Assembly: GCF_039655865.1 (NCBI RefSeq)
Contig: NZ_JBBYXL010000004.1
Location: 248,001-312,000, forward strand
DNA length: 64,000 bases
Source of the DNA: Prosthecobacter sp. SYSU 5D2
GTDB taxonomy: Bacteria; Verrucomicrobiota; Verrucomicrobiia; Verrucomicrobiales; Verrucomicrobiaceae
Direction of reading: 5' to 3'
Shown piece after piece: positions 1-64,000 of this stretch; the first letter of the stretch is position 1; every line of letters begins with the position of its first letter. The notes under the pieces were generated by a model. That model was not told the DNA's origin, made no database searches, and was given only the letters and a program-made list of their open reading frames with translations. Position numbers and translations under genes: made by a program.

Positions 1-110
1 CCTTTGGCGGTCACCTCTATGACACCTTCATGTACCACCCGCCGGTGGACATGCAGGCGGAGATCCGCTTCCACCAGCAGCAGGAGCAGCAGCAGCAGCA
101 CCGCCGGTAA
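1..110 (+). CDS. C-terminal end of a probable DUF2126-type transglutaminase protein (partial)
   Basis: The reading frame enters from the left edge and stops at 108-110. The visible 35 residues contain GGHLYDTFMYHPPVDMQAEI and end in a glutamine-rich tail. The GG-xYDTF pattern followed by an acidic or arginine-rich end resembles the C-terminus of large DUF2126 proteins, which are often encoded beside small transglutaminases such as the next gene. That neighbour is the main support, because so little of the protein is visible. The CAG/CAGCAC tail is low complexity. Confidence 0.45.
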   Translation, partial: FGGHLYDTFMYHPPVDMQAEIRFHQQQEQQQQHRR

Positions 111-317
111 AAAAACGGCACCTCCTCACCAGGGCTTACGTCCGGGATTGCATACGCTTCCTTGACGCAAGCCCCTCTTTGCTTACCGAAACACCCTTCC
201 CGTCACTCACTTTCCCTGCCAGCCCCCGCCCATCCACCTCCCTGCGCCCCGCCAGCTCCTGCTCCGCCCCACCGCCTGATGGATTTCCCCCCTCCACAAA
301 TCTCCTCCTCCACCGGC

Positions 318-1160
318 ATGCGCCTCCGCGTACGCCACCTCACGCGTTTCCATTACGATGGTCCCGTGCTGGACAGCTTCAATGACGCCCGCCTCTGCCC
401 CGTTTCAGATCCCCTTCAGCGCTGTGCCGCCTTTGACCTCCGGCTGAATCCTGACGTCCCTGTCCACACCCACCACGACTTTTACCTGAACCGTGTGGAC
501 CACTTCGAGCTCCATCAGCCTCACGAGACCCTGGAGGTCGAGTCCACCTCCGTCGTCGAGACCCGCCTCGATGCGCGCGGCCTCCCACCCACCGGACTCA
601 CCCTGGATTCCCTCCACGCCCCCGGCGTCAACGAGAACTACTTCGACTTCGTCGCCGAATCCAAATTCATCTCCCAAAACGTCACCATCTGGCGCGAGGC
701 CGTGGACGTCATCGGCCAGAACGTCAGCGACCTCTGGGCAGATTCCCTCCGCCTCGGCCAGCATGTCCACTCCATGTTCGCCTATGATCCGGACTGGACC
801 CACGTCCACACCAACGCGGCAGAGGCCATTAAAGACCGTCGAGGAGTCTGCCAGGACTATGCCCATGTCATGATTGCCCTCTGCCGCAGTCAGGGCATCC
901 CCGCCCGCTACGTCAGCGGCTATTTTTTCAATGGCAAGACCGGCACCGAAAACGAAGCCTCCCACGCCTGGATGGAAGTCTTTCTCCCCGGTTACGGCTG
1001 GAAAGCCTGGGACCCCACCCACGGCCGGGAAGCCGATACCCGCTACATCAAGCTGGCCATCGGCCGCGATTACGACGACGCCAAACCCGTCTCCGGCCGC
1101 TTCCGCGGCAAAGGCCGCCAGCACATGGAAGTGCATGTGCAGATCCGGCAGACGGAGTGA
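318..1160 (+). CDS. Transglutaminase-like protein (Bact_transglu_N + transglutaminase core)
   Basis: This 280-residue protein has a cysteine-protease-like transglutaminase fold. The N-terminal half (about 1-110) is the beta-rich Bact_transglu_N domain beginning MRLRVRHLTRFHYDGPV. The core carries a complete triad: Cys178 in RRGVCQDYAH, His216 in ASHAWMEV and Asp232 in KAWDPT. The frame is open upstream to 162, but that stretch is proline-rich and unlike the family, so the ATG at 318 is chosen. No signal peptide is visible, so it is probably cytoplasmic. Such genes cluster with DUF2126, alpha-E and circularly permuted ATP-grasp genes, possibly for peptide synthesis or modification. The substrate is unknown. 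Confidence 0.88.
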   Translation: MRLRVRHLTRFHYDGPVLDSFNDARLCPVSDPLQRCAAFDLRLNPDVPVHTHHDFYLNRVDHFELHQPHETLEVESTSVVETRLDARGLPPTGLTLDSLHAPGVNENYFDFVAESKFISQNVTIWREAVDVIGQNVSDLWADSLRLGQHVHSMFAYDPDWTHVHTNAAEAIKDRRGVCQDYAHVMIALCRSQGIPARYVSGYFFNGKTGTENEASHAWMEVFLPGYGWKAWDPTHGREADTRYIKLAIGRDYDDAKPVSGRFRGKGRQHMEVHVQIRQTE

Positions 1161-1192
1161 CCTGGAGCGCAATGACCCGGCGGTGTGTGGTC

Positions 1193-1258
1193 TCCCCCAT
1201 TCGCCATTCATCATTTTCCCATTCTCCATTACCTCCCGTCCATTCCCTTCCCCCCGAC
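1193..1258. repeat. Intergenic low-complexity spacer of CCATTC-like words
   Basis: The spacer between the transglutaminase and PNPOx-fold genes is built of degenerate short words (CCATTC, CCATTCATC, CCATTCTCC, CCATTACC, CCATTCCC). No inverted partner is seen nearby. It resembles in style the other word-repeat spacers at 40403-40581, 46866-46960 and 47860-47954. Confidence 0.5.
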
Positions 1259-1290
1259 CGAATCCAGGTAACCCTTTACCCGTTACCCCC

Positions 1291-1827
1291 ATGGATTCCA
1301 TCAACGCCAACCAGCCCGAAGACAACCACCAGGACCTCACCGCCACCGACGCGGTCGAAAAAATCAAATCGCTCGTCAAAAAGGCCAGCACCTGCTTCTT
1401 CTGCACCCTTGTCTCCTCCAGCAGCCCCATCCACGCCCGGCCCATGGCCGTCCAGCAGGTGGACGACGCCGGCAACCTCTGGTTCCTCAGCGCCGACGAC
1501 AGCCACAAAAACCAGGAGCTCGCCACCGATCATTCCGTCGCCCTCTTCTTCCAGGGTTCCGCCCATTCCGATTTCCTCCAGCTCAATGGCACCGCCAGTA
1601 TCTCCAGAGATCGCGCCAAAATTGAGGAACTCTGGGAGCCCATCATCAAAACCTGGTTCACCGGCGGCATTGACGATCCCCGCATCACCGTCATCAAAGT
1701 CACCCCCAACGACGGTTACTATTGGGACACCAAACATGGCAACGCCGTCGCCGGCATCAAAATGGCCATCGGTGCCATGCTCGGCAAAACCATGGACGAC
1801 TCCATTGAAGGGCGGTTGAAAGTTTAA
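1291..1827 (+). CDS. Pyridoxamine 5'-phosphate oxidase-fold protein (general stress protein 26-like)
   Basis: This 178-residue cytoplasmic protein has the split-barrel flavin-binding fold of the PNPOx-like general stress protein family. Typical segments are HARPMAVQQVDDAGNLWFLS (two beta strands with the flavin-contacting Arg-Pro), SVALFFQGSAHSDFLQLNGT and the C-terminal DGYYWDTKHGNAVAGIKM. The family binds FMN, FAD or F420. The reaction here cannot be named. The ATG at 1291 follows a spacer of repeated CCATTC-like words, and the longer upstream frame is only the shadow of the transglutaminase gene. Confidence 0.85.
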   Translation: MDSINANQPEDNHQDLTATDAVEKIKSLVKKASTCFFCTLVSSSSPIHARPMAVQQVDDAGNLWFLSADDSHKNQELATDHSVALFFQGSAHSDFLQLNGTASISRDRAKIEELWEPIIKTWFTGGIDDPRITVIKVTPNDGYYWDTKHGNAVAGIKMAIGAMLGKTMDDSIEGRLKV

Positions 1828-1887
1828 TTAGGATGTCCTCTATCCGGACTGTTTTGCCTGCAAGAGTATTCGTTGCCGCATGCAGGC

Positions 1888-2688
1888 TCATTCCACATTC
1901 CAAATCCAAAGAGCGGCCAAACACTCCAGCGCCACCGGGATCCTCTTCTTCGCCACCGCCATCGTCGGGACGGTGGCATTGAGGGCAAAGGGGAAATTCC
2001 GTCCGTCTTTTTCCACCCAGCCCACCCACCAGCCGACTTGCTGGCCTGTGCTCCCGGACCAGCCCGTCTTGGCATAGATCGTTGCCCCTCCTTGGCTTTC
2101 ATAGAGGGTAATCTCCTTCACGGACTCCAGTGTCCTTTTCTTGAGCGGGATCTCTCCGCCCGTCAGACGGCGCAGGAAATCCACCTGTTGCAACGCTGAA
2201 ATCGCCATCGGTCCCTCCAGCCAGTATCGCCTGCCCACATCATCGCCCGTCTGCTGGTTTCCATAGTCAAACAGGCGCAGACACTCCTGCATCCGGTCCA
2301 TGCCCACGCGCCGGGCCACCTGATGAAAAATGGCGACATTGGACAGCTTCATGGCCTCTTTCAGGTTCATGTCGCGCTCCCAGTCCTTCAGCCATTCCTT
2401 CGTCCCCCCATACGGGATGACCTCGTCCACATCCTTCACCGTTCCCGTATCCAGCCCCATCAGCGCCATGGGGATCTTGAAGGTGGAAGCTGGCAGGAAT
2501 CCCCTTGCCGCGCGGGCCGGGTTATAGACATGAAGAATGCTGGTGACCGGATTCAAAACCACAAAACACCCCTCCAGACCATGTTTTTCAAAGACTGCTC
2601 CCAGCTCTTTTTCCTCTGTCTGCTTCTGAGCTACCACCTGCCCCGCAAGAAAGAGAAGGCTAAACACATGAAAAAGGAAATGGCTCAT
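1888..2688 (-). CDS. Class D (OXA-type) beta-lactamase
   Basis: This is a 266-residue exported serine hydrolase with a signal peptide over about residues 1-20. The class D motifs are in order: Ser68-Thr-Phe-Lys71 in LPASTFKIP, SNV at 116-118, the class-defining YGN at 142-144, a Trp in YWLEGP (about 156, the position that shields the carbamylated lysine) and KTG at 207-209. The family hydrolyses beta-lactams in the periplasm through a carboxylated active-site lysine. Length matches OXA enzymes. It is a single gene converging on the PNPOx-fold gene, and no blaR/blaI-type regulator or mobile element is adjacent, so it is probably an intrinsic chromosomal enzyme. Actual resistance cannot be judged from sequence. 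Confidence 0.93.
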   Translation of the reverse strand: MSHFLFHVFSLLFLAGQVVAQKQTEEKELGAVFEKHGLEGCFVVLNPVTSILHVYNPARAARGFLPASTFKIPMALMGLDTGTVKDVDEVIPYGGTKEWLKDWERDMNLKEAMKLSNVAIFHQVARRVGMDRMQECLRLFDYGNQQTGDDVGRRYWLEGPMAISALQQVDFLRRLTGGEIPLKKRTLESVKEITLYESQGGATIYAKTGWSGSTGQQVGWWVGWVEKDGRNFPFALNATVPTMAVAKKRIPVALECLAALWIWNVE

Positions 2689-2839
2689 CCAATCAGCTTA
2701 TCCCATGTCCATGCCCAGGCAAAGCCGCACCTTTCTTCGTTAGGCGGAAATTAGGGCGCGCAAATCTCCAAGGGGGATTTTCAGATCATAAAAATCCTCC
2801 ATTGGAATACAATCCAGGTACGTGTCTCGTATCCTTACC

Positions 2840-4624
2840 ATGCCCCAACCTGTCTTGCGTTTTCTCCTGAGCTTCTTTTTGATCGCCACCGTCGCGGCAC
2901 CGCTGCGGGTCGAGGCCCAGTTTGATCTGACCCCGAACTCAGCGGAGGCCCCTGCCGCCATAGTGACCGCCACCCTGGTGCCTGAAGTCCTCAGCGCAGC
3001 ACCGGGCGAGTCCTTCCGCATCGCGGTGAAGCTGGTTCATGCGGAGGAATGGCATACTTATGGCAAGGTGCTCCCCGCAGATGTCATCGGCAAACCGACC
3101 TCACTGAACTGGACGCTACCGGAGGGCTGGACCCTTGAGGAACTGCCCTGGCCGGAAACGCATGAAGTACCCTCCACCGATGGCAAGACGAGCCAGGGAT
3201 ACGACGGCACCGTTTATCTGCCCGCCCGTGTGACGCCTAACGGCAAGGTGGGCGACAGTGTGCAGATCTCCGTCAAGGTGGATGCCCTGGCCTGCGACCC
3301 GAAGAACTGCATGCCCGTCAAACCGGAGGCCAGCCTGACTTTCAGCCTGACGGAAAAAACAGTGCCGGATCCGGCCATGCTGGTGGTCTTTGGTGAGCGT
3401 GAAGGTGAGGCCAGCAGCGCTGACTCCGCCAGCAACACCGCCAATCCGGATCAAAAAAGCTTCGGCGGATTCCTTCTCTTTGCCTTCATCGGCGGGCTCA
3501 TCCTCAACATCATGCCCTGCGTCTTTCCGGTGCTGGGCATCAAAATCATGAGCGTGGTGCAGCAGTCAGGAAAAGACAAACGCATGGTCCTGCTCCACGG
3601 TCTGGCCTATACCCTGGGTGTGCTCATTTGCTTTTGGGCGCTGGGGGCGCTGGTCATTTCGTTGGGAAAGGCCTGGGGCTTCCAGTTGCAATCCCCCGGC
3701 TTTGTTTATGGGCTGTGTGCCTTCTTCCTCATCTTTGGGCTCAACATGGCGGGGGTGTTTGAGATCGGCGCATCGGCGGTCGGGGTGGGCGCCAATTTGC
3801 AGTCGAAGCATGGCCTTAGCGGTTCCTTTTTCTCCGGCCTGCTGGCGACCATCGTTGCCACGCCCTGTTCGGCTCCGTTTCTTGGTAGCGCCCTCGGTTA
3901 TACCGTCACCCTGCCTGCCTTCCAGGCCATGCTGATGTTCAGCATGATCGGCCTGGGTCTGGCCAGCCCGTTCCTGGTGCTGTCCATGATGCCAAAGCTG
4001 GTCTCAGCCCTGCCGCGTCCAGGCGCGTGGATGGAAAGTTTTAAACAAGGCATGTCCTTCCTGCTCTTCGGCACCGTCGCCTTCCTGGCCTGGGTGCTCA
4101 CGGGCATGGTGCAGGGCCAGCCGATGCTCTTCACACTGTTCGGCCTGGTCATCATCGCCCTTGGTTGCTGGATTTACGGCCGCTGGTCCCTGCCCCATAA
4201 GCCGGCGCGAACCCGCGCTGTTGCAGTGATCCTCACACTTCTGTCCATTGGCGGAGGACTGGCTTTTGGCTGGCCGCAGATCGAGAAAAAATGGGAGACC
4301 TGGTCTCCTGAACTGGTGGCGGAACTGCGTGCGGAAGGCAAGCCTGTGTATATTGATTACACCGCCCAGTGGTGCTTCACCTGCCAGGTGAACAAGCGTG
4401 TCTATCAGGATGAAGGTCTCATGAAGCTCATCGCGGACAAGAAGGTGGTGCTGCTGAAAGCTGACTGGACCAATGAAGATCCGCGTATCACCAAAGCCCT
4501 TTCCGCATTGGGCAAGGCCGCCGTGCCAGTGAATGTCCTCTATGCCCCCGGCAAAGATGAACCCGTCATCCTGCCGGAACTGCTGACGGTGGACAATGTC
4601 TCCGCAGCCATCAAAGACCTTTAA
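2840..4624 (+). CDS. dsbD: Thiol:disulfide interchange protein DsbD-like
   Basis: This 594-residue inner-membrane protein should carry electrons from cytoplasmic thioredoxin to periplasmic thiols. After a signal peptide (about 1-26, ending VEAQ) comes a periplasmic DsbD-N-like domain with a Cys pair in ACDPKNCMP. The polytopic core has the two conserved Cys-Pro signatures, MPCVFPVLGIK and TPCSAPFLGS, and several hydrophobic helices. A C-terminal thioredoxin-like domain carries Cys512 and Cys515 in QWCFTCQ. All three domains are intact. The frame opens at a GTG (2822), but the ATG at 2840 gives a clean signal peptide. The gene stands alone between a beta-lactamase gene and an unassigned gene. 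Confidence 0.92.
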   Translation: MPQPVLRFLLSFFLIATVAAPLRVEAQFDLTPNSAEAPAAIVTATLVPEVLSAAPGESFRIAVKLVHAEEWHTYGKVLPADVIGKPTSLNWTLPEGWTLEELPWPETHEVPSTDGKTSQGYDGTVYLPARVTPNGKVGDSVQISVKVDALACDPKNCMPVKPEASLTFSLTEKTVPDPAMLVVFGEREGEASSADSASNTANPDQKSFGGFLLFAFIGGLILNIMPCVFPVLGIKIMSVVQQSGKDKRMVLLHGLAYTLGVLICFWALGALVISLGKAWGFQLQSPGFVYGLCAFFLIFGLNMAGVFEIGASAVGVGANLQSKHGLSGSFFSGLLATIVATPCSAPFLGSALGYTVTLPAFQAMLMFSMIGLGLASPFLVLSMMPKLVSALPRPGAWMESFKQGMSFLLFGTVAFLAWVLTGMVQGQPMLFTLFGLVIIALGCWIYGRWSLPHKPARTRAVAVILTLLSIGGGLAFGWPQIEKKWETWSPELVAELRAEGKPVYIDYTAQWCFTCQVNKRVYQDEGLMKLIADKKVVLLKADWTNEDPRITKALSALGKAAVPVNVLYAPGKDEPVILPELLTVDNVSAAIKDL

Positions 4625-4763
4625 AGACCAGGGCAACTGTGGCAAAGGACTCCATGAATGACGGAGATGAAATCGTGAAGGAAACAGGATTGACCAGTTT
4701 CCATCTTGACCAACACGGTTTATCTCCTGCATTCTCCGTTACCTTCTGTCACTCCGCTCTGGA

Positions 4764-5714
4764 ATGAACCTGCGCGAACAACTTCGAAACATCCTCCCGG
4801 ACATCCTGCCAGATGATCCGGAAGAGGCCATTAAAGGCACTGAGCTTATCCGCCTGGTGCGCTTGCGGTTAGGCGATGACTACAGCGATGCCACACTGCG
4901 GTATCACTTTTCCATCCTCAGCTATGACTCCACCTCCCCCATCGCCAAGGTGGACCAGGGCCAGGGCTATTATCAGCGCCTGAGCAAACCGGCCTACTCC
5001 AACGGCACGGGCCGCTTTCTCTTTGGCGGAGAGGCTGAGGGAGATGCCATGCAGTCCCGCTTCCTGCGGCTGCTGACCATTTATGAGCGCCTGTGCCTGC
5101 TGCGCTCCCATTACCCCTTCCGCCTCAATGGCCGTACGGTTGCGCCTTTGGATGAACGCGGATTGTGGGACATCCCGGACCTCATCACCGCTGAGTGGGA
5201 CCTGGAAACCGGGGCGGATGAAATCACCCGCTTTGATTCCAGCATGCTGGACCTGCGCCGCCATCTGGGCGGGCCGGAGGTCGGCCTGACCGGCGTGCAG
5301 CTCAAAACCGGGCTGACGCTGGACAATTACACGGGCGAGTTTTTCCAGGCCCTCAGCGCCACCCGCTGGGCCTTGCAGAGCGAGCTGGTCATTGCCGAGC
5401 CTCTGAATGATGAAGCCCTGGTGGATGCCCTTCGCAGTCTGGGCAACCAGTTTGGCGTGGGTATTAGCAGTCTGGGCATCAGTACCGCCCAGCTTGATGA
5501 CCTGCCCAGCGCCACCGACCTGCGGAGCATGAGCGCAGCGGAGTTTGAAGTGGTTCAGGGAAAGCTGCGCATCCAGAAGATCACCGTACCGGCTCCGCGC
5601 CAGCGCATTGACTGGACGGCCCTGTCCGCCCTGCGCAAGAAACATGAGTCCGTCTCTGAACTGGTGCGATGGCTGAGCGAGTGCTTGGTCAACCGGCAGC
5701 CGGAGTGGAAATGA
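4764..5714 (+). CDS. Unassigned protein with winged-helix-like N-terminus
   Basis: This is a 316-residue soluble protein that I do not recognise. Residues 1-75 look like a helix-rich DNA-binding module (EAIKGTELIRLVRLRLGDDY, then SDATLRYHFSIL and a short beta hairpin ending GYYQRL), in the style of HTH domains where a helix is followed by a wing. The rest is mixed alpha/beta, with a region around residues 200-235 (WALQSELVIAEPLNDEALVD) vaguely like restriction-fold HrgA/COG2958 proteins. No catalytic motif can be defended. The ATG at 4764 is the first in a long open frame. It lies downstream of dsbD with a 139-base gap, so it is probably transcribed separately. Confidence 0.75.
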   Translation: MNLREQLRNILPDILPDDPEEAIKGTELIRLVRLRLGDDYSDATLRYHFSILSYDSTSPIAKVDQGQGYYQRLSKPAYSNGTGRFLFGGEAEGDAMQSRFLRLLTIYERLCLLRSHYPFRLNGRTVAPLDERGLWDIPDLITAEWDLETGADEITRFDSSMLDLRRHLGGPEVGLTGVQLKTGLTLDNYTGEFFQALSATRWALQSELVIAEPLNDEALVDALRSLGNQFGVGISSLGISTAQLDDLPSATDLRSMSAAEFEVVQGKLRIQKITVPAPRQRIDWTALSALRKKHESVSELVRWLSECLVNRQPEWK

Positions 5715-5730
5715 TGGGTGAGAAAGTGGC

Positions 5731-5750
5731 CCGCTCAGTCCCTTGAGCGG
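5731..5750 (+). terminator. Hairpin after the winged-helix-like gene
   Basis: A seven-base stem (CCGCTCA paired with TGAGCGG) with a six-base loop lies 17 bases after the stop codon. No T-run follows, so it may end transcription only weakly or simply protect the 3' end. Confidence 0.35.
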
Positions 5751-5864
5751 AAAGCCGCATCGAAGCCCCGACACCGGCCAAACATCCCAGCAGCCAGCAA
5801 AGCACTTTGAGTTATTCCGCCCCGGAGACCCAGCGTTCCCGCACTGAAGACAGTGCAGACCACT

Positions 5865-6332
5865 TTATTCCAGACCCTGGGTATCGTTAAGCTTGGCTCC
5901 TGTCAGGATGATGCGGGTTTGCAGGGAATTGGTCAGGTCGGCGGCGATGAGGTCGGCATCGGTGAAATCCGCGTGGCTGAGATTGCAGCCGACCATTCGG
6001 GCTCCTGAGAGGTCCGCGCCGGTGAGATTGGCACCGGAAAGGTTGGCTCCGCTGAGTGTGACGCCGCCGAGATCGGCACCGCGCAGATCGGCCCCGGAAA
6101 GGTCCGCGCCTTCAAAGGTGGCTCCGCTGAAGTCTGCACCGGAGAAGTCGGTGCCGACCAGATCCGCGCCATCAAAAACAGTGCCGACGAACTGTCCGCG
6201 CGAAAGGTTCAGACCTGCCAGATCGGCGCCACTGAGATCCAGTCCGGTCTCATCCACCTGGCTGCCTTCGGTGCCGCCGGACTGGAGCCAGAGTTGATGG
6301 GCTTCGACTTCTTGAGGTGTGATGGAGGCCAT
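5865..6332 (-). CDS. Pentapeptide-repeat protein
   Basis: About 155 residues, mostly tandem A(D/N)LxG/S pentapeptides: DLSGADLAGLNLS, then a long run of ADLSGADLRGADLGG-type repeats from about residue 35 to 140. This forms a right-handed quadrilateral beta-helix. Some family members mimic DNA and bind gyrase, but most have no known role and nothing here indicates one. The start chosen is the internal ATG (MASITPQEVEAH). An upstream ATG at 6368 would add 12 residues. No signal peptide is seen, so it is probably cytoplasmic. It follows the DUF1501 gene on the same strand. Confidence 0.88.
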   Translation of the reverse strand: MASITPQEVEAHQLWLQSGGTEGSQVDETGLDLSGADLAGLNLSRGQFVGTVFDGADLVGTDFSGADFSGATFEGADLSGADLRGADLGGVTLSGANLSGANLTGADLSGARMVGCNLSHADFTDADLIAADLTNSLQTRIILTGAKLNDTQGLE

Positions 6333-6375
6333 GATCAGATTGGGAGCGGGAATGAAGGACGAATGCAACCGACAT

Positions 6376-7803
6376 TTATGCCAGGATGCTTTTCACAATG
6401 TCGCCATGAACATCCGTGAGCCGGAAGTCACGGCCCTGATAACGGAAGGTCAGGCGCTCGTGATCCAGGCCGAGCAGATGCAGGAGAGTGGCATTCAAAT
6501 CATGAATGTGGACGCCATTTTCGATGACGTTGAAACCCATCTCATCCGTGCGGCCATGGGTGACGCCGCCTTTGACACCACCGCCGGCCATCCACATGGT
6601 GTAGGCGTCCTTGTGGTGGTCGCGCCCGCCGCTGATGGCCTGGCCGTTGCCATTGGTACCCTGGCGCAGAGGGGTGCGGCCGAACTCGCCGCCCCAGACA
6701 ACCAGCGTTTCATCCAGCAGGCCGCGCTGCTTGAGGTCGCGCACGAGGGCGGCCATGCCCTGGTCCACATCCTTGGTCTTGGCGCGCAGGCGTTTGTCCA
6801 GACCGCCATGATGGTCCCAGTCGGAATCGTAAAGCTGCACCATGCGCACGCCGCGCTCAACAAGGCGGCGGGCTAACAAACAGTTGTTGGCAAAGGAGGC
6901 CTTGCCGGGCTGCGCGCCATACATGTCCAGAGTGGCCTGGGATTCCTGAGAAATGTCCATGAGCTCCGGCACGCTGGCCTGCATGCGGTAGGCCATTTCA
7001 TACTGGCTGATGCGGGTGGAGATCTCCGGATCCCCGACGATGCCGAGCTGGTGCTCATTCAGCGCACGCACCGCATCCAGCACCTGGCGGCGGTCCTTGC
7101 GGTCATGGCCTTCGGGATTGTTCAGGAACAGCACAGGCTCCCCGGTGCCACGGAACTGTACGCCCTGATAGACACTGGGCAGGAAGCCGGTGCTCCACAA
7201 TGTGGTGCCTGCGCCGCCGGGAGGGCCGGACAGCAGGACGACGTAAGAGGGCATGTCACGGTTGTCGCTGCCCAGACCATACGTCACCCAGGCCCCCATG
7301 CTGGGACGGCCGCCCTGGCCGAATCCGGTGTGCAGAAACATCTGCGCCGGGGCGTGGTTGATCTCATTGGTATGCATGCCTTTGAGAAGGCAGATTTCAT
7401 CCGCCACCGTGGCGAGATGCGGAAGCAACTCGGACAGTTCCTGACCGCTCTGGCCATGTTTGTTAAACTTATAGGGACTGCCTGCCAGGGTCATCTCTCC
7501 ACCGATGAAGGCGAAACGTTTTCCCTTCAGCAGCTCCTCCGGGCACTTCTGGCCATCATGCTTCTGCAGCACAGGTTTGTAGTCAAAGAGGTCCAGTTGT
7601 GAAGGTGCGCCGATCATGTGCAGGTAAATGACCTGCTTGGCCTTGGGGGCAAAGTGGGGACCCGGCTGGTGGCCTATGAGGCTGGCCTGCCCGGCCGCAG
7701 GCAAATCCCGCGCCAGGAGGGAGCCCAATGCCGCAGAGCCAAGGGCCATGCCTGACTGGTTGAAGAACTGGCGGCGGGAGACGTTGAGAAAGTCTGGCGT
7801 CAT
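6376..7803 (-). CDS. Tat-exported DUF1501 protein (sulfatase-like alkaline phosphatase superfamily)
   Basis: This is a 475-residue DUF1501 protein. The N-terminus has a twin-arginine signal (SRRQFFNQSGMALGSAALGS), so it should be folded in the cytoplasm and exported by Tat. Family-typical segments follow: KAKQVIYLHMIGAPSQLDLF, FLHTGFGQGGRPSMGAWVTY and the C-terminal VVWGGEFGRTPLRQ with GGRDHHKDAYTMWMAGGG, which resemble the metal-binding parts of phosphatase/sulfatase folds. The biochemical role is unestablished. In Planctomycetes and Verrucomicrobia these genes are usually paired with a DUF1549/DUF1553 cytochrome-like gene. None is present here; the upstream neighbour is an unrelated membrane protein. 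Confidence 0.93.
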   Translation of the reverse strand: MTPDFLNVSRRQFFNQSGMALGSAALGSLLARDLPAAGQASLIGHQPGPHFAPKAKQVIYLHMIGAPSQLDLFDYKPVLQKHDGQKCPEELLKGKRFAFIGGEMTLAGSPYKFNKHGQSGQELSELLPHLATVADEICLLKGMHTNEINHAPAQMFLHTGFGQGGRPSMGAWVTYGLGSDNRDMPSYVVLLSGPPGGAGTTLWSTGFLPSVYQGVQFRGTGEPVLFLNNPEGHDRKDRRQVLDAVRALNEHQLGIVGDPEISTRISQYEMAYRMQASVPELMDISQESQATLDMYGAQPGKASFANNCLLARRLVERGVRMVQLYDSDWDHHGGLDKRLRAKTKDVDQGMAALVRDLKQRGLLDETLVVWGGEFGRTPLRQGTNGNGQAISGGRDHHKDAYTMWMAGGGVKGGVTHGRTDEMGFNVIENGVHIHDLNATLLHLLGLDHERLTFRYQGRDFRLTDVHGDIVKSILA

Positions 7804-7875
7804 GATGCCCTTATAACGCCGACACCGGCACTGGCTTGCAGTGGAAAACAGCCAGGGCCATGTCAGATCCTGCGG

Positions 7876-9657
7876 TCACTTTTTCACCGGGCGCGCGATG
7901 GCGATGCCAAGCGCGACGGTGGGTTCACGGTCATCAGCCATGGGCCAATCCGAAATCTCCCCCCCTTCACCAATCAGATTGGTGCCAACGGAATAAAGCA
8001 GTCCTCTCGCAGGGTCGTATTGCAGTTGCTCGCCGGAAAACGGATCCTGGGGGATGGAACTTAGATATTTTGGGCTCAGGTCGTTAAGCCGTGCGGGCAG
8101 AGTCCGTCGATCCGCCACATATCTACGGATGGCAAAAAGACACCGGACCAGTCCATGCCGGGCCTGCGCCAGACTGTGATCTTGAGGAAGGTTAAGATGA
8201 GGTTCAATGCGGTCGCGGAAGTATTCCTCCCCGTTGGAGTTGGGGTGGTAGAAACGTGAGGAGGCGAAACGTGCCCGTGTGGCGGGCGCGGGAGTGACCG
8301 AAAGCCGCGTATAAGGAGGGCGGGTGATCTCATCCCGCAGATCACGGAAAGCGGAGGCGAAGAGGCTGAGGGTCTCGTTGGTCTTGAAAAAGAGGCGGGC
8401 TGGGCGCTGGTGCAGGCGGCCACCCGGCATGGTATCCAGAAGCTCGCCGCTGGCGGAGCCGAGCAGACGCTTTTTTTCGTTCAGGTAATAAGCGGCACAA
8501 GCCTGGCGCATGAGGTTATCATCAGGCCTGCATTGGATAAATTCCTGCTGAAAACGGCCCAGGGTGATGCTGTCGAGACGGGTGGATTTAAGCAGTTCCG
8601 CCAGGATCTGAACGGAGGCGGTCTGGAGCTCCAATGCCCGCTGCAGGTAGCCTCGCCAGGCCCAGATTTCCTGAAGCCGACGGCTCATTTCAGCCAGGTC
8701 AATGGCTGCTACAAAGGCAGGTTCTTCATCCCCCCGGCGTGCCAGATAGGCCGCCTGGGCCTGCAAAAGGGTGGTCGCGTGCCCCCATGAGGGGTGGGTA
8801 CTGGCATCCGTCAGATACCAGCTGGAGTGATGCGGATGCCAGTCGTAATCCTCAAGCAGATCGCGCAAGTTATCCAAAGCGGTACCATTGAGACGGATGA
8901 ATGCGGCAAGCGAAGGCGTATCCCAGGTCCAGGCAGGCTGACTGCTCAGAGCTGTATTTTCCACCGGAATGATGGAATCCAGGAAAGTGCGCAGCTTGAC
9001 CGGAGCCTGGGTGGTGGGTGTCTGGTCCACCGCAGCCACAGGGCGAAGATCTTCATCTGATTCCCGCTGTGTATCGTGCAGATAAATCCATGCCAGCAGG
9101 GTGAACCCCAACGTCCCCAGGCTGAGAGAAACGAGGCTGCCCCAGGAAATATGGTTGGAGCGACGGGGAATTCTCGGCAGCGGACGCGGAGACTTGGTTT
9201 CTGAGGCAGGTTGGGTGACGGATGCTTTTTTGGACGGAGAGGGTGGTGGTTCCGGACGCTCAGCGATAAGTGGTTTTTCAGGAACAGGCGGGGTGCTGGC
9301 CGGATGGACGATGGCCGAAGGACGCAGATTTACCGCCTCCTTGGCCGCTAAAGAAGACGGGACAGGAGCAGCGGCAGCGGGAGCCACCGGAGTGGTTTTG
9401 ATTTCCGCTTCATCCTGCTCAAAATGCAGGAGCACACCGTGGGGGGTGACTTCAGGAATGAAACTTGACGGGGCTGGAGCAGCAGGCTCTTCGGGAGGCG
9501 TTTTGCCAGCAAGCTCTGTTTTACCGGCTGAAACTGCAGCAGGCGGGGTCCATTCATTTTCAAAACTCCAGGGTGAGTTCCAATCATCGTCAGGAATATG
9601 CCAGGACATGGCCCCCAGAACAGCGCGGGCGTTGGAATGTCGGCGTTCCGTTTTCAT
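7876..9657 (-). CDS. Large single-pass membrane protein of unknown function
   Basis: A 593-residue protein with a proline/alanine-rich, low-complexity cytoplasmic part (about 35-165), one transmembrane helix (about 175-195, SLVSLSLGTLGFTLLAWIYL) and a 390-residue, largely helical C-terminal part. Near its end the segments RRYVADRRTLPARLNDLSPK and IPQDPFSGEQLQYDP match the pattern seen at the C-terminus of many verrucomicrobial and planctomycete membrane proteins that describe a page of properties in pilin-like style. Function is unknown. It starts 16 bases after rppH. An alternative start is the ATG at 9609 (MSWHIPDDDW), preceded by a weak G-rich ribosome site. Confidence 0.78.
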   Translation of the reverse strand: MKTERRHSNARAVLGAMSWHIPDDDWNSPWSFENEWTPPAAVSAGKTELAGKTPPEEPAAPAPSSFIPEVTPHGVLLHFEQDEAEIKTTPVAPAAAAPVPSSLAAKEAVNLRPSAIVHPASTPPVPEKPLIAERPEPPPSPSKKASVTQPASETKSPRPLPRIPRRSNHISWGSLVSLSLGTLGFTLLAWIYLHDTQRESDEDLRPVAAVDQTPTTQAPVKLRTFLDSIIPVENTALSSQPAWTWDTPSLAAFIRLNGTALDNLRDLLEDYDWHPHHSSWYLTDASTHPSWGHATTLLQAQAAYLARRGDEEPAFVAAIDLAEMSRRLQEIWAWRGYLQRALELQTASVQILAELLKSTRLDSITLGRFQQEFIQCRPDDNLMRQACAAYYLNEKKRLLGSASGELLDTMPGGRLHQRPARLFFKTNETLSLFASAFRDLRDEITRPPYTRLSVTPAPATRARFASSRFYHPNSNGEEYFRDRIEPHLNLPQDHSLAQARHGLVRCLFAIRRYVADRRTLPARLNDLSPKYLSSIPQDPFSGEQLQYDPARGLLYSVGTNLIGEGGEISDWPMADDREPTVALGIAIARPVKK

Positions 9658-9673
9658 GCGGCGGCGGTTAATT

Positions 9674-10174
9674 TCAACTTTCAGGCGGACTCAGTTCCAG
9701 GCCAAAGAAATCCCAAAAGACCTGTCGGTAAACGGTGCGTTTAAACTTGGGCACCCAGTTCATCTGAAACTCCTGCGGCCTGATCCAGCGCCAATGGCTG
9801 AATTCCTGATGGGTGGCGGCCAGGTTCACATCACGGTCCTCTCCAAGAAAACGGCAGCGAAAGTAGCTCTGCTCCTGGCCCCCGTAGATGCCGTATTTGA
9901 GCCGCCCTTTCGCAAAGGCATAGCGGTATCCGTCACGTCGCTCCAGCAACTGGACTTTGTCGCGTGTCACTCCGATCTCTTCCGCCATCTCCCGGTACAT
10001 GGCGGTTTCCGCATCTTCACCATCGTCTATGCCGCCCTGGGGAAACTGCCACGCGCCAGGAATGTTGATGCGCTCAGCCACGAAAATCTCATCCTTCGCA
10101 TTGGTGAGGATGATGCCGACGTTTGGACGGTACAGAATGGGGATGGTGATGGGCAAGGCGGAGCTTTCGGACAT
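9674..10174 (-). CDS. rppH: RNA pyrophosphohydrolase (Nudix)
   Basis: This 166-residue Nudix hydrolase is closest to RppH/NudH, which removes pyrophosphate from the 5' triphosphate end of mRNA and starts its decay. The Nudix box runs from Gly48 to Val69 with the expected G-x5-E-x7-REMAEEIG spacing. RppH-type flanks are present: YRPNVGIIL and AWQFPQGGID before the box, and the late FSHWRWI segment and VYRQVF. Length is normal. It sits in a dapB-folK-rppH run, 39 bases after folK. Diadenosine polyphosphate hydrolysis is an alternative activity in the same subfamily. Confidence 0.92.
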   Translation of the reverse strand: MSESSALPITIPILYRPNVGIILTNAKDEIFVAERINIPGAWQFPQGGIDDGEDAETAMYREMAEEIGVTRDKVQLLERRDGYRYAFAKGRLKYGIYGGQEQSYFRCRFLGEDRDVNLAATHQEFSHWRWIRPQEFQMNWVPKFKRTVYRQVFWDFFGLELSPPES

Positions 10175-10213
10175 GCGATATGGATTGAAGGTTACGCCAC
10201 CATCATGCGGCTG

Positions 10214-10765
10214 TCACCTGCGGGATGGTCCGGTCTGAGCATCCAGCCGATGACGCCAGGCACCCGCCGGACGGACACTGGATGGATCATCAGCCAGCGT
10301 CGTCAAAACCTGGGCGATGCTTGCCACAAAACCAGGCAGATGCAATCCAGGCCGGATCTCCGCAAGCGGCTGCAATACAAACCGGCGAAGGTGCAGGCGG
10401 GGGTGCGGCACGGTGAGGACAGGATCCGCACTCTGATAATCGCCTGCATAAAGAAGGTCCAGATCCAGTGTCCGGGGAGCATTGCGCTCCCGCTCCTGCG
10501 GTCGCCCGGCCAAAAATTCCACAGCCACAAGATGATCATGCATTTCCTGAGGCGTCAGGGCGGCCTCAAGCTCGATAACCGTGTTCAAAAATGCCTGGCT
10601 GCCCGGAGCACAGTCCACAGGCTCCGTCTCATACAGAGAAGCTGCGGCAGCCAGCCGCGCCGCCGGAATGCGCATAAGCAGGGCATCCACGGCGTTTTCC
10701 AGATGCACCCGGCGGTCGCCCAGGTTGGACCCAAGAGCGATGCCAAAAGCAAGGGGGGCAGGCAT
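10214..10765 (-). CDS. folK: 2-amino-4-hydroxy-6-hydroxymethyldihydropteridine pyrophosphokinase
   Basis: A 183-residue cytoplasmic HPPK of the folate pathway, transferring pyrophosphate from ATP to hydroxymethyldihydropterin. The signatures are the N-terminal GIALGSNLGDRRVHLENAV, the substrate loop YETEPVDC, the acidic metal site in RNAPRTLDLDLLYAG and the VPHPRLHLRRFVLQPLAEI block. Length is slightly above the usual 160 because of a C-terminal extension rich in charged residues. It starts 17 bases after dapB and is probably co-transcribed. No folP or folB is present in the window. Confidence 0.95.
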   Translation of the reverse strand: MPAPLAFGIALGSNLGDRRVHLENAVDALLMRIPAARLAAAASLYETEPVDCAPGSQAFLNTVIELEAALTPQEMHDHLVAVEFLAGRPQERERNAPRTLDLDLLYAGDYQSADPVLTVPHPRLHLRRFVLQPLAEIRPGLHLPGFVASIAQVLTTLADDPSSVRPAGAWRHRLDAQTGPSRR

Positions 10766-10782
10766 CTGAGGGAGGAGTCCAG

Positions 10783-11520
10783 TTACTTGAGGCCCAATAC
10801 ATCCTGCATATCATACAGGCCGGCAGGTTTACCGGCCAGCCAGCGGGCGGCACGGACGGCACCGCCAGCGAAGGTATCCCGGCTGCTGGCCTTGTGCGTC
10901 AGCTCCACCCGCTCGCCCACATTGGCAAAAACAACAGTGTGGTCGCCAACGACATCACCACCCCGGAGAGCGTGAACGCCAATCTCCTTCGGAGTCCGCG
11001 CCCCCACATCCCCAAACCGGCCATGCCGGCAGTCCTGATCGTATTCAAGACCCCGAACATCCGCGAGGATCTCCACAAGAGTGCGGGCCGTACCGCTTGG
11101 CGCGTCCTTTTTCATGCGATGATGCATCTCAATGACTTCCAGGTCAAAATCAGGCCCCAGCAGCTCCGCAGCCTTGCGGGTCAGCCAGAAAAGCGTATTC
11201 ACGCCAACACTGAAGTTAGAGGCAAAGACAATCGGCAGCGTCTTTGCTGCCTCTTTGATCCGGGCCAGTTCTTCACTGGTGTGGCCCGTGGTGCCGATGA
11301 CAAGGCTTTTTTGAAGGCTCAGGGATTCGGCAACCAGTTCATCAGTGAAGTGATGGGAGGAAAAATCAATGGTGCAGTCACACAGCGCCAGGGCCTCCGC
11401 CAGGGAATCCCCCACGTCAATGCCAGCTCCCACCGTCACACCCTGGGCCTCCGCTGCACTGATGACAGCCTGGCCCATCCGGCCTTTGCAGCCCGTCACA
11501 AGAAGTTTGAAATCGCTCAT
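10783..11520 (-). CDS. dapB: 4-hydroxy-tetrahydrodipicolinate reductase
   Basis: A 245-residue cytoplasmic enzyme of lysine and diaminopimelate synthesis. The N-terminal Rossmann motif is VTGCKGRMGQAVISA. The catalytic block EMHHRMKKDAPSGTA contains the His-His and Lys of DapB. The C-terminal AGGAVRAARWLAGKPAGLYD with DMQDVLGL closes the family signature. The length is on the short side of normal. It is the first gene of the minus-strand run dapB-folK-rppH. The 220-base upstream region contains a hairpin at 11537-11563 but no recognisable lysine riboswitch. Confidence 0.96.
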   Translation of the reverse strand: MSDFKLLVTGCKGRMGQAVISAAEAQGVTVGAGIDVGDSLAEALALCDCTIDFSSHHFTDELVAESLSLQKSLVIGTTGHTSEELARIKEAAKTLPIVFASNFSVGVNTLFWLTRKAAELLGPDFDLEVIEMHHRMKKDAPSGTARTLVEILADVRGLEYDQDCRHGRFGDVGARTPKEIGVHALRGGDVVGDHTVVFANVGERVELTHKASSRDTFAGGAVRAARWLAGKPAGLYDMQDVLGLK

Positions 11521-11743
11521 AAGAGCCGTGGAGATAGCCAGTTCTCAGTTCAATGCAACTGGCAGTGCAAATGCGGCCAAAACAGCCTTGGCAACCGCCG
11601 AATTCACATTATAAGAACTCCGTGACATTTACCGAGCTGAAGAACCTGATTGCTGAGTCCAATGAAGATGGCATTGATAGCTAGTAAAGGCTTGAATTCG
11701 CAATCTCCGGGTTTTCGTCACACATTATCTCCAAATTGCTGGC
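11521..11743. other. Intergenic spacer between divergent dapB and the E1 fusion gene
   Basis: This spacer holds divergent promoters by position. A hairpin at 11537-11563 (GCCAGTT paired with AACTGGC, 13-base loop) lies in the dapB leader. A 20-codon GTG-started frame at 11622-11684 (VTFTELKNLIAESNEDGIDS) is too short and isolated to call a gene; it could be the remnant of one disrupted when the low-GC segment arrived. From about 11620 base composition becomes noticeably more AT-rich. Confidence 0.5.
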
Positions 11744-13786
11744 ATGTCAGTTGCAGGAAGCAGGCGCGATGAGTATGTACTTCATTTGAACCATGAGCCG
11801 ACTCGATCCGACTCGTTTATGCAATCCACCCTGAAAGAATATCCTGATGTGCCGGAAAACTTGCTTAGCAAAGCAACCTTGATCCGCGAGGTTGAGGATG
11901 CATTTCTTAGACTTTTCACTGAGGGTAAAATCCATGGCACAGTGCATACATGTGTGGGGCAAGAATTCAGTGCGCTTGCCTTCGCTGGTCAGCTTAAAGA
12001 CGGAGATGTGGTATTTTCAAACCATCGTGGTCATGGACATTTCCTGGCTTTTACAGATGATGTGGAAGGATTGATCGCGGAATTGATGGGAAAGAGAAGT
12101 GGTGTGTGTTCAGGAATTGGTTCCAGCCAGCATCTTTGCGCCAAAGGCTTTTTTACAAATGGAATTCAAGGGGGAATTGTTCCATGCGCGGCGGGACATG
12201 CATTTGCGCAACAATTGCAAGGATACACGAACCGGGTTGGCGTGGTGTATATTGGCGATGGCACACTGGGTGAAGGAGTCGTTTACGAAACATTCAATCT
12301 CATTTCCCTGCTCAATATTCCGCTGCTGGTTGTCTGTGAAGACAATGGTGTCGCTCAAAGTACTCCACGCACACGTTCTCTGGCTGGCAGCATCACTGAA
12401 AGAGCTGCGGCTTTTGGAATTCAAGTTTGGAGCGGTTCTACACAAATTCCTTCGGATCTATACGCCATCGCATCAGAAGCCATCGAGCATGTAAGATCCC
12501 GGCAAAAGCCAGGCTTTTTTCATGTCATTACAGAGCGTTTGAATTCGCACTCAAAAGGTGACGATGAACGCTCTTCAATGCTGGTGGCAAAAATTCGTGA
12601 TGAAGACTACCTTAACCGTCAGGCTACTAAAAACCCTCCTCTGATAAAGCAGCTGAGGCTAGAAGCACAAAATCGGATCAATGCAGCGGTCGAACGGGCG
12701 GAAAACCATTCGGCCCTCCGAATTGAAGAGTACCTGGCTTTTTCAAAGCCCGGACACTGTAACTATACCTGGGAAGCGATGAATTTTCCTTCGGACGATG
12801 TCCGTATGGTGACCTATATGCAGGATGCCTGGAATGCAGTCATGTCTGAATTTCCGAAGGTAGTGATGATTGGTGAAGATATTCTTTCCCCATATGGAGG
12901 TGCGTTCAAGGTCACCAAAGGGCTTTCTGACAAATATCCAGACAGGATCATCAGCACACCGATAAGTGAAGCCGCAATTACGGGTCTAGCCAATGGACTT
13001 GCATTAGCGGGAATGATTCCTGTCGTTGAAATTATGTTTGGAGACTTCATCACGCTGTCTCTAGACCAGCTCATCAACCATGCTGCCAAATTTCGGCACA
13101 TGTATTCAGGAAATGCCACCTGCCCTCTGATTTTGCGCACTCCCATGGGAGGGGGACGAGGATATGGCCCTACCCATTCCCAATCATTGGAAAAACTGGT
13201 CGCTGGCATTGATACGGTCATTACAGTGGCTCCAAATGTCCTTCAGTCGCCAGAAAAACTAATACGCAGCGCGGTGGAATCAGACAATCCCGTGGTCATC
13301 ATTGAAAACAAACTGGACTATGGCCGCCGAATAGTTCGTCCAAATCTCCCGGGTTATGACGCGGAAACCAATGATGCGCCGTTTCCATCCATCCGACTGA
13401 CACCCCATGGAACCCGTGCAGAATTGACCATTGCAACTTATGGCGGGATGGTGACGACAGCCATCGAAACGACAAGACTGCTGTTTGCCGAGCATGAGAT
13501 ACTTGCAGACATCATCATTCTGACCCAAATAGGTCCTATCGATGTGCAACCGATCATCACTTCGATTGAGGTCACTGGCAAACTTGTCACCATTGAAGAA
13601 GGCTCTCCAACCTGCGGTGTAGGAGCGGAGATTATTGCTCAGACCCTTGACAAGGTGCCTCACACCAAAACTCTGCGCCAAGGAGCGCTGCCAGTTCCCA
13701 TCCCGTCACCCCCAGCCCTGGAAGCGCAAGTGCTTCCCAGCGTCCAAGAACTTGTGCTTCAAATTGCCTCTTTTTTCCATGCCTGA
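11744..13786 (+). CDS. Thiamine-diphosphate 2-oxoacid dehydrogenase E1, alpha and beta fused
   Basis: This 680-residue protein fuses both halves of a PDH/BCKDH/acetoin-type E1. The alpha part (about 40-330) has HTCVGQEFSALAFAG, SNHRGHGHFLA and the thiamine-diphosphate motif GDGTLGEG at 171 with Asn201 in CEDNG, plus a degenerate phosphorylation loop (NSHSKGDDER). The beta part (about 345-680) has MIGEDILSPYGGAFKVTKGL, STPISEAAITGLANGLALAG and RTPMGGGRGYGPTHSQSLE. It should decarboxylate a 2-oxoacid and reductively acylate a lipoyl arm. Start may be 11744 or the ATG at 11819. Its stop overlaps the next start by eight bases. AT-richer sequence than its neighbours suggests transfer. The substrate is unknown. 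Confidence 0.9.
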   Translation: MSVAGSRRDEYVLHLNHEPTRSDSFMQSTLKEYPDVPENLLSKATLIREVEDAFLRLFTEGKIHGTVHTCVGQEFSALAFAGQLKDGDVVFSNHRGHGHFLAFTDDVEGLIAELMGKRSGVCSGIGSSQHLCAKGFFTNGIQGGIVPCAAGHAFAQQLQGYTNRVGVVYIGDGTLGEGVVYETFNLISLLNIPLLVVCEDNGVAQSTPRTRSLAGSITERAAAFGIQVWSGSTQIPSDLYAIASEAIEHVRSRQKPGFFHVITERLNSHSKGDDERSSMLVAKIRDEDYLNRQATKNPPLIKQLRLEAQNRINAAVERAENHSALRIEEYLAFSKPGHCNYTWEAMNFPSDDVRMVTYMQDAWNAVMSEFPKVVMIGEDILSPYGGAFKVTKGLSDKYPDRIISTPISEAAITGLANGLALAGMIPVVEIMFGDFITLSLDQLINHAAKFRHMYSGNATCPLILRTPMGGGRGYGPTHSQSLEKLVAGIDTVITVAPNVLQSPEKLIRSAVESDNPVVIIENKLDYGRRIVRPNLPGYDAETNDAPFPSIRLTPHGTRAELTIATYGGMVTTAIETTRLLFAEHEILADIIILTQIGPIDVQPIITSIEVTGKLVTIEEGSPTCGVGAEIIAQTLDKVPHTKTLRQGALPVPIPSPPALEAQVLPSVQELVLQIASFFHA

Positions 13787-14876
13787 TTTTACCCCAGTTC
13801 CAGTACCTCAGGAGATCGCCAATGACGACACGGTGCGCATTGTCACACTGCCCGTTGCTGAAGGAACGCACATCAAAGCCGGGGACCGCCTTGCCGAGAT
13901 TGAAACCTCCAAATCAAGCATGGAAATTACATCACCCGTTGACGGATGGGTGGAACTCAAATGCAAATGTGGCGAAGATGTCCCTGTAGGAGAAGCGATA
14001 GCCCGTGTCCATGAAAGCCAAAGCGCTTACTTATCTGCGGTTAAACCTACAGTGAAGAGCACTGCTCCGGCTGCATCGGAGGCTCACACAACTGTTTTTT
14101 CATTGGCCGCTCAGCTTGAGACAGAGAAAAACGGGCTTGATCCGGCAAAGTTTAAGTACCTTGCATTTGTCAGGAAGCAAGACATAGAAGCAGCCATCTC
14201 AAATGCTCAGACTGATGAGCAGACGCCAACCGGGTCACAGGAGATCGTTGAACTGAATCCCCCTTTGCAGCAAACTTTTGGTGATGAAATGACATTCCTG
14301 GAGCTTCTGAGAGCGGATGCCTACAGAATTAATGGCCGGGATGATTTTGGAGAACTCTTCCGGCAGTGGAGAACTAATCCGGCCTTCCAATATTTAATAT
14401 GGTTTAGAATGGCACAAGCAGCCAGGAAAAGTCCTCTCCTGAAATTCTTCGTCTATCCAGTCGCTGTCTGGCGCATGGTGCAATGTCATTATCAATCTGG
14501 AATACGCATTCCACTAAGCGTCAAAGCGGGACCTGGACTTTTGATTGGCCATTGGGGCGGGATCTGGATCAATCCAAACTGCACATTTGGCTCCAATTGC
14601 AGTTTAAATAATGACATAAACATGGGAGAAGCAGGAGGATCCGGACTCCGGGGAGTTCCTCAACTCGGTGACAATGTCTATATAGGACCGGGCGCTCGAC
14701 TCGCCGGAGCCATAACGTTATACCAGGAATCTTCAGTGATGGCCAATACTGTAGTCACTTCAGATCTGCCCCCTGGAGCCATTGCGCTGGGAGTTCCTCA
14801 TAAAATCACCGGCCATCAAAAAATTAACCGCTTTGTCTCGAACCGCTGGAATTCAAACATATCCAAAATGGAGTGA
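13779..14876 (+). CDS. Lipoyl domain - E3-binding-like - hexapeptide (CysE-like) acyltransferase fusion
   Basis: A 365-residue protein with an unusual domain order. Residues 1-78 form a lipoyl domain with Lys45 in the hairpin IETSKSSMEITSPVDGW. Residues about 107-141 (LAAQLETEKNGLDPAKFKYL, then VRKQDIEAAI) resemble the peripheral-subunit-binding domain of E2. Residues about 172-345 are serine-acetyltransferase-like: a helical leader, then hexapeptide coils (IGHWGGIWINPNCTFGSNCS, then LGDNVYIGPGARLAGAI). His258 sits where CysE has its catalytic His. The chloramphenicol-acetyltransferase-type E2 catalytic domain is absent. ATG at 13779 overlaps the E1 stop (ATGCCTGA), indicating translational coupling. 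The inferred role is transfer of a lipoyl-bound acyl group to a hydroxyl acceptor, possibly a polysaccharide. Confidence 0.88.
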   Translation: MPDFTPVPVPQEIANDDTVRIVTLPVAEGTHIKAGDRLAEIETSKSSMEITSPVDGWVELKCKCGEDVPVGEAIARVHESQSAYLSAVKPTVKSTAPAASEAHTTVFSLAAQLETEKNGLDPAKFKYLAFVRKQDIEAAISNAQTDEQTPTGSQEIVELNPPLQQTFGDEMTFLELLRADAYRINGRDDFGELFRQWRTNPAFQYLIWFRMAQAARKSPLLKFFVYPVAVWRMVQCHYQSGIRIPLSVKAGPGLLIGHWGGIWINPNCTFGSNCSLNNDINMGEAGGSGLRGVPQLGDNVYIGPGARLAGAITLYQESSVMANTVVTSDLPPGAIALGVPHKITGHQKINRFVSNRWNSNISKME

Positions 14877-14920
14877 ACAATGGCGCTTCACCATCTTGGT
14901 AGTGAACCTCTTTAGCGATC

Positions 14921-15082
14921 ATGAAACCTAAAGTCACATTTGAAGTTTTTCATCTCCTGGTTAAGAAAACCTACCGGATCACAGGCCTTGGTTCCCCAAA
15001 TGGAGGGCCTAAGGTTTGTTGCACTGACTGCGGTTTTTCTTGGTTATTCCGACTTTTCCGTGTGATCGGTAATGTGCAATAA
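14921..15082 (+). CDS. Small CxxC protein or truncated gene running into the IS left end
   Basis: A 53-codon open frame (MKPKVTFEVFHLLVKKTYRI at the start, CCTDCGFSW near residue 35) starts 44 bases after the acyltransferase gene and ends inside the left inverted repeat of the insertion sequence. It is AT-rich like the preceding pair. The Cys-Cys-x2-Cys could be part of a zinc ribbon. It may be the surviving N-terminus of a gene interrupted by the IS. I do not recognise it. Confidence 0.3.
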   Translation: MKPKVTFEVFHLLVKKTYRITGLGSPNGGPKVCCTDCGFSWLFRLFRVIGNVQ

Positions 15083-16385
15083 TGGTTAGCCCAAGAGTTC
15101 TTCCGGTGCAAAACCATGAAGAATGGCTATAAAGATGTATTGACACTAATGCATGGGAGAAACTGCTGGGAATCAAAGCACCGTGGAGCGTGGCGGAAAT
15201 GGCGGTGGATGTCGAGAATAAGGAAGTCATCGTTCGGGTCAGATGCGACCGCACGGCCTGGTTCAATGAGCAGCACCAGCTGCATGTGCATGGATGGGAA
15301 AAACGTTGCTGGCGGCACCTGGACCTGTGGCAATACCGCACCATCATTGAAGCGGAAGTACCGCGTCTGCGCGACCCGGCCACCGGAGCCACAGAAACCG
15401 CGCAGTGCCCTGGGCCGAGGGGCTGAGCCGCTGGCCCCTTCAGTTTGAAGCCTGGGCCATCGATGTGCTGCAGCACACGCGCAGCATCAGCGACGGAAGC
15501 CTACCGCTGAGGCTGGGCTGGGACGCGTGCGACCGGATCATGAAACGGGGCGTGGAACGAGGTCTGCAAAGGCTTGTAACTGTGCAAGTGAGGCTGGTGG
15601 GCATTGATGAGAAAAGCTTTGGCAAAATCCATGACTACATCGCCATGATGAACGATCTACAAGAAGCGCGGGTGCTTGAAGTTGTTGAAGGAGCCGGGGC
15701 AAAGGAAATAGAAGCCTTCTGGGAAACGCTGCCTGATGAGCTGCGGGAAAGGTGGCGGCCGTGGCCATGGACCGGGGCAAAGCCATGATCTCAGGCACCC
15801 GCAAAGCCGTCCCGCAGGCAGCCATCGTGCATGACCGCTTCCACATCAGTGCCGAACAGAACAAAGCGGTGGACGAGGTGCGCAGAGCCGATAACAAAAA
15901 GCTCATGAGCGAGGGGGACCAGAGGCTCAAAGGCACCAAATACCAGTGGTTGAGCAGGCTGGAGAGGCTGGGGGAGAATGCCTTGAAAAGCTCTGCGAGC
16001 CTGGTGCAGATCAACCTCAAAACCAGCCGTGCCTGGGAGCTGAAGACGATTTTTGAGGGGTTCTGGGGGCAGCCTGACAAAGAGAGCGGGAGCGCCTTTT
16101 TCAAGAAGTGGAAGAACCGAGCGGTCAGATCGCGGCTGCCGCATTTTTGGCAAGCTGGCCAGGAGCCTGAAGTCAAGTTTGGAGGAACTGCTTAACTACT
16201 TGGACTGGCGCATCAGCAATGCGATGAGTGAAGGATTCAACAGCCTGATCCAGCAGCTCAAGGCTGCCGCAAGAGGCTTCCGAAGTCTTGCTAGCTACCG
16301 AGCACGCATCCTGTTTTTTGCGGCAAACTTGATCTCAAACCCACTTAGTGACCACACGCTAATCTCGGAAGAACCAAAAAAATGA
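15031..16385 (+). mobile_element. Decayed ISL3-family insertion sequence
   Basis: An element of about 1.35 kb bounded by imperfect inverted repeats: left arm about 15033-15072 (TTCTTGGTTATTCCGACTTT core) and right arm about 16350-16383, whose complement reads TTTGGTTCTTCCGAGATTAG. Both arms continue with CGTGTG at equal distance. The transposase inside is broken, so it is probably immobile. No clear 8-base target duplication is seen. Size and transposase match the ISL3 family. It lies between the low-GC E1/acyltransferase pair and the 3' end of the exopolysaccharide operon. Confidence 0.75.
15130..16385 (+). pseudogene. ISL3-family transposase, frameshifted
   Basis: The transposase is spread over changing frames. 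The N-terminal part (15139-15425) reads NAWEKLLGIKAPWSVAEM and GWEKRCWRHLDLWQYRTI. The second part (about 15405-15788) holds the first catalytic Asp in LVGIDEKSFGKIHDYIAMMN. The third (about 15752-16195) holds AMDRGKAM and IVHDRFHI with the second Asp. The last (about 16110-16385) holds the Glu in NAMSEGFNSLIQQLKAAARG. At least three frameshifts are needed to join them, and a stop at 15130 closes the frame upstream. These DDE segments and their order are those of ISL3 transposases. The start codon is not identified. Confidence 0.82.
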
Positions 16386-16419
16386 TTCGAGAAGCCGAGA
16401 TGAGCGTGAATTGATAAAT

Positions 16420-18612
16420 TCAGCTTACTGGAGTGGGGGGGGCTTCCTTCTTGACGCTTGCGGGGGTGTAATAGTAGCTGGCGTAGTTGTAGTATGTGTA
16501 CTCCTTCAGGCTGGTGGAGGCGCGGTTGAGGATGACGCCGCCGACATTAACCTGGCGCTCATAAAGGGAATCCAGAGCTTTGCTGCTGAGACGGGCGATG
16601 GTGGAGGACATGCGGACGACGAAGAGGACGGTATCCAGCTTAGGGGCAAAGCTTCCAGTGTCATCTGCAACAAGCACAGGGGCGCTGTCGAAGACGACAT
16701 AATCGTATTCGGCACCCATTTCATGAAGGACTTCCTCGGCCTTTTTGGACAGGAGCATCTCAGAGGTCTGATCGTAAACTTCTCCACGAGGAAGAAGGTG
16801 CAGGTTGCGGGTGCCGGTCTCCTGAACGGCATCACGCCAGTGCAGGCTGCCACGCAGGACCTCGGTCAGACCAGGAGTGTTGGGAAGATTGAAAAGCTCG
16901 CTCACACCGCCACGGCGGAGATCGCAGTCTGCCAGCAGGACGCGGGATCCGCCAAGCGCAAGAGTGATGGCCAGATTGGAAGTAACGGTGGTTTTTCCCT
17001 CGTTAGGCACAGCACTGGTGACGAGGATGGTTTTGGGCGGTTTGCCATTCCAGTTTTTGAAGAGGATGGAGGACCGTATATTGCGGAAAGCTTCGGCGTA
17101 GAGGTGGCGATCGTCGTTGGGCTGGAGAAGCTGCACGTCGCCACGCTGGCGCTGGTCTGGCACCTGGCCGAGAACAGATTCATTGGGGAAGAGGGCCTGA
17201 AACTCGCTGAATGAATTCATGCGGTCATCCAGGTGATCGAAGATGAGCAGGATGAGAACACCCGCTCCGAGCCCCAGAATAAACCCGATGGTGAGAGGCT
17301 GAATCCATTCCGGATCTGCTTTCAGGGCAAGTGAAGCATGCTCCTGGATGGCGACGTAATCCGTCTGGATATTCTGCAACTGCTGAAATTCCTGTACGCG
17401 CTCAAACATACGGTCATGGGCCAGCTTGGTGGCCTTGAACTCTTCCTCAAGGCGTTCATGCTCAGCGAGTTTGGATCCGAGTTCGAGAGCTTCTTTTTCC
17501 TGGGCGATGAGCTGCTGGTCGAGACCGCGGATGCGGCGCTCAAGATCGGCTTGCTGGCCGCGAAGCTCTTTGATGATTTCCTCCTGAAAGTTAGCAAGCA
17601 GAGCTTTTTCGAACTCGATCTGCTCATCCACTTCAACGACCGAAGGATGCTGTGCCTTAAAGGATTTCAGAAGTTTGAGGCGCTCATTCTCGAGCCGGAT
17701 AATGCCTTTGCGAGTCTCAAGATAGTCACGCTCAACGGAACTGAGCCCCACATTCTGGGCTGTCTCAACTTTTGGGGCGCTAGCGTCAGCCCCTAAATCT
17801 GAGGGTGTGCTGCCCAGGGCTGGCCCCTGCATGCCTCGCTCGCGGTTGATCATGGCGTTATCCACATCTGCGAGCGCGAGATTGATGTCATTGAGATTGG
17901 TTTCCAGCGCCTGTTTCTGGATTTTGAGATTGATCAGGAAGGCTGCGGATTCGTTACGTCCGTTGGTAAGAGTAACCACGTTATTGGCCTTGCGGAAGGC
18001 TTCCAGCCGCGCCCCTCGCTCTTCGAGTTCTTTGCTTTTGCGAACCACAGTTTCGGTAAAAGTGATGAGGGCGCGCTCAAGCCCCTGCTCGCGGATGGCC
18101 TGCCTGGAGTTAACAAACTCCTCCAGAAGAGCTTCAAGAAAAAGCTGGGTATATTTCTGCTCGGCTCCGATGGCGAACACGTTAAAGATGGCAGAACCCC
18201 GAGTCTGGTTGACTTTGATTTCAACCTCAGAATCCTTCATTTCGGGATAGAGCCCCTGGACACGGCTGAGAGCGCGTTTCTTGAGGTCGGCACTTTCCAG
18301 GGTCTCAATGATGGTCCCATAAAAGTCCTGCATCGTCTCCTGCCAGTTGAGATCACCTTGGGCAACCATCCGTCCACCGGCAACAAGCTTTGCCAGGGAG
18401 GTATAATTCACCGGCTGATTCATAATGTTCAGCGCGGCAATGCAGACACCGATGCTGGCAGTCAGCAACAGGAACCACCAGCGGCGGGCGAGGAGAATTT
18501 TATATCGCTGAACCTTGGCCGAAGTCTCATGAATCCGGTGGAGATTGTTGGACGGGTTCTGGCCAGGAAGGGCCAGGGTGGGGTCCATGGGGAAAGGGGG
18601 CGGATTATTCAC
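16420..18612 (-). CDS. Polysaccharide co-polymerase / tyrosine autokinase (Wzc-like)
   Basis: A 730-residue inner-membrane protein controlling exopolysaccharide chain length and export. The Wzz part has two transmembrane helices (about 43-63 and 440-460) around a long periplasmic coiled coil (about 150-420). The cytoplasmic BY-kinase part has Walker A SAVPNEGKTTVTSNLAI, Walker A' LLADCDLRRGG and Walker B YDYVVFDSAPVLVADDT. The C-terminus has the expected tyrosine cluster (YTYYNYASYYYTP) for autophosphorylation. It is the third gene of the barrel-exporter-kinase operon, and its 3' end is 35 bases from the IS. Everything needed for kinase activity is visible. Confidence 0.93.
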   Translation of the reverse strand: MNNPPPFPMDPTLALPGQNPSNNLHRIHETSAKVQRYKILLARRWWFLLLTASIGVCIAALNIMNQPVNYTSLAKLVAGGRMVAQGDLNWQETMQDFYGTIIETLESADLKKRALSRVQGLYPEMKDSEVEIKVNQTRGSAIFNVFAIGAEQKYTQLFLEALLEEFVNSRQAIREQGLERALITFTETVVRKSKELEERGARLEAFRKANNVVTLTNGRNESAAFLINLKIQKQALETNLNDINLALADVDNAMINRERGMQGPALGSTPSDLGADASAPKVETAQNVGLSSVERDYLETRKGIIRLENERLKLLKSFKAQHPSVVEVDEQIEFEKALLANFQEEIIKELRGQQADLERRIRGLDQQLIAQEKEALELGSKLAEHERLEEEFKATKLAHDRMFERVQEFQQLQNIQTDYVAIQEHASLALKADPEWIQPLTIGFILGLGAGVLILLIFDHLDDRMNSFSEFQALFPNESVLGQVPDQRQRGDVQLLQPNDDRHLYAEAFRNIRSSILFKNWNGKPPKTILVTSAVPNEGKTTVTSNLAITLALGGSRVLLADCDLRRGGVSELFNLPNTPGLTEVLRGSLHWRDAVQETGTRNLHLLPRGEVYDQTSEMLLSKKAEEVLHEMGAEYDYVVFDSAPVLVADDTGSFAPKLDTVLFVVRMSSTIARLSSKALDSLYERQVNVGGVILNRASTSLKEYTYYNYASYYYTPASVKKEAPPTPVS

Positions 18613-18737
18613 GGCAAAAGGCGGGATTGGAACGCGGCTAAGTTCAAGAGGGCTGTCAGGATGCCATGTTTCAGCGCGTCGCGCACTGGAAAAATCAACT
18701 GACAGACTGCTTCAGAGACCTCCACACCCGCACCTGC

Positions 18738-19463
18738 TCAAAAATTCACTTTTTTCTCGTCCACGATCAGCACATCGTTGTTACGGATGTAAACATCATA
18801 TTCGAGATTTCCCTGACGCATGATGCTGTCTAGATTGACAAGAATGGTCTTGTTTCCCTGGGGAGTTTTGCGAACGAGCTTGACTTTTTGAGGATTGGCA
18901 AACTGGGCAAAACCGCCCGCACGCAGGATGGCCTGGCTGATGGTGATGTCCTCATCCTGGGGAAGTTCGTATTTGCCCTGGCGAAGCACCTGGCCGTAAA
19001 CCGTAAAGAAATCAATATCGCGGCTGTCAATACGGATCCGTGCATTCGGATCGTCCTGACGTTTGAGGTCAATGGCCACCACAACAGTCGCCGAATTATA
19101 ATAATTTTGCTCAAGACGGCGTTTAACCTCAAACGCAAGCTGCCTGCAGGTACGTCCCGAGGCTTTGACAAGGCCTATGTGGGGAGCATTAACCTCCCCT
19201 GTGGCACCGACTCTCATCTGCTGGGGAGCCCCCCGGTCTTCAACAACACGCATGCTGATCAGGTCGCCAGATTCGATGATCTGGGTATCATCCAGAACGT
19301 CCATGGAATTCAGGACTGCCGCAGAGCGGGCAACATCACCTGTCGGAACCGGAGCTGGGGCGGCCGTACGACGCTCATCGTATTCACGGTATCCAGGGTC
19401 TTGAGCTAATGAAATCGCAACTGAGGAAAACAACAGGATAGCACAATTGCGGAAGGCAGACAT
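18738..19463 (-). CDS. Polysaccharide export protein (Wza-like, Poly_export + SLBB)
   Basis: This 241-residue exported protein begins MSAFRNCAILLFSSVAISLA, a signal peptide. The Poly_export domain (about 60-130) has IIESGDLISMRVVEDRG, VGATGEVNAPHIGLVKASGR and the LAFEVKRRLEQNYYNSATVVV strand. An SLBB-like part follows (FFTVYGQVLRQGKYELP and ISQAILRAGGFAQFANPQKV). It ends with NNDVLIVDEKKVNF. It should form the periplasmic/outer-membrane channel for the polymer with the kinase encoded downstream. An ATG at 19481 would add six residues. The barrel gene upstream may provide the outer-membrane part, because no lipobox is visible. Confidence 0.9.
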   Translation of the reverse strand: MSAFRNCAILLFSSVAISLAQDPGYREYDERRTAAPAPVPTGDVARSAAVLNSMDVLDDTQIIESGDLISMRVVEDRGAPQQMRVGATGEVNAPHIGLVKASGRTCRQLAFEVKRRLEQNYYNSATVVVAIDLKRQDDPNARIRIDSRDIDFFTVYGQVLRQGKYELPQDEDITISQAILRAGGFAQFANPQKVKLVRKTPQGNKTILVNLDSIMRQGNLEYDVYIRNNDVLIVDEKKVNF

Positions 19464-19513
19464 AGTCGGAAAAGTGAACAATATAGGGAACGGTTGCCAA
19501 TGCCTGATTGGAC

Positions 19514-21307
19514 TTAGAAATTGTAGTTGAAACCGAGGATGAAACGATTCTGCTCAAAGTCCTGGCTGTCTGAGATATCAAGCCCCGTTCGCACATCGGT
19601 CAGGAAGAAACGATAACCCAGAACCATGTTAGCTTTGGCTGAAAGGGCATACGTGACATCAAAATTGAGTGCATGTTGGTCAAAGTTCCCCGCTGTGGCA
19701 AAATCACCTGCTGCGTCAGTATCGGTGCGGCCAAAATGGTAACCCGCTCCGAGGGTCACTTTGGAGTTGAGACGATGAGAGACGTAAAAGTCCAAGCCAT
19801 ACTGACTCAGATCCTGGGCATAGGCACCGCCAGATCCGTCCGCCTGCTCATAATAGCCGCTGACCGAAATGCGGCTGCCTTTCCAGGCGATGATGGAAAG
19901 ACCATAGTTGACGTAATCGGAGGTAATGTAGTTGGAAGTGACGTTGAGTGAGGACTCGTGGCCGAAGGAAAGAGACTGGCTGACGCGGGAATTCAGCTGG
20001 TTGCTGATAGTGACACCGTAGTAAAAGTCGCTGAGGTCAGAATTGTCTTCGTTGGTCAGAGGAATGTCAGTGGCATACCCACCCCCGGTAGGACGGCGGA
20101 AGAATTGCCGGGCAGGGTTGCCTGTGGTACGGATGTCCTTGAAATCGAAGTTCTGGTAACCTGCAGCCAGACGGATGTACGTTTTGTCGCCAACAGGGAG
20201 GACGAAGAATGCACCGAGATTGCTGAGTGTGCCGTCATTGTTAAATCCGCCTGCGTATTGAAGACTGGTGATGCCTCCTTCAAGCCCCGCCACCCAGGTG
20301 CCGCTGGGGCTGAAGGTCAGAGATCCATGGATGGAATCTGTGGTGCGACCGAAATTGGAGGTGTTGTTAGCAGGGTCGGCACCTTGATTGTTGTCTGTGC
20401 CGAGAGGGTCTGCATAGGAATGCATGTAGTTCATGGACAGGGTCCACGCGGAATTGATGCGCCAGTTGGCAGCCACACCTGTGTCGTTTTGCAGAACGCC
20501 GAAGACCTGATTACGGGTCAGGGCAAAGTCATTTTGAGCCGCAGGCCGCACTGAAGTGCGGTTGTAAACGGTGATGAATACGGGACCGGCTTTGATGTCA
20601 AAAGCCAGGGTGCTACCAGGAAGAACGTTGAGGACGAACCCATTGTTGCCGTAAGGGGCGAGGTCCGGATTGTTGAAGTAATGGTCAAACCCGATGGCGG
20701 TGGTGAGGGAGAGACGGTTGTTCTGAGTGATCTGGTAGTTGGCATCAATGTTCAGCAATGTGGTGCTGATGACATCGTCCTGGGGATTCGTTCCAGAGCG
20801 GTTGATGTTGTCATTGTATTCGAAGCCCTGGTAGAGGCCAAATCCAATGTTGATGGGACCTACACGCACGTTGCGGCGGCCATTCAAAAAAGGATCGGAG
20901 ATGTAGGTGGGAGCGAAGAAGCCTGTCGGCGAGGCGTATTGGCCGGCGTAGTTCGTGTAATCACCAACGGTTCGGGCGGCGAAGGCACTGCTGCCGCTGC
21001 GAACGGAGGGACGGCTTACTTCACGGGCAGATTCATAGTCGGTCGTGCGCTGGCCCATGGCGGTATCCGTGCTGCGATACATACCGCTATCATAGTCATA
21101 GGTGACATCACCATCGCGGGTGCCAGTGCTGGATGTCGCTGCACTTTCAGCTTTCTGACGGCTGCGCAGGTCATCAAAGAACAATCCAGTCTGAGTGGGA
21201 GATGCGCCATACTGGGCCTGCACGGATGAGATTCCGATCAATTGCACCACGCCTAAGGCAATGGCAATCAACGTAGAACGGTATGGGATTGGGGGGCGTG
21301 CAGACAT
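19514..21307 (-). CDS. Outer-membrane beta-barrel protein of the exopolysaccharide operon
   Basis: About 597 residues with a signal peptide (STLIAIALGVVQLIGISSVQ, then AQYG). A linker of about 150 residues precedes a region of alternating amphipathic strands typical of a barrel (NIGFGLYQGFEYNDNINRSG, ITQNNRLSLTTAIGFDHYF, RISVSGYYEQADGSGG), ending in NRFILGFNYNF with the C-terminal aromatic residue used by the BAM complex. It resembles barrels found in exopolysaccharide and PEP-CTERM clusters. Its position first in the operon before the Wza-like and Wzc-like genes suggests a role in export across the outer membrane. Start may be 21322 or 21307. Confidence 0.85.
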   Translation of the reverse strand: MSARPPIPYRSTLIAIALGVVQLIGISSVQAQYGASPTQTGLFFDDLRSRQKAESAATSSTGTRDGDVTYDYDSGMYRSTDTAMGQRTTDYESAREVSRPSVRSGSSAFAARTVGDYTNYAGQYASPTGFFAPTYISDPFLNGRRNVRVGPINIGFGLYQGFEYNDNINRSGTNPQDDVISTTLLNIDANYQITQNNRLSLTTAIGFDHYFNNPDLAPYGNNGFVLNVLPGSTLAFDIKAGPVFITVYNRTSVRPAAQNDFALTRNQVFGVLQNDTGVAANWRINSAWTLSMNYMHSYADPLGTDNNQGADPANNTSNFGRTTDSIHGSLTFSPSGTWVAGLEGGITSLQYAGGFNNDGTLSNLGAFFVLPVGDKTYIRLAAGYQNFDFKDIRTTGNPARQFFRRPTGGGYATDIPLTNEDNSDLSDFYYGVTISNQLNSRVSQSLSFGHESSLNVTSNYITSDYVNYGLSIIAWKGSRISVSGYYEQADGSGGAYAQDLSQYGLDFYVSHRLNSKVTLGAGYHFGRTDTDAAGDFATAGNFDQHALNFDVTYALSAKANMVLGYRFFLTDVRTGLDISDSQDFEQNRFILGFNYNF

Positions 21308-21515
21308 ACGTAAAGGGAGCATGGCGGAGATTGGGGGATAAATTCCGATTCGCTAAAAAGTGATAAAAGCAACTGTGATGCCGCTTGTCTATCCTAAAAA
21401 CAGTCTTTTAACTCCGGGCAACGTGCAAAATGTCACTTTTCTACCATTTCATGCTGATTTTCAGCCTGTTTTGGCCTTTTAAAGGATTTTATCGTTAATG
21501 ACAATCGGCTGAGAT
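21308..21515. promoter_or_regulatory. AT-rich region upstream of the exopolysaccharide operon
   Basis: This AT-rich spacer precedes the operon reading leftwards and follows the stop of the small minus-strand gene at 21516. It should contain the operon promoter. I see A/T tracts (TTTTAAAGGATTTTATCG near 21478) but no promoter hexamer pair or operator that I would defend. Confidence 0.35.
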
Positions 21516-21755
21516 TCAAGGAGCTAGAGAAGACTCCATAGCGGTCATATCAAGCCATTTTTGGCGGTTGAGAGCAGACCGCGGATCTCCAAAATCGAGT
21601 TCGAGCTGGATGTCTCCCTGACGGCTTGAAAGCAAATCCCGACGGCGTACGTAGGGGGTGCCGTCAGCATGGATGACGTGCTTGAGATGACGAAAGAGAC
21701 GGGACATTTTGGTCTGGCGTTGTTGATTCATGGCAAGTGAAGGTGGAGCGGTCAT
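21516..21755 (-). CDS. Small hypothetical protein
   Basis: A 79-codon frame with internal candidate starts at 21731 (MNQQRQTK) and 21707 (MSRLFRHLKHVIHADGTPYV). The core from MSRLF onward is basic at first and acidic later (GDIQLELDFGDPRSALNRQK) and looks like a genuine small soluble protein rather than a shadow frame, since nothing is encoded opposite. I do not recognise it. It diverges from the deaminase gene. Confidence 0.45.
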   Translation of the reverse strand: MTAPPSLAMNQQRQTKMSRLFRHLKHVIHADGTPYVRRRDLLSSRQGDIQLELDFGDPRSALNRQKWLDMTAMESSLAP

Positions 21756-21863
21756 TTAGTTCAAGTGAACAGCTTTTGCAACACTCATTTGAACAGCAGT
21801 CACATTTGTTCCAAATTTTGTCTTCTTCGTTGACGATTTCAGCCCGTAAGACTCTGTCTTGCC

Positions 21864-22325
21864 ATGCCAAATGTAAAAAACCGTCTCACCATTCCCGAAT
21901 ACGCGATGGCCCTGGCCCATGTGGCGAGCCTGCGATCCGAAGATCCGTACCGGAAGGTGGGGGCAGTGGCGATTGATTTTGACAACCGGGTGATCGGCAC
22001 GGCCTACAACGGACTGGCACCTGGGTACATCGCGGAACCGGACTTTTGGAGTGACCGGGATGACCGGCGCAAGTACATGCTGCATGCCGAGGTGAATCTG
22101 TGCAGCCTTTTCACCCGTGGGAATGTGAAGCTGGTGGCGTGCACGACGAAACCATGCACGAGCTGCATGCAGATGCTGTGCGCTTATGGCATCAAGGAGG
22201 TCTATTATCGAGATGACTATCCGGAATCAGAAGCGGATGCGATTGCGAAGAGATACAGCATCCAGCTCGTGCAGATCACGGATTACCCGCAGATTGTGTC
22301 GCCCTTTGATCCGCCGGCGGTCTAA
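21864..22325 (+). CDS. Deoxycytidylate deaminase family protein
   Basis: A 153-residue cytoplasmic zinc-dependent deaminase of the dCMP deaminase/ComEB family. The catalytic HAE motif is in KYMLHAEVNLCSLF and the second zinc-binding motif PCxxC in TKPCTSCMQMLCAYGIKEVY. The N-terminus DPYRKVGAVAIDFDNRVIGT is typical of the family, which supplies dUMP for thymidylate synthesis. The zinc insert of larger dCMP deaminases is short here, so another nucleotide or base substrate is possible. The gene is convergent with prmA. Confidence 0.88.
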   Translation: MPNVKNRLTIPEYAMALAHVASLRSEDPYRKVGAVAIDFDNRVIGTAYNGLAPGYIAEPDFWSDRDDRRKYMLHAEVNLCSLFTRGNVKLVACTTKPCTSCMQMLCAYGIKEVYYRDDYPESEADAIAKRYSIQLVQITDYPQIVSPFDPPAV

Positions 22326-22340
22326 TTCACAAAAACGGGC

Positions 22341-23189
22341 TCAAAAAGCCAGGGTGCCGCTGGCAGAGACCCATTTGCCTTTGGTGACGATGCGGTCCCA
22401 CCGGACGCCCAGCGTGGTGGCGACGGCAAGGCAGGGCTCGGCCTGGGATTTCAGGATGCCGGAAACCATGAGAGTGCCGCCGGGACGGATGGCACGGCAG
22501 ATTTGGGGAAACCCTGCCTCCAGGATGTCATAGAAGATATTGGCAATGACGATGTCGTACTGCTCCCGGGCTTTCCATTTGAGAATGTCCGTTTCGGTAA
22601 ACTTGATGTCGGGGGTGCCGTTGCGGACGGCGTTTTCCTGAGAGACCTCGACGGCTTTGGGATCAAAATCGCAGCCCCAGACCTTGGAGGCGCCCAGCTT
22701 GGCGGCGGCTATGGCAAGAATGCCGCTGCCGCAGCCGAGATCGGCCATTTTCCATGGGCGGTCCTGATGGGGTGCGGCGGCATCCACCAGCATGCGCAGG
22801 ACGGTGGCCGTGGTGGCGTGATGACCGGTGCCGAAGGCCATGTCGGCTGGAATGGCGATGATTTGCCTGCCTGGATGCAGGGCTTGGGCTTTTTTGAGGT
22901 CCGCTGCATTGCGGGCGCTGCAGACGACGAGCTTGCCGCGCACCTGGATGGGGGGAAGCGGCTCAGATGAAAGGGCTGCCCAGTTGCGGCTTTTGACCTC
23001 CCGGACGCTGCCGCCAAACATTTTGTGGATGGCGGTGACGGTGCTGCGTTTTTCGGCATAGGCTTCCACGCGGATGGTGGTGCGGCCGGGGACGGCAGTG
23101 ATGACGAGGCTGAGGTCAGGATTTCCAGCGAAGCGTTCCTCCCAGGCATCGCTCCATTTTTCAGACGACAGCTTGGACCAGACAAACAT
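22341..23189 (-). CDS. prmA: Ribosomal protein L11 methyltransferase
   Basis: A 282-residue S-adenosylmethionine-dependent methyltransferase that trimethylates L11. PrmA hallmarks are IPADMAFGTGHHATTATVL, the SAM motif MADLGCGSGILAIAAAKLGA, the acidic GCDFDPKAVEVSQENA and the NIFYDILEAG block that takes the place of the usual NI-A-pL motif. The N-terminal substrate-recognition domain (about 1-90) is divergent. Length is close to the family. It is transcribed away from tRNA-Gly and stands alone. Confidence 0.9.
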   Translation of the reverse strand: MFVWSKLSSEKWSDAWEERFAGNPDLSLVITAVPGRTTIRVEAYAEKRSTVTAIHKMFGGSVREVKSRNWAALSSEPLPPIQVRGKLVVCSARNAADLKKAQALHPGRQIIAIPADMAFGTGHHATTATVLRMLVDAAAPHQDRPWKMADLGCGSGILAIAAAKLGASKVWGCDFDPKAVEVSQENAVRNGTPDIKFTETDILKWKAREQYDIVIANIFYDILEAGFPQICRAIRPGGTLMVSGILKSQAEPCLAVATTLGVRWDRIVTKGKWVSASGTLAF

Positions 23190-23241
23190 GAAAATGAGGG
23201 AAATTGGCTGAGGGTGCCTTCCAGTTCTTTGTTGTTAGAAC

Positions 23242-23316
23242 TGGAGCGGGTGACGCGATTCGAACGCGCGACATCTTCCTTGGCAAGGAAGTGCTCTACC
23301 ACTGAGCTACACCCGC
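23242..23316 (-). tRNA. tRNA-Gly (GCC)
   Basis: The minus strand reads a complete cloverleaf: acceptor GCGGGTG pairing with CACCCGC, D arm GCTC-GAGC, anticodon stem CTTCC/GGAAG with loop TTGCCAA giving anticodon GCC, and T arm with GTTCGAAT. The 3' CCA is encoded (23242-23244 as TGG on the plus strand). It lies 52 bases upstream of prmA on the same strand. Confidence 0.97.
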
Positions 23317-23479
23317 TTTTTGGTGGGCCGTGATTCTGGATCAGGATCAGAAAGCTGCAAGCGCAAAGTTGAAGTTTTTGCGCTTTTTTTACCGATCCGA
23401 ATCCAAAATCAGGCAAACCGCGAAGTCAGGTGAATATTCTCACTGGCACGCAGCCTGAGAGCCGCCATCATGAAACGAC

Positions 23480-25222
23480 ATGCCCCCCCGTAAAGAAGTC
23501 ACCCTCTCGCTGCTCGCGTTCATTATCCTGGTCATCCTGGCGACCGGACTGGCTGCCTCGTACCGTTTTCCGAGTTTGGAACTGCGGCCCATGCATACGG
23601 ATGAGGCGATCCTGGGGATGAAGCTGGGGGAGTATTGGAACACCGGGCATTTTGAATATGACCCGAAGGATTTTCATGGACCGGCCCTGCACCAGACGAG
23701 CATTCTGTGGGGAAGCCTGGCCGGCTGGGATGCCCCGGAGACGTGGACAGAAGCCAACCTGCGTGTAGTGGCGGCTTTGTGCGGTCTGGGTCTGCTTTTG
23801 ACGACGCTGCTGTTTGTGGATGCCCTGGGGAAGTACGGGTCGGCGCTGGCGATGCTGCTGACGGCAGTCTCGCCCATGATGGTTTTCTACAGCCGGTATT
23901 TCATTATGGAGATGCAACTGGTGCTGCTGATCTCCCTGACTCTGGGTTGCTTCTGGCGTTATTCACAGGGTGGGACGCGACTTTGGTTGGTGCTTGGCGG
24001 CTGCGCCCTGGGCTTTCAACATGCGACGAAGGAAACCTTTATCCTGAATGTGGGAGCTGCCGTGGTGGGATGGGTGGTGGCGCGATCTTTGATCGGGGAC
24101 TTTGAACCCCGGCGGGGGAACAGTTTCAAAGTGGGGCCTTCCCGCACGCTGGGCCGGGCCGCACGTCCGTGGCTTTGGGTGCTGATCCCGGCGGCGGTGA
24201 TTTCGGTGGCATCGTTTTCCAATGGATTCCGTGACTGGGGAGCGGTGGCAGACAGCTTTCTGACGTATTTGAATTATCTGGAGCGCAGCGGGGGCAGCGG
24301 TCATGAGAAGCCTTGGCATTATTACCTGACGCTGCTGGTATGGAGGAAGGATACTCTGGTCTGGACAGAGGCGCTGATCGTGGGTCTGGCGCTGGTGGGG
24401 ATGGCCTTTTCTCTGTTGGGGGATTTCCAGAAGAACCCTGGGAGGCAGGCCTTTCTGGTCTTCCTCTCCGTCTATACCCTGGTGCTGCTGGCCGGGTATT
24501 CGGTGCTGAGCTATAAGACACCCTGGTCTATCCTGAGCGCCCAGCACGCGCTGACTTTGCTGGCAGGAGCGGGCGCCCACGCCCTCTGGGCGCATGTGAT
24601 GCCGGGAAAAGTGATGCGCTGGGGATTCAACCTGCTGCTGACGGCGGGCATCTGGCACCTGTGTGACCAGTCCATCCGGCTGACAGGCACGCATAGCAAT
24701 CCGCAGTTCGACTACTCGGCAGATGCGCGCAATCCATACGTCTATTCGCACACACAAAAGAGCCTGCTGAAGATGATCAAGGAGGTGAACGATTATGTGG
24801 GGGACAAGGCGGAGGAAATGAAAATCCAGGTGATCACCCCGGATTCCGGCTGGCCGATGCCTTGGTACTGGCGGACTTGGAAGAATGTGGGCTATCAGGA
24901 AACGGTGCCCGCCTCGCTGGATGCGGACGTGATCGTGGCCGATGCTGAATTTTACGATTTGGTGAAGGCCAAACTACCGCCGGATGCTTACACGGAAAAT
25001 TATCCCTATGGGCTGCGGCCGGGGATCATTCTGACCCTGTTTTTGAAAAAACCGGAAGTGGAGCCCCCTGCCCCGGCGCCCCCATCTGCGCAGGAAGAGG
25101 AGGCTCGTTTTCAAGGGCCGCCGCCACCTCCGCCGGAGGGGACACTGTCCGCCCCGCCCATATTCTCCCCTGCCCTGCCAGCGCTCCCTGGCAGCACGCT
25201 GGTGCCTATTCCCCAGCCATGA
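23480..25222 (+). CDS. TIGR03663-type polytopic membrane protein (Agl23-like, GT-C fold)
   Basis: A 580-residue membrane protein with at least nine hydrophobic helices. The first loop has RPMHTDEAILGMKLGEYW, the acidic motif of GT-C glycosyltransferases, and HFEYDPKDFHGPALHQTSIL follows. The architecture matches the family named flippase-activity-associated Agl23, presumed to transfer sugars from lipid carriers. The soluble C-terminal part contains SGWPMPWYWRTWKNVGYQ and ends in a proline-rich tail of about 55 residues, which is unusual and may be a flexible linker. Its stop overlaps the apbE start by four bases (ATGA). Confidence 0.82.
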   Translation: MPPRKEVTLSLLAFIILVILATGLAASYRFPSLELRPMHTDEAILGMKLGEYWNTGHFEYDPKDFHGPALHQTSILWGSLAGWDAPETWTEANLRVVAALCGLGLLLTTLLFVDALGKYGSALAMLLTAVSPMMVFYSRYFIMEMQLVLLISLTLGCFWRYSQGGTRLWLVLGGCALGFQHATKETFILNVGAAVVGWVVARSLIGDFEPRRGNSFKVGPSRTLGRAARPWLWVLIPAAVISVASFSNGFRDWGAVADSFLTYLNYLERSGGSGHEKPWHYYLTLLVWRKDTLVWTEALIVGLALVGMAFSLLGDFQKNPGRQAFLVFLSVYTLVLLAGYSVLSYKTPWSILSAQHALTLLAGAGAHALWAHVMPGKVMRWGFNLLLTAGIWHLCDQSIRLTGTHSNPQFDYSADARNPYVYSHTQKSLLKMIKEVNDYVGDKAEEMKIQVITPDSGWPMPWYWRTWKNVGYQETVPASLDADVIVADAEFYDLVKAKLPPDAYTENYPYGLRPGIILTLFLKKPEVEPPAPAPPSAQEEEARFQGPPPPPPEGTLSAPPIFSPALPALPGSTLVPIPQP

Positions 25223-26067
25223 CGGAATACCACCGGTTCAGCCATGAGGCGATGGCCACTTCCTTTGAGGTGATCATTGCGCAGGACGACGTGGATGCCA
25301 CGTATGCCTCCCAGGCGGCGGTGGCGGTGTTTAGCGAGATTGACCGGCTGGAGGATGAGCTGAGCCGCTTCCGTCCAACGAGTGAGATCGCCCGGCTGAA
25401 CCGTCTGCGGGCAGGTGAAAGCCTGGCGGTGACGCTGGCCGCCTGGGACTGCCTGAGCCTGGCGAAAAGTGTGCATGCCGAAACGGGCGGGGCTTTTGAC
25501 ATCACCATCGGACCGCTGATGCACCTGTGGCGGACCCCTGACGGCCAACTGCTGGAGCCTGAAGAAGCGCGGCTGGCCCTGGCGAGGCAGAGCGTGGGCA
25601 GCGAGCTTTTCGAACTGGAGGAAGACGGCTGCCGGGTGCGCGTGCTGGCGGACCACATGGTCTTTGACCTGGGGGCGGTGGGCAAGGGCTATGCGCTGGA
25701 CCAGGCGGTACAGGTGCTGCAGGACTGGAGCATCACCAGGGCTTTTTTAAATGCCGGGGACAGCACGCTGCTGGCGCTGGACGGCCCCTCCGGTGAAGAA
25801 GCCTGGCCGGTAACGCTGGCGGAGGGGAGCCAGGAAAAATGGCTGACCCAGCAGGCACTGAGCGGCAGCGGATTCATGGTGCAAGGAGCGCACCTGATGA
25901 ATCCGCGCACGCTGAGACCGTTGCCATTGCAGGACAAACGCAGCTACGCCATCGCCCCGACGGCGGCGCTGTCAGATGCGCTTTCTACGGCATTCATGAT
26001 CATGAGCGCGGAGGAGATCGCGGAATTATGCGCCAAGTATCCGGGAGTGGAGTGGCTGGAGATTTAA
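25219..26067 (+). CDS. apbE: FAD:protein FMN transferase
   Basis: A 282-residue ApbE-family protein that attaches FMN to threonine residues of target flavoproteins. Family segments are MATSFEVIIAQDDVD, EIDRLEDELSRFRPTSEIARLN, ETGGAFDITIGPLMHLW, FDLGAVGKGYALDQAVQVLQ, AFLNAGDSTLLALDG and the metal-binding APTAALSDALSTAFMIMS. No lipobox or signal peptide is visible, unlike periplasmic ApbE proteins. The ATG overlaps the stop of the previous membrane-protein gene. No Rnf, Nqr or other flavinylated target is in the window. Confidence 0.9.
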   Translation: MTEYHRFSHEAMATSFEVIIAQDDVDATYASQAAVAVFSEIDRLEDELSRFRPTSEIARLNRLRAGESLAVTLAAWDCLSLAKSVHAETGGAFDITIGPLMHLWRTPDGQLLEPEEARLALARQSVGSELFELEEDGCRVRVLADHMVFDLGAVGKGYALDQAVQVLQDWSITRAFLNAGDSTLLALDGPSGEEAWPVTLAEGSQEKWLTQQALSGSGFMVQGAHLMNPRTLRPLPLQDKRSYAIAPTAALSDALSTAFMIMSAEEIAELCAKYPGVEWLEI

Positions 26068-26141
26068 CCTGAACTCCGCGATGGATCCGGGTCATCGGGG
26101 AGCATACGGGCGGCACCTGCAGGGTTGTGACGCAGCAACGG

Positions 26142-27647
26142 TCATTTTGCGGCAGTGACGCCGGGGATGGGGACGGGGAAGAGTTCGTTCTCAGCGACTT
26201 CTTTTTTCAACAGAGCCACGGCTTGCTGGATGACTTCGGGATGGGCGGCGGAGATGTCGTTTTCCTCGGCGATGTCCTTGGAGAGATCATAGAGCTCCCA
26301 CTTGCCGGGGGTTTTGGTTTTCTGATTTTGCAGCACGGCTTTCAGGTCGCCCATGCGAACGGCGACCTGGCCGCCGTATTCCGGGAAGACCCAGAGCATG
26401 GGGGCGGTGCGCTCCTGCTTTTTGCCACTGGTGAGGGCGGGCCAGAGGCTTTGACCGTCGAGACCTGAAGGAGCTTCAAGGCTGGCGGCATCGCAGAGGG
26501 TTTTGAACCAGTCGGCAAAGAAGCCGGGGGTTTCATTGACAGCATTGGCAGGGATGCGACCTGGCAGGCGGGCGATCATGGGGATGCGAATGCCACCTTC
26601 ATAGACGCTGCCTTTGTAGCCACGCAGGCCAGCAGTACTGTTGAAGAACTTGCCGTCCACACCGCCGACATGGAAATGAGTGGTGGGTGAGCGCGGATGC
26701 GTGGTGCCGTTGTCACTGGTGAAAACGACGAGGGTGTTGTCCACGACGCCGGCTTTTTCCAGGGCTGCCAGCACGCGCCCGACATAACCGTCGAGGTCGG
26801 AGATCATCGCTGCATAACCGGCGCGCGGACGCGGATGGGGGACGTATCCGTTCTGGCCACGGTAGGGTTCGTCATCCCATTCCTCGGGGAATTTTTCCAC
26901 AGACTCGCGCGGCGGATGCATGGAGACATGCGGCTCGATGAAGGCGAGGTAGAGGAAGAAGGGCTTGGCGGCATTGCCTTCGATGAACTTTTCTGCCTCG
27001 GCGATCATGAGTTTGGGCGCGTAAGTTTCGCCGATCCAGTCGTCCATCTTTACTTCGCCTTGGGGCTGCTTGGCATGGCCGGGAACAGGCTTTTCATTGA
27101 TAATGATCTTCTCCGTGTTGCGCCAAAGGTGCGGGGGATAAAAGCTGTGGGCGACGCCCTGGCAGTTGTAGCCGAAGAAAAGATCGAAACCCTTTTTGTT
27201 AGGCTCGCCCGTGCTGCCGACTGGGCCCAGGCCCCACTTGCCCATCGCCCCGGTGGCGTAGCCGGCCTTTTGGAATACCTGGGCGACGGTCACGGCCTGT
27301 TCCGAGATGGGATACTGGCCTTCATCGAATTCCGGGAAATATTTCTGCACCTTCAGGTTGCCGCGAATTTCTGCATGCCCGGCGTGCTTGCCGGTCATCA
27401 GCATGCAGCGTGCGGGGGCGCAGACCGGGGCGCCCGTGTAGTGCTGGGTGAAGCGTGAGCCTTCCTTGGCCAGGCGGTCCAGATGCGGGGTGGGGATCTT
27501 TTTCTGGCCGTAGCTGCCAAGCTCCCCCCAGCCGAGGTCATCGGCGAGGATGAAGACCACATTCAGCGGTTTTTCGGCAGCCGTCAGGCCGGCAGTGGCG
27601 AGGCCTAAAAAGCCCACGATCAGGAAAAGGGAACGCAGCGGTTTCAT
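26142..27647 (-). CDS. Arylsulfatase-type sulfatase
   Basis: A 501-residue exported sulfatase of the formylglycine family. A signal peptide (MKPLRSLFLIVGFLGLATAG) is followed by the metal-binding FILADDLGWGELGSYG, the activation motif Cys76-A-P-A-Arg80 in APVCAPARCMLMTGKHAG, and signature two in YATGAMGKWGLG. Later VVFTSDNGTTHP gives the metal-binding Asp-Asn. The cysteine type needs a formylglycine-generating enzyme, which is not in the window. Substrate is probably a sulfated polysaccharide or other ester. The ATG at 27647 has an AAAGG ribosome site. It lies 29 bases after the isomerase gene. Confidence 0.92.
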   Translation of the reverse strand: MKPLRSLFLIVGFLGLATAGLTAAEKPLNVVFILADDLGWGELGSYGQKKIPTPHLDRLAKEGSRFTQHYTGAPVCAPARCMLMTGKHAGHAEIRGNLKVQKYFPEFDEGQYPISEQAVTVAQVFQKAGYATGAMGKWGLGPVGSTGEPNKKGFDLFFGYNCQGVAHSFYPPHLWRNTEKIIINEKPVPGHAKQPQGEVKMDDWIGETYAPKLMIAEAEKFIEGNAAKPFFLYLAFIEPHVSMHPPRESVEKFPEEWDDEPYRGQNGYVPHPRPRAGYAAMISDLDGYVGRVLAALEKAGVVDNTLVVFTSDNGTTHPRSPTTHFHVGGVDGKFFNSTAGLRGYKGSVYEGGIRIPMIARLPGRIPANAVNETPGFFADWFKTLCDAASLEAPSGLDGQSLWPALTSGKKQERTAPMLWVFPEYGGQVAVRMGDLKAVLQNQKTKTPGKWELYDLSKDIAEENDISAAHPEVIQQAVALLKKEVAENELFPVPIPGVTAAK

Positions 27648-27676
27648 CCTTTTCTGAACGTGGGGCCGGAGCCAAA

Positions 27677-28492
27677 TCACACGTAAAGTTTACCGTAGGA
27701 CTCCTTGATTTTGGCCAGCCATTCATCCTGATCCATGGACCAGTAGAGGTTGGAAAAAATCTCGACCTCGCGATGCCCCTGGAAGCCGGTGGCATCCACC
27801 CAGTCGGAGATCTGGCGGATGGGGATGCAGCCTTCCCCCATGAGGCCACGGTCATTCAGCAGATCGGCGGTGGGAGTTTTCCAATCACAGATATGAAAGG
27901 CAAAGAGGCGCTTTTGGGCGGCGGTCAACTCAATCTGATGCTTCAACTCCGGGTCCCACCAGATGTGATAGACATCGGCGGCGATGCCCACCAGTTCCGG
28001 GGAGCCGAGGGCATCGCAGATGTCATTGGCCTGGCGCATGGTGTTCACGGCGCTGCGGTCATCCGCATACATAGGGTGCAGCGGCTCGATGCCCAGCTTC
28101 ACGCCCGCCGCTTCGGCATCCGGCAGGACGGCGGCGATGCCATCGGTGATTTGTTTTCTCGATTCTTCCAGCGGTTGGCCGGGGACGGCTCCACACACCA
28201 GGACGATGAGCGGGGCTTCCAGCTCATGCGCCTGCTCAATGCAGCGGCGGTTGTCATCAATGGCTTTCTGGCGGGCCTCAGCCGTGGAACCGGGAAAAAA
28301 TCCGCCCCGGCAGAGACTGACCACATCCAGGCCGGATTCACGGGCATGCCGCCCGACGGCGGCAGCATCGCGGCCTTCCAGATTGTATCTCCAGAAGGTG
28401 ATGCCCTGAACGTCAGCCGCAGAGTACTTTTGGATGCATTCTTCCGTGCTCCAGTGCTTGGTGGTGATGGTGTGGACGCAGAGGCGGTGCAT
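27677..28492 (-). CDS. Sugar phosphate isomerase/epimerase (AP endonuclease 2-like TIM barrel)
   Basis: A 271-residue xylose-isomerase-like TIM-barrel protein starting MHRLCVHTITTKHWSTEECI. Barrel segments include VQGITFWRYNLEGRD, ESGLDVVSLCRGGFF, VKLGIEPLHPMYADDRSAVN (catalytic-site Glu and His), VGIAADVYHIWWDPELKHQI and LFAFHICDWKTP, and the final Glu in GHREVEIFSN. No signal peptide is present, so it acts in the cytoplasm. It probably isomerises a keto- or inosose-type sugar. It is transcribed into the sulfatase gene, forming a probable sugar-degradation pair. The ATG at 28597 would add an unlikely 35-residue leader. Confidence 0.88.
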   Translation of the reverse strand: MHRLCVHTITTKHWSTEECIQKYSAADVQGITFWRYNLEGRDAAAVGRHARESGLDVVSLCRGGFFPGSTAEARQKAIDDNRRCIEQAHELEAPLIVLVCGAVPGQPLEESRKQITDGIAAVLPDAEAAGVKLGIEPLHPMYADDRSAVNTMRQANDICDALGSPELVGIAADVYHIWWDPELKHQIELTAAQKRLFAFHICDWKTPTADLLNDRGLMGEGCIPIRQISDWVDATGFQGHREVEIFSNLYWSMDQDEWLAKIKESYGKLYV

Positions 28493-28593
28493 AGCCACGA
28501 TAAAGCCTGGGAAGGGACGTTTTGTCCAGTAAATGGTTGGCGATCCGCGTCCAGCCCTTACAGGGTTAGGTAGCGCCCTCAGAGCCTGACCTG

Positions 28594-29025
28594 TCAACCG
28601 TTGGCATTGGTATGCTGAAAGGCCTCAATGGCCTGTCTGGCTTCCATTTGAATTGGGGGAGGCAGATTAAATACGATACAGGTTCCACCATCGGTGCAGA
28701 CCTGTAGATGGCCGCGGCGGATGCTGCGAACTTCAGACCATAAAATGTGGGTGACCAAATGACCGTCACGGAAAAGTGAAATCCCGTCTGATGCAACCAC
28801 GTAGCGGCGACCGAATATTCGTGCAATCCCATAAAGCCACAAGATCGCAAGCATAATGGCCGAAGAAGCAATTGAAACGGCAAGCGCCTCCTGCCAGCCT
28901 CTTCCGCCAATAAGTGCAGCCAGAAAGAAGGAAGCAAACGCAAAGGCGGTCACACGGAGGAAACAAACCTTCACGCTGGCGGTATCGGTGCGAAACTCGC
29001 AGATAAATGTCGGAGGTGCGCTCAT
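28594..29025 (-). CDS. Small membrane protein with two helices and PH-like C-terminus
   Basis: A 143-residue protein starting MSAPPTFICEFRTDTASVKV. Two transmembrane helices (about 27-45 and 53-72) are followed by RRYVVASDGISLFRDGHLVT and ILWSEVRSIRRGHLQVCTDG, the strand pattern of bacterial PH-like domains of small membrane proteins. Function is unknown. It lies between floA and the isomerase gene. Confidence 0.7.
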   Translation of the reverse strand: MSAPPTFICEFRTDTASVKVCFLRVTAFAFASFFLAALIGGRGWQEALAVSIASSAIMLAILWLYGIARIFGRRYVVASDGISLFRDGHLVTHILWSEVRSIRRGHLQVCTDGGTCIVFNLPPPIQMEARQAIEAFQHTNANG

Positions 29026-29107
29026 AAGGCGACACAACTTTCCAAAGCACAGACTTTGTGATTAGCGGGCTGCCCACACCTTGGCATTTTTCCCAGCGCG
29101 GACGAAA

Positions 29108-30124
29108 TCAGGACTGTGGGGAACCTGTATCTGTGCCGGCAATCTTGGTGCGCATGTCGGTATCGGCGGAGATGTTTTTGTAACGGGCGAAGTCCATGAT
29201 GCCGAGGTTGCCGTTGCGGAAGGCTTCGGCCATGGCCATGGGGATCTGAGCTTCGGCCTCGACGACGCGGGCGCGCATTTCCTGGGTGCGGGCGGACATT
29301 TCCTGCTCCACCGCGACGGCGGCGGCACGGCGGACTTCGGCATTGGCCTGGGCGATCTTTTTGTCCGTCTCGGCCTGCTCGGCCTGGAGCTTGGCACCGA
29401 CGTTTTCGCCCACGTCAATGTCGGCGATGTCAATGGAGAGGATCTCGAAGGCGGTGCCTGCATCCACGCCTTTGGTGAGGACCAGCTTGGAGATGCTGTC
29501 GGGATTTTCGAGCACGGATTTATAGGAAGGGGCGGAGCCGATGCTGCTGACGATGCCTTCACCCACACGGGCGACGACGGTTTCTTCCGTGGCACCGCCA
29601 ATAAAGCGGTCCAGGTTGGTGCGGACAGTCACACGGGCACGGACTCGGAGGGAGATGCCGTCTTTGGCCACGGCATCAATCTTGCCGCCACGGCCCATGT
29701 CGTTGCTGGGGCAGTCAATCACCTTGGGGTTGATGCTGGTGCGCACGGCTTCCAGCACGGTTTTGGTGGTGCCTTTGCAAGCGAGGTCAATGGCACAGGC
29801 ACGTTTGAAATCCAGAGGGATGCCGGCCTTGTCCGCCGCGATGAGAGAGAGTACGACGTGGGTCACCTCGCCACCGGAGAGGTAGTGGGCTTCAAGCTGG
29901 TCCGTGCTGATGTTGAGCCCGGCCTTGGCGGCGGTGATGCGGGTATCCACAATCAGCGCATTGGGAATGCCGCGCAGATACATGGCCAGGAGATTGACAA
30001 TGCTGACCGGCGCATTGGAGATGCGGGCACGCAGCCAGAGGTTGAAAAACTTGGCGACGATCAAAAACAGGATGATTGCGACGATAATTGCGCCGCCGAC
30101 GAGGAGGAGTTGGAAGTTGGGCAT
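29108..30124 (-). CDS. floA: Flotillin-like protein FloA
   Basis: A 338-residue UPF0365/FloA protein of membrane microdomains. One N-terminal membrane segment (about 8-28, [19 protein letters not shown]) is followed by an SPFH-like domain with [27 protein letters not shown]-type strands and [20 protein letters not shown]. The C-terminal half is an Ala/Glu-rich coiled coil ([20 protein letters not shown]). Length and order fit FloA. It lies 14 bases after nfeD, the usual partner. Confidence 0.94.
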
Positions 30125-30138
30125 AGTGTTGGGTTAGG

Positions 30139-30639
30139 TTACGAGGGATTTGGAATGAGTCGAACAACAAGATTGCCAGGTTCGCTGCCAGTAATCCGGA
30201 CACGGGCTCCTTGGGGAGCAAAGCCGTCTTCGCAGCGCACTTCGCGCCGGTTGCCATTGAAGTCCACCCGTCCAAGAGGGCGCAGTTCAGTCAGTGTGGT
30301 GCCTTCGGTCCCATTGGCCAGCAGCATCGGTTGATCAGGGGATGGGATGGTCTCCTGCAAAGTGAAAGAATTGTGCCAGAACTTGATGGCAAAAAAGCGC
30401 AGCCACACCAGTTGCAGCACCACGGTGCCCACGACAATGCCGCAGGCCAGCGCACTGCGACCCCAGGCCGGCCAGTGGGAAAAATCGTCGGACCACAAAA
30501 CCAGAATGACTCCGGTAAGAACGCAGAGGGCACCAATCGAACCGGCGATCATGCCGGGCACGAAAGTCTCCAAAATCATCAGGAGAATTCCCAGGATCAC
30601 GATGATGGCGACGGTGATGACCATGTGTAAAATCATCAT
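30139..30639 (-). CDS. nfeD: NfeD-like membrane protein
   Basis: About 166 residues starting MMILHMVITVAIIVILGILL. Hydrophobic helices include LMILETFVPGMIAGSIGALC and an SALACGIVVGTVVLQLVWL helix. The C-terminal OB-fold soluble domain contains GTEGTTLTELRPLGRVDFNG and EDGFAPQGARVRITG, matching NfeD. These proteins work with flotillins, and floA follows immediately. The N-terminal serine-protease domain of long NfeD proteins is absent. An ATG at 30735 would add an improbable 32-residue leader. Confidence 0.9.
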   Translation of the reverse strand: MMILHMVITVAIIVILGILLMILETFVPGMIAGSIGALCVLTGVILVLWSDDFSHWPAWGRSALACGIVVGTVVLQLVWLRFFAIKFWHNSFTLQETIPSPDQPMLLANGTEGTTLTELRPLGRVDFNGNRREVRCEDGFAPQGARVRITGSEPGNLVVRLIPNPS

Positions 30640-30735
30640 GGCGGTTATCCATGGCAGCGTCAAGGTACACTGGTGGTGGAAGCCCGAACACAGTTTTAAA
30701 ACTTCATCCTTGTTTTGATGAAGAGCCGGGAACAC

Positions 30736-31848
30736 TCAATCCCACACGATGAGGCTGCGGGCAACCTCGCCGCGCTCCAGGGATTCGTAGGCTTCATTGA
30801 TCTGCTCCAGGGGATAGGTGCGGGTGAGCAGTTCATCCAGCATCAGATGGCCGGACTGATGCAGGCCGATGAGGTGAGTGAGGTCCACGCGAGGGCGGGC
30901 GCTGCCGTAGAGGGTGCCTTTGAGGGTCTTTTCCGCATAGACGAGCTGGTTCACGTTGATGCCAGCGCGGGCATCCGCCCGGCAGATGCCTGAGACCACG
31001 CAGGTGCCGCCTTTTTTCACGCTGTCGAAGGCCTGTTCGATGGGCTTTGGCAGACCGATGGCTTCAAAGGCATAGTCCACGCCTTTTCCACCCGTCAGGT
31101 CCTTGACCGCTTGCACGGGATCGCCCTGGGAGGAGTTTATGAAATGGGTGGCTCCCATCTGGCAGGCCCAAGTTTCTTTAGAAGCAACGGAATCCACGGC
31201 GATGATCTGCGCCGCGCTGACCATGCGGGCACCCTGGATGATGTTGAGGCCGATGCCACCGCAGCCAAAAACGGCGACGGTGGCACCGGGCCGCACCTGG
31301 GCGGCATACGTGACGGCCCCCACGCCGGTGATGACGCCGCAGCCAATGAGGGCGGCCTTCCAGAGGGGAAAGTCCGGGTCAATTTTAACCACCGCCGCCT
31401 CCGGCATGGTGGACAGGCTGCTGAAGGTGGAGACACCGGCGTAATGGCGGATGCTGTCGCCACGGGCATTGCGAAAACGGGTCTGCCCGTCAGGCATGGT
31501 GCCGGTGAAGCGCATGGCGGTGCCCATGTCACAGAGGGCGGGTTTGCCATTCATACAGTATTCACAGCGGCCGCAGGAAGCCCGCCAGATGGGGATGACA
31601 TGGTCGCCTTCCTGCACACTCGTCACGCCTGGACCTACGGCCTCCACGACGCCTGCGCCCTCATGCCCGAGGATGATGGGGCAGGGCATGGGGAGGTCGC
31701 CTTTGATGACATGCAGATCACTGTGGCAGACGCCAGCGGCTTTCATCCGCACCATCACCTCCCCGGCCTGGGGCGGGAGCACGGTGACCTCCTCAATAAC
31801 CATGGGGCGGTTGGATTCATAAAGGACGGCGGCTAGGGCGGTGGACAT
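30736..31848 (-). CDS. Zinc-dependent alcohol dehydrogenase (class III-like)
   Basis: A 370-residue MDR-superfamily dehydrogenase. Catalytic zinc ligands are visible in GVCHSDLHVIKG and GHEGAGVVE, and the structural zinc site in CGRCEYCMNGKPALC. The Rossmann motif is VAVFGCGGIGLNIIQGA, followed by IIAVDS, whose Asp favours NAD. The order and length fit class III/aryl-alcohol type enzymes that oxidise alcohols or S-hydroxymethyl thiols. It is followed by nfeD after 97 bases, and the link between the two is unclear. Confidence 0.92.
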   Translation of the reverse strand: MSTALAAVLYESNRPMVIEEVTVLPPQAGEVMVRMKAAGVCHSDLHVIKGDLPMPCPIILGHEGAGVVEAVGPGVTSVQEGDHVIPIWRASCGRCEYCMNGKPALCDMGTAMRFTGTMPDGQTRFRNARGDSIRHYAGVSTFSSLSTMPEAAVVKIDPDFPLWKAALIGCGVITGVGAVTYAAQVRPGATVAVFGCGGIGLNIIQGARMVSAAQIIAVDSVASKETWACQMGATHFINSSQGDPVQAVKDLTGGKGVDYAFEAIGLPKPIEQAFDSVKKGGTCVVSGICRADARAGINVNQLVYAEKTLKGTLYGSARPRVDLTHLIGLHQSGHLMLDELLTRTYPLEQINEAYESLERGEVARSLIVWD

Positions 31849-31939
31849 GAGGCCACTACGCTAGCGCAGATGATCGTCTGACATCCAGCGGCAAGTCAGG
31901 TGAAAGCAAATTTGGGCTTCAGCGTTCAACCTTCTTCTC

Positions 31940-32800
31940 ATGATCTTGCGAACCCTTCTTGCCCTCAGCCTTTCTTTCTCTGCCTGTCTTCAGGCAGCCA
32001 AGCCGGTGACCCACATTTATAAAAAGGTGGCGGATCGTGAATTGAAGCTCACGATTGTGAATCCGCCGGACTGGAAGGCCACGGACAAGGGCCCGGCGAT
32101 GGTCTTTTTTCATGGCGGAAGCTGGACGGGCGGACTGCCCAAGCAGTTTACTGAACACAGTGACTATCTTTCCACGCGCGGGCTGGTCTGCATCCAGGTG
32201 CAATATCGCCTGCTGAAAGGTCTGCCGCCGGAGACGCCGCCGACGATCTGTGTGCAGGATGCGAAATCGGCCATGCGCTGGGTGCGCAGCCATGCAGCGG
32301 AGCTGGGGATTGATCCGCAGCGCATCGGCGCAGGAGGCGGTTCCGCAGGCGGTCATCTGGCAGCCTTTGTCGGCATGGTGGACGGGCTGGACGATCCCCA
32401 GGATGACCTGTCTGTCTCCGCCAAGGCCAATGCGCTGGCGCTTTTTAATCCGGTTTTTGACAACGGGCCAGAGAATGGCTGGGGCACAGCCCGGGTGAAG
32501 GACCGTTATCCAGAATTCTCCCCTGCGCACAACATTACTTCCGATGATCCGCCTGCCATCATCTTTCTGGGCACGAAGGACAACCTGATCCCGGTGAGCG
32601 TGGTGGAGCGCTTCCAGGCCAACATGAAAAAGGCCGGCGTGCGGTGCGAGGTGCGCCTGTATGAGGGGCAGCCCCATGGCTTTTTCAATGCGGGCAAGAA
32701 AACTCAAAAATACTTCCACCAAACCCTGCTGGCCACGGACGAGTTCCTCACATCCCTGGGATGGCTGAAGGGCGAGCCGACGCTGAAGGTGGAAAAGTGA
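31940..32800 (+). CDS. Exported alpha/beta hydrolase (acetyl esterase / BD-FAE-like)
   Basis: A 286-residue exported esterase. After a signal peptide (LLALSLSFSACLQA) the oxyanion motif MVFFHGGSWTGG and the nucleophile motif IGAGGGSAGGHLAAFVG identify the hormone-sensitive lipase/BD-FAE type. The acid and His appear in FLGTKDNLIPVS and EGQPHGFFNAGKK. The fold is complete. Such enzymes in these bacteria commonly deacetylate plant polysaccharides. The gene with a truncated 5' end at 63482-64000 is of the same broad family. Confidence 0.88.
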   Translation: MILRTLLALSLSFSACLQAAKPVTHIYKKVADRELKLTIVNPPDWKATDKGPAMVFFHGGSWTGGLPKQFTEHSDYLSTRGLVCIQVQYRLLKGLPPETPPTICVQDAKSAMRWVRSHAAELGIDPQRIGAGGGSAGGHLAAFVGMVDGLDDPQDDLSVSAKANALALFNPVFDNGPENGWGTARVKDRYPEFSPAHNITSDDPPAIIFLGTKDNLIPVSVVERFQANMKKAGVRCEVRLYEGQPHGFFNAGKKTQKYFHQTLLATDEFLTSLGWLKGEPTLKVEK

Positions 32801-32851
32801 GGATTTGAACCCTCAGTATCCTCATCTGAACAAGCCTCTTGCCTCTGGCGT

Positions 32852-33637
32852 GTGCATGGCTACCATCTTGGGAACCTCTCCCAGGTTGGGGGCGGCCTGA
32901 TTTTCTGCACCCCTCTCATTTTTGTGAACCTCGCGCTCGTTTCCGGCTGTTGTTTGTGGCTCGGCGGGCTGGCGTTGCTGGCACCGGCGATGGCCGCGCC
33001 TGGAGCCGAAGCTGATTCGAGGCGCGTCCTGGATCTCAGCCGGCTGACTTTTCAGCGGAGCATTCTCGAAAAGAGCCTTGAGCCGCTGAAAAAGCACCTT
33101 TCCGAGCTGATGCTCCTGGAGAAAAGCCGGGCCCAGGCACGTGACTATGCGGGCGCGATCGAGGCACGCGACTTGCGCAAGCGCCTGGAGACGGAACTGG
33201 AACGGCTGGACAAGGAACTCCTGCTTTTACAGACCCGGGAAATGTCCATTCAGGCCAGTATGCTGCCTGACCGGATCCGCCTGCCATTGGACAAGGCAGA
33301 GCTGAAGGACGTAAGGCGTGAGGGAGGAACGCTGACGGGGTGGTCCAAACCCGGTGCACAAGCGGTGTGGAAACTGGACAAGCTGCCCCCTGGTGGCTAC
33401 GAGGTAATCCTGCGCTACCGGTGCAGTCCGCTGGAAGGCGGCTCGCTGGCGGTGCAGGAGTCCCGTTTTAGCCTGATGGCGGATGTGGAAACCACCCTGA
33501 AGGGGCCCCAGGACAAAAACCTGGGGACACTCAAGATCACAGACGGTACCGGTCCGCTGAAGATCACGGCGCGGACGGTCTTGAAGGACAATCTGATGCA
33601 CTTGTTATCCGTAGAACTGATACCTGCCAGCAAATGA
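32852..33637 (+). CDS. Exported coiled-coil / beta-sandwich protein, first of three relatives
   Basis: About 261 residues (237 if the GTG at 32924, giving MNLALVSGCCLWLGGLALLA, is the start). A signal peptide precedes a coiled coil (about 65-130, LEKSLEPLKKHLSELMLLEK, then KRLETELERLDKELLLLQ). The C-terminal domain has LTGWSKPGAQAVWKLDKLPP, GGYEVILRYRC and NLGTLKITDGTGPLKITAR, the strand pattern of a carbohydrate-binding-like beta sandwich. Function is unknown. It overlaps the next gene by four bases, and the following two products have the same plan. Confidence 0.75.
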   Translation: MHGYHLGNLSQVGGGLIFCTPLIFVNLALVSGCCLWLGGLALLAPAMAAPGAEADSRRVLDLSRLTFQRSILEKSLEPLKKHLSELMLLEKSRAQARDYAGAIEARDLRKRLETELERLDKELLLLQTREMSIQASMLPDRIRLPLDKAELKDVRREGGTLTGWSKPGAQAVWKLDKLPPGGYEVILRYRCSPLEGGSLAVQESRFSLMADVETTLKGPQDKNLGTLKITDGTGPLKITARTVLKDNLMHLLSVELIPASK

Positions 33638-35145
33638 TGAACAGGGTCCTTTCCAGATTCCATTTTCTCCTCCGCCCCGTAACAGCGGCTCTTGGGCTTG
33701 TGGTGACGGGCGGCCTTTTGGCCCAGACTCCGGATCCGGCACCGCTCGCGGTGGCACGGGCAGGTTTTCTGCGGCTGATCATGGCGGACTCACAGACGCT
33801 GACGGAGCAATACGAAAGGGCACTGGCCAAGATCGAGCAGGAGCTTGCTGAAGCCTCCGACTATGAAGAGGCGAGGCTGGTGCAGCAGCGCCGCACGGAG
33901 CTCAAGGCGCTCTACCTCACCAGTGATACGGCCATGGCCCAAAGCCTGCCATCTCCACTCCTGCCTGCTCAGGCGCGGTTCATCGGGTCCACAGAGGCGA
34001 GGGGAGACCTTATCTCCGGCTGGCGTACCAACAACAGCGGCGTGGAATGGTCGAACTTGCGGTTATCCCCGGGCAAATATTATCTGGAGCTGGAGGCCAA
34101 TCTGGTGGAGCTGCCGTCACTCCCCGGCACGCTGGTCCCCGGACGCTCAAGGCCGCAGGACAGCGCCGTGTTTGATTTTTATGAAGTGACCCTCCTGCCG
34201 GGCGCGGCAGAAAACCGGCGCTCCTTCGAGGTGAAGCTAAGCCAGGATGAAACCACGTTTGGACAGCTCAAGATCGGCCCGGTCAACTTTACCCGCAGTC
34301 CCGTGACCCTGCGCCTGATGGCCTCAAGCGGTTATCCAGGCAACCTGCTGCGGCTGCGCAACCTGCGGCTGGTACCAGTCACGGAGGAAGTGCCCACCAT
34401 TACCAGCCCGGCACCCCGGGGACCGTCGCTGGATGATCTAAAAAAGTCCATGAATGAAGCCCTCACAGAGGTGCAAAAACCCATCCTGGAAAGCTATCTG
34501 GATTCTCTACGCCTGATGGGGGCAGAAAATGCCGCTCTGAAAGATGCGGCGGATGCGGAAGCCAAGCGGCTGCTGAAGCTGATGGAAAACAGCCGCGGCC
34601 AGACGACGGGGCCGCTGCGCATCCTGGGCAACAATGGCGGGCTGAACGGCTTTGAAGATCTGGATGGGGCACGTTTTGTGGCAGATGCCGGCAACCGGGG
34701 GGACCGGTTTATGATTGAGCACGAAGGCCGCAAACAAAGCATCCGTCTGTTGTGGCTTCTGTGTGCGCCGCTTGATGCTGGGGACGAGGCTGCGAGCCGT
34801 GCCTTCAGCCGGCACTTCGGGCTGGGAGAAAGTGATGTAACGCCGCTGGGACGTACGGCGCAGGAGTTCACCGCCGGCTATCTGGACGGCAAAGAACTGC
34901 GCGTGCTGCTGCGCCCTGGCCGGGACAAGGATGGCACGGCCAATGCCCTGGTGTTCCTGCCTGAAATCGGCCTGTTTCAAAACGTGCTGGTGGACCAGGG
35001 ACTGGCGGCAGTCATCGCCCCCAAGGACCGTCGCGGCATGATGGAGAATGGATTGTTCGATTCTTTGTTAGACCGTGAAAAGGCTGCCAAAAGGCAGGAT
35101 CCACCCCCAGGCGCCTGGGGTCTCAGCGTTTCCTCTCCCAAATGA
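33634..35145 (+). CDS. Exported coiled-coil / beta-sandwich protein with SNase-like tail
   Basis: A 503-residue protein with a signal peptide (1-29). A coiled coil (about 50-90, TEQYERALAKIEQELAEASD) leads to the shared beta domain (about 120-250, ISGWRTNNSGVEWSNLRLSP, GKYYLELEANL, FGQLKIGPVNF). The last 170 residues (NRGDRFMIEHEGRKQSIRLL, CAPLDAGDEAA, LGRTAQEFTAGYLDGKELRV, VFLPEI, VDQGLAAVIA) follow the order of a staphylococcal-nuclease fold. The usual catalytic Arg and Glu cannot be confirmed, so it may be binding-only. It overlaps both neighbours by four bases. Confidence 0.75.
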   Translation: MMNRVLSRFHFLLRPVTAALGLVVTGGLLAQTPDPAPLAVARAGFLRLIMADSQTLTEQYERALAKIEQELAEASDYEEARLVQQRRTELKALYLTSDTAMAQSLPSPLLPAQARFIGSTEARGDLISGWRTNNSGVEWSNLRLSPGKYYLELEANLVELPSLPGTLVPGRSRPQDSAVFDFYEVTLLPGAAENRRSFEVKLSQDETTFGQLKIGPVNFTRSPVTLRLMASSGYPGNLLRLRNLRLVPVTEEVPTITSPAPRGPSLDDLKKSMNEALTEVQKPILESYLDSLRLMGAENAALKDAADAEAKRLLKLMENSRGQTTGPLRILGNNGGLNGFEDLDGARFVADAGNRGDRFMIEHEGRKQSIRLLWLLCAPLDAGDEAASRAFSRHFGLGESDVTPLGRTAQEFTAGYLDGKELRVLLRPGRDKDGTANALVFLPEIGLFQNVLVDQGLAAVIAPKDRRGMMENGLFDSLLDREKAAKRQDPPPGAWGLSVSSPK

Positions 35146-35912
35146 ACCTGCGTCTATTTTTATGCAGTTTTGCGTTCGCCCTTCCCTCCCTGGGAACGGC
35201 CCAGGTAACGCTGCCCGTGAACTCGGCCCCGGTATCTGCCAGTGGTGAAAACTCACGGCTCCGGCAGATGGAAACCATCTACCAGCTTCAACTGCGGGCG
35301 AAGCACATCCCGCTGCTGAGCAAATACATCACCGATCTGCAAGCCCTGGCGGAGCAGGCCCCGGACCCGATGCCCTATCAGCAGGAAATAGAGCGTATCC
35401 AGGGCATCATCAGCCGTGGAGGTGTGGTGGACCTCGCGGCAGCCGTGCAGTCACTCAAGACCCCGGCTGAAGCCCCGATCACGCAGCCCTTGCCTGCGCC
35501 CATGGGCAACAGGCGTGCGTTCATCGCCCTCACCCCTGCCCTGGCCCGCAGCATCAGCCCCACTCCGGATGGCAGCGCCAGCCCGGAAGCGGCTGCGATT
35601 GGCGAGATTGACTGGCGGATTGATTCCCTTCCAGCAGGCACCTATGACATCGTCCTGAACTATGCCTGCCCGAAACTGGACATGCCGCTGCAGGTCCGGC
35701 TAACCCTGGGCCGGGAAAAAGTGGAGGCGGTCATGGATGCCAGCAACCTGACCCCCACGGCCGATACTTTCGGCCTTGTGAAGCTGGGCCAGATCACCCT
35801 CGCCACAGAATTGCGCGGAGAAAGCCTGAAACTGAGCGCGGGAGACAAGACAGGCAATGCACTGCTCATCCGGCAGCTCGTCATCACCCGGACACGGGCG
35901 GCAGCGAACTGA
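35142..35912 (+). CDS. Exported coiled-coil / beta-sandwich protein, third of three relatives
   Basis: A 256-residue protein with a signal peptide (MNLRLFLCSFAFALPSLGTA). A helical stretch (ENSRLRQMETIYQLQLRAKH) is followed by a beta domain with EIDWRIDSLPAGTYDIVLNY and FGLVKLGQITLATELRGESL. The pattern W/I-x-LPxGxYxIxLxY with a later LGxLxI strand is the one seen in the two preceding products. Function is unknown. ATG overlaps the previous stop (ATGA). It is the last gene before a convergent HxlR regulator. Confidence 0.72.
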   Translation: MNLRLFLCSFAFALPSLGTAQVTLPVNSAPVSASGENSRLRQMETIYQLQLRAKHIPLLSKYITDLQALAEQAPDPMPYQQEIERIQGIISRGGVVDLAAAVQSLKTPAEAPITQPLPAPMGNRRAFIALTPALARSISPTPDGSASPEAAAIGEIDWRIDSLPAGTYDIVLNYACPKLDMPLQVRLTLGREKVEAVMDASNLTPTADTFGLVKLGQITLATELRGESLKLSAGDKTGNALLIRQLVITRTRAAAN

Positions 35913-35948
35913 ACGACGGCAGAACAGTGCGCCATTTCAGTACTCCCT

Positions 35949-36329
35949 TCAGCCTTCAATGTCAGGCTTGCGCTTAGCGGCCCACTTCAAAATCGCATCC
36001 AAAACAGGGCACAGAGACTGTCCCCAGGGGGTCAATGAATACTCCACCTTGGGCGGAACCACCGGATAGACCTCGCGGTGGACGATACCGTCTTTTTCGA
36101 GCTGGCGGAGCTGCTGGGCCAGCATCTTTTGAGTGACGGCAGGGATCGCCCGTTCCAGATCGGAAAACCGTTTCACCTGGCCGCCAAAGAGCTGAAAGAG
36201 GATCAAAAACTTCCAACGTCCTTCCAGCATCCGCAGCGCCTGCTCCACACCTTCCGCCGCTGTGACAGGGGTCCAGCGCACAGTTTTTTGCACTTTTTTG
36301 ACACTTACTTTTTTGTGGGTTCTTGTCAT
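35949..36329 (-). CDS. HxlR-family transcriptional regulator
   Basis: About 126 residues with a winged-helix domain: RMLEGRWKFLILFQLFGGQ, FSDLERAIPAVTQKMLAQQL and QLEKDGIVHREVYPVVPPKV, ending TPWGQSLCPVLDAILKWA. These are HxlR features. HxlR regulators respond to electrophiles or redox signals through a Cys. One Cys near the C-terminus (SLCP) is visible, but not the N-terminal Cys. The ATG at 36329 is preferred over 36377. It diverges from the NTF2-like gene, a layout suggesting regulation of that gene. Confidence 0.9.
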   Translation of the reverse strand: MTRTHKKVSVKKVQKTVRWTPVTAAEGVEQALRMLEGRWKFLILFQLFGGQVKRFSDLERAIPAVTQKMLAQQLRQLEKDGIVHREVYPVVPPKVEYSLTPWGQSLCPVLDAILKWAAKRKPDIEG

Positions 36330-36395
36330 TTTGTAAGGTTGTGAGTCAATAGAAAGCAGTCTCAATCTGACTGTCAAAACCTAGTTCAACCAACC
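36330..36395. promoter_or_regulatory. Divergent promoter region for hxlR-like and NTF2-like genes
   Basis: The 66-base spacer is AT-richer than its surroundings. It should contain the promoters of both genes and an HxlR operator, but I cannot mark a palindrome with confidence. Confidence 0.3.
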
Positions 36396-36722
36396 ATGAA
36401 TTCATCAACTCCACAGGTCCTTTCGGACTACTTTTCCGCCGCCAATGACGGCCGCATTGATGACACGGCAAGCTGCTTTGCTGCGGATGCCCTGGTCCAT
36501 GATGAAAATCAGGACCGCCTTGGCCTGGATGCCATCCGCACCTGGATCGAACACACGACGCGTGAGTATCAGCCGAAGACTGATGTGGCCAGCATTGAGG
36601 CCGTCGAAGATACCTTCGTCGCAGTTGCCACGGTCTCGGGCACGTTTCCTGGAAGCCCGATACAGCTCACCTACACTTTCACTGTCCAGAACGAAAAGAT
36701 CACCGGCCTGTCCATCCGCTAA
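36396..36722 (+). CDS. NTF2-like / SnoaL-fold protein
   Basis: A 108-residue cone-shaped alpha+beta barrel protein. Family pattern: DYFSAANDGRIDDTASCFAA, DALVHDENQDRLGLDAIRTW and the last strands FVAVATVSGTFPGSPIQL and IQLTYTFTVQNEKITGLSI. No catalytic residue can be assigned. It diverges from the HxlR regulator and lies 11 bases before the next gene, so it is probably the regulator's target and co-transcribed with the Dabb gene. Confidence 0.88.
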   Translation: MNSSTPQVLSDYFSAANDGRIDDTASCFAADALVHDENQDRLGLDAIRTWIEHTTREYQPKTDVASIEAVEDTFVAVATVSGTFPGSPIQLTYTFTVQNEKITGLSIR

Positions 36723-36733
36723 ATGCTCCGCAT

Positions 36734-37138
36734 ATGAATCCATTCCGCACCCGCCTGGTTATTCTTGTTTCATTCGTTTCCCTCATCTCGAGCTGCACGC
36801 TTCCTCAACGAACTGGCCCATCAGCCACAGACATCCACCAGATCGGCCTGGTGTGGCTGAAGAATGCAGGCAGCCAGGAGGACCGGCAAAAGGTCGTTGA
36901 AGCGGTGCATTCCTTTGGCGCAGACATCCCTGAAGTGAAGCAAGCCGTGGTCGGACGCACCGATGGGATCGGCGGCCCGTTCTCGGATGCATCGTATGAT
37001 GTTGGTTTCATCCTGACTTTCAAAGATGAAGCGGCACGCCAGCGTTACAATGAGCATCCGGTGCATCAGAAGGCGGCGACCGAGGTTTTCCTGCCTTTGT
37101 CGAAGAAGCTGCTGTTTTATCGTTTCGTTGCGGAATGA
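36734..37138 (+). CDS. Dabb (stress-responsive A/B barrel) lipoprotein
   Basis: A 134-residue protein with a lipoprotein signal (VILVSFVSLISSCTLP; Cys21 would be lipidated). The Dabb part has IHQIGLVWLKNAGSQEDRQK, VGRTDGIGGPFSDASYDVGF and HPVHQKAATEVFLPLSKK. Dabb proteins are dimeric ferredoxin-like barrels of uncertain role. The lipobox is unusual for the family. It follows the NTF2-like gene closely. Confidence 0.82.
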   Translation: MNPFRTRLVILVSFVSLISSCTLPQRTGPSATDIHQIGLVWLKNAGSQEDRQKVVEAVHSFGADIPEVKQAVVGRTDGIGGPFSDASYDVGFILTFKDEAARQRYNEHPVHQKAATEVFLPLSKKLLFYRFVAE

Positions 37139-37172
37139 CGCAGACGGGCACTTGGCAAGTGCCTCTCCTTGT

Positions 37173-40100
37173 TTACAGATCCACCAGGCGTTGAAGACGG
37201 GTGAAGAGGAGGCTGCAGCGGACGGCGGATTCGGGGACACCGGTGAGGCGGGAGATGGCCTGGCGATAGAGGGCTATCTGAGGAGCGTAACCGGCGAGCT
37301 TTTCCTGGAGAGAGAGATCGTCGGGGGCGACATCCGTTTTGAAGTCCACAATCCAGGCGCTGAGGCAGTGGCCTTCGTCATCCTGGTCCAGGATGACGCG
37401 GTCAAAGGTGCCTGAGATCCATTCGCCATCCAGCACAAGATCAAACGCGCGCTCACGCCAGACGGTGGCGTGAGGGCCAGGGCGGGCAAAGGCAGGGGCA
37501 CAAGCGGGGGCCTCCAGAACGCTGCGGACCATGGCCAGGGCATTGGCGGCCGGGCCTTCGGTGGCGCTGAAGTCATCCGGCAAAAGCAGGCCTTTGGCCA
37601 GCCAACGTTGTTCGAGTGAGGGGATATCGGGGGTCCATTCGATCTCGGCAAAGAGTTCATGCACCAGTGTGCCGAGGCGGCGTCCAGGCTCGCGGCCTTC
37701 GCCGAAAAGGATGCTGCCTTTGATCTTGAAGCTCTCCTCGCCGGAAGGCGTACGGCGGCGGGGGAGAGGCTGGGTTTCGCGGAGCAATGCGCCTAACGGA
37801 GAGTGTAATAAAACAGGAGCGGGTACGGGAGCGGGGACAAATGGGTGGGCTTTGAACCAAAATTCGTCACCGGTTTCCCATTCCACGATACCAAGGCTTT
37901 CTTCGGTCAAAGGACGGCTGCTGTCGCGGCCCAGTGTCTCGCGCAGGAGCCTGGATTCTTTGAGGGCCTTGCCGGATTTAGGCGGGAGTTCAGTGATAAA
38001 ATAGAGGCCGCGTTTGGCCCGTGTCATGGCCACGTAGAGGCGGCAGAGGGATTCAAAGGCGGTGCGGCGTTTGGTCTCTTGAAGGCCTGCGCGGAGGGTG
38101 GGGTCCAGTTGTGAATAGACTTTTGGCGGGGTCTCCAGCACCCAGTTGACGCCTTCAACACTGCGACTGACGAGGTATTCCTCCCGCCGGGGGGTATCCA
38201 TGGCAGTACCGTCCAGGCTGGGGAGGATGACGATATCAAACTCGAGCCCCTTTGAGGCATGAATGGTCATGACCTGGACGGCCCGTGCGCCGCCACGGAT
38301 GCGCAGCGGATACTCATGGGCAAATTCGATGAAGGCATCCACATCACGGTTGCCGAGGGCATCGAATTCGGTGGCGATATCAGCCATCTGGGACAGGCGG
38401 CGGGCGTGGAAGGCATCCATCTGCGGATGCACCTGCCAAAGGCGTGGCGTCCATTCTTCCATGAACGCGGCGAAGCCTTTTTCATAAACCAAGCTCTGGA
38501 CCTTGGCGATGGTTAAAGAGCTGGATTCCGTGGCGGTCTCGATCTGCGGCCAGAGCGGCGTCATGCGCAAATGTTCCAGGGCCTGTTTGTCCCCCGGATG
38601 AGCGGCGAGGGTAAGCAGAGAAAGCAGGGCCAATGTAAGCGCATTGTCCGTGCAGGGATGCTGGTCGGATTCACAGACGACCTCCATACCGGTGCTGGCG
38701 CGGAGGGCTTCGGTGATCAGGCGGGCCTCGGCATTGGACCGCACCAGGATGGCGCAGGAGAGACCGCGCTGGAGAGGCTGGAGGTGGTTTAAGAGTTCCC
38801 CCGCCAAGTGGGCGGTGGGGTCGTCGGAATCCAGTTCGGCGGCGGGTGAAATGAGGGCGGCGTGGCCGGTGAGCTGCGCTTGGGCAGCGGTGTGGGGTTC
38901 GAAAGCGAAGCCTTTGAGCGTGCCTTCAGGGAGGAGAGTTTCCAGGGCGATGCGGTCGCCAAAGACGGCATTGACGGCATCCAGCACAGGCTGAGCGCTG
39001 CGGAAGGACTGGCTGAGCTGGCCGGTGTTCAGGCCGCGTGCGCCGCTGGCGGGATAAGCGCGCAGGATGTCATCAAAGAGGTCCGGCTCGGCCTGGCGCC
39101 AGAGGTAAATAGACTGCTTGGGGTCCCCCACGGAAAAGAAGCTGCGCGCGCCGCTGTCATCCTGGATGGCCTCATCCACCAGGCCGCCGATGACCCGCCA
39201 CTGCACACGGCTGGTGTCCTGAAATTCATCCAGCAGCCAATGGTGATTCCGCCCGTCCAGCCGGAACCACAGATCCCCTGCCCCAGCAGCCCAGGAGGCG
39301 TCTTTTTGGGCAGAGAGACAAAGCAGCCGCTGGACATCCGCAAAGGACAGCCGCCCCCGGGCACGCACGCGCTGGGCATACTCATCTGCAAGCATTGAAA
39401 TGACGGCAGCCAGACCGCGAGTGCGGCCGGCACGGACGATGAATTCACGCGCCATGAGGGTTCGGACCAGGTTCACCAATGCCCTGGCGGCTGCGCCGCT
39501 GACGGGGGTCCTTTTGCGCATCCACATCAGTTCGGCATCGCCCGCGAGGAGGTCGGACCATTTTTCCTGGGCCTTTTCCAGCAACTCTTTCACGCGCTTC
39601 GGCAGGGCCATACCGGGCACCGTTTCCAGCGTGGCGGTGAGAGTTTCTTCAAGCAAGTCTGCCCCCGCGTCACTGAGGGGAACAAAAGTGGTGCGGACAG
39701 CAGCAATGGCATCCGGCAGCGATTCCATTTCCAGGCGCTGCGACCAAATTTGTGCAATGTCCCCCCATCCCCGAAGGTCGTTTTCAGGTCGAATAGCAGA
39801 GTCCTCCCAGAGGGTGAGTCCATCCGTCAGCCAGTCCTGCAGGGCACTGTCCACTGTCTTTTCTTCAGCACCAAAGGTGGCCTGCTTGTAGGCCTCCATG
39901 AGGGTCTTTTGGGCGGCACCGTCTTCTTCGAGGTAAAGGCGCTCCAGCAGGCTGTCCAGGGCCTCGCGCCGGGCCTGGCGGGTCTCATCTTCATCCATGA
40001 CGCGGGCACCCGCGGGCAGGCCCAGTTCCATGGGAAAACAGGCGGCCACTTTGGCAAAAAAGCTGTCCATGGTGCCCAGTTGCAGGCGGTGCATGCGCCG

Positions 40101-40385
40101 GGTGATGCGCCGGAGCATGAGGCTATAGTCCTGCTCTTCCGGCACGGGAGGCTGGCTGTCTTTAAAGAATTCGGCGGCTTTCTCAGGATGCTCCGCCATC
40201 TCCGCGAGGCGTTGAAGGATGCGGCTGAAGAACTCCCCGGCGGCCTTGCGAGTGAAGGTCATGGCGGCGATTCCTTCCGCCTCCTGGTCTAAGGCGAGCA
40301 GGTGCAAATACCGGCGGACCAGTTGATACGTTTTCCCCGAGCCAGCCGAAGCGGAGATGAGCAGGTGCTGAAGGGGGGCGGGCAT
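37173..40385 (-). CDS. UvrD-family helicase-nuclease (AddA/RecB-like)
   Basis: A 1070-residue SF1 helicase with a C-terminal nuclease. Helicase motifs in order: SASAGSGKTYQL (Walker A), AMTFTRKAAGEF, WLLDEFQDTSRVQW (motif II), SVGDPKQSIYLWRQAEPD, LSQSFRSAQPVLDAVN, MTIHASKGLEFDIVILPSL and YVAMTRAKRGLYF. The C-terminal PD-(D/E)XK domain shows SGTFDRVILDQDD and AWIVDFKTD, then YAPQIALYRQA. It should unwind and resect double-strand DNA ends. An AddB partner is usually adjacent, but the upstream 200 bases are non-coding and no addB is seen. Confidence 0.93.
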   Translation of the reverse strand: MPAPLQHLLISASAGSGKTYQLVRRYLHLLALDQEAEGIAAMTFTRKAAGEFFSRILQRLAEMAEHPEKAAEFFKDSQPPVPEEQDYSLMLRRITRRMHRLQLGTMDSFFAKVAACFPMELGLPAGARVMDEDETRQARREALDSLLERLYLEEDGAAQKTLMEAYKQATFGAEEKTVDSALQDWLTDGLTLWEDSAIRPENDLRGWGDIAQIWSQRLEMESLPDAIAAVRTTFVPLSDAGADLLEETLTATLETVPGMALPKRVKELLEKAQEKWSDLLAGDAELMWMRKRTPVSGAAARALVNLVRTLMAREFIVRAGRTRGLAAVISMLADEYAQRVRARGRLSFADVQRLLCLSAQKDASWAAGAGDLWFRLDGRNHHWLLDEFQDTSRVQWRVIGGLVDEAIQDDSGARSFFSVGDPKQSIYLWRQAEPDLFDDILRAYPASGARGLNTGQLSQSFRSAQPVLDAVNAVFGDRIALETLLPEGTLKGFAFEPHTAAQAQLTGHAALISPAAELDSDDPTAHLAGELLNHLQPLQRGLSCAILVRSNAEARLITEALRASTGMEVVCESDQHPCTDNALTLALLSLLTLAAHPGDKQALEHLRMTPLWPQIETATESSSLTIAKVQSLVYEKGFAAFMEEWTPRLWQVHPQMDAFHARRLSQMADIATEFDALGNRDVDAFIEFAHEYPLRIRGGARAVQVMTIHASKGLEFDIVILPSLDGTAMDTPRREEYLVSRSVEGVNWVLETPPKVYSQLDPTLRAGLQETKRRTAFESLCRLYVAMTRAKRGLYFITELPPKSGKALKESRLLRETLGRDSSRPLTEESLGIVEWETGDEFWFKAHPFVPAPVPAPVLLHSPLGALLRETQPLPRRRTPSGEESFKIKGSILFGEGREPGRRLGTLVHELFAEIEWTPDIPSLEQRWLAKGLLLPDDFSATEGPAANALAMVRSVLEAPACAPAFARPGPHATVWRERAFDLVLDGEWISGTFDRVILDQDDEGHCLSAWIVDFKTDVAPDDLSLQEKLAGYAPQIALYRQAISRLTGVPESAVRCSLLFTRLQRLVDL

Positions 40386-40402
40386 GGGGAAGTTCAGTCG
40401 GC

Positions 40403-40581
40403 AGTTTTCAGTATTCGGTTTCCAGTATTCAGATGTGAGAGGTGGCTATTGTATGGGAATGACAGCGGGAAATGAAGCATTCAAGTATCATCACGAGACT
40501 TTTGCTTGGCGCATCGTTTCATTTCCGCTAAATCCTTGGAGCGTTTCAGGTCTGAATCCTGAACACTGATTACTGAACACT
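40403..40581. repeat. Long palindromic intergenic element of CAGTATTC-like words
   Basis: Two arms of 30 bases (40403-40432 and 40552-40581) are inverted copies with about 23 matching positions. Each is made of repeats of the word (T)CAGTRTTC. Inside them lies a second inverted pair: AGCGGGAAATGAA at 40464-40476 and the complement of AGCGGAAATGAAA at about 40516-40529. The region is otherwise non-coding, between the divergent addA-like gene and a hydrolase gene. Confidence 0.7.
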
Positions 40582-40595
40582 TTAAACTCACAGCC

Positions 40596-41399
40596 ATGCC
40601 CCACGTCAGCACTAACGGAATCCAGATGTATTATGAAGAACGCGGCAGCGGCGAACCGCTGGTCTGCATCATGGGGGTCACGGCTCCGGGCGGGGTGTGG
40701 GAGGCGCATGCGGCAGAGTGGTCCAAGCATTTCCGCTGCATTCTGGGTGACAACCGGGGCGTGGGCCTGACGGACAAGCCGGAGGGACCTTATTCCTCCG
40801 CGATGATGGCGGATGATTACGCGGGGCTGATGGACCAGCTTGGCATCAAGCAAGCACGCATTGTCGGTTGTTCGCTGGGGTCCGTGATTGCCCAGCAGCT
40901 GGCCATCCGGCATCCGGAGAAGGTGAAGAGCATGATCCTCATGTGCACGTGGGCACGGCAGGACCGGTTTGGCATTTATACATGGCAGCACATGATGAAG
41001 TGCAAAGCGACGATGCGCCCGGAGGACTTCATGCACTATGTGCAGATGCTCATCTTCACGAAGCCGTGGTTCGACAACGATGACTGCTGGAGCAATATGC
41101 AGCAGGGGCTGAAAGACGCGGCGAACAATCCTGCCCCGCAGCCCGTGCATGCCATGGAGGCGCAGGCCGCTGCGGCCATGACTCACAACACCATCAGCGA
41201 CCTGAAGAATGTCAAGTGCCCGACTCTGGTCATCGGCGGTAAGGACGACGTATTCACGCCGAAGTGGATGGGCGAAGAAGTGGCCGCCACCATTCCCGGC
41301 GCTGAACTGCATCTTTATGACAATGCCGGCCATGCCTTCCATTGGGAATGCCTGGCTGATTTCAATCCGCGCACGACGGAGTGGCTGTTGAAGCATTGA
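40596..41399 (+). CDS. Alpha/beta hydrolase
   Basis: A 267-residue cytoplasmic alpha/beta hydrolase. The N-terminal MPHVSTNGIQMYYEERGSGE leads to the oxyanion region CIMGVTAPGG. The nucleophile elbow is VGCSLGSVIAQQLA (Ser in GCSLGS). Late segments LVIGGKDDVFTPKWM and NAGHAFHWE give the Asp and His. Sequence type resembles 3-oxoadipate enol-lactonase and related esterases, but the substrate is not clear. It has no obvious operon partner. Confidence 0.9.
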   Translation: MPHVSTNGIQMYYEERGSGEPLVCIMGVTAPGGVWEAHAAEWSKHFRCILGDNRGVGLTDKPEGPYSSAMMADDYAGLMDQLGIKQARIVGCSLGSVIAQQLAIRHPEKVKSMILMCTWARQDRFGIYTWQHMMKCKATMRPEDFMHYVQMLIFTKPWFDNDDCWSNMQQGLKDAANNPAPQPVHAMEAQAAAAMTHNTISDLKNVKCPTLVIGGKDDVFTPKWMGEEVAATIPGAELHLYDNAGHAFHWECLADFNPRTTEWLLKH

Positions 41400-41497
41400 T
41401 CCAGCCTCGCGGGGGGCATGATTGCATCGCAGGTGCCAGCACACATGGTACCTGCGCATCGTGTAACAAATTCCTCAAAACTGTGTAGGTACCCATA

Positions 41498-41523
41498 GGC
41501 ATCCCCTTAACGGAGGGGATGCC
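41498..41523 (+). other. Perfect 10-bp hairpin upstream of the hypothetical exported protein gene
   Basis: GGCATCCCCT (41498-41507) pairs perfectly with AGGGGATGCC (41514-41523) across a six-base loop. The right arm contains GGAGGGG-like purines and the ATG at 41519, so that ATG is buried in the stem and is a poor start. It may be a terminator for the hydrolase gene, although only TTATT follows, or a leader element for the next gene. Confidence 0.55.
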
Positions 41524-41536
41524 TTATTCGATTGCC

Positions 41537-42064
41537 ATGAAACGCGCCTTTTTTCTTGTCTCCGGTATTGCCGCCCTGATCTGCCTCACCCACCAGACTG
41601 GCCATGCCGCAGATGAAATGAAGGGACGTGAGGTGGGAGACGTGCTCAAACACCTGACGGACAAGGAGCTTATCAAGTTGAGAAGCGGCCGGGGGGAGGG
41701 TGTCGATGAAGCGACGGCCAAGCTCAAGGCTGCTGAAGTCTCCAAGGACACGGCTTTTGTGCTCAAAGTGGGCAAGATGGAAGAGTGGGACTTCCCCAAC
41801 CAGGGCAATGTGGAAGGCTGGAGGACCAAGGGCATTCCCGAGCGCCTGCGCGCTGCCGGGCTATACATCGAGACCAACATGATCCTTTACATCAAAAAGG
41901 AGGCCCTGACCCAGGAGGGGCTGGACATCGTGAAGAAGCACCGATCCGGAAACAAGCTGCTGCTGGCAGGGCGCGTAAGCCGGTGTATCATCATCCAGAC
42001 CAATGCTGGCCAGACAGAACTCCACATTGATCTGCAGGTCAGCTCCATCAGCGAAGCACGCTGA
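41537..42064 (+). CDS. Exported hypothetical protein
   Basis: A 175-residue protein starting MKRAFFLVSGIAALICLTHQ, a signal peptide ending near HAAD. The mature part is charged (EVGDVLKHLTDKELIKLRSG) with a central QGNVEGWRTKGIPERLRAAG and a C-terminal strand block (GNKLLLAGRVSRCIIIQTNA, then QTELHIDLQVSSI). I do not recognise the family. The earlier ATG at 41519 lies in a hairpin stem, so 41537 is chosen. Confidence 0.7.
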   Translation: MKRAFFLVSGIAALICLTHQTGHAADEMKGREVGDVLKHLTDKELIKLRSGRGEGVDEATAKLKAAEVSKDTAFVLKVGKMEEWDFPNQGNVEGWRTKGIPERLRAAGLYIETNMILYIKKEALTQEGLDIVKKHRSGNKLLLAGRVSRCIIIQTNAGQTELHIDLQVSSISEAR

Positions 42065-42230
42065 ACCTGCCGGTGCATTGCCCGCTTTTGTTTGCAAGCT
42101 GAGGCCAAACGCTTCCCTATAATATTCGTGATTGCCAAGCTGCCAGATATTGGGATGCTGGGCGGACCCCGGGCAAGAAGGTCCGGGGGCCGTTTTCAAC
42201 GATTATTCACCCTTTTCCCTGCCAACTATC

Positions 42231-43319
42231 ATGGGCCTCATGGATTACCTCAAAGGACAGTTCCTGGAAATCATCCAGTGGACAGATGACTCACGCGACA
42301 CGCTCTCCTGGCGCTTTCCAGATGAGGACAAGGAGATCAAGCACGGCGCGCAGCTCATTGTGCGGGAGTCACAAATCGCCCAGTTTGTTTACCTGGGGCA
42401 GTTTGGCGATACGTTCATGCCCGGAAAGCATGACCTCGTCACGGATAACATTCCAATTCTTTCCACGCTGAAGGGCTGGAAGTATGGTTTTGAATCGCCC
42501 TTCAAGGCGGATGTTTATTACGTCACCACCCGCCTCTTCACGGGCAACAAATGGGGCACGAGCAACCCCATCATGATGCGGGACCAGGACTTTGGCATCG
42601 TGCGTGTGCGGGCCTTTGGCACCTTTGATTTCCGCATCATTGATCCGAAGATCTTCCTCAAGGAAGTGGCGGGCTCCGACCATCATTTCCGTTTGGATGA
42701 ATTTGCCGATACGATGCGCAGCCGCATTGTGAGTGTGTTTTCTGATGCCCTGGCCACGGCCAAGGTGCCGGTGCTGGACCTGGCCACGCGCTACAGCGAA
42801 ATGGGCGATGCACTGCTGCCGCTGATCAATCCGGCGATGATGGGCAAGTATGGCATCGAGATCACGAGCTTCCTGCTGGAAAACGCCAGCGTACCGCCCG
42901 AGGTGGAAGCGGCCATCGACAAGCGCAGCAGCATGAGCGCGATCGGCAATCTGAACGATTACGTGAAATTTCAGATGGCCGAGGGCATGGCCAAAGGCGG
43001 CGGAGGCCCTGCTGGAGCGGCAGCGGAGATCGCGATGGGCTTCGGCATGGCTAACCAAATGTTTGCCCAGGGCGCTTTCAATCCAAACCAGCCACAGGGC
43101 ACACCAGGAGTCGGCACACCGCCTCCCCTTCCCAACACCGCCCCAGCAGCAGCGGTGGCCCATGCGGGCATCCTGACCCCCACGCAGGTGGCGGAAGTGC
43201 TGGGCGTGAGCGAGGGCGATGTCATCGCCAGCATCGAATCCGGCGACATCAAGGGCAAGAAGATCGGCACGCAGTATCGCATCACCCAGGCGGCCCTGGA
43301 TGAGTTTTTGGCGCATTGA
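42231..43319 (+). CDS. SPFH-domain protein (YdjI/virion-core-like) with C-terminal excisionase-type HTH
   Basis: A 362-residue protein. The SPFH part (about 20-260) has QLIVRESQIAQFVYLGQFGD, GWKYGFESPFKADVYYVTTR, GTSNPIMMRDQDFGIVRVRA and LKEVAGSDHHFRLDEFADTM, matching the YdjI-like family. A Gly/Pro linker follows. The last 50 residues (ILTPTQVAEVLGVSEGDVIA, then DIKGKKIGTQYRITQAALDE) resemble a MerR/excisionase helix-turn-helix, whereas many homologues end in a zinc ribbon or GYF-like domain. It ends with a hairpin-type terminator. Start at ATG 42231; the earlier 42132 frame is an unlikely leader. Confidence 0.86.
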   Translation: MGLMDYLKGQFLEIIQWTDDSRDTLSWRFPDEDKEIKHGAQLIVRESQIAQFVYLGQFGDTFMPGKHDLVTDNIPILSTLKGWKYGFESPFKADVYYVTTRLFTGNKWGTSNPIMMRDQDFGIVRVRAFGTFDFRIIDPKIFLKEVAGSDHHFRLDEFADTMRSRIVSVFSDALATAKVPVLDLATRYSEMGDALLPLINPAMMGKYGIEITSFLLENASVPPEVEAAIDKRSSMSAIGNLNDYVKFQMAEGMAKGGGGPAGAAAEIAMGFGMANQMFAQGAFNPNQPQGTPGVGTPPPLPNTAPAAAVAHAGILTPTQVAEVLGVSEGDVIASIESGDIKGKKIGTQYRITQAALDEFLAH

Positions 43320-43360
43320 CCGGAAGTTCAAACCCGTATAGCCGTATCAATCCCAGTGGA

Positions 43361-43390
43361 GCCGGACCGAGTGTCCGGCTTCCTTTTATC
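43361..43390 (+). terminator. Hairpin terminator after the SPFH gene
   Basis: GCCGGAC (43361-43367) pairs with GTCCGGC (43373-43379) across a five-base loop, followed by TTCCTTTTATC. The stem is perfect but the T-run is interrupted, so it may be a moderate rho-independent terminator. Confidence 0.6.
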
Positions 43391-43408
43391 CACCTTCCTA
43401 TTTTCCGC

Positions 43409-44293
43409 ATGAACACCCGCCGTCATTTCATCCACACTCTGCTGGGCTCCAGCGTTGCCACAGGCTTCCTGGCGGCTCAGGACACCAAACTGAGCTACAA
43501 AGGGGAGAACATTCAATACGGTCTGGTGACGTACATGTGGGGCGCAGACTGGGATCTGCCGACGCTGATCGCCAACTGCACGGAGGCGGATGTGCTGGGC
43601 GTAGAACTTCGCATCGAGCACGCCCACAAAGTGGAGCCGGTGCTGACTGCCGGCCAGCGTCAGCAAGTACGCGCCCAGTTTGAGGACTCCAAAGTCAAGG
43701 TGCTGGGCATGGGCACAAACGCCATGTTTCACAGCCCCGATGCGGCGGAACTGAAGAAGCAGATCGAAAACGCCAAGGCCTACATCAAGCTGAGCCACGA
43801 CATCGGCGGCAGCGGCGTAAAGGTGAAGCCGGACAAGCTGCCCAAGGAAGTGGCCAAGGAGAAGACGCTGGAACAGATCGGCAAAGCGCTGGCTGAACTG
43901 GGCGACTACGCGCTGGGGTTTGGCCAGGAGATCCGGCTGGAAGTGCATGGCGAGGTCACCGACCTGGGCGATGTGAAGACTGTGATGGAAGTGGCGGACC
44001 GGGACAATGTGCGCGTGTGCTGGAACTCCAATCCCCGCGATCTGGAGGGAGAAGGCATCGAGGCCAACTTCGCCAAAGTACAGCCTTTCCTGGGACAGAC
44101 CCTGCATGTCCGCGAGCTCAATGATGCCAAATACCCTTTTGAAAAGCTGGTCAGCCTGCTGGTGAACGCCGACTACGAAGGCTGGATGTTGATTGAGGCC
44201 ACCACGAAACCCGCCGACCGCGTGGCCGCCCTGGCTGAGCAAAAAAGGCTGTTCACAAGCCTTGTTACCGCGGCAAGAAAGACGGCGGCATAA
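43409..44293 (+). CDS. Tat-exported sugar phosphate isomerase/epimerase
   Basis: A 294-residue TIM-barrel protein with a twin-arginine-type signal (MNTRRHFIHTLLGSSVATGF), so it probably acts outside the cytoplasm. Barrel segments: NIQYGLVTYMWGADWDLPTL, ADVLGVELRIEHAHKVEP, VKVLGMGTNAMFHSPDAAE, GSGVKVKPDKLPKEVAKEK, IRLEVHGEVTDLGDVKTV and EGWMLIEATTKP. The metal-site Glu and His are visible in LEVHGE. Substrate is unknown. It follows the SPFH gene. Confidence 0.88.
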   Translation: MNTRRHFIHTLLGSSVATGFLAAQDTKLSYKGENIQYGLVTYMWGADWDLPTLIANCTEADVLGVELRIEHAHKVEPVLTAGQRQQVRAQFEDSKVKVLGMGTNAMFHSPDAAELKKQIENAKAYIKLSHDIGGSGVKVKPDKLPKEVAKEKTLEQIGKALAELGDYALGFGQEIRLEVHGEVTDLGDVKTVMEVADRDNVRVCWNSNPRDLEGEGIEANFAKVQPFLGQTLHVRELNDAKYPFEKLVSLLVNADYEGWMLIEATTKPADRVAALAEQKRLFTSLVTAARKTAA

Positions 44294-44419
44294 AGCAGCC
44301 GGTTCATGGCATGAAGGGAGGCCGGGACAATTATTTGAAATAGGCGCGCCCGTAGCGGCTTACTCTTGGACCAGGCTTGCCCAACTGCTTTGCTAAGCAG
44401 GTCAGCATCCGCTGCTACC

Positions 44420-46051
44420 ATGAAATCCGCCCCCCTTTTTCTTTTGCTCTCCCTGGCCTCTTTGCTTCAAGCGGAGGTTCCCAAACTGGACACTCTTTTC
44501 CCGGCGGGAGGACAGATTGGCTCCACTTTTACCCTCACCGCAGGCGGCAAGCTGGATGAAAAAGTGAAGCTGTGGACCGAGGCTGAGGGCGTTCATTTTG
44601 TGCCTACGGGCAAAAAAGGCGTCTGGCAGGCCACGGTGACGGCCCAGGCGCAGCCGGGCATTCATCTGGTGTATGCCTGCAATGAGGAAGGTGCTTCTGA
44701 GCCACGGCGCTTCAGCGTTGGCAAATATCCGGAAATGGAAGAAGCGGAGCCTAACAATGAGGTTGGCAAAGCACAGATGATTTCCAAACTGCCCGTCTGC
44801 ATCAATGCAAAACTTGGCGAGCGCGGAGATGTGGACGGATACAGCGTGAAGCTGAAGGCAGGACAGACGCTAGTGGCACTGGTGGAGGCGTATGCGCTGG
44901 GCTCACCCCTGGATATGCTAGCGCACATCGTGGACCCGCAGGGAATACGGGTCAGGACATTCAGCGACGGGCGCAACCTGGACCCCTTCATTGCCTATAC
45001 GGCCGAAAAGGACGGGCTTTACACCGTACAACTTGCGGGCTTCATCCATCCACCGGCTGCGGATATCAAATTCAACGGCGGCAGCAGCTCCATCTACCGC
45101 CTGCACCTGAGCACGGGGCCGGTGGTCACGCAGGTTTATCCCGCTACGATTGCCCAGAAAGGCAAATCAGAGGTGGGTCTCATCGGATACAATTTGGATC
45201 CTAAAAAACTACGCTTGCCTCTGGATGAAACCGCGTTGCTCCACCGCGGTGGCGATGTCCTGGTGAATCCGCCGGACTGCATTCAGCCGGTTCAAGTCAT
45301 CCTGACGGAGAAAGCGGCCACGCTTGAAAAGGAGCCTAACAACAAGGTGGAAGAGGCCACTCCGATACCGGCAGGTGCGGGCGCGGTGGGAGGGCTGATC
45401 AGCGACCGCACGGATGTGGATCGCTTTGTCCTGACGATGAAGAAGGGTGAGAAGATGCAAGCCAGGGTGAAGTCCAAAGCCCTGGGCCTGCCGTTGGATG
45501 CGACCCTGCGGGTGGAAGGACCGGATGGCAAGGTAGTCGCCACCGGCATTGACCAGGGCACTGACCCTGACCCGAATGTGAGCTGGACGACAGCGGCAGA
45601 GGGGGCTTATCAGCTCATCGTGGAGGACCAGTTTCACCGGGGCGGGCCAGAGCATTATTATGTGCTGGAGACCGGGCTTCCTGCGCCGACCTATGCGGTG
45701 ACGCTGCCGGAGAGAAAACCGGTGGTCATCGAGCGCGGCAAGAGCCTGAGTGTGAAGATCAACATCAAGCTGCTGAACGGATACAAGGAGCCGCTCATCG
45801 CCCGTGTTTCAGGCTTGCCCGCAGGCGTTCATGCGGCGGATGTCACGGTGCCCGAAAAAGGCGGCGACGTAGAGCTGAAGCTGGCGGCCGCCAGCAATGC
45901 ACCACCGGCTACCGTGCCAATCACCTTTCAGGTCTGGACAACGAAGGAACCAGCCAGCCAGATCACGGCGGACTATCCGCTGCGCAGCGAGGACGTGCGC
46001 GGGACCACGCTACGCGACCGGGCATCGTGGTTCTGGCTGACCGTCCGTTGA
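44420..46051 (+). CDS. Exported protein with pre-peptidase C-terminal (PPC) domains
   Basis: A 543-residue exported protein with signal peptide MKSAPLFLLLSLASLLQAE. An Ig-like first domain (LFPAGGQIGSTFTLTAGGKL) precedes two PPC-type beta-sandwich repeats, each opening with an EPNN motif: EEAEPNNEVGKAQMISKLPV (about 105) and LEKEPNNKVEEATPIPAGAG (about 310), each with a dVDxyxVxLKAGQ-like strand. The order is common in Planctomycetes and Verrucomicrobia proteins encoded near DUF1501/cytochrome genes. It has no enzymatic motif and is probably a binding protein. Confidence 0.85.
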   Translation: MKSAPLFLLLSLASLLQAEVPKLDTLFPAGGQIGSTFTLTAGGKLDEKVKLWTEAEGVHFVPTGKKGVWQATVTAQAQPGIHLVYACNEEGASEPRRFSVGKYPEMEEAEPNNEVGKAQMISKLPVCINAKLGERGDVDGYSVKLKAGQTLVALVEAYALGSPLDMLAHIVDPQGIRVRTFSDGRNLDPFIAYTAEKDGLYTVQLAGFIHPPAADIKFNGGSSSIYRLHLSTGPVVTQVYPATIAQKGKSEVGLIGYNLDPKKLRLPLDETALLHRGGDVLVNPPDCIQPVQVILTEKAATLEKEPNNKVEEATPIPAGAGAVGGLISDRTDVDRFVLTMKKGEKMQARVKSKALGLPLDATLRVEGPDGKVVATGIDQGTDPDPNVSWTTAAEGAYQLIVEDQFHRGGPEHYYVLETGLPAPTYAVTLPERKPVVIERGKSLSVKINIKLLNGYKEPLIARVSGLPAGVHAADVTVPEKGGDVELKLAAASNAPPATVPITFQVWTTKEPASQITADYPLRSEDVRGTTLRDRASWFWLTVR

Positions 46052-46140
46052 TACAACGGGCGAATCCGGCATCGCAGCGCCGCTTTTCAAACGTTTCTCT
46101 TTCCACAGCCCTGCCGGTCTTCTAACCTGAACACTGCCCC

Positions 46141-46824
46141 ATGTCCCTGATTTCCCTTTCCCACATTTCCAAATCCTACAATGAACCTGGCAGTGGCAAC
46201 GTGGTGCCAGTGCTGAGGGATGTCTCCCTGACCATTGAGGCCGGTGAATCCGTGGCCATCGTCGGCCCTTCTGGCTGTGGCAAGAGCACGCTGCTCAACA
46301 TCCTGGGCACGCTGGATGTGCCGGACCAGGGGGATTATATCTTTGATGGCAGCAGCATTGGCGGCAACACGCCGGAACAGCTGGCGGCACTGCGCAGCGA
46401 AAAGGTGGGTTTCATTTTCCAGCTTCATCACCTCATGCCCCAGTGCACGGTGCTGGAAAATGTGCTGCTGCCCACGCTGGCCCTTAAAGCAAAACCGGAT
46501 GCCGCCAGCCTGCAACAGCGGGCAGAGTCGCTGCTAAAATCCGTGGGACTGCAAGATCGCCTGAACTGGAAACCGGCCCAACTCTCCGGTGGTGAGCGAC
46601 AGCGCGTGGCCGTAGTGCGAGCGCTGATCAACCAACCCAAAGTCATCCTGGCCGATGAACCCACCGGTGCCCTGGATGAAAAGAATGCTGAATCCCTCAC
46701 CTCTCTCCTTTTAGAGCTCCAGCAAACCACTGGCACCACCCTTGTGATGGTGACCCATCATCCCGCCCAGGCGGCACGCATGGGCCGGACCCTGAAGCTG
46801 CATGAGGGCATGCTGGTCGGATAG
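46141..46824 (+). CDS. ABC transporter ATP-binding protein (LolD-like)
   Basis: A 227-residue ABC ATPase of the LolD/MacB type. Motifs: IVGPSGCGKSTLLNILGTLD (Walker A), FIFQLHHLMPQCTVLENVLL (Q-loop with LolD-like spacing), LSGGERQRVAVVRALINQPK (signature) and VILADEPTGALDEKNAESL (Walker B). Such ATPases drive lipoprotein release or permease export. No membrane component lies next to it; the neighbours are a PPC protein and a VOC protein, so its permease must be encoded elsewhere. Confidence 0.92.
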   Translation: MSLISLSHISKSYNEPGSGNVVPVLRDVSLTIEAGESVAIVGPSGCGKSTLLNILGTLDVPDQGDYIFDGSSIGGNTPEQLAALRSEKVGFIFQLHHLMPQCTVLENVLLPTLALKAKPDAASLQQRAESLLKSVGLQDRLNWKPAQLSGGERQRVAVVRALINQPKVILADEPTGALDEKNAESLTSLLLELQQTTGTTLVMVTHHPAQAARMGRTLKLHEGMLVG

Positions 46825-46865
46825 GAAGAGGTGCCGTTTACAGTTTTCTGTGTGCAGTTTTCAGG

Positions 46866-46960
46866 GATCAGAAGTTCGGAGTTCCGCATTCATGCGGCTC
46901 TGGCAAGAACTTCGAACCTCCCAGCATCCCGAATTCATGCGGTACTCCAAACTTCTGATC
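46866..46960. repeat. Inverted-repeat intergenic element between the ABC and VOC genes
   Basis: The left arm 46866-46889 (GATCAGAAGTTCGGAGTTCC, then GCAT) and the right arm 46937-46960 are inverted copies with 22 of 24 positions matching. The spacer holds further short copies, including ATTCATGCGG twice as a direct repeat and AAGAACTTCGAAC. The region upstream carries CAGTTTTC-like words. It is non-coding. Confidence 0.7.
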
Positions 46961-47030
46961 AAGCTTAACAAGTTCGATTGATTATTCGAATATGGCATTG
47001 CTGATCGATTCATTGAGTGAAGAATCTGCA

Positions 47031-47393
47031 ATGCCTCGCTTAAATCTGGTAGTGATACGTGCCCGCAATGCGGCCCGCCTGGCGGAATTCTATACTGTCC
47101 TTGGACTCAGTTTTGCACTCCATCGGCATGGAACAGGTCCTGAGCACTTCTCCGCCGAGAATGAGAGCGGCGTGTTCGAGATCTATCCAGTGAAGGGAGA
47201 TGAGGAGCCCACTAGAAACTTGCGTCTGGGCTTTGAGGTGAAGGGTGTCAAAGCCACGGTTTCTGATCTCGTGAAAGCGGGGGCAAAAATGGTCCAGTCG
47301 CCGATGGATTCCCCTTGGGGTCTAAGGGCTGTGATCCAGGATCTAGAAGGCCACAAGGTGGAGATCACCGAGGCACGCGATCCATTGACTTGA
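47031..47393 (+). CDS. VOC-superfamily (glyoxalase-like) protein
   Basis: About 120 residues starting MPRLNLVVIRARNAARLAEF, with a beta-alpha-beta-beta-beta module: YTVLGLSFALHRHGTGPEHF, SGVFEIYPVKGDEEPTRNLR and WGLRAVIQDLEGHKVEITEA. The metal ligand His/Glu positions of glyoxalase I cannot all be assigned. An ATG at 46992 would add 13 residues. It converges on the atp operon. Confidence 0.85.
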   Translation: MPRLNLVVIRARNAARLAEFYTVLGLSFALHRHGTGPEHFSAENESGVFEIYPVKGDEEPTRNLRLGFEVKGVKATVSDLVKAGAKMVQSPMDSPWGLRAVIQDLEGHKVEITEARDPLT

Positions 47394-47433
47394 TCAATGG
47401 AGGTTTGTGTAAATGTACCGCGCCAGATTTCGA

Positions 47434-47850
47434 TCAGATGGTCTTGCGCTTGCGCTTCAGATGAAGCTGGGCAGTGCTGCGCTGAATCATGGCCATGACG
47501 GCGGCGACTTCTTCCTGATGCTCGCCTGGCTTGAGATTTTCCAGAGATTTTTTGGCACGCTCCAGGGCCTCCTCGACGGACTTCTCGTCAATTTCATCGG
47601 TATTTACCGCCATGTCGGTGAGGACACGGGTGGTGCTGCCGGTGACTTCAACCAGGCCCTCGCCAACAGCGAGTTCGGTGGTTTTGCCAGCTTTGGTATA
47701 ACGAAGCTCGCCCACCTGGAGAGTGGTCACCAGCGGGGCGTGAGCCGGCAGAACGCCGATCTCACCATCGTAGCCAGGGAGCACGACTGAATCCACTTCA
47801 TCTGAAAAGATGCTGGCTTCAGGAGTGACGATTTCGAGTTTGATGGGCAT
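47434..47850 (-). CDS. atpC: ATP synthase epsilon subunit
   Basis: A 138-residue F1 epsilon subunit. The beta-sandwich part has LEIVTPEASIFSDEVDSVVL, YDGEIGVLPAHAPLVTTLQV and a C-terminal two-helix hairpin region (VEEALERAKKSLENLKPGEH). It is the last gene of the atp operon, 105 bases after atpD; most of that spacer is the palindromic repeat at 47860-47954. The hairpin helices can inhibit ATP hydrolysis in other bacteria. Confidence 0.96.
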   Translation of the reverse strand: MPIKLEIVTPEASIFSDEVDSVVLPGYDGEIGVLPAHAPLVTTLQVGELRYTKAGKTTELAVGEGLVEVTGSTTRVLTDMAVNTDEIDEKSVEEALERAKKSLENLKPGEHQEEVAAVMAMIQRSTAQLHLKRKRKTI

Positions 47851-47859
47851 GGAGGGACG

Positions 47860-47954
47860 AATTTATGATTTACGATTTATGATTTATGATTTGGCACCTG
47901 GCCATTGAATCACGATCAGGAAATCGTAAATCAAGAATCATAAATCATAAATGA
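47860..47954. repeat. Palindromic GATTTAY-word element between atpD and atpC
   Basis: The left arm (47860-47892) is built of the seven-base word GATTTAT/GATTTAC repeated about four times. The right arm (47922-47954) is its inverted copy (AAATCGTAAATCAAGAATCA and so on), with a spacer of about 29 bases. The two arms match at most positions. A transcript would fold into a long stem-loop inside the operon. Confidence 0.75.
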
Positions 47955-47955
47955 C

Positions 47956-49449
<1,494 letters not shown>

Positions 49450-50331
49450 TTACTCAAGAGCCATCTTGGCGGTGGTGATTTCGAGAAGTTCGTTGGTGAT
49501 CGCGGCCTGGCGCAGTTTGTTGTATTCGAGGCTGAGATCTTTGAGCATCTGCTTGGCGTTGTCGGTGGCATTTTTCATGGCCACCATCCGGCTGCTGTGC
49601 TCGGAAGCGCGGGCTTCCAGGACCATCTGGAAGACGGTGCCGTTTACATATTGAGGAAGCACGGTTTCAAAAACTGTGGCTGCATCCGGCTCAAAAGTGT
49701 AGTCCGGGATATTGTCAGGATTGATCTCCTTGGAGGTCTCATCGAAGTTCCGCTTGCCGCCCAGGGTCACAGGATTCACTGGCAGGATCTGCTCAATCGA
49801 AGGCACCTGGGTGACGACGTTGATGAAGTTGTTGAACGCCACAAGCACCCTGGCATATTCGCCGGAAAGGAACTTTTCCTGGAGGAACTTGGCGACACTG
49901 CGGACCTCGGCGAAACGGGCAGGATCCTTGATCGGGAAATCAGCGAGGATGGTCTTGCGGAGGCGGCCCAGCCCCATGGTCGCCTTGCGGCCAATGGTGA
50001 CGTATTCCACCTCTCCTTCAATAGGGGTATTGACCAGCTTTTTAATCAGGTTGGTATTCAATGCACCGCACAGTCCTTTGTCTGTCGCAATCACCAATAC
50101 CAGCGTCTTGCTGCCGCCGCCTTCCGTGAAGTAAGGGTGGGAACCTTCTTCAGCGCTCGTTTTGAGGCTGACCAGGATCTTGTTCATCAGCTCCGCATAG
50201 GCGCGGCCGTTGGCGGCCTGATCCTGGGCTTTCTTCATCTTCGCAGCCGCGACGAGCTGCATGGCCTTGGTGATCTGGGCCGTGTTTTTGACCGATTTGA
50301 TTCGGCGGCGGATGTCGCGGGTGGAAGGCAT
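49450..50331 (-). CDS. atpG: ATP synthase gamma subunit
   Basis: A 293-residue central-stalk subunit. The N-terminal helix is PSTRDIRRRIKSVKNTAQIT and the C-terminal helix EYNKLRQAAITNELLEITTA, with LVIATDKGLCGALNTNLIKK in the middle. Order atpA-atpG-atpD is standard. The gene starts 41 bases after atpA. Confidence 0.96.
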   Translation of the reverse strand: MPSTRDIRRRIKSVKNTAQITKAMQLVAAAKMKKAQDQAANGRAYAELMNKILVSLKTSAEEGSHPYFTEGGGSKTLVLVIATDKGLCGALNTNLIKKLVNTPIEGEVEYVTIGRKATMGLGRLRKTILADFPIKDPARFAEVRSVAKFLQEKFLSGEYARVLVAFNNFINVVTQVPSIEQILPVNPVTLGGKRNFDETSKEINPDNIPDYTFEPDAATVFETVLPQYVNGTVFQMVLEARASEHSSRMVAMKNATDNAKQMLKDLSLEYNKLRQAAITNELLEITTAKMALE

Positions 50332-50372
50332 GGGAGAAGAAAGCTAAGAGCGTGTGGCGGGAGCCGGTGAAA

Positions 50373-51902
<1,530 letters not shown>

Positions 51903-51962
51903 GGTAACTGCTGGTTTTGAAAGGGGAAAGGTGGAGGCGGAAAGGATGCCGGGCGGGGACGG

Positions 51963-52358
51963 TTAGGAAAGGGAGGCTTTGAGGGCTTCGAGACGGGCTT
52001 TGACTGAGCCATCCCAGACATCGCTGCCGACCTTGACGCGAATGCCGCCAAGGAGCTCAGGCTTGATGTGATATTCAAGGGCCAGCTCGCGACCATATTT
52101 CTGCGAGAGGCTGGTGTTCAGGCCGGACTGGATGTCTGCGGTGAGAGGCGTGGCGCTTTCCACCACGGCGCGCTGGCTTTCGATCTCGTTGCGCACCTGG
52201 GCGGCAAGGGAATCCAGCAGGCCGTGATAACCGCGAGGCTTGGTGGCGATGATTTTGTCCACGATCATGCGCACGCGGGACTCGTCCAGCTTACCATTCA
52301 CCATGCAGAGGCGAAAAAGCTGGCGGGATGTGCGGCGGACTTCCTTGCTGATTTTCAT
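51963..52358 (-). CDS. atpH: ATP synthase delta subunit (short)
   Basis: A 131-residue F1 delta subunit, about 45 residues shorter than the usual 175-180. The N-terminal helical part (SKEVRRTSRQLFRLCMVNGK) is reduced. The C-terminal domain is recognisable: VESATPLTADIQSGLNTSLS and LEYHIKPELLGGIRVKVGSD, then VWDGSVKARLEALKASL, the block that binds the b subunit. It lies between atpF and atpA as usual. Confidence 0.93.
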   Translation of the reverse strand: MKISKEVRRTSRQLFRLCMVNGKLDESRVRMIVDKIIATKPRGYHGLLDSLAAQVRNEIESQRAVVESATPLTADIQSGLNTSLSQKYGRELALEYHIKPELLGGIRVKVGSDVWDGSVKARLEALKASLS

Positions 52359-52382
52359 GATCGTGGTGGCGAGGAAAAGGGA

Positions 52383-52904
52383 TTACCGGCTGACCTGGGC
52401 GGAGGTTTCTTGATTGATGCGGGCCTGGTCGTCGGTGTTGAGGACCTTGCCAGTGACGCGGGTGGTCGCATCCGTAACCATGCGGCCGAATTCGGCTTTC
52501 AGCTGGGCCATGACCTGCTCGTGCTCCATCTTGGCGGCCTCACGGGCTTTGACGAGGATCTGGCCGGCTTCCTGGATGGCTTCCTGCTGGCGTTTTTCAG
52601 CGAGGGACTTGGCGCTGTCACCAGCTTCTTTGACCATGCGGTTGGCGTCGTCGTTGGCTTTGTCAACAATGGCCTGGGCATTCTTCTCAGCCTCAGCGAG
52701 GTCGCGGGCGATTTTTTCAAGCTTGGACTCACCGTCAGCGATGCGCATGCGGCGCTGCTCCAGCATGCCCATGATGGGACCAAAAGCCTTGGTCTTGAGC
52801 ACATAAAACACGACAAGGAAAATGATGACCTGCGCGATCAATTTTGGCAGTTCGAGGCCAAACTGGTCTGCAATGTCGGAGGCTGCAAGGAAGGTCGTGG
52901 TCAT
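52383..52904 (-). CDS. atpF: ATP synthase b subunit
   Basis: A 173-residue subunit with an N-terminal membrane helix (LPKLIAQVIIFLVVFYVLKT) and a long charged coiled coil (EKIARDLAEAEKNAQAIVDK, AKSLAEKRQQEAIQEAGQIL). Length is normal. It forms the peripheral stalk with delta. Confidence 0.96.
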   Translation of the reverse strand: MTTTFLAASDIADQFGLELPKLIAQVIIFLVVFYVLKTKAFGPIMGMLEQRRMRIADGESKLEKIARDLAEAEKNAQAIVDKANDDANRMVKEAGDSAKSLAEKRQQEAIQEAGQILVKAREAAKMEHEQVMAQLKAEFGRMVTDATTRVTGKVLNTDDQARINQETSAQVSR

Positions 52905-52973
52905 GACAAGATCAAATAAATAAGCGGGGGTGGAGATGGCGACCTTATGCAGACCGCCATCTCCGGGGGAGGA

Positions 52974-53237
52974 TTAACGGCCCTGGAACGCGATGATCAG
53001 AGCGTAAATGGCGACGGCTTCTGCCAGCGCCATGCCGATGATTGCCAGAGTCTGGATGCTGCCAGCAGCGCCAGGGTTACGACCGACAGCTTCCACTGCC
53101 TTGCCACCGATCAGACCGATGCCGATAGCGGCACCAGCACCAGCGAGACCCAGGGTAAGGGAACCGGAGATACCCTGTGCAGCAGCGGCAGCAGCAGGAG
53201 CAGCCTCGGCTGCCATAGACATGATTTCCATCATCAT
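52974..53237 (-). CDS. atpE: ATP synthase c subunit
   Basis: An 87-residue proteolipid. After an Ala-rich N-terminal stretch (MMMEIMSMAAEAAPAAAAAA) come two helices: LGLAGAGAAIGIGLIGGKAV and TLAIIGMALAEAVAIYALII, separated by the polar loop GRNPGAA. The ion-binding carboxylate is Glu73. The Gln and Ser/Thr partners of sodium-type rings are replaced (Ile and Ala), so proton coupling is expected. Starting at 53285 would add an unlikely 16 residues. Confidence 0.95.
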   Translation of the reverse strand: MMMEIMSMAAEAAPAAAAAAQGISGSLTLGLAGAGAAIGIGLIGGKAVEAVGRNPGAAGSIQTLAIIGMALAEAVAIYALIIAFQGR

Positions 53238-53315
53238 AGTGTTATTCTTCTTTCTGTATTTGGTTGTTCTGGCCGCCGCCCACACTCATAGGCATGGTCC
53301 CGACGGTCAAAGTTT

Positions 53316-54221
53316 TCAATGGTGATCGTGACCATGCTCTTCACCATGATGCTCGTCATGCGTGGTGGAAAGCTGGATATAAACGGCGCAAAGGAGGGTG
53401 AAAACAGCAGCCTGCAGCAGGCCAACGAGCAACTCCATGAAGTAAAAGGGAATCGGAGCAATGGTGGCGATGATGAATTTTCCAACGGCACCCAAACCAA
53501 ACATGTCACCCAAGGTCATCATGGTATGAAGCAGCGTTTCACCGGCGTAAATGTTCCCGAAAAGACGCAGGGAAAGAGATCCCGGACGGAACATGATGGA
53601 GACGATTTCAATGGCACCCACCAGGAGGAAGACAAGGGCAATGAAGATTCCCATGATGCCCGTGGCACCACCCTTGGCACCGAACGTGTGCTTGATGAAA
53701 CCCCAGACGCCAAGCTCACGAATGGTGAGATAGAACCAGACAAGCATGAAGCAGAGGGCCATGCCCAAGGTCATGTTCAAATCCGCCGTAGCAGGGCGCA
53801 GAAGCGGCTCGGTAATGTGCGTCATGGAAAGCACACCATATCCATGACCCCAACCAATGGTACCTACACCCGGAAGCAGACCGAAGTAGTTGGAGACCAG
53901 AATGAAGATGAACAGAGTGGCCAGCAGAGGAAAGGCGCGAGGAGCCTGCTTGGGACCAACGATGGCCTCCACCTGATTATAGACCGCCTCAATGATGGAC
54001 TCGAAAAAGTTCTGCCACGGATGTGGAATAAGCGTCATTTTAGACGTGGCCTTGTTGGCCATCCAGATGATGACACCCGTAACGATGGCAGCGACAAGGC
54101 AAGAATTGGTGACGAAAGCCCAGAAGCTTTCACGTTCTCCCCCGCCAAGCAATGACACGGCCTTGCGGCTCACTTCAGCGAGCAGAAGGGCGGATGAGGG
54201 AAAGGTAAAACTTACGTCCAT
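53316..54221 (-). CDS. atpB: ATP synthase a subunit
   Basis: A 301-residue proton-channel subunit starting MDVSFTFPSSALLLAEVSRK. Helices include SFWAFVTNSCLVAAIVTGVI and FPLLATLFIFILVSNYFGLL. The functional Arg lies in the block FRPGSLSLRLFGNIYAGETL. It is the first gene of the operon. No atpI/atpZ gene lies upstream. The ATG at 54221 is preferred over 54278. Confidence 0.96.
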   Translation of the reverse strand: MDVSFTFPSSALLLAEVSRKAVSLLGGGERESFWAFVTNSCLVAAIVTGVIIWMANKATSKMTLIPHPWQNFFESIIEAVYNQVEAIVGPKQAPRAFPLLATLFIFILVSNYFGLLPGVGTIGWGHGYGVLSMTHITEPLLRPATADLNMTLGMALCFMLVWFYLTIRELGVWGFIKHTFGAKGGATGIMGIFIALVFLLVGAIEIVSIMFRPGSLSLRLFGNIYAGETLLHTMMTLGDMFGLGAVGKFIIATIAPIPFYFMELLVGLLQAAVFTLLCAVYIQLSTTHDEHHGEEHGHDHH

Positions 54222-54284
54222 AGCAAATAGCGGGCCGGGTCGGCTAAGAGTGTTTAGCAGCGGGCCAGATAGAGGCAAGACTTA

Positions 54285-54304
54285 TTTGTGAAATTTTTCA
54301 CAAA
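54285..54304 (-). promoter_or_regulatory. CRP/FNR-family-type palindrome upstream of atpB
   Basis: TTTGTGAAATTTTTCACAAA is a 20-base perfect palindrome whose core is TGTGA-N6-TCACA, the exact half-sites and spacing of CRP consensus sites. It lies 64 bases upstream of the atpB start. On the minus strand TTCACA-N15-TATCTG could be a promoter just downstream. Which regulator binds is not shown; no crp-like gene is in the window. Confidence 0.65.
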
Positions 54305-54348
54305 GTCATCCGTGCCCTTATTTTAAAGGGTTCCGACGACTTTTCAGG

Positions 54349-54370
54349 TTTTCGGGACCGCCGTCCGAAA
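54349..54370 (-). terminator. Hairpin after the short-chain dehydrogenase gene
   Basis: TTTCGGGAC pairs with GTCCGAAA with one bulged base and a short loop, just after the dehydrogenase stop on the minus strand. No strong T-run follows. It may separate that gene from the atp operon. Confidence 0.4.
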
Positions 54371-54375
54371 TGACT

Positions 54376-55164
54376 TCACCAGGCGGTCCATCCGCCATCC
54401 ACCGGCAGGTCAATTCCGGTAATGTAGCTTGCCGCATCGCTGAGTAAAAAGCTTACCGCGCCAGCGATCTCAACCGGCGCTCCGACCCGTCCCAACGGAA
54501 CCTTTTGCGACAGCCTCGCGATAAACTCCGGCTGAGCTTCCTGGATGCCCGGATTGGGAAAGGGTCCGGGAGAGATCGTATTGCAGCGCACCCCGCATGC
54601 CCCGTAGTGAACCGCCAGATAGCGGGCCATCTGCCGCATCCCGGCCTTATTAACCCCGTATTCTATCGGATTGGTATTCATGGGTGACTCGTATATGCGG
54701 GGATCCGGGGCAACGCCGCCATACATGCTTGAAAACAGGACCAGGCTCCCCTGCCCTGCAGCCGCCATGAGATCCGCAACGGCGCGCGTCAGGATGAAAG
54801 TGCTGGTCAGATTGCCATGGTTCACTTCATCAAAATCCTCGGCGGTTAGCTCTGCCAGACGTTTCGGGGTGGCGGCATAGGTCAGGTTCACCAGCCCATG
54901 GGGCACGCCATGAGCGGATTGATGTTTTTCCACAAAGGGCAGCAAGGCATCCGTGTCGTGGGCATCCAGATCCACCGGGGTGATATCCCCGGCGAAGCTG
55001 GCTTTATCCAAAAAAGCGGCACTGCGGCCAGGCAAATCGGCACACAAGACACTTGCCCCCATTTCTGCCAGCGTCAGCACCGTGGACTGGCCCAACCATC
55101 CCGCCCCCCCTATGACCCAGATGCGCTGGCCAGTAAGATCAAAAGGTGATGGGGCAGGATTCAT
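54376..55164 (-). CDS. Short-chain dehydrogenase/reductase
   Basis: A 262-residue classical SDR. Cofactor motif IWVIGGAGWLGQSTVLTLAE (a variant of TGxxxGxG), followed by acidic CADLP suggesting NAD. The active site has the Ser in LVLFSSMYGG and Tyr-x3-Lys in EYGVNKAGMRQMARYL. The C-terminal ASYITGIDLPVDGGW is typical. The substrate is unknown. An ATG at 55179 would add five residues. Confidence 0.92.
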   Translation of the reverse strand: MNPAPSPFDLTGQRIWVIGGAGWLGQSTVLTLAEMGASVLCADLPGRSAAFLDKASFAGDITPVDLDAHDTDALLPFVEKHQSAHGVPHGLVNLTYAATPKRLAELTAEDFDEVNHGNLTSTFILTRAVADLMAAAGQGSLVLFSSMYGGVAPDPRIYESPMNTNPIEYGVNKAGMRQMARYLAVHYGACGVRCNTISPGPFPNPGIQEAQPEFIARLSQKVPLGRVGAPVEIAGAVSFLLSDAASYITGIDLPVDGGWTAW

Positions 55165-55301
55165 GGCGAACATACGCAATGATGCAGAGCAAGTTTTCGG
55201 CCCGATGAAGAAAGACGGCGTGGCTCTGTAAAAAGGTCGCGAATCCCGTCATCATGTTAGCTTTCCCCAGGCATGAAGCCTCATCCTTTCGGCCCCGCCA
55301 T

Positions 55302-56432
55302 TCACTTTCGCGGACTGCCAATCTTGTTGTTAAACTGGATCATCGAACCGGCACCACCGGAAAAAGCGCCCCCTAAACGCGGAGGAACGTCTGTTTCCGG
55401 AAGGATCCATGCGTGCATGAGCTTCTGATCAGCCCGGTAGCGCAAAGCAGTGCGGAGGGCGAAGGCCAGTCCGGTCATCAACAGCACGCAGGCCACACTG
55501 GCACCTGCTGAAGCCATCAAGCCCCAATGACTGACAACGGGCTCAGCAACACTGACTGGCAAGGGGGACCCTGCGGCCACTTCATGAAGAACACCCTGGC
55601 CGTCCTGCTGATCAAGGGAGGCGGGCAGTGCCTTTTCCGACCAGAACAACCGTGTCGAAAGCCGGACAGCGAAGCGCTGCAACTGCTGCTCCGCCTCCTG
55701 CACCTGCATGGCGTCTTTGATGCAATCATCCGCCATTTCCGACATGGCAGCCAGAGAACTGAACTGGCTGATGACCGGGCTGACCATAAAACGCGCACGC
55801 CATGGCTCCCCCAGCGGATAAATGGCCAGGCAGACCTCCCCTTCACCCTTGAGCCGGGCAATCAGAGGCGCGAGCGAAGCTGTCGAATCCAGAGCCTGGT
55901 CCCTGTCCAAGACGAACAAGTAAAGACGGATTCGGGACTCGGAAGCATGAAATTGCAAGAGACGCTCCACATCCATGGCAGGCAGCTCTGTCACCAGGGC
56001 CTGGGGATCAATGAGATATTCGTTGACCGGCACCTGCGCCAGTCCTTCCAGCACTGAGACAGGCACGTTCCGCAAAGCAACTTCCGGGGTAGGCGCTGGA
56101 ATCGCCGTGACCGGTGCCTGTCCGGCACCCAAAAGGCCGCCACGCAAAAAAAGCGACAGGTCATGAGGCTCTAGACCCGGTTCATCCAGGAAAAGCGGAG
56201 GTGAAACCATCATTCCGGGTGAGCCCAGAAAAAAAGTGTCCTGATTTTCCAGGCGATTGTTTTCAGGCAGCAAATTGGAGAAATGACTTCCTGGGGGGAG
56301 ATGCCTGGTTTCTGCACTGTCCCATGTGGGCAGAGGTGGCTCATCCGAAGCTGGGGCGGATACAGCGCATAGAAGGAGGAAAGCAGTTCGCCACAGCACC
56401 CAGACTATTCGCTCCTGTTTTAAAGCCGTCAT
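55302..56432 (-). CDS. Exported membrane-anchored protein paired with a TPM-domain gene
   Basis: A 376-residue protein with an N-terminal signal or anchor (VWVLWRTAFLLLCAVSAPAS) and one transmembrane helix near residues 310-335. Between them lies an alpha/beta region (MDVERLLQFHASESRIRLYL, VCLAIYPLGEPWRARFMVSP) whose order loosely follows a TPM domain, but I would not name it as such. Function unknown. It starts 15 bases after the next gene's stop, so both are probably co-transcribed. Confidence 0.72.
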   Translation of the reverse strand: MTALKQERIVWVLWRTAFLLLCAVSAPASDEPPLPTWDSAETRHLPPGSHFSNLLPENNRLENQDTFFLGSPGMMVSPPLFLDEPGLEPHDLSLFLRGGLLGAGQAPVTAIPAPTPEVALRNVPVSVLEGLAQVPVNEYLIDPQALVTELPAMDVERLLQFHASESRIRLYLFVLDRDQALDSTASLAPLIARLKGEGEVCLAIYPLGEPWRARFMVSPVISQFSSLAAMSEMADDCIKDAMQVQEAEQQLQRFAVRLSTRLFWSEKALPASLDQQDGQGVLHEVAAGSPLPVSVAEPVVSHWGLMASAGASVACVLLMTGLAFALRTALRYRADQKLMHAWILPETDVPPRLGGAFSGGAGSMIQFNNKIGSPRK

Positions 56433-56447
56433 GGGGAAACATTCAAT

Positions 56448-57083
56448 TCAGACATTGCTGCCGGTCTGAGCAGGCCTGTGGGCCGCACGAAGAGTTTGCA
56501 AACCCATGCTGCCCAGGTCGGAGCCGGCCATCTTGGCGGGGACTTCGGGAAGCGAACGTGTGCCTGCTTGCGCGAGCTTTTTGCCAAGAAGTTTTACCAC
56601 GCGCTCCACGGCCTGACCGTAACGACGGCGATCCAGCAGACTGCTTACCTGGTTTAAAATATGCCGCGCATCGGCATCCCTGACATGTGCCTCCAGAGCA
56701 TAGCCGAGCGTCAAAGCGGCATTTTGGTGCAGACAGTCAATGACCAGTGCAACTCCAAAGTCGTTCCGTTTGGATATCTGATGCGTGTGAAAAGCCCCAT
56801 GGTTTACCAACCAGAAGCCCAGATCCCGCGAGGTCAACGCGAGAGGAACGGCCCCCAGGAAAACCACAAAAAAACACTGTGGAAACATTCGTTCAAATGC
56901 ATCAAAAATGACCTCGAGATGGCGTTGCTCTTTCAGGCTGAGGCAGTTATGGTTGTCTGTGATCCTTTCCAGGCGCACCCATTCAGAACCCAGCAATCCA
57001 CGAACTGTCGCCACACTGAATTCACAATATCCGCATTTGCCAGTACCGGAAGCCAAAGCCGCTGAGCAATGAGGGCATATCAT
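56448..57083 (-). CDS. Zinc-ribbon TPM-domain protein
   Basis: A 211-residue protein starting MICPHCSAALASGTGKCGYC, a four-Cys zinc ribbon. The remaining part looks like a TPM (TLP18.3/Psb32/MOLO-1) domain: SLKEQRHLEVIFDAFERMFP, CFFVVFLGAVPLALTSRDLG, NDFGVALVIDCLHQNAALTL and GYALEAHVRDADARHILNQV. It lacks a signal peptide and is presumably cytoplasmic. TPM domains in repair or phosphatase contexts do not settle its role. The ATG at 57140 would add 19 residues. Confidence 0.78.
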   Translation of the reverse strand: MICPHCSAALASGTGKCGYCEFSVATVRGLLGSEWVRLERITDNHNCLSLKEQRHLEVIFDAFERMFPQCFFVVFLGAVPLALTSRDLGFWLVNHGAFHTHQISKRNDFGVALVIDCLHQNAALTLGYALEAHVRDADARHILNQVSSLLDRRRYGQAVERVVKLLGKKLAQAGTRSLPEVPAKMAGSDLGSMGLQTLRAAHRPAQTGSNV

Positions 57084-57274
57084 ATTTTCAATAATAACTA
57101 AAATATCAACCTCTAGCAACATTAAATCTGTGCCAAGCAAGAAATGACAGAGATTGGGTGTTTACGAAAAAAGTGTTTACACCCTCTCTGCATTGTGGTT
57201 CAAATCTCTACATCACTTGGTCTGGAAAATGCATTGGTTTTCTCCGACCCCCCACCCCTTCAGCATCGCCCATC
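57084..57274. promoter_or_regulatory. AT-rich divergent promoter region
   Basis: This spacer separates the zinc-ribbon TPM gene from the discoidin-like gene. On the minus strand TTGCTA-N17-TATTAT (about 57091-57119) is a plausible sigma-70 promoter; its -10 box ends only seven bases before the ATG at 57083, which would give an almost leaderless message. For the plus strand I see no clear hexamers. Confidence 0.35.
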
Positions 57275-58576
57275 ATGAGACACAAATATTTATTCACTCT
57301 GGTAGCACTTGCTTCCCTGACCATCCAAGCCCAGGCCAAATGGAGCAAACTGCCTGCTGTGGATGAAAAACCAGTGAGCATTGCGACTGTTTTTTCCGGC
57401 ACGTCCATCCACGAATCCAAAGGCTTCAATCCTGCTAACGCCCTGCTGATGGGAGATCCGGTGAAACCGGTGAATCTCGCTTCAGGTAAAAGTGAAGCCA
57501 TTTTGAAGTTTGCCAAGCAGTCGATCATCAAGAGCGTGTCTTTTGTGAATGACGGCATTGAGGGCAAGGTGGCCCTTTCCACCAGCACGGACGGCAGCGC
57601 GTGGAGTCCTGTTGATAACAAAGTGTTCTCCCCGTCCGACCGGCTCATTCAACTCAATGGCGGTGCCTCCCAGGGCCGTTTTCTGCGGATGCAGTTTGAT
57701 CTGGTCCGCGGCGGTGTGATCCGCAGCTTCCAGGCCATTGGCTCCAGCACGGATGCCAACTACACTGTCACCCAGAACGCCGATGGCACCGGCGCACCAG
57801 TCAACTTTGCTGCGGGCATGGGCGGAGGCCGTCTGCTCTACATCAGCCCTGAGCTTTATGGATCCCGGAATGATGCCGTGAAAAGCAACAAACTGGAGTT
57901 CCCTGAGTCGGATGAAAAATACCGCACGGCGGTTTACGATCTGGGCCAGGTGCGCACGCTTAACGAATTCGGTTCCATTCATTCGCCCCGTCCAGTCCGC
58001 TTCTCCGTGTATGCGTTTGATAACCTTCCTGAAAAGGAAGACTGGCGCGGACGGCTGGCCTTTGACCCCACCGTGTTTGATTCCTCAGAGCCAGTGGCCA
58101 AAGCAGAAGACACCACCGGCTCAGGCTTTCTCAAAGCCAAGCCAGGCAAGACTGTCAAGTCCCGTTACATCGCCCTGCGTTGGGAGCCTGACTTCAACCC
58201 CCCTGCCTTCAATGCTTATTCTGTCTCCATCACCGGTGCAGCCAGTGTCACCTATTCCGGCAACGGCGTGACTGTGACCACCGAAACCGATGCCGAGGGC
58301 AACTCTGTGAGCACGGTATCTGTAAATGGTCAGACCAATCTGGTCATTACGGTGGACGCCAACGGTAACGTGACGGTGACGGGTAGCGATGCAGGCCCAG
58401 GCGCTGACGGACCTTCCGTAGATGTCAACGGCACAGAAACCGGTCAAAGCGGCGAAGCTGCCACCATCAATGGGGTGACCATTGGCGCACCCAGTGCCAG
58501 CGGCGCGGGTCTAGCGGGACCAGAGCAACAACCTGCACCAACGCCGCCACCTGACGATACCGGAAGTCCGGAATAA
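57275..58576 (+). CDS. Exported discoidin-like protein with repeat-rich tail
   Basis: A 433-residue protein with signal peptide MRHKYLFTLVALASLTIQAQ. Residues about 40-140 look like an F5/8 type C (discoidin) beta sandwich (FNPANALLMGDPVKPVNLAS, IIKSVSFVNDGIEGKVALST, GRFLRMQFDLV), a fold that binds carbohydrate or other ligands. The C-terminal third is a Val/Thr/Gly-rich stretch (VTYSGNGVTVTTETDAEGNS) with a proline-rich end. No enzyme motif. A strong terminator follows. Confidence 0.72.
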   Translation: MRHKYLFTLVALASLTIQAQAKWSKLPAVDEKPVSIATVFSGTSIHESKGFNPANALLMGDPVKPVNLASGKSEAILKFAKQSIIKSVSFVNDGIEGKVALSTSTDGSAWSPVDNKVFSPSDRLIQLNGGASQGRFLRMQFDLVRGGVIRSFQAIGSSTDANYTVTQNADGTGAPVNFAAGMGGGRLLYISPELYGSRNDAVKSNKLEFPESDEKYRTAVYDLGQVRTLNEFGSIHSPRPVRFSVYAFDNLPEKEDWRGRLAFDPTVFDSSEPVAKAEDTTGSGFLKAKPGKTVKSRYIALRWEPDFNPPAFNAYSVSITGAASVTYSGNGVTVTTETDAEGNSVSTVSVNGQTNLVITVDANGNVTVTGSDAGPGADGPSVDVNGTETGQSGEAATINGVTIGAPSASGAGLAGPEQQPAPTPPPDDTGSPE

Positions 58577-58602
58577 GCCGCTTAAAGATCAGTGTTTTCC
58601 AG

Positions 58603-58633
58603 ATGCGAGGCCAAACGGCCTCGCATTTTTTTT
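58603..58633 (+). terminator. Rho-independent terminator after the discoidin-like gene
   Basis: TGCGAGGCC (58604-58612) pairs perfectly with GGCCTCGCA (58617-58625) across a four-base loop, followed by a run of eight T. This is the clearest intrinsic terminator in the window. Confidence 0.93.
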
Positions 58634-58769
58634 GTTTCAAATGCATGCAGTCACTCTTCTCAAACCACGCCGCCCACCTTGCAGCCGCTTGCAGTGATAC
58701 TGAACTGCACAAAGACTGATTATCTATGCTCTTGGCAAATGTCTGAGACGTTCTTTACTCAGACCTACC

Positions 58770-60032
58770 ATGAGTGCTTCCGTTTACGACTCCCCTGTGT
58801 TTCATATGGCCTGTCATCAGTTTGATCTGGTGGCGGATTTCCTCGATATTCCAGACAGCCTTCGCGACCGTCTCAAGATGCCACGGCGGGCGCTCACAGT
58901 CTCCATCCCTGTGCGGCGGGATGACGGCAGCACGACGGTCTTCACGGGGTATCGGGTGCAGCATCATTTGTCTCTGGGCCCCACCAAGGGCGGCATCCGG
59001 TTTCACCCTGACGTCACCATGGGTGAGGTGGCTGCCCTGGCCATGTGGATGAGCTGGAAATGTGCGCTGACCGGCCTCCCATATGGCGGAGCCAAGGGCG
59101 GGGTCTGCTGCGATCCCAGCCAGCTTTCAATCGGAGAGCTGGAGCGCCTGACCCGGCGCTATACCCAGGAGCTGATTCCCTTCATCGGCCCTCAACTGGA
59201 TGTCCCTGCGCCGGACATGGGCACGAACGAGCAGGTCATGGCCTGGATGATGGACACATACTCTCTCCAGATTGGCCACTGCGTCCCCGGAGTCGTCACG
59301 GGCAAGCCGGTGGGCTTGGGCGGCTCCCTTGGCCGGCGCGAATCCACCGGCCGCGGGGTCGCCTATCTCGTCTCACGGGCCATGGATACGCTGGGCATCC
59401 GCGCAGAAGGGGCCACAGCGGTGATCCAAGGGTTTGGCAATGTCGGCTCCGTCGCCGCCATGTCTCTGGCCAAACAAGGCGTCAAAATTATCGCCGTCAG
59501 TGATGCGTACGGAGGCATTCACAATGCCGCCGGCTTGGAACTGAATGCCCTGAACGATTACGTCAGCCAGACCAAAAGTGTCGTGGGCTTTCCAGAGTCG
59601 GAACCCATCAGCAATGCAGAATTGCTCCTCCTCCCCTGTGACATCCTCATCCCGGCAGCCATGGAGCGGCAGATTGACGCCACCAACGCTGCCAAAATCC
59701 AGTGCCGCATTCTGGCGGAGGGTGCCAACGGACCCGTCACCCCGGATGCGGATTTAATCCTCCAACAACGCCCGGAGATCTTCATCATTCCGGACATCCT
59801 CTGCAACAGCGGCGGCGTCATTGTCTCCTACTTCGAATGGGTGCAGGATCTGCAGAGCTTCTTCTGGGGTGAAGGCGAGGTATTGGACAAACTGTTCCGA
59901 ATCCTTGAGCAGGCCTTTAACCAGACGCTGCAAGTGCACCGCAAACAGAAGGTTTCCATGCGCTTTGCCGCACTCAGCCTGGGCATCAAAAGGGTGTGGG
60001 AAGCCAAGCAGACTCGCGGCCTTTATCCCTAA
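58770..60032 (+). CDS. gdhA: Glutamate dehydrogenase (Glu/Leu/Phe/Val family)
   Basis: A 420-residue dehydrogenase. The catalytic part has LSLGPTKGGIRFHPDVTMGE, the Lys in LPYGGAKGGVCCDP, VPAPDMGTNEQVMAWMMDTY and GRRESTGRGVAYLVSRAMDT. The Rossmann part is AVIQGFGNVGSVAAMSLAKQ, with ILAEGANGPVTPDADLIL. Length is that of hexameric class II GDHs. NAD or NADP use is not clear. It links 2-oxoglutarate and ammonium. It has its own upstream region and converges on rpoN. Confidence 0.95.
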   Translation: MSASVYDSPVFHMACHQFDLVADFLDIPDSLRDRLKMPRRALTVSIPVRRDDGSTTVFTGYRVQHHLSLGPTKGGIRFHPDVTMGEVAALAMWMSWKCALTGLPYGGAKGGVCCDPSQLSIGELERLTRRYTQELIPFIGPQLDVPAPDMGTNEQVMAWMMDTYSLQIGHCVPGVVTGKPVGLGGSLGRRESTGRGVAYLVSRAMDTLGIRAEGATAVIQGFGNVGSVAAMSLAKQGVKIIAVSDAYGGIHNAAGLELNALNDYVSQTKSVVGFPESEPISNAELLLLPCDILIPAAMERQIDATNAAKIQCRILAEGANGPVTPDADLILQQRPEIFIIPDILCNSGGVIVSYFEWVQDLQSFFWGEGEVLDKLFRILEQAFNQTLQVHRKQKVSMRFAALSLGIKRVWEAKQTRGLYP

Positions 60033-60043
60033 AAGAAACCGGG

Positions 60044-60074
60044 CCTGCCAGCGGCTGAAAAGGCTGCTGGCAGG
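60044..60074. terminator. Hairpin between convergent gdhA and rpoN
   Basis: CCTGCCAGC (60044-60052) pairs with GCTGGCAGG (60066-60074) with an inner GGCTGAAAAGGCT-type loop. It lies between the two stop codons. T-runs are weak on both strands (TTTCTTTTA on the minus side), so it may serve as a bidirectional terminator. Confidence 0.6.
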
Positions 60075-61499
60075 TTATGAAAACGATTTGCGCAGGTGGC
60101 TGGGCAGGATGCCCAGAGCCTCGCGGTATTTCGCGACCGTGCGGCGCGCCACTTTGATGCCCTGCTTGTCCAGCAGCTTGGCCAGCTTGTCATCGCTGAG
60201 GGGCTTGGCCTTGGTTTCGGTCTTGATTAGGTCAGCAATGGCATTTTTGACACTGGTGTTGCTGAGGTCTTCACCGGAATCTGTTTTGACCCCGTGGCTG
60301 AAGAAAAACTTCAGCTCGTACACGCCATGCGGCGTGGCCATGTATTTGCCTGAGATGGCACGGCTCACCGTGGTCTCGTGCACGCCCACTTCATCGGCCA
60401 CTTGCGCCATGTTCAGCGGCCGCAGGAAGCTCGTTCCCTTTTCCAGGAATTCCTGCTGATGCGCCAGGATCTGAATGGCGATCTTGTGGATGGTCTGCTG
60501 ACGCTGATGGATGGAACGGATCAGGAATTTGCCGCTGCGGATCTTGTCCCGGATGTAGTTGCGCACCTCCCCGCTGCTGCTGGCCTGGCCCAGGAGGTCC
60601 TTGTAGGCATTGCTCAGGCGCAGGTTGGGAAGGTCGTCATTGTTCATCACCGGCACCCACTCCCCACCCAGCCTTTCCACGATGATGTCAGGGCTGACAT
60701 AATTGTTGCTGCTCGGGTTAAAGCGCGATGCAGGCCGGGGATCCAGGGTGCTGATGAAATCGGCCGCACGGGAAACCTGTTCCAGCGGCACCCCCAGCTT
60801 GCGGGCCAGGATCGGGTAGCGTTTGTTGGCCAGGTCTTCCAGATACTGGTCCACCAGGCGATGGGCCAGGCTGTGTTTTTTACCCAGCCGCTCAAGCTGC
60901 ACCAGCAGGCACTCGCGCAGGTCATCTGATCCCACCCCGACAGGGTCAAAAGACATCAGGACGGCTTTGGCGGCATGCAAGTCATCAATGGGGATGCTTT
61001 GATGAAGGCTCATGTCCTCCACAGAAGCATTCAGGAAACCCCGGTCATCCAGGCTGCCGATGAGAAATTCCACATTTCTGACCAGCAACGGGTCATTGAT
61101 CTCCGCCGTGCGCAACTGCGTCACCAAGTGCTCCTGCAGGGTCGTCGGAGCCACAATGGAATCCATCAGGAACTGCCAGCGCTCCTGGTCTTCCGCACTG
61201 CGGTTGGTCGTCTGCATGCGGCTCTGAGCCCAGTACTCCCGCCATTCTTCATCCATCTGGGAAATGACATCGAGCTCATCGCGGTCACCTCCGTCCCGGT
61301 CATCCGGATCATCGGGCACGGCATCATCCAGAGACACATCCGGAGATTCAAGCTCCAGCACAGGATTGATTTCAATCTCCTGCTGGATGATCTGCCTCAG
61401 CTCAAGAGTGGGGGCCTGCAGGATCTGCAAGCTCTGCTGCATCTGGGGGCCGATGGCAAGCTTTTGAGTCTGGGTCTGGTATAGTCCTTGGTCTGCCAT
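60075..61499 (-). CDS. rpoN: RNA polymerase sigma-54 factor
   Basis: A 474-residue sigma-54. Region I is Gln/Leu-rich (QKLAIGPQMQQSLQILQAPT and LRQIIQQEIEINPVLELESP). Region II is acidic. The core-binding part and the HTH (MAQVADEVGVHETTVSRAIS) lead to the RpoN box ARRTVAKYREALGILPS near the C-terminus. All regions are present, so it should direct transcription from -24/-12 promoters with an activator. No activator gene is in the window. Confidence 0.96.
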   Translation of the reverse strand: MADQGLYQTQTQKLAIGPQMQQSLQILQAPTLELRQIIQQEIEINPVLELESPDVSLDDAVPDDPDDRDGGDRDELDVISQMDEEWREYWAQSRMQTTNRSAEDQERWQFLMDSIVAPTTLQEHLVTQLRTAEINDPLLVRNVEFLIGSLDDRGFLNASVEDMSLHQSIPIDDLHAAKAVLMSFDPVGVGSDDLRECLLVQLERLGKKHSLAHRLVDQYLEDLANKRYPILARKLGVPLEQVSRAADFISTLDPRPASRFNPSSNNYVSPDIIVERLGGEWVPVMNNDDLPNLRLSNAYKDLLGQASSSGEVRNYIRDKIRSGKFLIRSIHQRQQTIHKIAIQILAHQQEFLEKGTSFLRPLNMAQVADEVGVHETTVSRAISGKYMATPHGVYELKFFFSHGVKTDSGEDLSNTSVKNAIADLIKTETKAKPLSDDKLAKLLDKQGIKVARRTVAKYREALGILPSHLRKSFS

Positions 61500-61646
61500 T
61501 GGTGGTTGGCCACACCCCTTTCATTGGTGTCACAGACAAGCAAGCAATAAGCGGGCCAAAATCGCATTTTGGTGATAAAATCGGACGAAAGTAAAAGCTG
61601 GCATGGGACTTTATTTAGGCTCTGGGCGCTTTTTACCAAGTCACTG

Positions 61647-63227
61647 TCATCGTTTCACACCACCGCCCGGGAATACTGCACCGGTGACAGCACCTTCGCA
61701 ATCCAGGATGACAACCCCGACCTCACCCGCCGCCCCCAGCCGGTGCTGGAGCAATAGCCGGGCCACGTGGGTACTGCCCCATTCCACCTCGCGCTCAAAG
61801 TAACGCCCCAATGGCGTTTCCTGAGAGACTAGCGCCAGACACTCCACCGATTCATCAGCACTGGCATGCAAGCGGAATCCAAGCTGGCCGGAGCGGCTGT
61901 CCGCAGGCAAATCCAGCGCATGGCTGCGCCGCAACACCACGTGAAACCACGAGGGCTGTTCAGACTTCTGATCAAGAAAACCGGCCAGACGCCGCTCATG
62001 TGTCTCGCCAAAAAGCGGCCAGTCCAGCAGGAAGCCGCCGCCTTCCTGGGGCACCAGACGCAGGAGCGCACCGGCATCCGGATTGGCATCTGTCAGCACC
62101 AGGAAGAGCGGCACCTCTTCCTGTCCAGGCAGCGTGCGGGGCATCTCTGCAGCCAGTTTAAGCAATTTGAGCTTCGGCTTTTTGCGCTCAAAAAAACCTT
62201 CCACCTCCACCTGGTACTCATCTGCTTGCGATATCACCGCCGACCTTTCTGCCGCTGTTTCCGCTTTAAACAGTGATTGCAAAAGTGCTTCCGCTTCTTC
62301 ATTGGCACGGACCAAATCCAGACCGGCAGAAGCAGCAGGCTGCATCCGCAGATCTCCCTCGGAGGGCACTCCCGCCCTGCGGATCTCAGGTTCCATGACT
62401 TCGGGTTGAGGCACCGCAGAGACCGGTTCAGAGACTGCTTCATCTTTCGTTTCCATTGCGACCTGCGGCAAAGGCGCGGGCGCGGGGGCGGGCTCTAGCG
62501 GAATGACGGAATCGTTTTCACCGGGGAGTTTCCCGACGTCCGTGTGGGGTGCTTCAAATTCCACCGCCAGGGGTCCTTTCAGATGCCCCCACAGCACCCA
62601 GCCGCCAAAGCCCAGAACCAGGAGCAGAAAGATGCCCAGGGGGACATTGCGTTCCTCGCGCTGCGGCCGCCAGGATGGGGCAGGATGATATTCTACCTCC
62701 CAGGACCCGATGCCGCCTGCGGAGTCATGCCGTGGGGCGAACTGCATGCTGGGCACATAGGCAGGCGGAGTGGGTGAATACGGCACAGCCTGACTTCCGG
62801 CCTCTGCCGCAGACGGCAAATGCGACGGAACGATGCCGAAGGGCGACTGGCCGGAAGGCATCATCGGCTGCCAGGTGGCCGGGGCCGCCGGTGCAGGCGG
62901 AAACAAGGACGGGGGGTGTGGGCTGTAGAGCGGTGCCTGCTCAGGAGCCGGCGGCCAGACAGGCAAAGACTGCGGAAGAGCGGAGGGCGGTGAGGCGGAG
63001 AATGATGGAGCCGCAGGCTCCGTAGGCGGACGGCTCGGCTGGACCCGCCTTTGAATCGGCAGGCTGGTCACCGGATGCAGGAAGGGCCCGGATGCCGCAG
63101 GGTAAGATTCCCTCGGAGCACTGCGGGCGCAATGCGGGCATGTCACCATTGCCCCCTGCTGCTGGGGCAGCGAAAGGAACGGACGCGAACACGCAGGGCA
63201 GCGCAGGCTGACAACACCATTGACCAT
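61647..63227 (-). CDS. Zinc-ribbon, proline-rich single-pass membrane protein
   Basis: A 526-residue protein. The N-terminus has a four-Cys zinc ribbon (SLRCPACSRPF and MVTCPHCARSAP). A Pro/Ser/Ala-rich low-complexity part runs to about residue 190, followed by one transmembrane helix (PLGIFLLLVLGFGGWVLWGH) and a helical and beta C-terminal part with VEVEGFFERKKPKLKLLKLA and WFHVVLRRSHALDLPADSRS. Function is unknown. Its order resembles the 7876-9657 product in style: soluble low-complexity part, one helix, large C-terminal part. Confidence 0.8.
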   Translation of the reverse strand: MVNGVVSLRCPACSRPFLSLPQQQGAMVTCPHCARSAPRESYPAASGPFLHPVTSLPIQRRVQPSRPPTEPAAPSFSASPPSALPQSLPVWPPAPEQAPLYSPHPPSLFPPAPAAPATWQPMMPSGQSPFGIVPSHLPSAAEAGSQAVPYSPTPPAYVPSMQFAPRHDSAGGIGSWEVEYHPAPSWRPQREERNVPLGIFLLLVLGFGGWVLWGHLKGPLAVEFEAPHTDVGKLPGENDSVIPLEPAPAPAPLPQVAMETKDEAVSEPVSAVPQPEVMEPEIRRAGVPSEGDLRMQPAASAGLDLVRANEEAEALLQSLFKAETAAERSAVISQADEYQVEVEGFFERKKPKLKLLKLAAEMPRTLPGQEEVPLFLVLTDANPDAGALLRLVPQEGGGFLLDWPLFGETHERRLAGFLDQKSEQPSWFHVVLRRSHALDLPADSRSGQLGFRLHASADESVECLALVSQETPLGRYFEREVEWGSTHVARLLLQHRLGAAGEVGVVILDCEGAVTGAVFPGGGVKR

Positions 63228-63297
63228 GGAAACGGACTATCGCCTCATTTACGCATCCCGCCAGTCCTCGGTTTTGTCTTCATCACAAAAGGGTAAG

Positions 63298-63370
<73 letters not shown>

Positions 63371-63481
63371 CTTTTCCTGGCTCTCATGAGGGTTTAAGCC
63401 ATGGCTCCATCCGGTGCAAATTGCTTTTTCAGGACGCTGTTGCAATGGCCGTGACGAAGAGGTGCAGCGCAATCAGATTCC

Positions 63482-64000
63482 TCAGCTTGGATCTGTAGCA
63501 AGCTTGTCCGCCATCCAGAGGGCAAAGAGGTGGGCGTCCCAGATCATGGTGGGCCAGCCGTGTTTTTTGCCGGGGCGGATGAGGAGTTCGACGGTCTTGC
63601 CCATCTCCGTGGCGCGCTTTTGGAAACGCTGGGACTGCTCGAGAGGGACCAAGATATCGGCATCGCCATGAACGATGAAGACGGGTGGCAGCCGGGCTGT
63701 GACGTGGAAGATGGGTGAGACGCCCTGGCCAATGACTTTCCATTTTTCCAGATCGGCGGCATCGGGGCCGAAGGAGTTGCGGTAGCTTTTGGGCGGGCCG
63801 CCATCGTGCAGGTTCTGGGTGGAGGGGCCGAGGTTGAGCAGATCCGTGACGGGATAGAAAACAGTGGCTGCCTGGACGGAGCTGTCTTCACGGTCAATAG
63901 GGTCAGGCGAAGCGGGATCGCCGGGGCCGCCACGGGTGGCGAGCATGAGGCTCAAATGGCCGCCGGAGCTGCCGCCGATGACGCCGAGGCGCTTGGGATC
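63482..64000 (-). CDS. Alpha/beta hydrolase (esterase), 5' end beyond the window
   Basis: The frame is open from the right edge to the stop at 63482, covering the last 172 residues. The visible part begins just before the nucleophile motif VIGGSSGGHLSLMLATRGG and continues with QAATVFYPVTDLLNLGPSTQ, the acid in VFIVHGDADILVPLEQSQRF and the His in GKKHGWPTMIWDAHLFA. It is of the BD-FAE/acetyl-esterase type, like the product of the gene at 31940. The N-terminal part with the HGG motif and any signal peptide lie outside the window. Confidence 0.88.
   Translation of the reverse strand, partial: DPKRLGVIGGSSGGHLSLMLATRGGPGDPASPDPIDREDSSVQAATVFYPVTDLLNLGPSTQNLHDGGPPKSYRNSFGPDAADLEKWKVIGQGVSPIFHVTARLPPVFIVHGDADILVPLEQSQRFQKRATEMGKTVELLIRPGKKHGWPTMIWDAHLFALWMADKLATDPS

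Follow-up and report, generated by a model that had tools for sequence, protein, structure and literature searches.

Three of the systems closest to the locus described here each resemble one part of it. UVR hairpins, known from UvrB/UvrC, Clp chaperones and DISC1, are pairing modules which link other domains, the F-x-x-A positions forming a head-to-head dimer interface (PMC13273187). Staphylococcal nuclease (SNase, PF00565) domains occur also in Tudor-SN, in which the non-canonical SN domains have lost catalytic residues and kept the fold; these degenerate domains can still cut RNA (PMC5900569). The third part is comparable to the carbohydrate-binding modules CBM6 and CBM35. In the genome of Prosthecobacter sp. 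SYSU 5D2 (Verrucomicrobiota; 5.87 Mb) parts of all three kinds are combined in three adjoining genes, here called P1, P2 and P3. These constitute a real, conserved and unnamed three-gene set, and no description of the combination was found in the papers and libraries searched.

The window, i.e. the whole stretch of DNA analysed, comprises 64,000 nucleotides (contig NZ_JBBYXL010000004.1, positions 248,001 to 312,000). P1, P2 and P3 are three plus-strand open reading frames, and their features, in window coordinates, are as follows.

32924..33637, plus strand: P1, 237 aa from the probable start GTG 32924; predicted export signal, hairpin A and beta sandwich
32924..32995 (end approximate), plus strand: N-terminal hydrophobic export segment of P1, from hydropathy
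33029..33241, plus strand: hairpin A of P1, with the UVR-like motif DYxxAIxxRD
33269..33634, plus strand: beta-sandwich domain of P1, by profile homology to the P2 and P3 beta domains
33634..33637, plus strand: ATGA stop/start overlap of P1 and P2, conserved in orthologues
33634..35145, plus strand: P2, 503 aa; predicted export signal, hairpin A, beta sandwich, hairpin B and SNase-like domain without the canonical catalytic residues
33634..33723 (end approximate), plus strand: N-terminal export segment of P2, from hydropathy
33745..33933, plus strand: hairpin A of P2 (model helices 36-73 and 77-97), homologous to the P1 hairpin
33943..34383, plus strand: internal beta-sandwich domain of P2 (residues ~104-250), by profile homology and strands 114-248 of the model
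34426..34599, plus strand: hairpin B of P2 (model helices 266-298 and 300-322), homologous to the P3 hairpin
34645..35133, plus strand: SNase-like domain of P2 (residues ~338-500), canonical catalytic set lost; Foldseek and residue table
35142..35145, plus strand: ATGA stop/start overlap of P2 and P3, conserved in orthologues
35142..35912, plus strand: P3, 256 aa; predicted export signal, hairpin B and beta sandwich
35142..35201 (end approximate), plus strand: N-terminal export segment of P3, from hydropathy
35247..35426, plus strand: hairpin B of P3 (model helices 36-72 and 77-91), by profile homology
35511..35897, plus strand: beta-sandwich domain of P3 with a CBM6/CBM35-like fold, from the predicted structure (pLDDT mostly >90) and Foldseek

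The longer reading frame of P1 begins with the GTG at 32852 (32852-33637). Since most P1 orthologues begin at the position corresponding to GTG 32924, the latter is probably the start. Each adjoining pair of genes overlaps by the four bases ATGA. The initial annotation had noted these two overlaps and proposed that the three proteins are made together; both overlaps are confirmed and recur in orthologues, which supports translational coupling. It had also assigned a signal peptide to each product and, in agreement with this, hydropathy analysis places a hydrophobic export-type segment at the start of P1, P2 and P3, with no obvious further membrane segment in any of them. All three proteins would thus leave the cytoplasm. 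They are under purifying selection, with dN/dS values of 0.09, 0.13 and 0.18 against one congener, which are rough estimates because synonymous sites are near saturation.

The distribution of the set was surveyed in 68 genomes of the family Verrucomicrobiaceae, 47 of them good (completeness ≥90%, contamination ≤5%). P1, P2 and P3 were each present in 47/47 good genomes, essentially as one copy, across 11 genera. The family is taken to be Verrucomicrobiaceae because the relatives found in named collections are Prosthecobacter, Brevifollis, Verrucomicrobium and further members of that family. The same triplet, which the initial annotation had suggested seeking in other Verrucomicrobiota, is therefore conserved, and can be regarded as a core trait of the whole family. 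P2 and P3 lay on one contig in all 65 genomes having both (counted from our tables), and P1 and P2 in 53 of 63; in the other ten P1 was still retained, on another contig. In three of these genomes (G005, G007 and G010) P1 is well inside a long contig, so that it is truly elsewhere and yet kept. Among 289 genomes of the phylum, full-length orthologues of P1 and P3 were found only in the six sampled members of the family, other matches being partial and confined to shared domains; relatives of P2 and P3 also exist in one other family of the order (genome G027). The plasmid collection contained no match to the three genes, and spread by plasmid was rejected on that basis.

The proteins were split into domains using alignments of approximately 22 orthologues each, and the resulting profiles were compared with one another and with 100 column-shuffled controls. 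The beta domains matched in every pairing, P1 with P2 at an E-value of 5.9e-12, P1 with P3 at 2e-7 and P2 with P3 at 2.7e-4, and in no case did any of the 100 shuffles reach the score. Judged by these profiles the three beta domains are homologous, which bears out the relatedness first proposed for them. That proposal had also given each protein a helical part followed by a C-terminal beta domain. Both parts are present, and the beta domains share a W-x-x-LPxGxY core; in P2, though, the beta domain is internal and the C-terminus has a different fold, discussed below.

Predicted structures cover P2 and P3. In the P3 model two helices (36-72, 77-91) precede a beta sandwich (127-250) that is predicted with high confidence. 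A Foldseek search of the PDB with this model placed CBM6 and CBM35 entries among the best matches (E about 1e-5 to 1e-4), the CBM6 of LamC giving a target TM-score of up to 0.72 at an E-value of about 1e-5. No member of the P1, P2 or P3 alignments matched a Pfam CBM model. Profile searches found this beta domain again in Verrucomicrobiota sulfatases (L179 in the window genome, L081 and L091) and an alpha-L-fucosidase (L182), in each case C-terminally, a placement shared with CBM6/CBM35 modules, and also in a SAM-domain protein (L181). The CBM6/CBM35-like fold and the presence of the domain in sulfatases and a fucosidase suggest a glycan-binding-like module. Compared with CBM6/CBM35 modules, the sandwiches of P1-P3 differ in standing on hairpin stalks in small exported proteins that lack an enzyme. 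Two Pfam hits were discarded, ribose-5-phosphate isomerase for P3 and Sas-6 for P1, both below the cut-off and limited to one or two members. The SAM-domain protein (L181:741-1823, plus strand) combines its SAM domain with the beta sandwich and has a DUF5077 match below threshold.

The helical parts fall into two classes. The P1 hairpin matched the first hairpin of P2 (E 5.8e-8) and the second hairpin of P2 matched that of P3 (E 3.1e-6), with none of 100 column shuffles as good in either case; short coiled-coil-like hairpins can resemble one another by composition, but the shuffled controls do not reproduce these scores. Cross-comparisons of the P1 or first P2 hairpin with the P3 or second P2 hairpin were no better than noise, since between 1 and 15 of 100 shuffles scored as well. 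On this profile evidence there are two unrelated classes, A in P1 and P2 and B in P2 and P3, P2 owning one of each.

Hairpin A carries at its turn a conserved D-Y-x-x-A followed by an Arg in the orthologue alignments. An antiparallel hairpin with F/Y-x-x-A at the turn, here between P2 helices 36-73 and 77-97, and the Arg that follows are features of UVR hairpins. The Y-x-x-A kept in hairpin A stands at the F-x-x-A positions of the UVR dimer interface, which favors a pairing role. Hairpin A differs from UVR hairpins in belonging to exported proteins, its similarity to them is not statistically significant, and hairpin B does not show the motif. Against solved structures, hairpin A found UvrB best (E 0.29) and DISC1 second (E 0.32), neither of them significant, and Pfam searches with P1, P2 and P3 gave no UVR match. 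The likeness of hairpin A to UVR is accordingly treated as a lead, not as membership. Elsewhere, a 407-aa protein with no Pfam match (L180:1915-3138, minus strand) contains two stretches resembling hairpin A.

The P2 model has a mean pLDDT of 77.8 and comprises a beta sandwich (114-248) and an alpha/beta domain (341-500); its pTM of 0.38 makes the relative placement of the parts unreliable. The alpha/beta domain, of which the initial annotation made no mention, proved to have the staphylococcal nuclease fold. The best 50 solved-structure matches in Foldseek were all staphylococcal nucleases, with E-values down to 7.7e-8, and the pLDDT is mostly >90 over residues 341-460. The sequence relation is fainter: Pfam SNase scored 17.8 bits on P2, under the cut-off of 21, and at E-values of up to 0.1 it is matched by 13 of 23 family members. 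By profile comparison this domain is unrelated to the beta domains. A P2 homolog in a different family of the order (L071) has its parts arranged in the same way, hairpin A first, then the beta sandwich, then hairpin B and last the SNase-like domain; in other genera this arrangement is seen wholly or for the most part. The earlier statement that the family could not be recognised thus holds to the extent that no library names the proteins; what can be recognised in them is a sandwich like that of CBM6/CBM35, in P1 and P2 a hairpin resembling UVR, and an SNase fold without canonical catalytic residues.

In the P2 of the window the positions of the catalytic residues D21, R35, D40, E43 and R87 are occupied by D, R, L, P and T. 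The full set is present in none of 26 P2 orthologues, compared with 20 of 22 other SNase homologs in the phylum. E43 is replaced by Pro in 23 of the 26 and by Ser or His in the other three, 24 have lost R87, and D40 is variable; Asp or Glu is kept at D21 in nearly all and Arg at R35 in most. The partner of R87 depends on the alignment, that of HMMER being slightly shifted, and E43 is lost in both alignments. A stand-alone SNase paralog with all five catalytic residues and an N-terminal hydrophobic segment is encoded elsewhere in the window genome (L083:2551-3189 on contig C15 of G000, minus strand). The SNase-like domain of P2 is likely inactive; the grade is likely and not proven because degenerate Tudor-SN domains can retain RNase activity. 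It shares with these the fold, a sequence relation and the loss of catalytic residues, and differs in that it occurs singly, joined to two hairpins and a beta sandwich in an exported bacterial protein. Long open frames (~860 to 1160 aa) of distantly related genomes in the phylum encode SNase-like domains that keep the catalytic set (L100, L104, L106, L107 and L110).

These observations may be joined in a single scheme. P1, P2 and P3 would have arisen by duplication and shuffling of a module of helical hairpin plus beta sandwich, and would come together on the outer side of the inner membrane, where P2 would bridge the other two by pairing its hairpin A with that of P1 and its hairpin B with that of P3. 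Such an assembly is plausible and has a specific basis because P2 holds both hairpin classes; about ten genomes in which P1 stands apart from P2-P3 speak against its being strictly co-translational. More weakly, the three CBM6/CBM35-like sandwiches might bind a glycan, either of the cell envelope or of an external polysaccharide, and the SNase-like domain of P2 might serve in binding rather than cutting. The best explanation found is an operon of duplicated modules encoding three exported proteins, which form a complex bridged by P2, with glycan-binding sandwiches and the SNase fold as a binding module; as a whole it is offered tentatively, at somewhat under an even chance. More doubtful is the further claim that the Verrucomicrobiaceae possess here a core complex of the envelope not described before, in which the A-A and B-B hairpins set the assembly, P2 is the bridge, three sandwiches bind glycan and the SNase fold has been taken over for binding.

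The three proteins could instead be independent, for example periplasmic glycan-binding proteins, which share a module common in Verrucomicrobiota and are co-expressed from an operon without forming a complex. The spread of the module or its beta domain through the phylum, in sulfatases, a fucosidase, the SAM-domain protein and another pair of tandem genes, favors this, as does the unlinked P1 of some genomes; that P1, P2 and P3 are co-retained in all 47 good genomes even where P1 is unlinked, and that P2 carries both hairpin classes, speaks against it and leaves it rather unlikely. A family-specific structural component of the envelope or of an appendage, for example of the prosthecae after which Prosthecobacter is named, has also to be considered in place of a device for carbohydrate binding. 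The near restriction to the family of the set, with full-length P1 and P3 only in its six sampled members, and its core status in all 11 genera would fit such a component, whereas the P2-P3 relatives in another family of the order would not, and we consider it improbable.

Least probable of the readings weighed is that P2 is an active secreted nuclease, which scavenges nucleic acids or acts in defence, and that P1 and P3 are binding proteins accessory to it. The SNase fold, the residues kept at D21 and R35 and the precedent of the degenerate Tudor-SN domains point towards it. The absence of the full catalytic set from every P2 orthologue, as against its presence in nearly all the other homologs, and the complete SNase homolog elsewhere in the window genome point away from it; loss of the catalytic residues removed an active nuclease as the leading view of P2, which may have some residual activity. 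Should the complex bridged by P2 be real, it would be a compact and testable example of duplicated pairing hairpins that specify the order of a complex, and would illustrate how an SNase domain can be retained once its canonical active site is gone. The cell envelope of the Verrucomicrobiota, about which little is known, would also become easier to approach.

The surroundings of the triplet were compared among the family loci, and no conserved functional neighbor hinting at a pathway was found. A larger conserved operon was rejected, the neighbors varying among subclades (e.g. squalene/phytoene synthase, M48 and M20 peptidases, an NHL-repeat protein). Because neighboring genes are not conserved beyond subclades, the unit is the triplet or the P2-P3 pair. 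The locus contained no structured RNA or riboswitch, and neither an operon-specific promoter nor an operon-specific terminator was found, promoter-like sites being at chance level and terminator-like sites only mildly above shuffles. A flotillin-type pair, FloA (29108-30124; Pfam E 8e-145) and an NfeD-like protein (30139-30735), is encoded near the triplet on the minus strand; no link between the two was seen.

In a genome from another family of the order (G026), a tandem pair of genes (L082:3438-6223, minus strand) likewise overlaps by ATGA and specifies three hairpin-like plus beta-like modules. It differs from P1-P3 in lacking an SNase-like domain and in matching them weakly domain by domain, and is possibly a parallel assembly.
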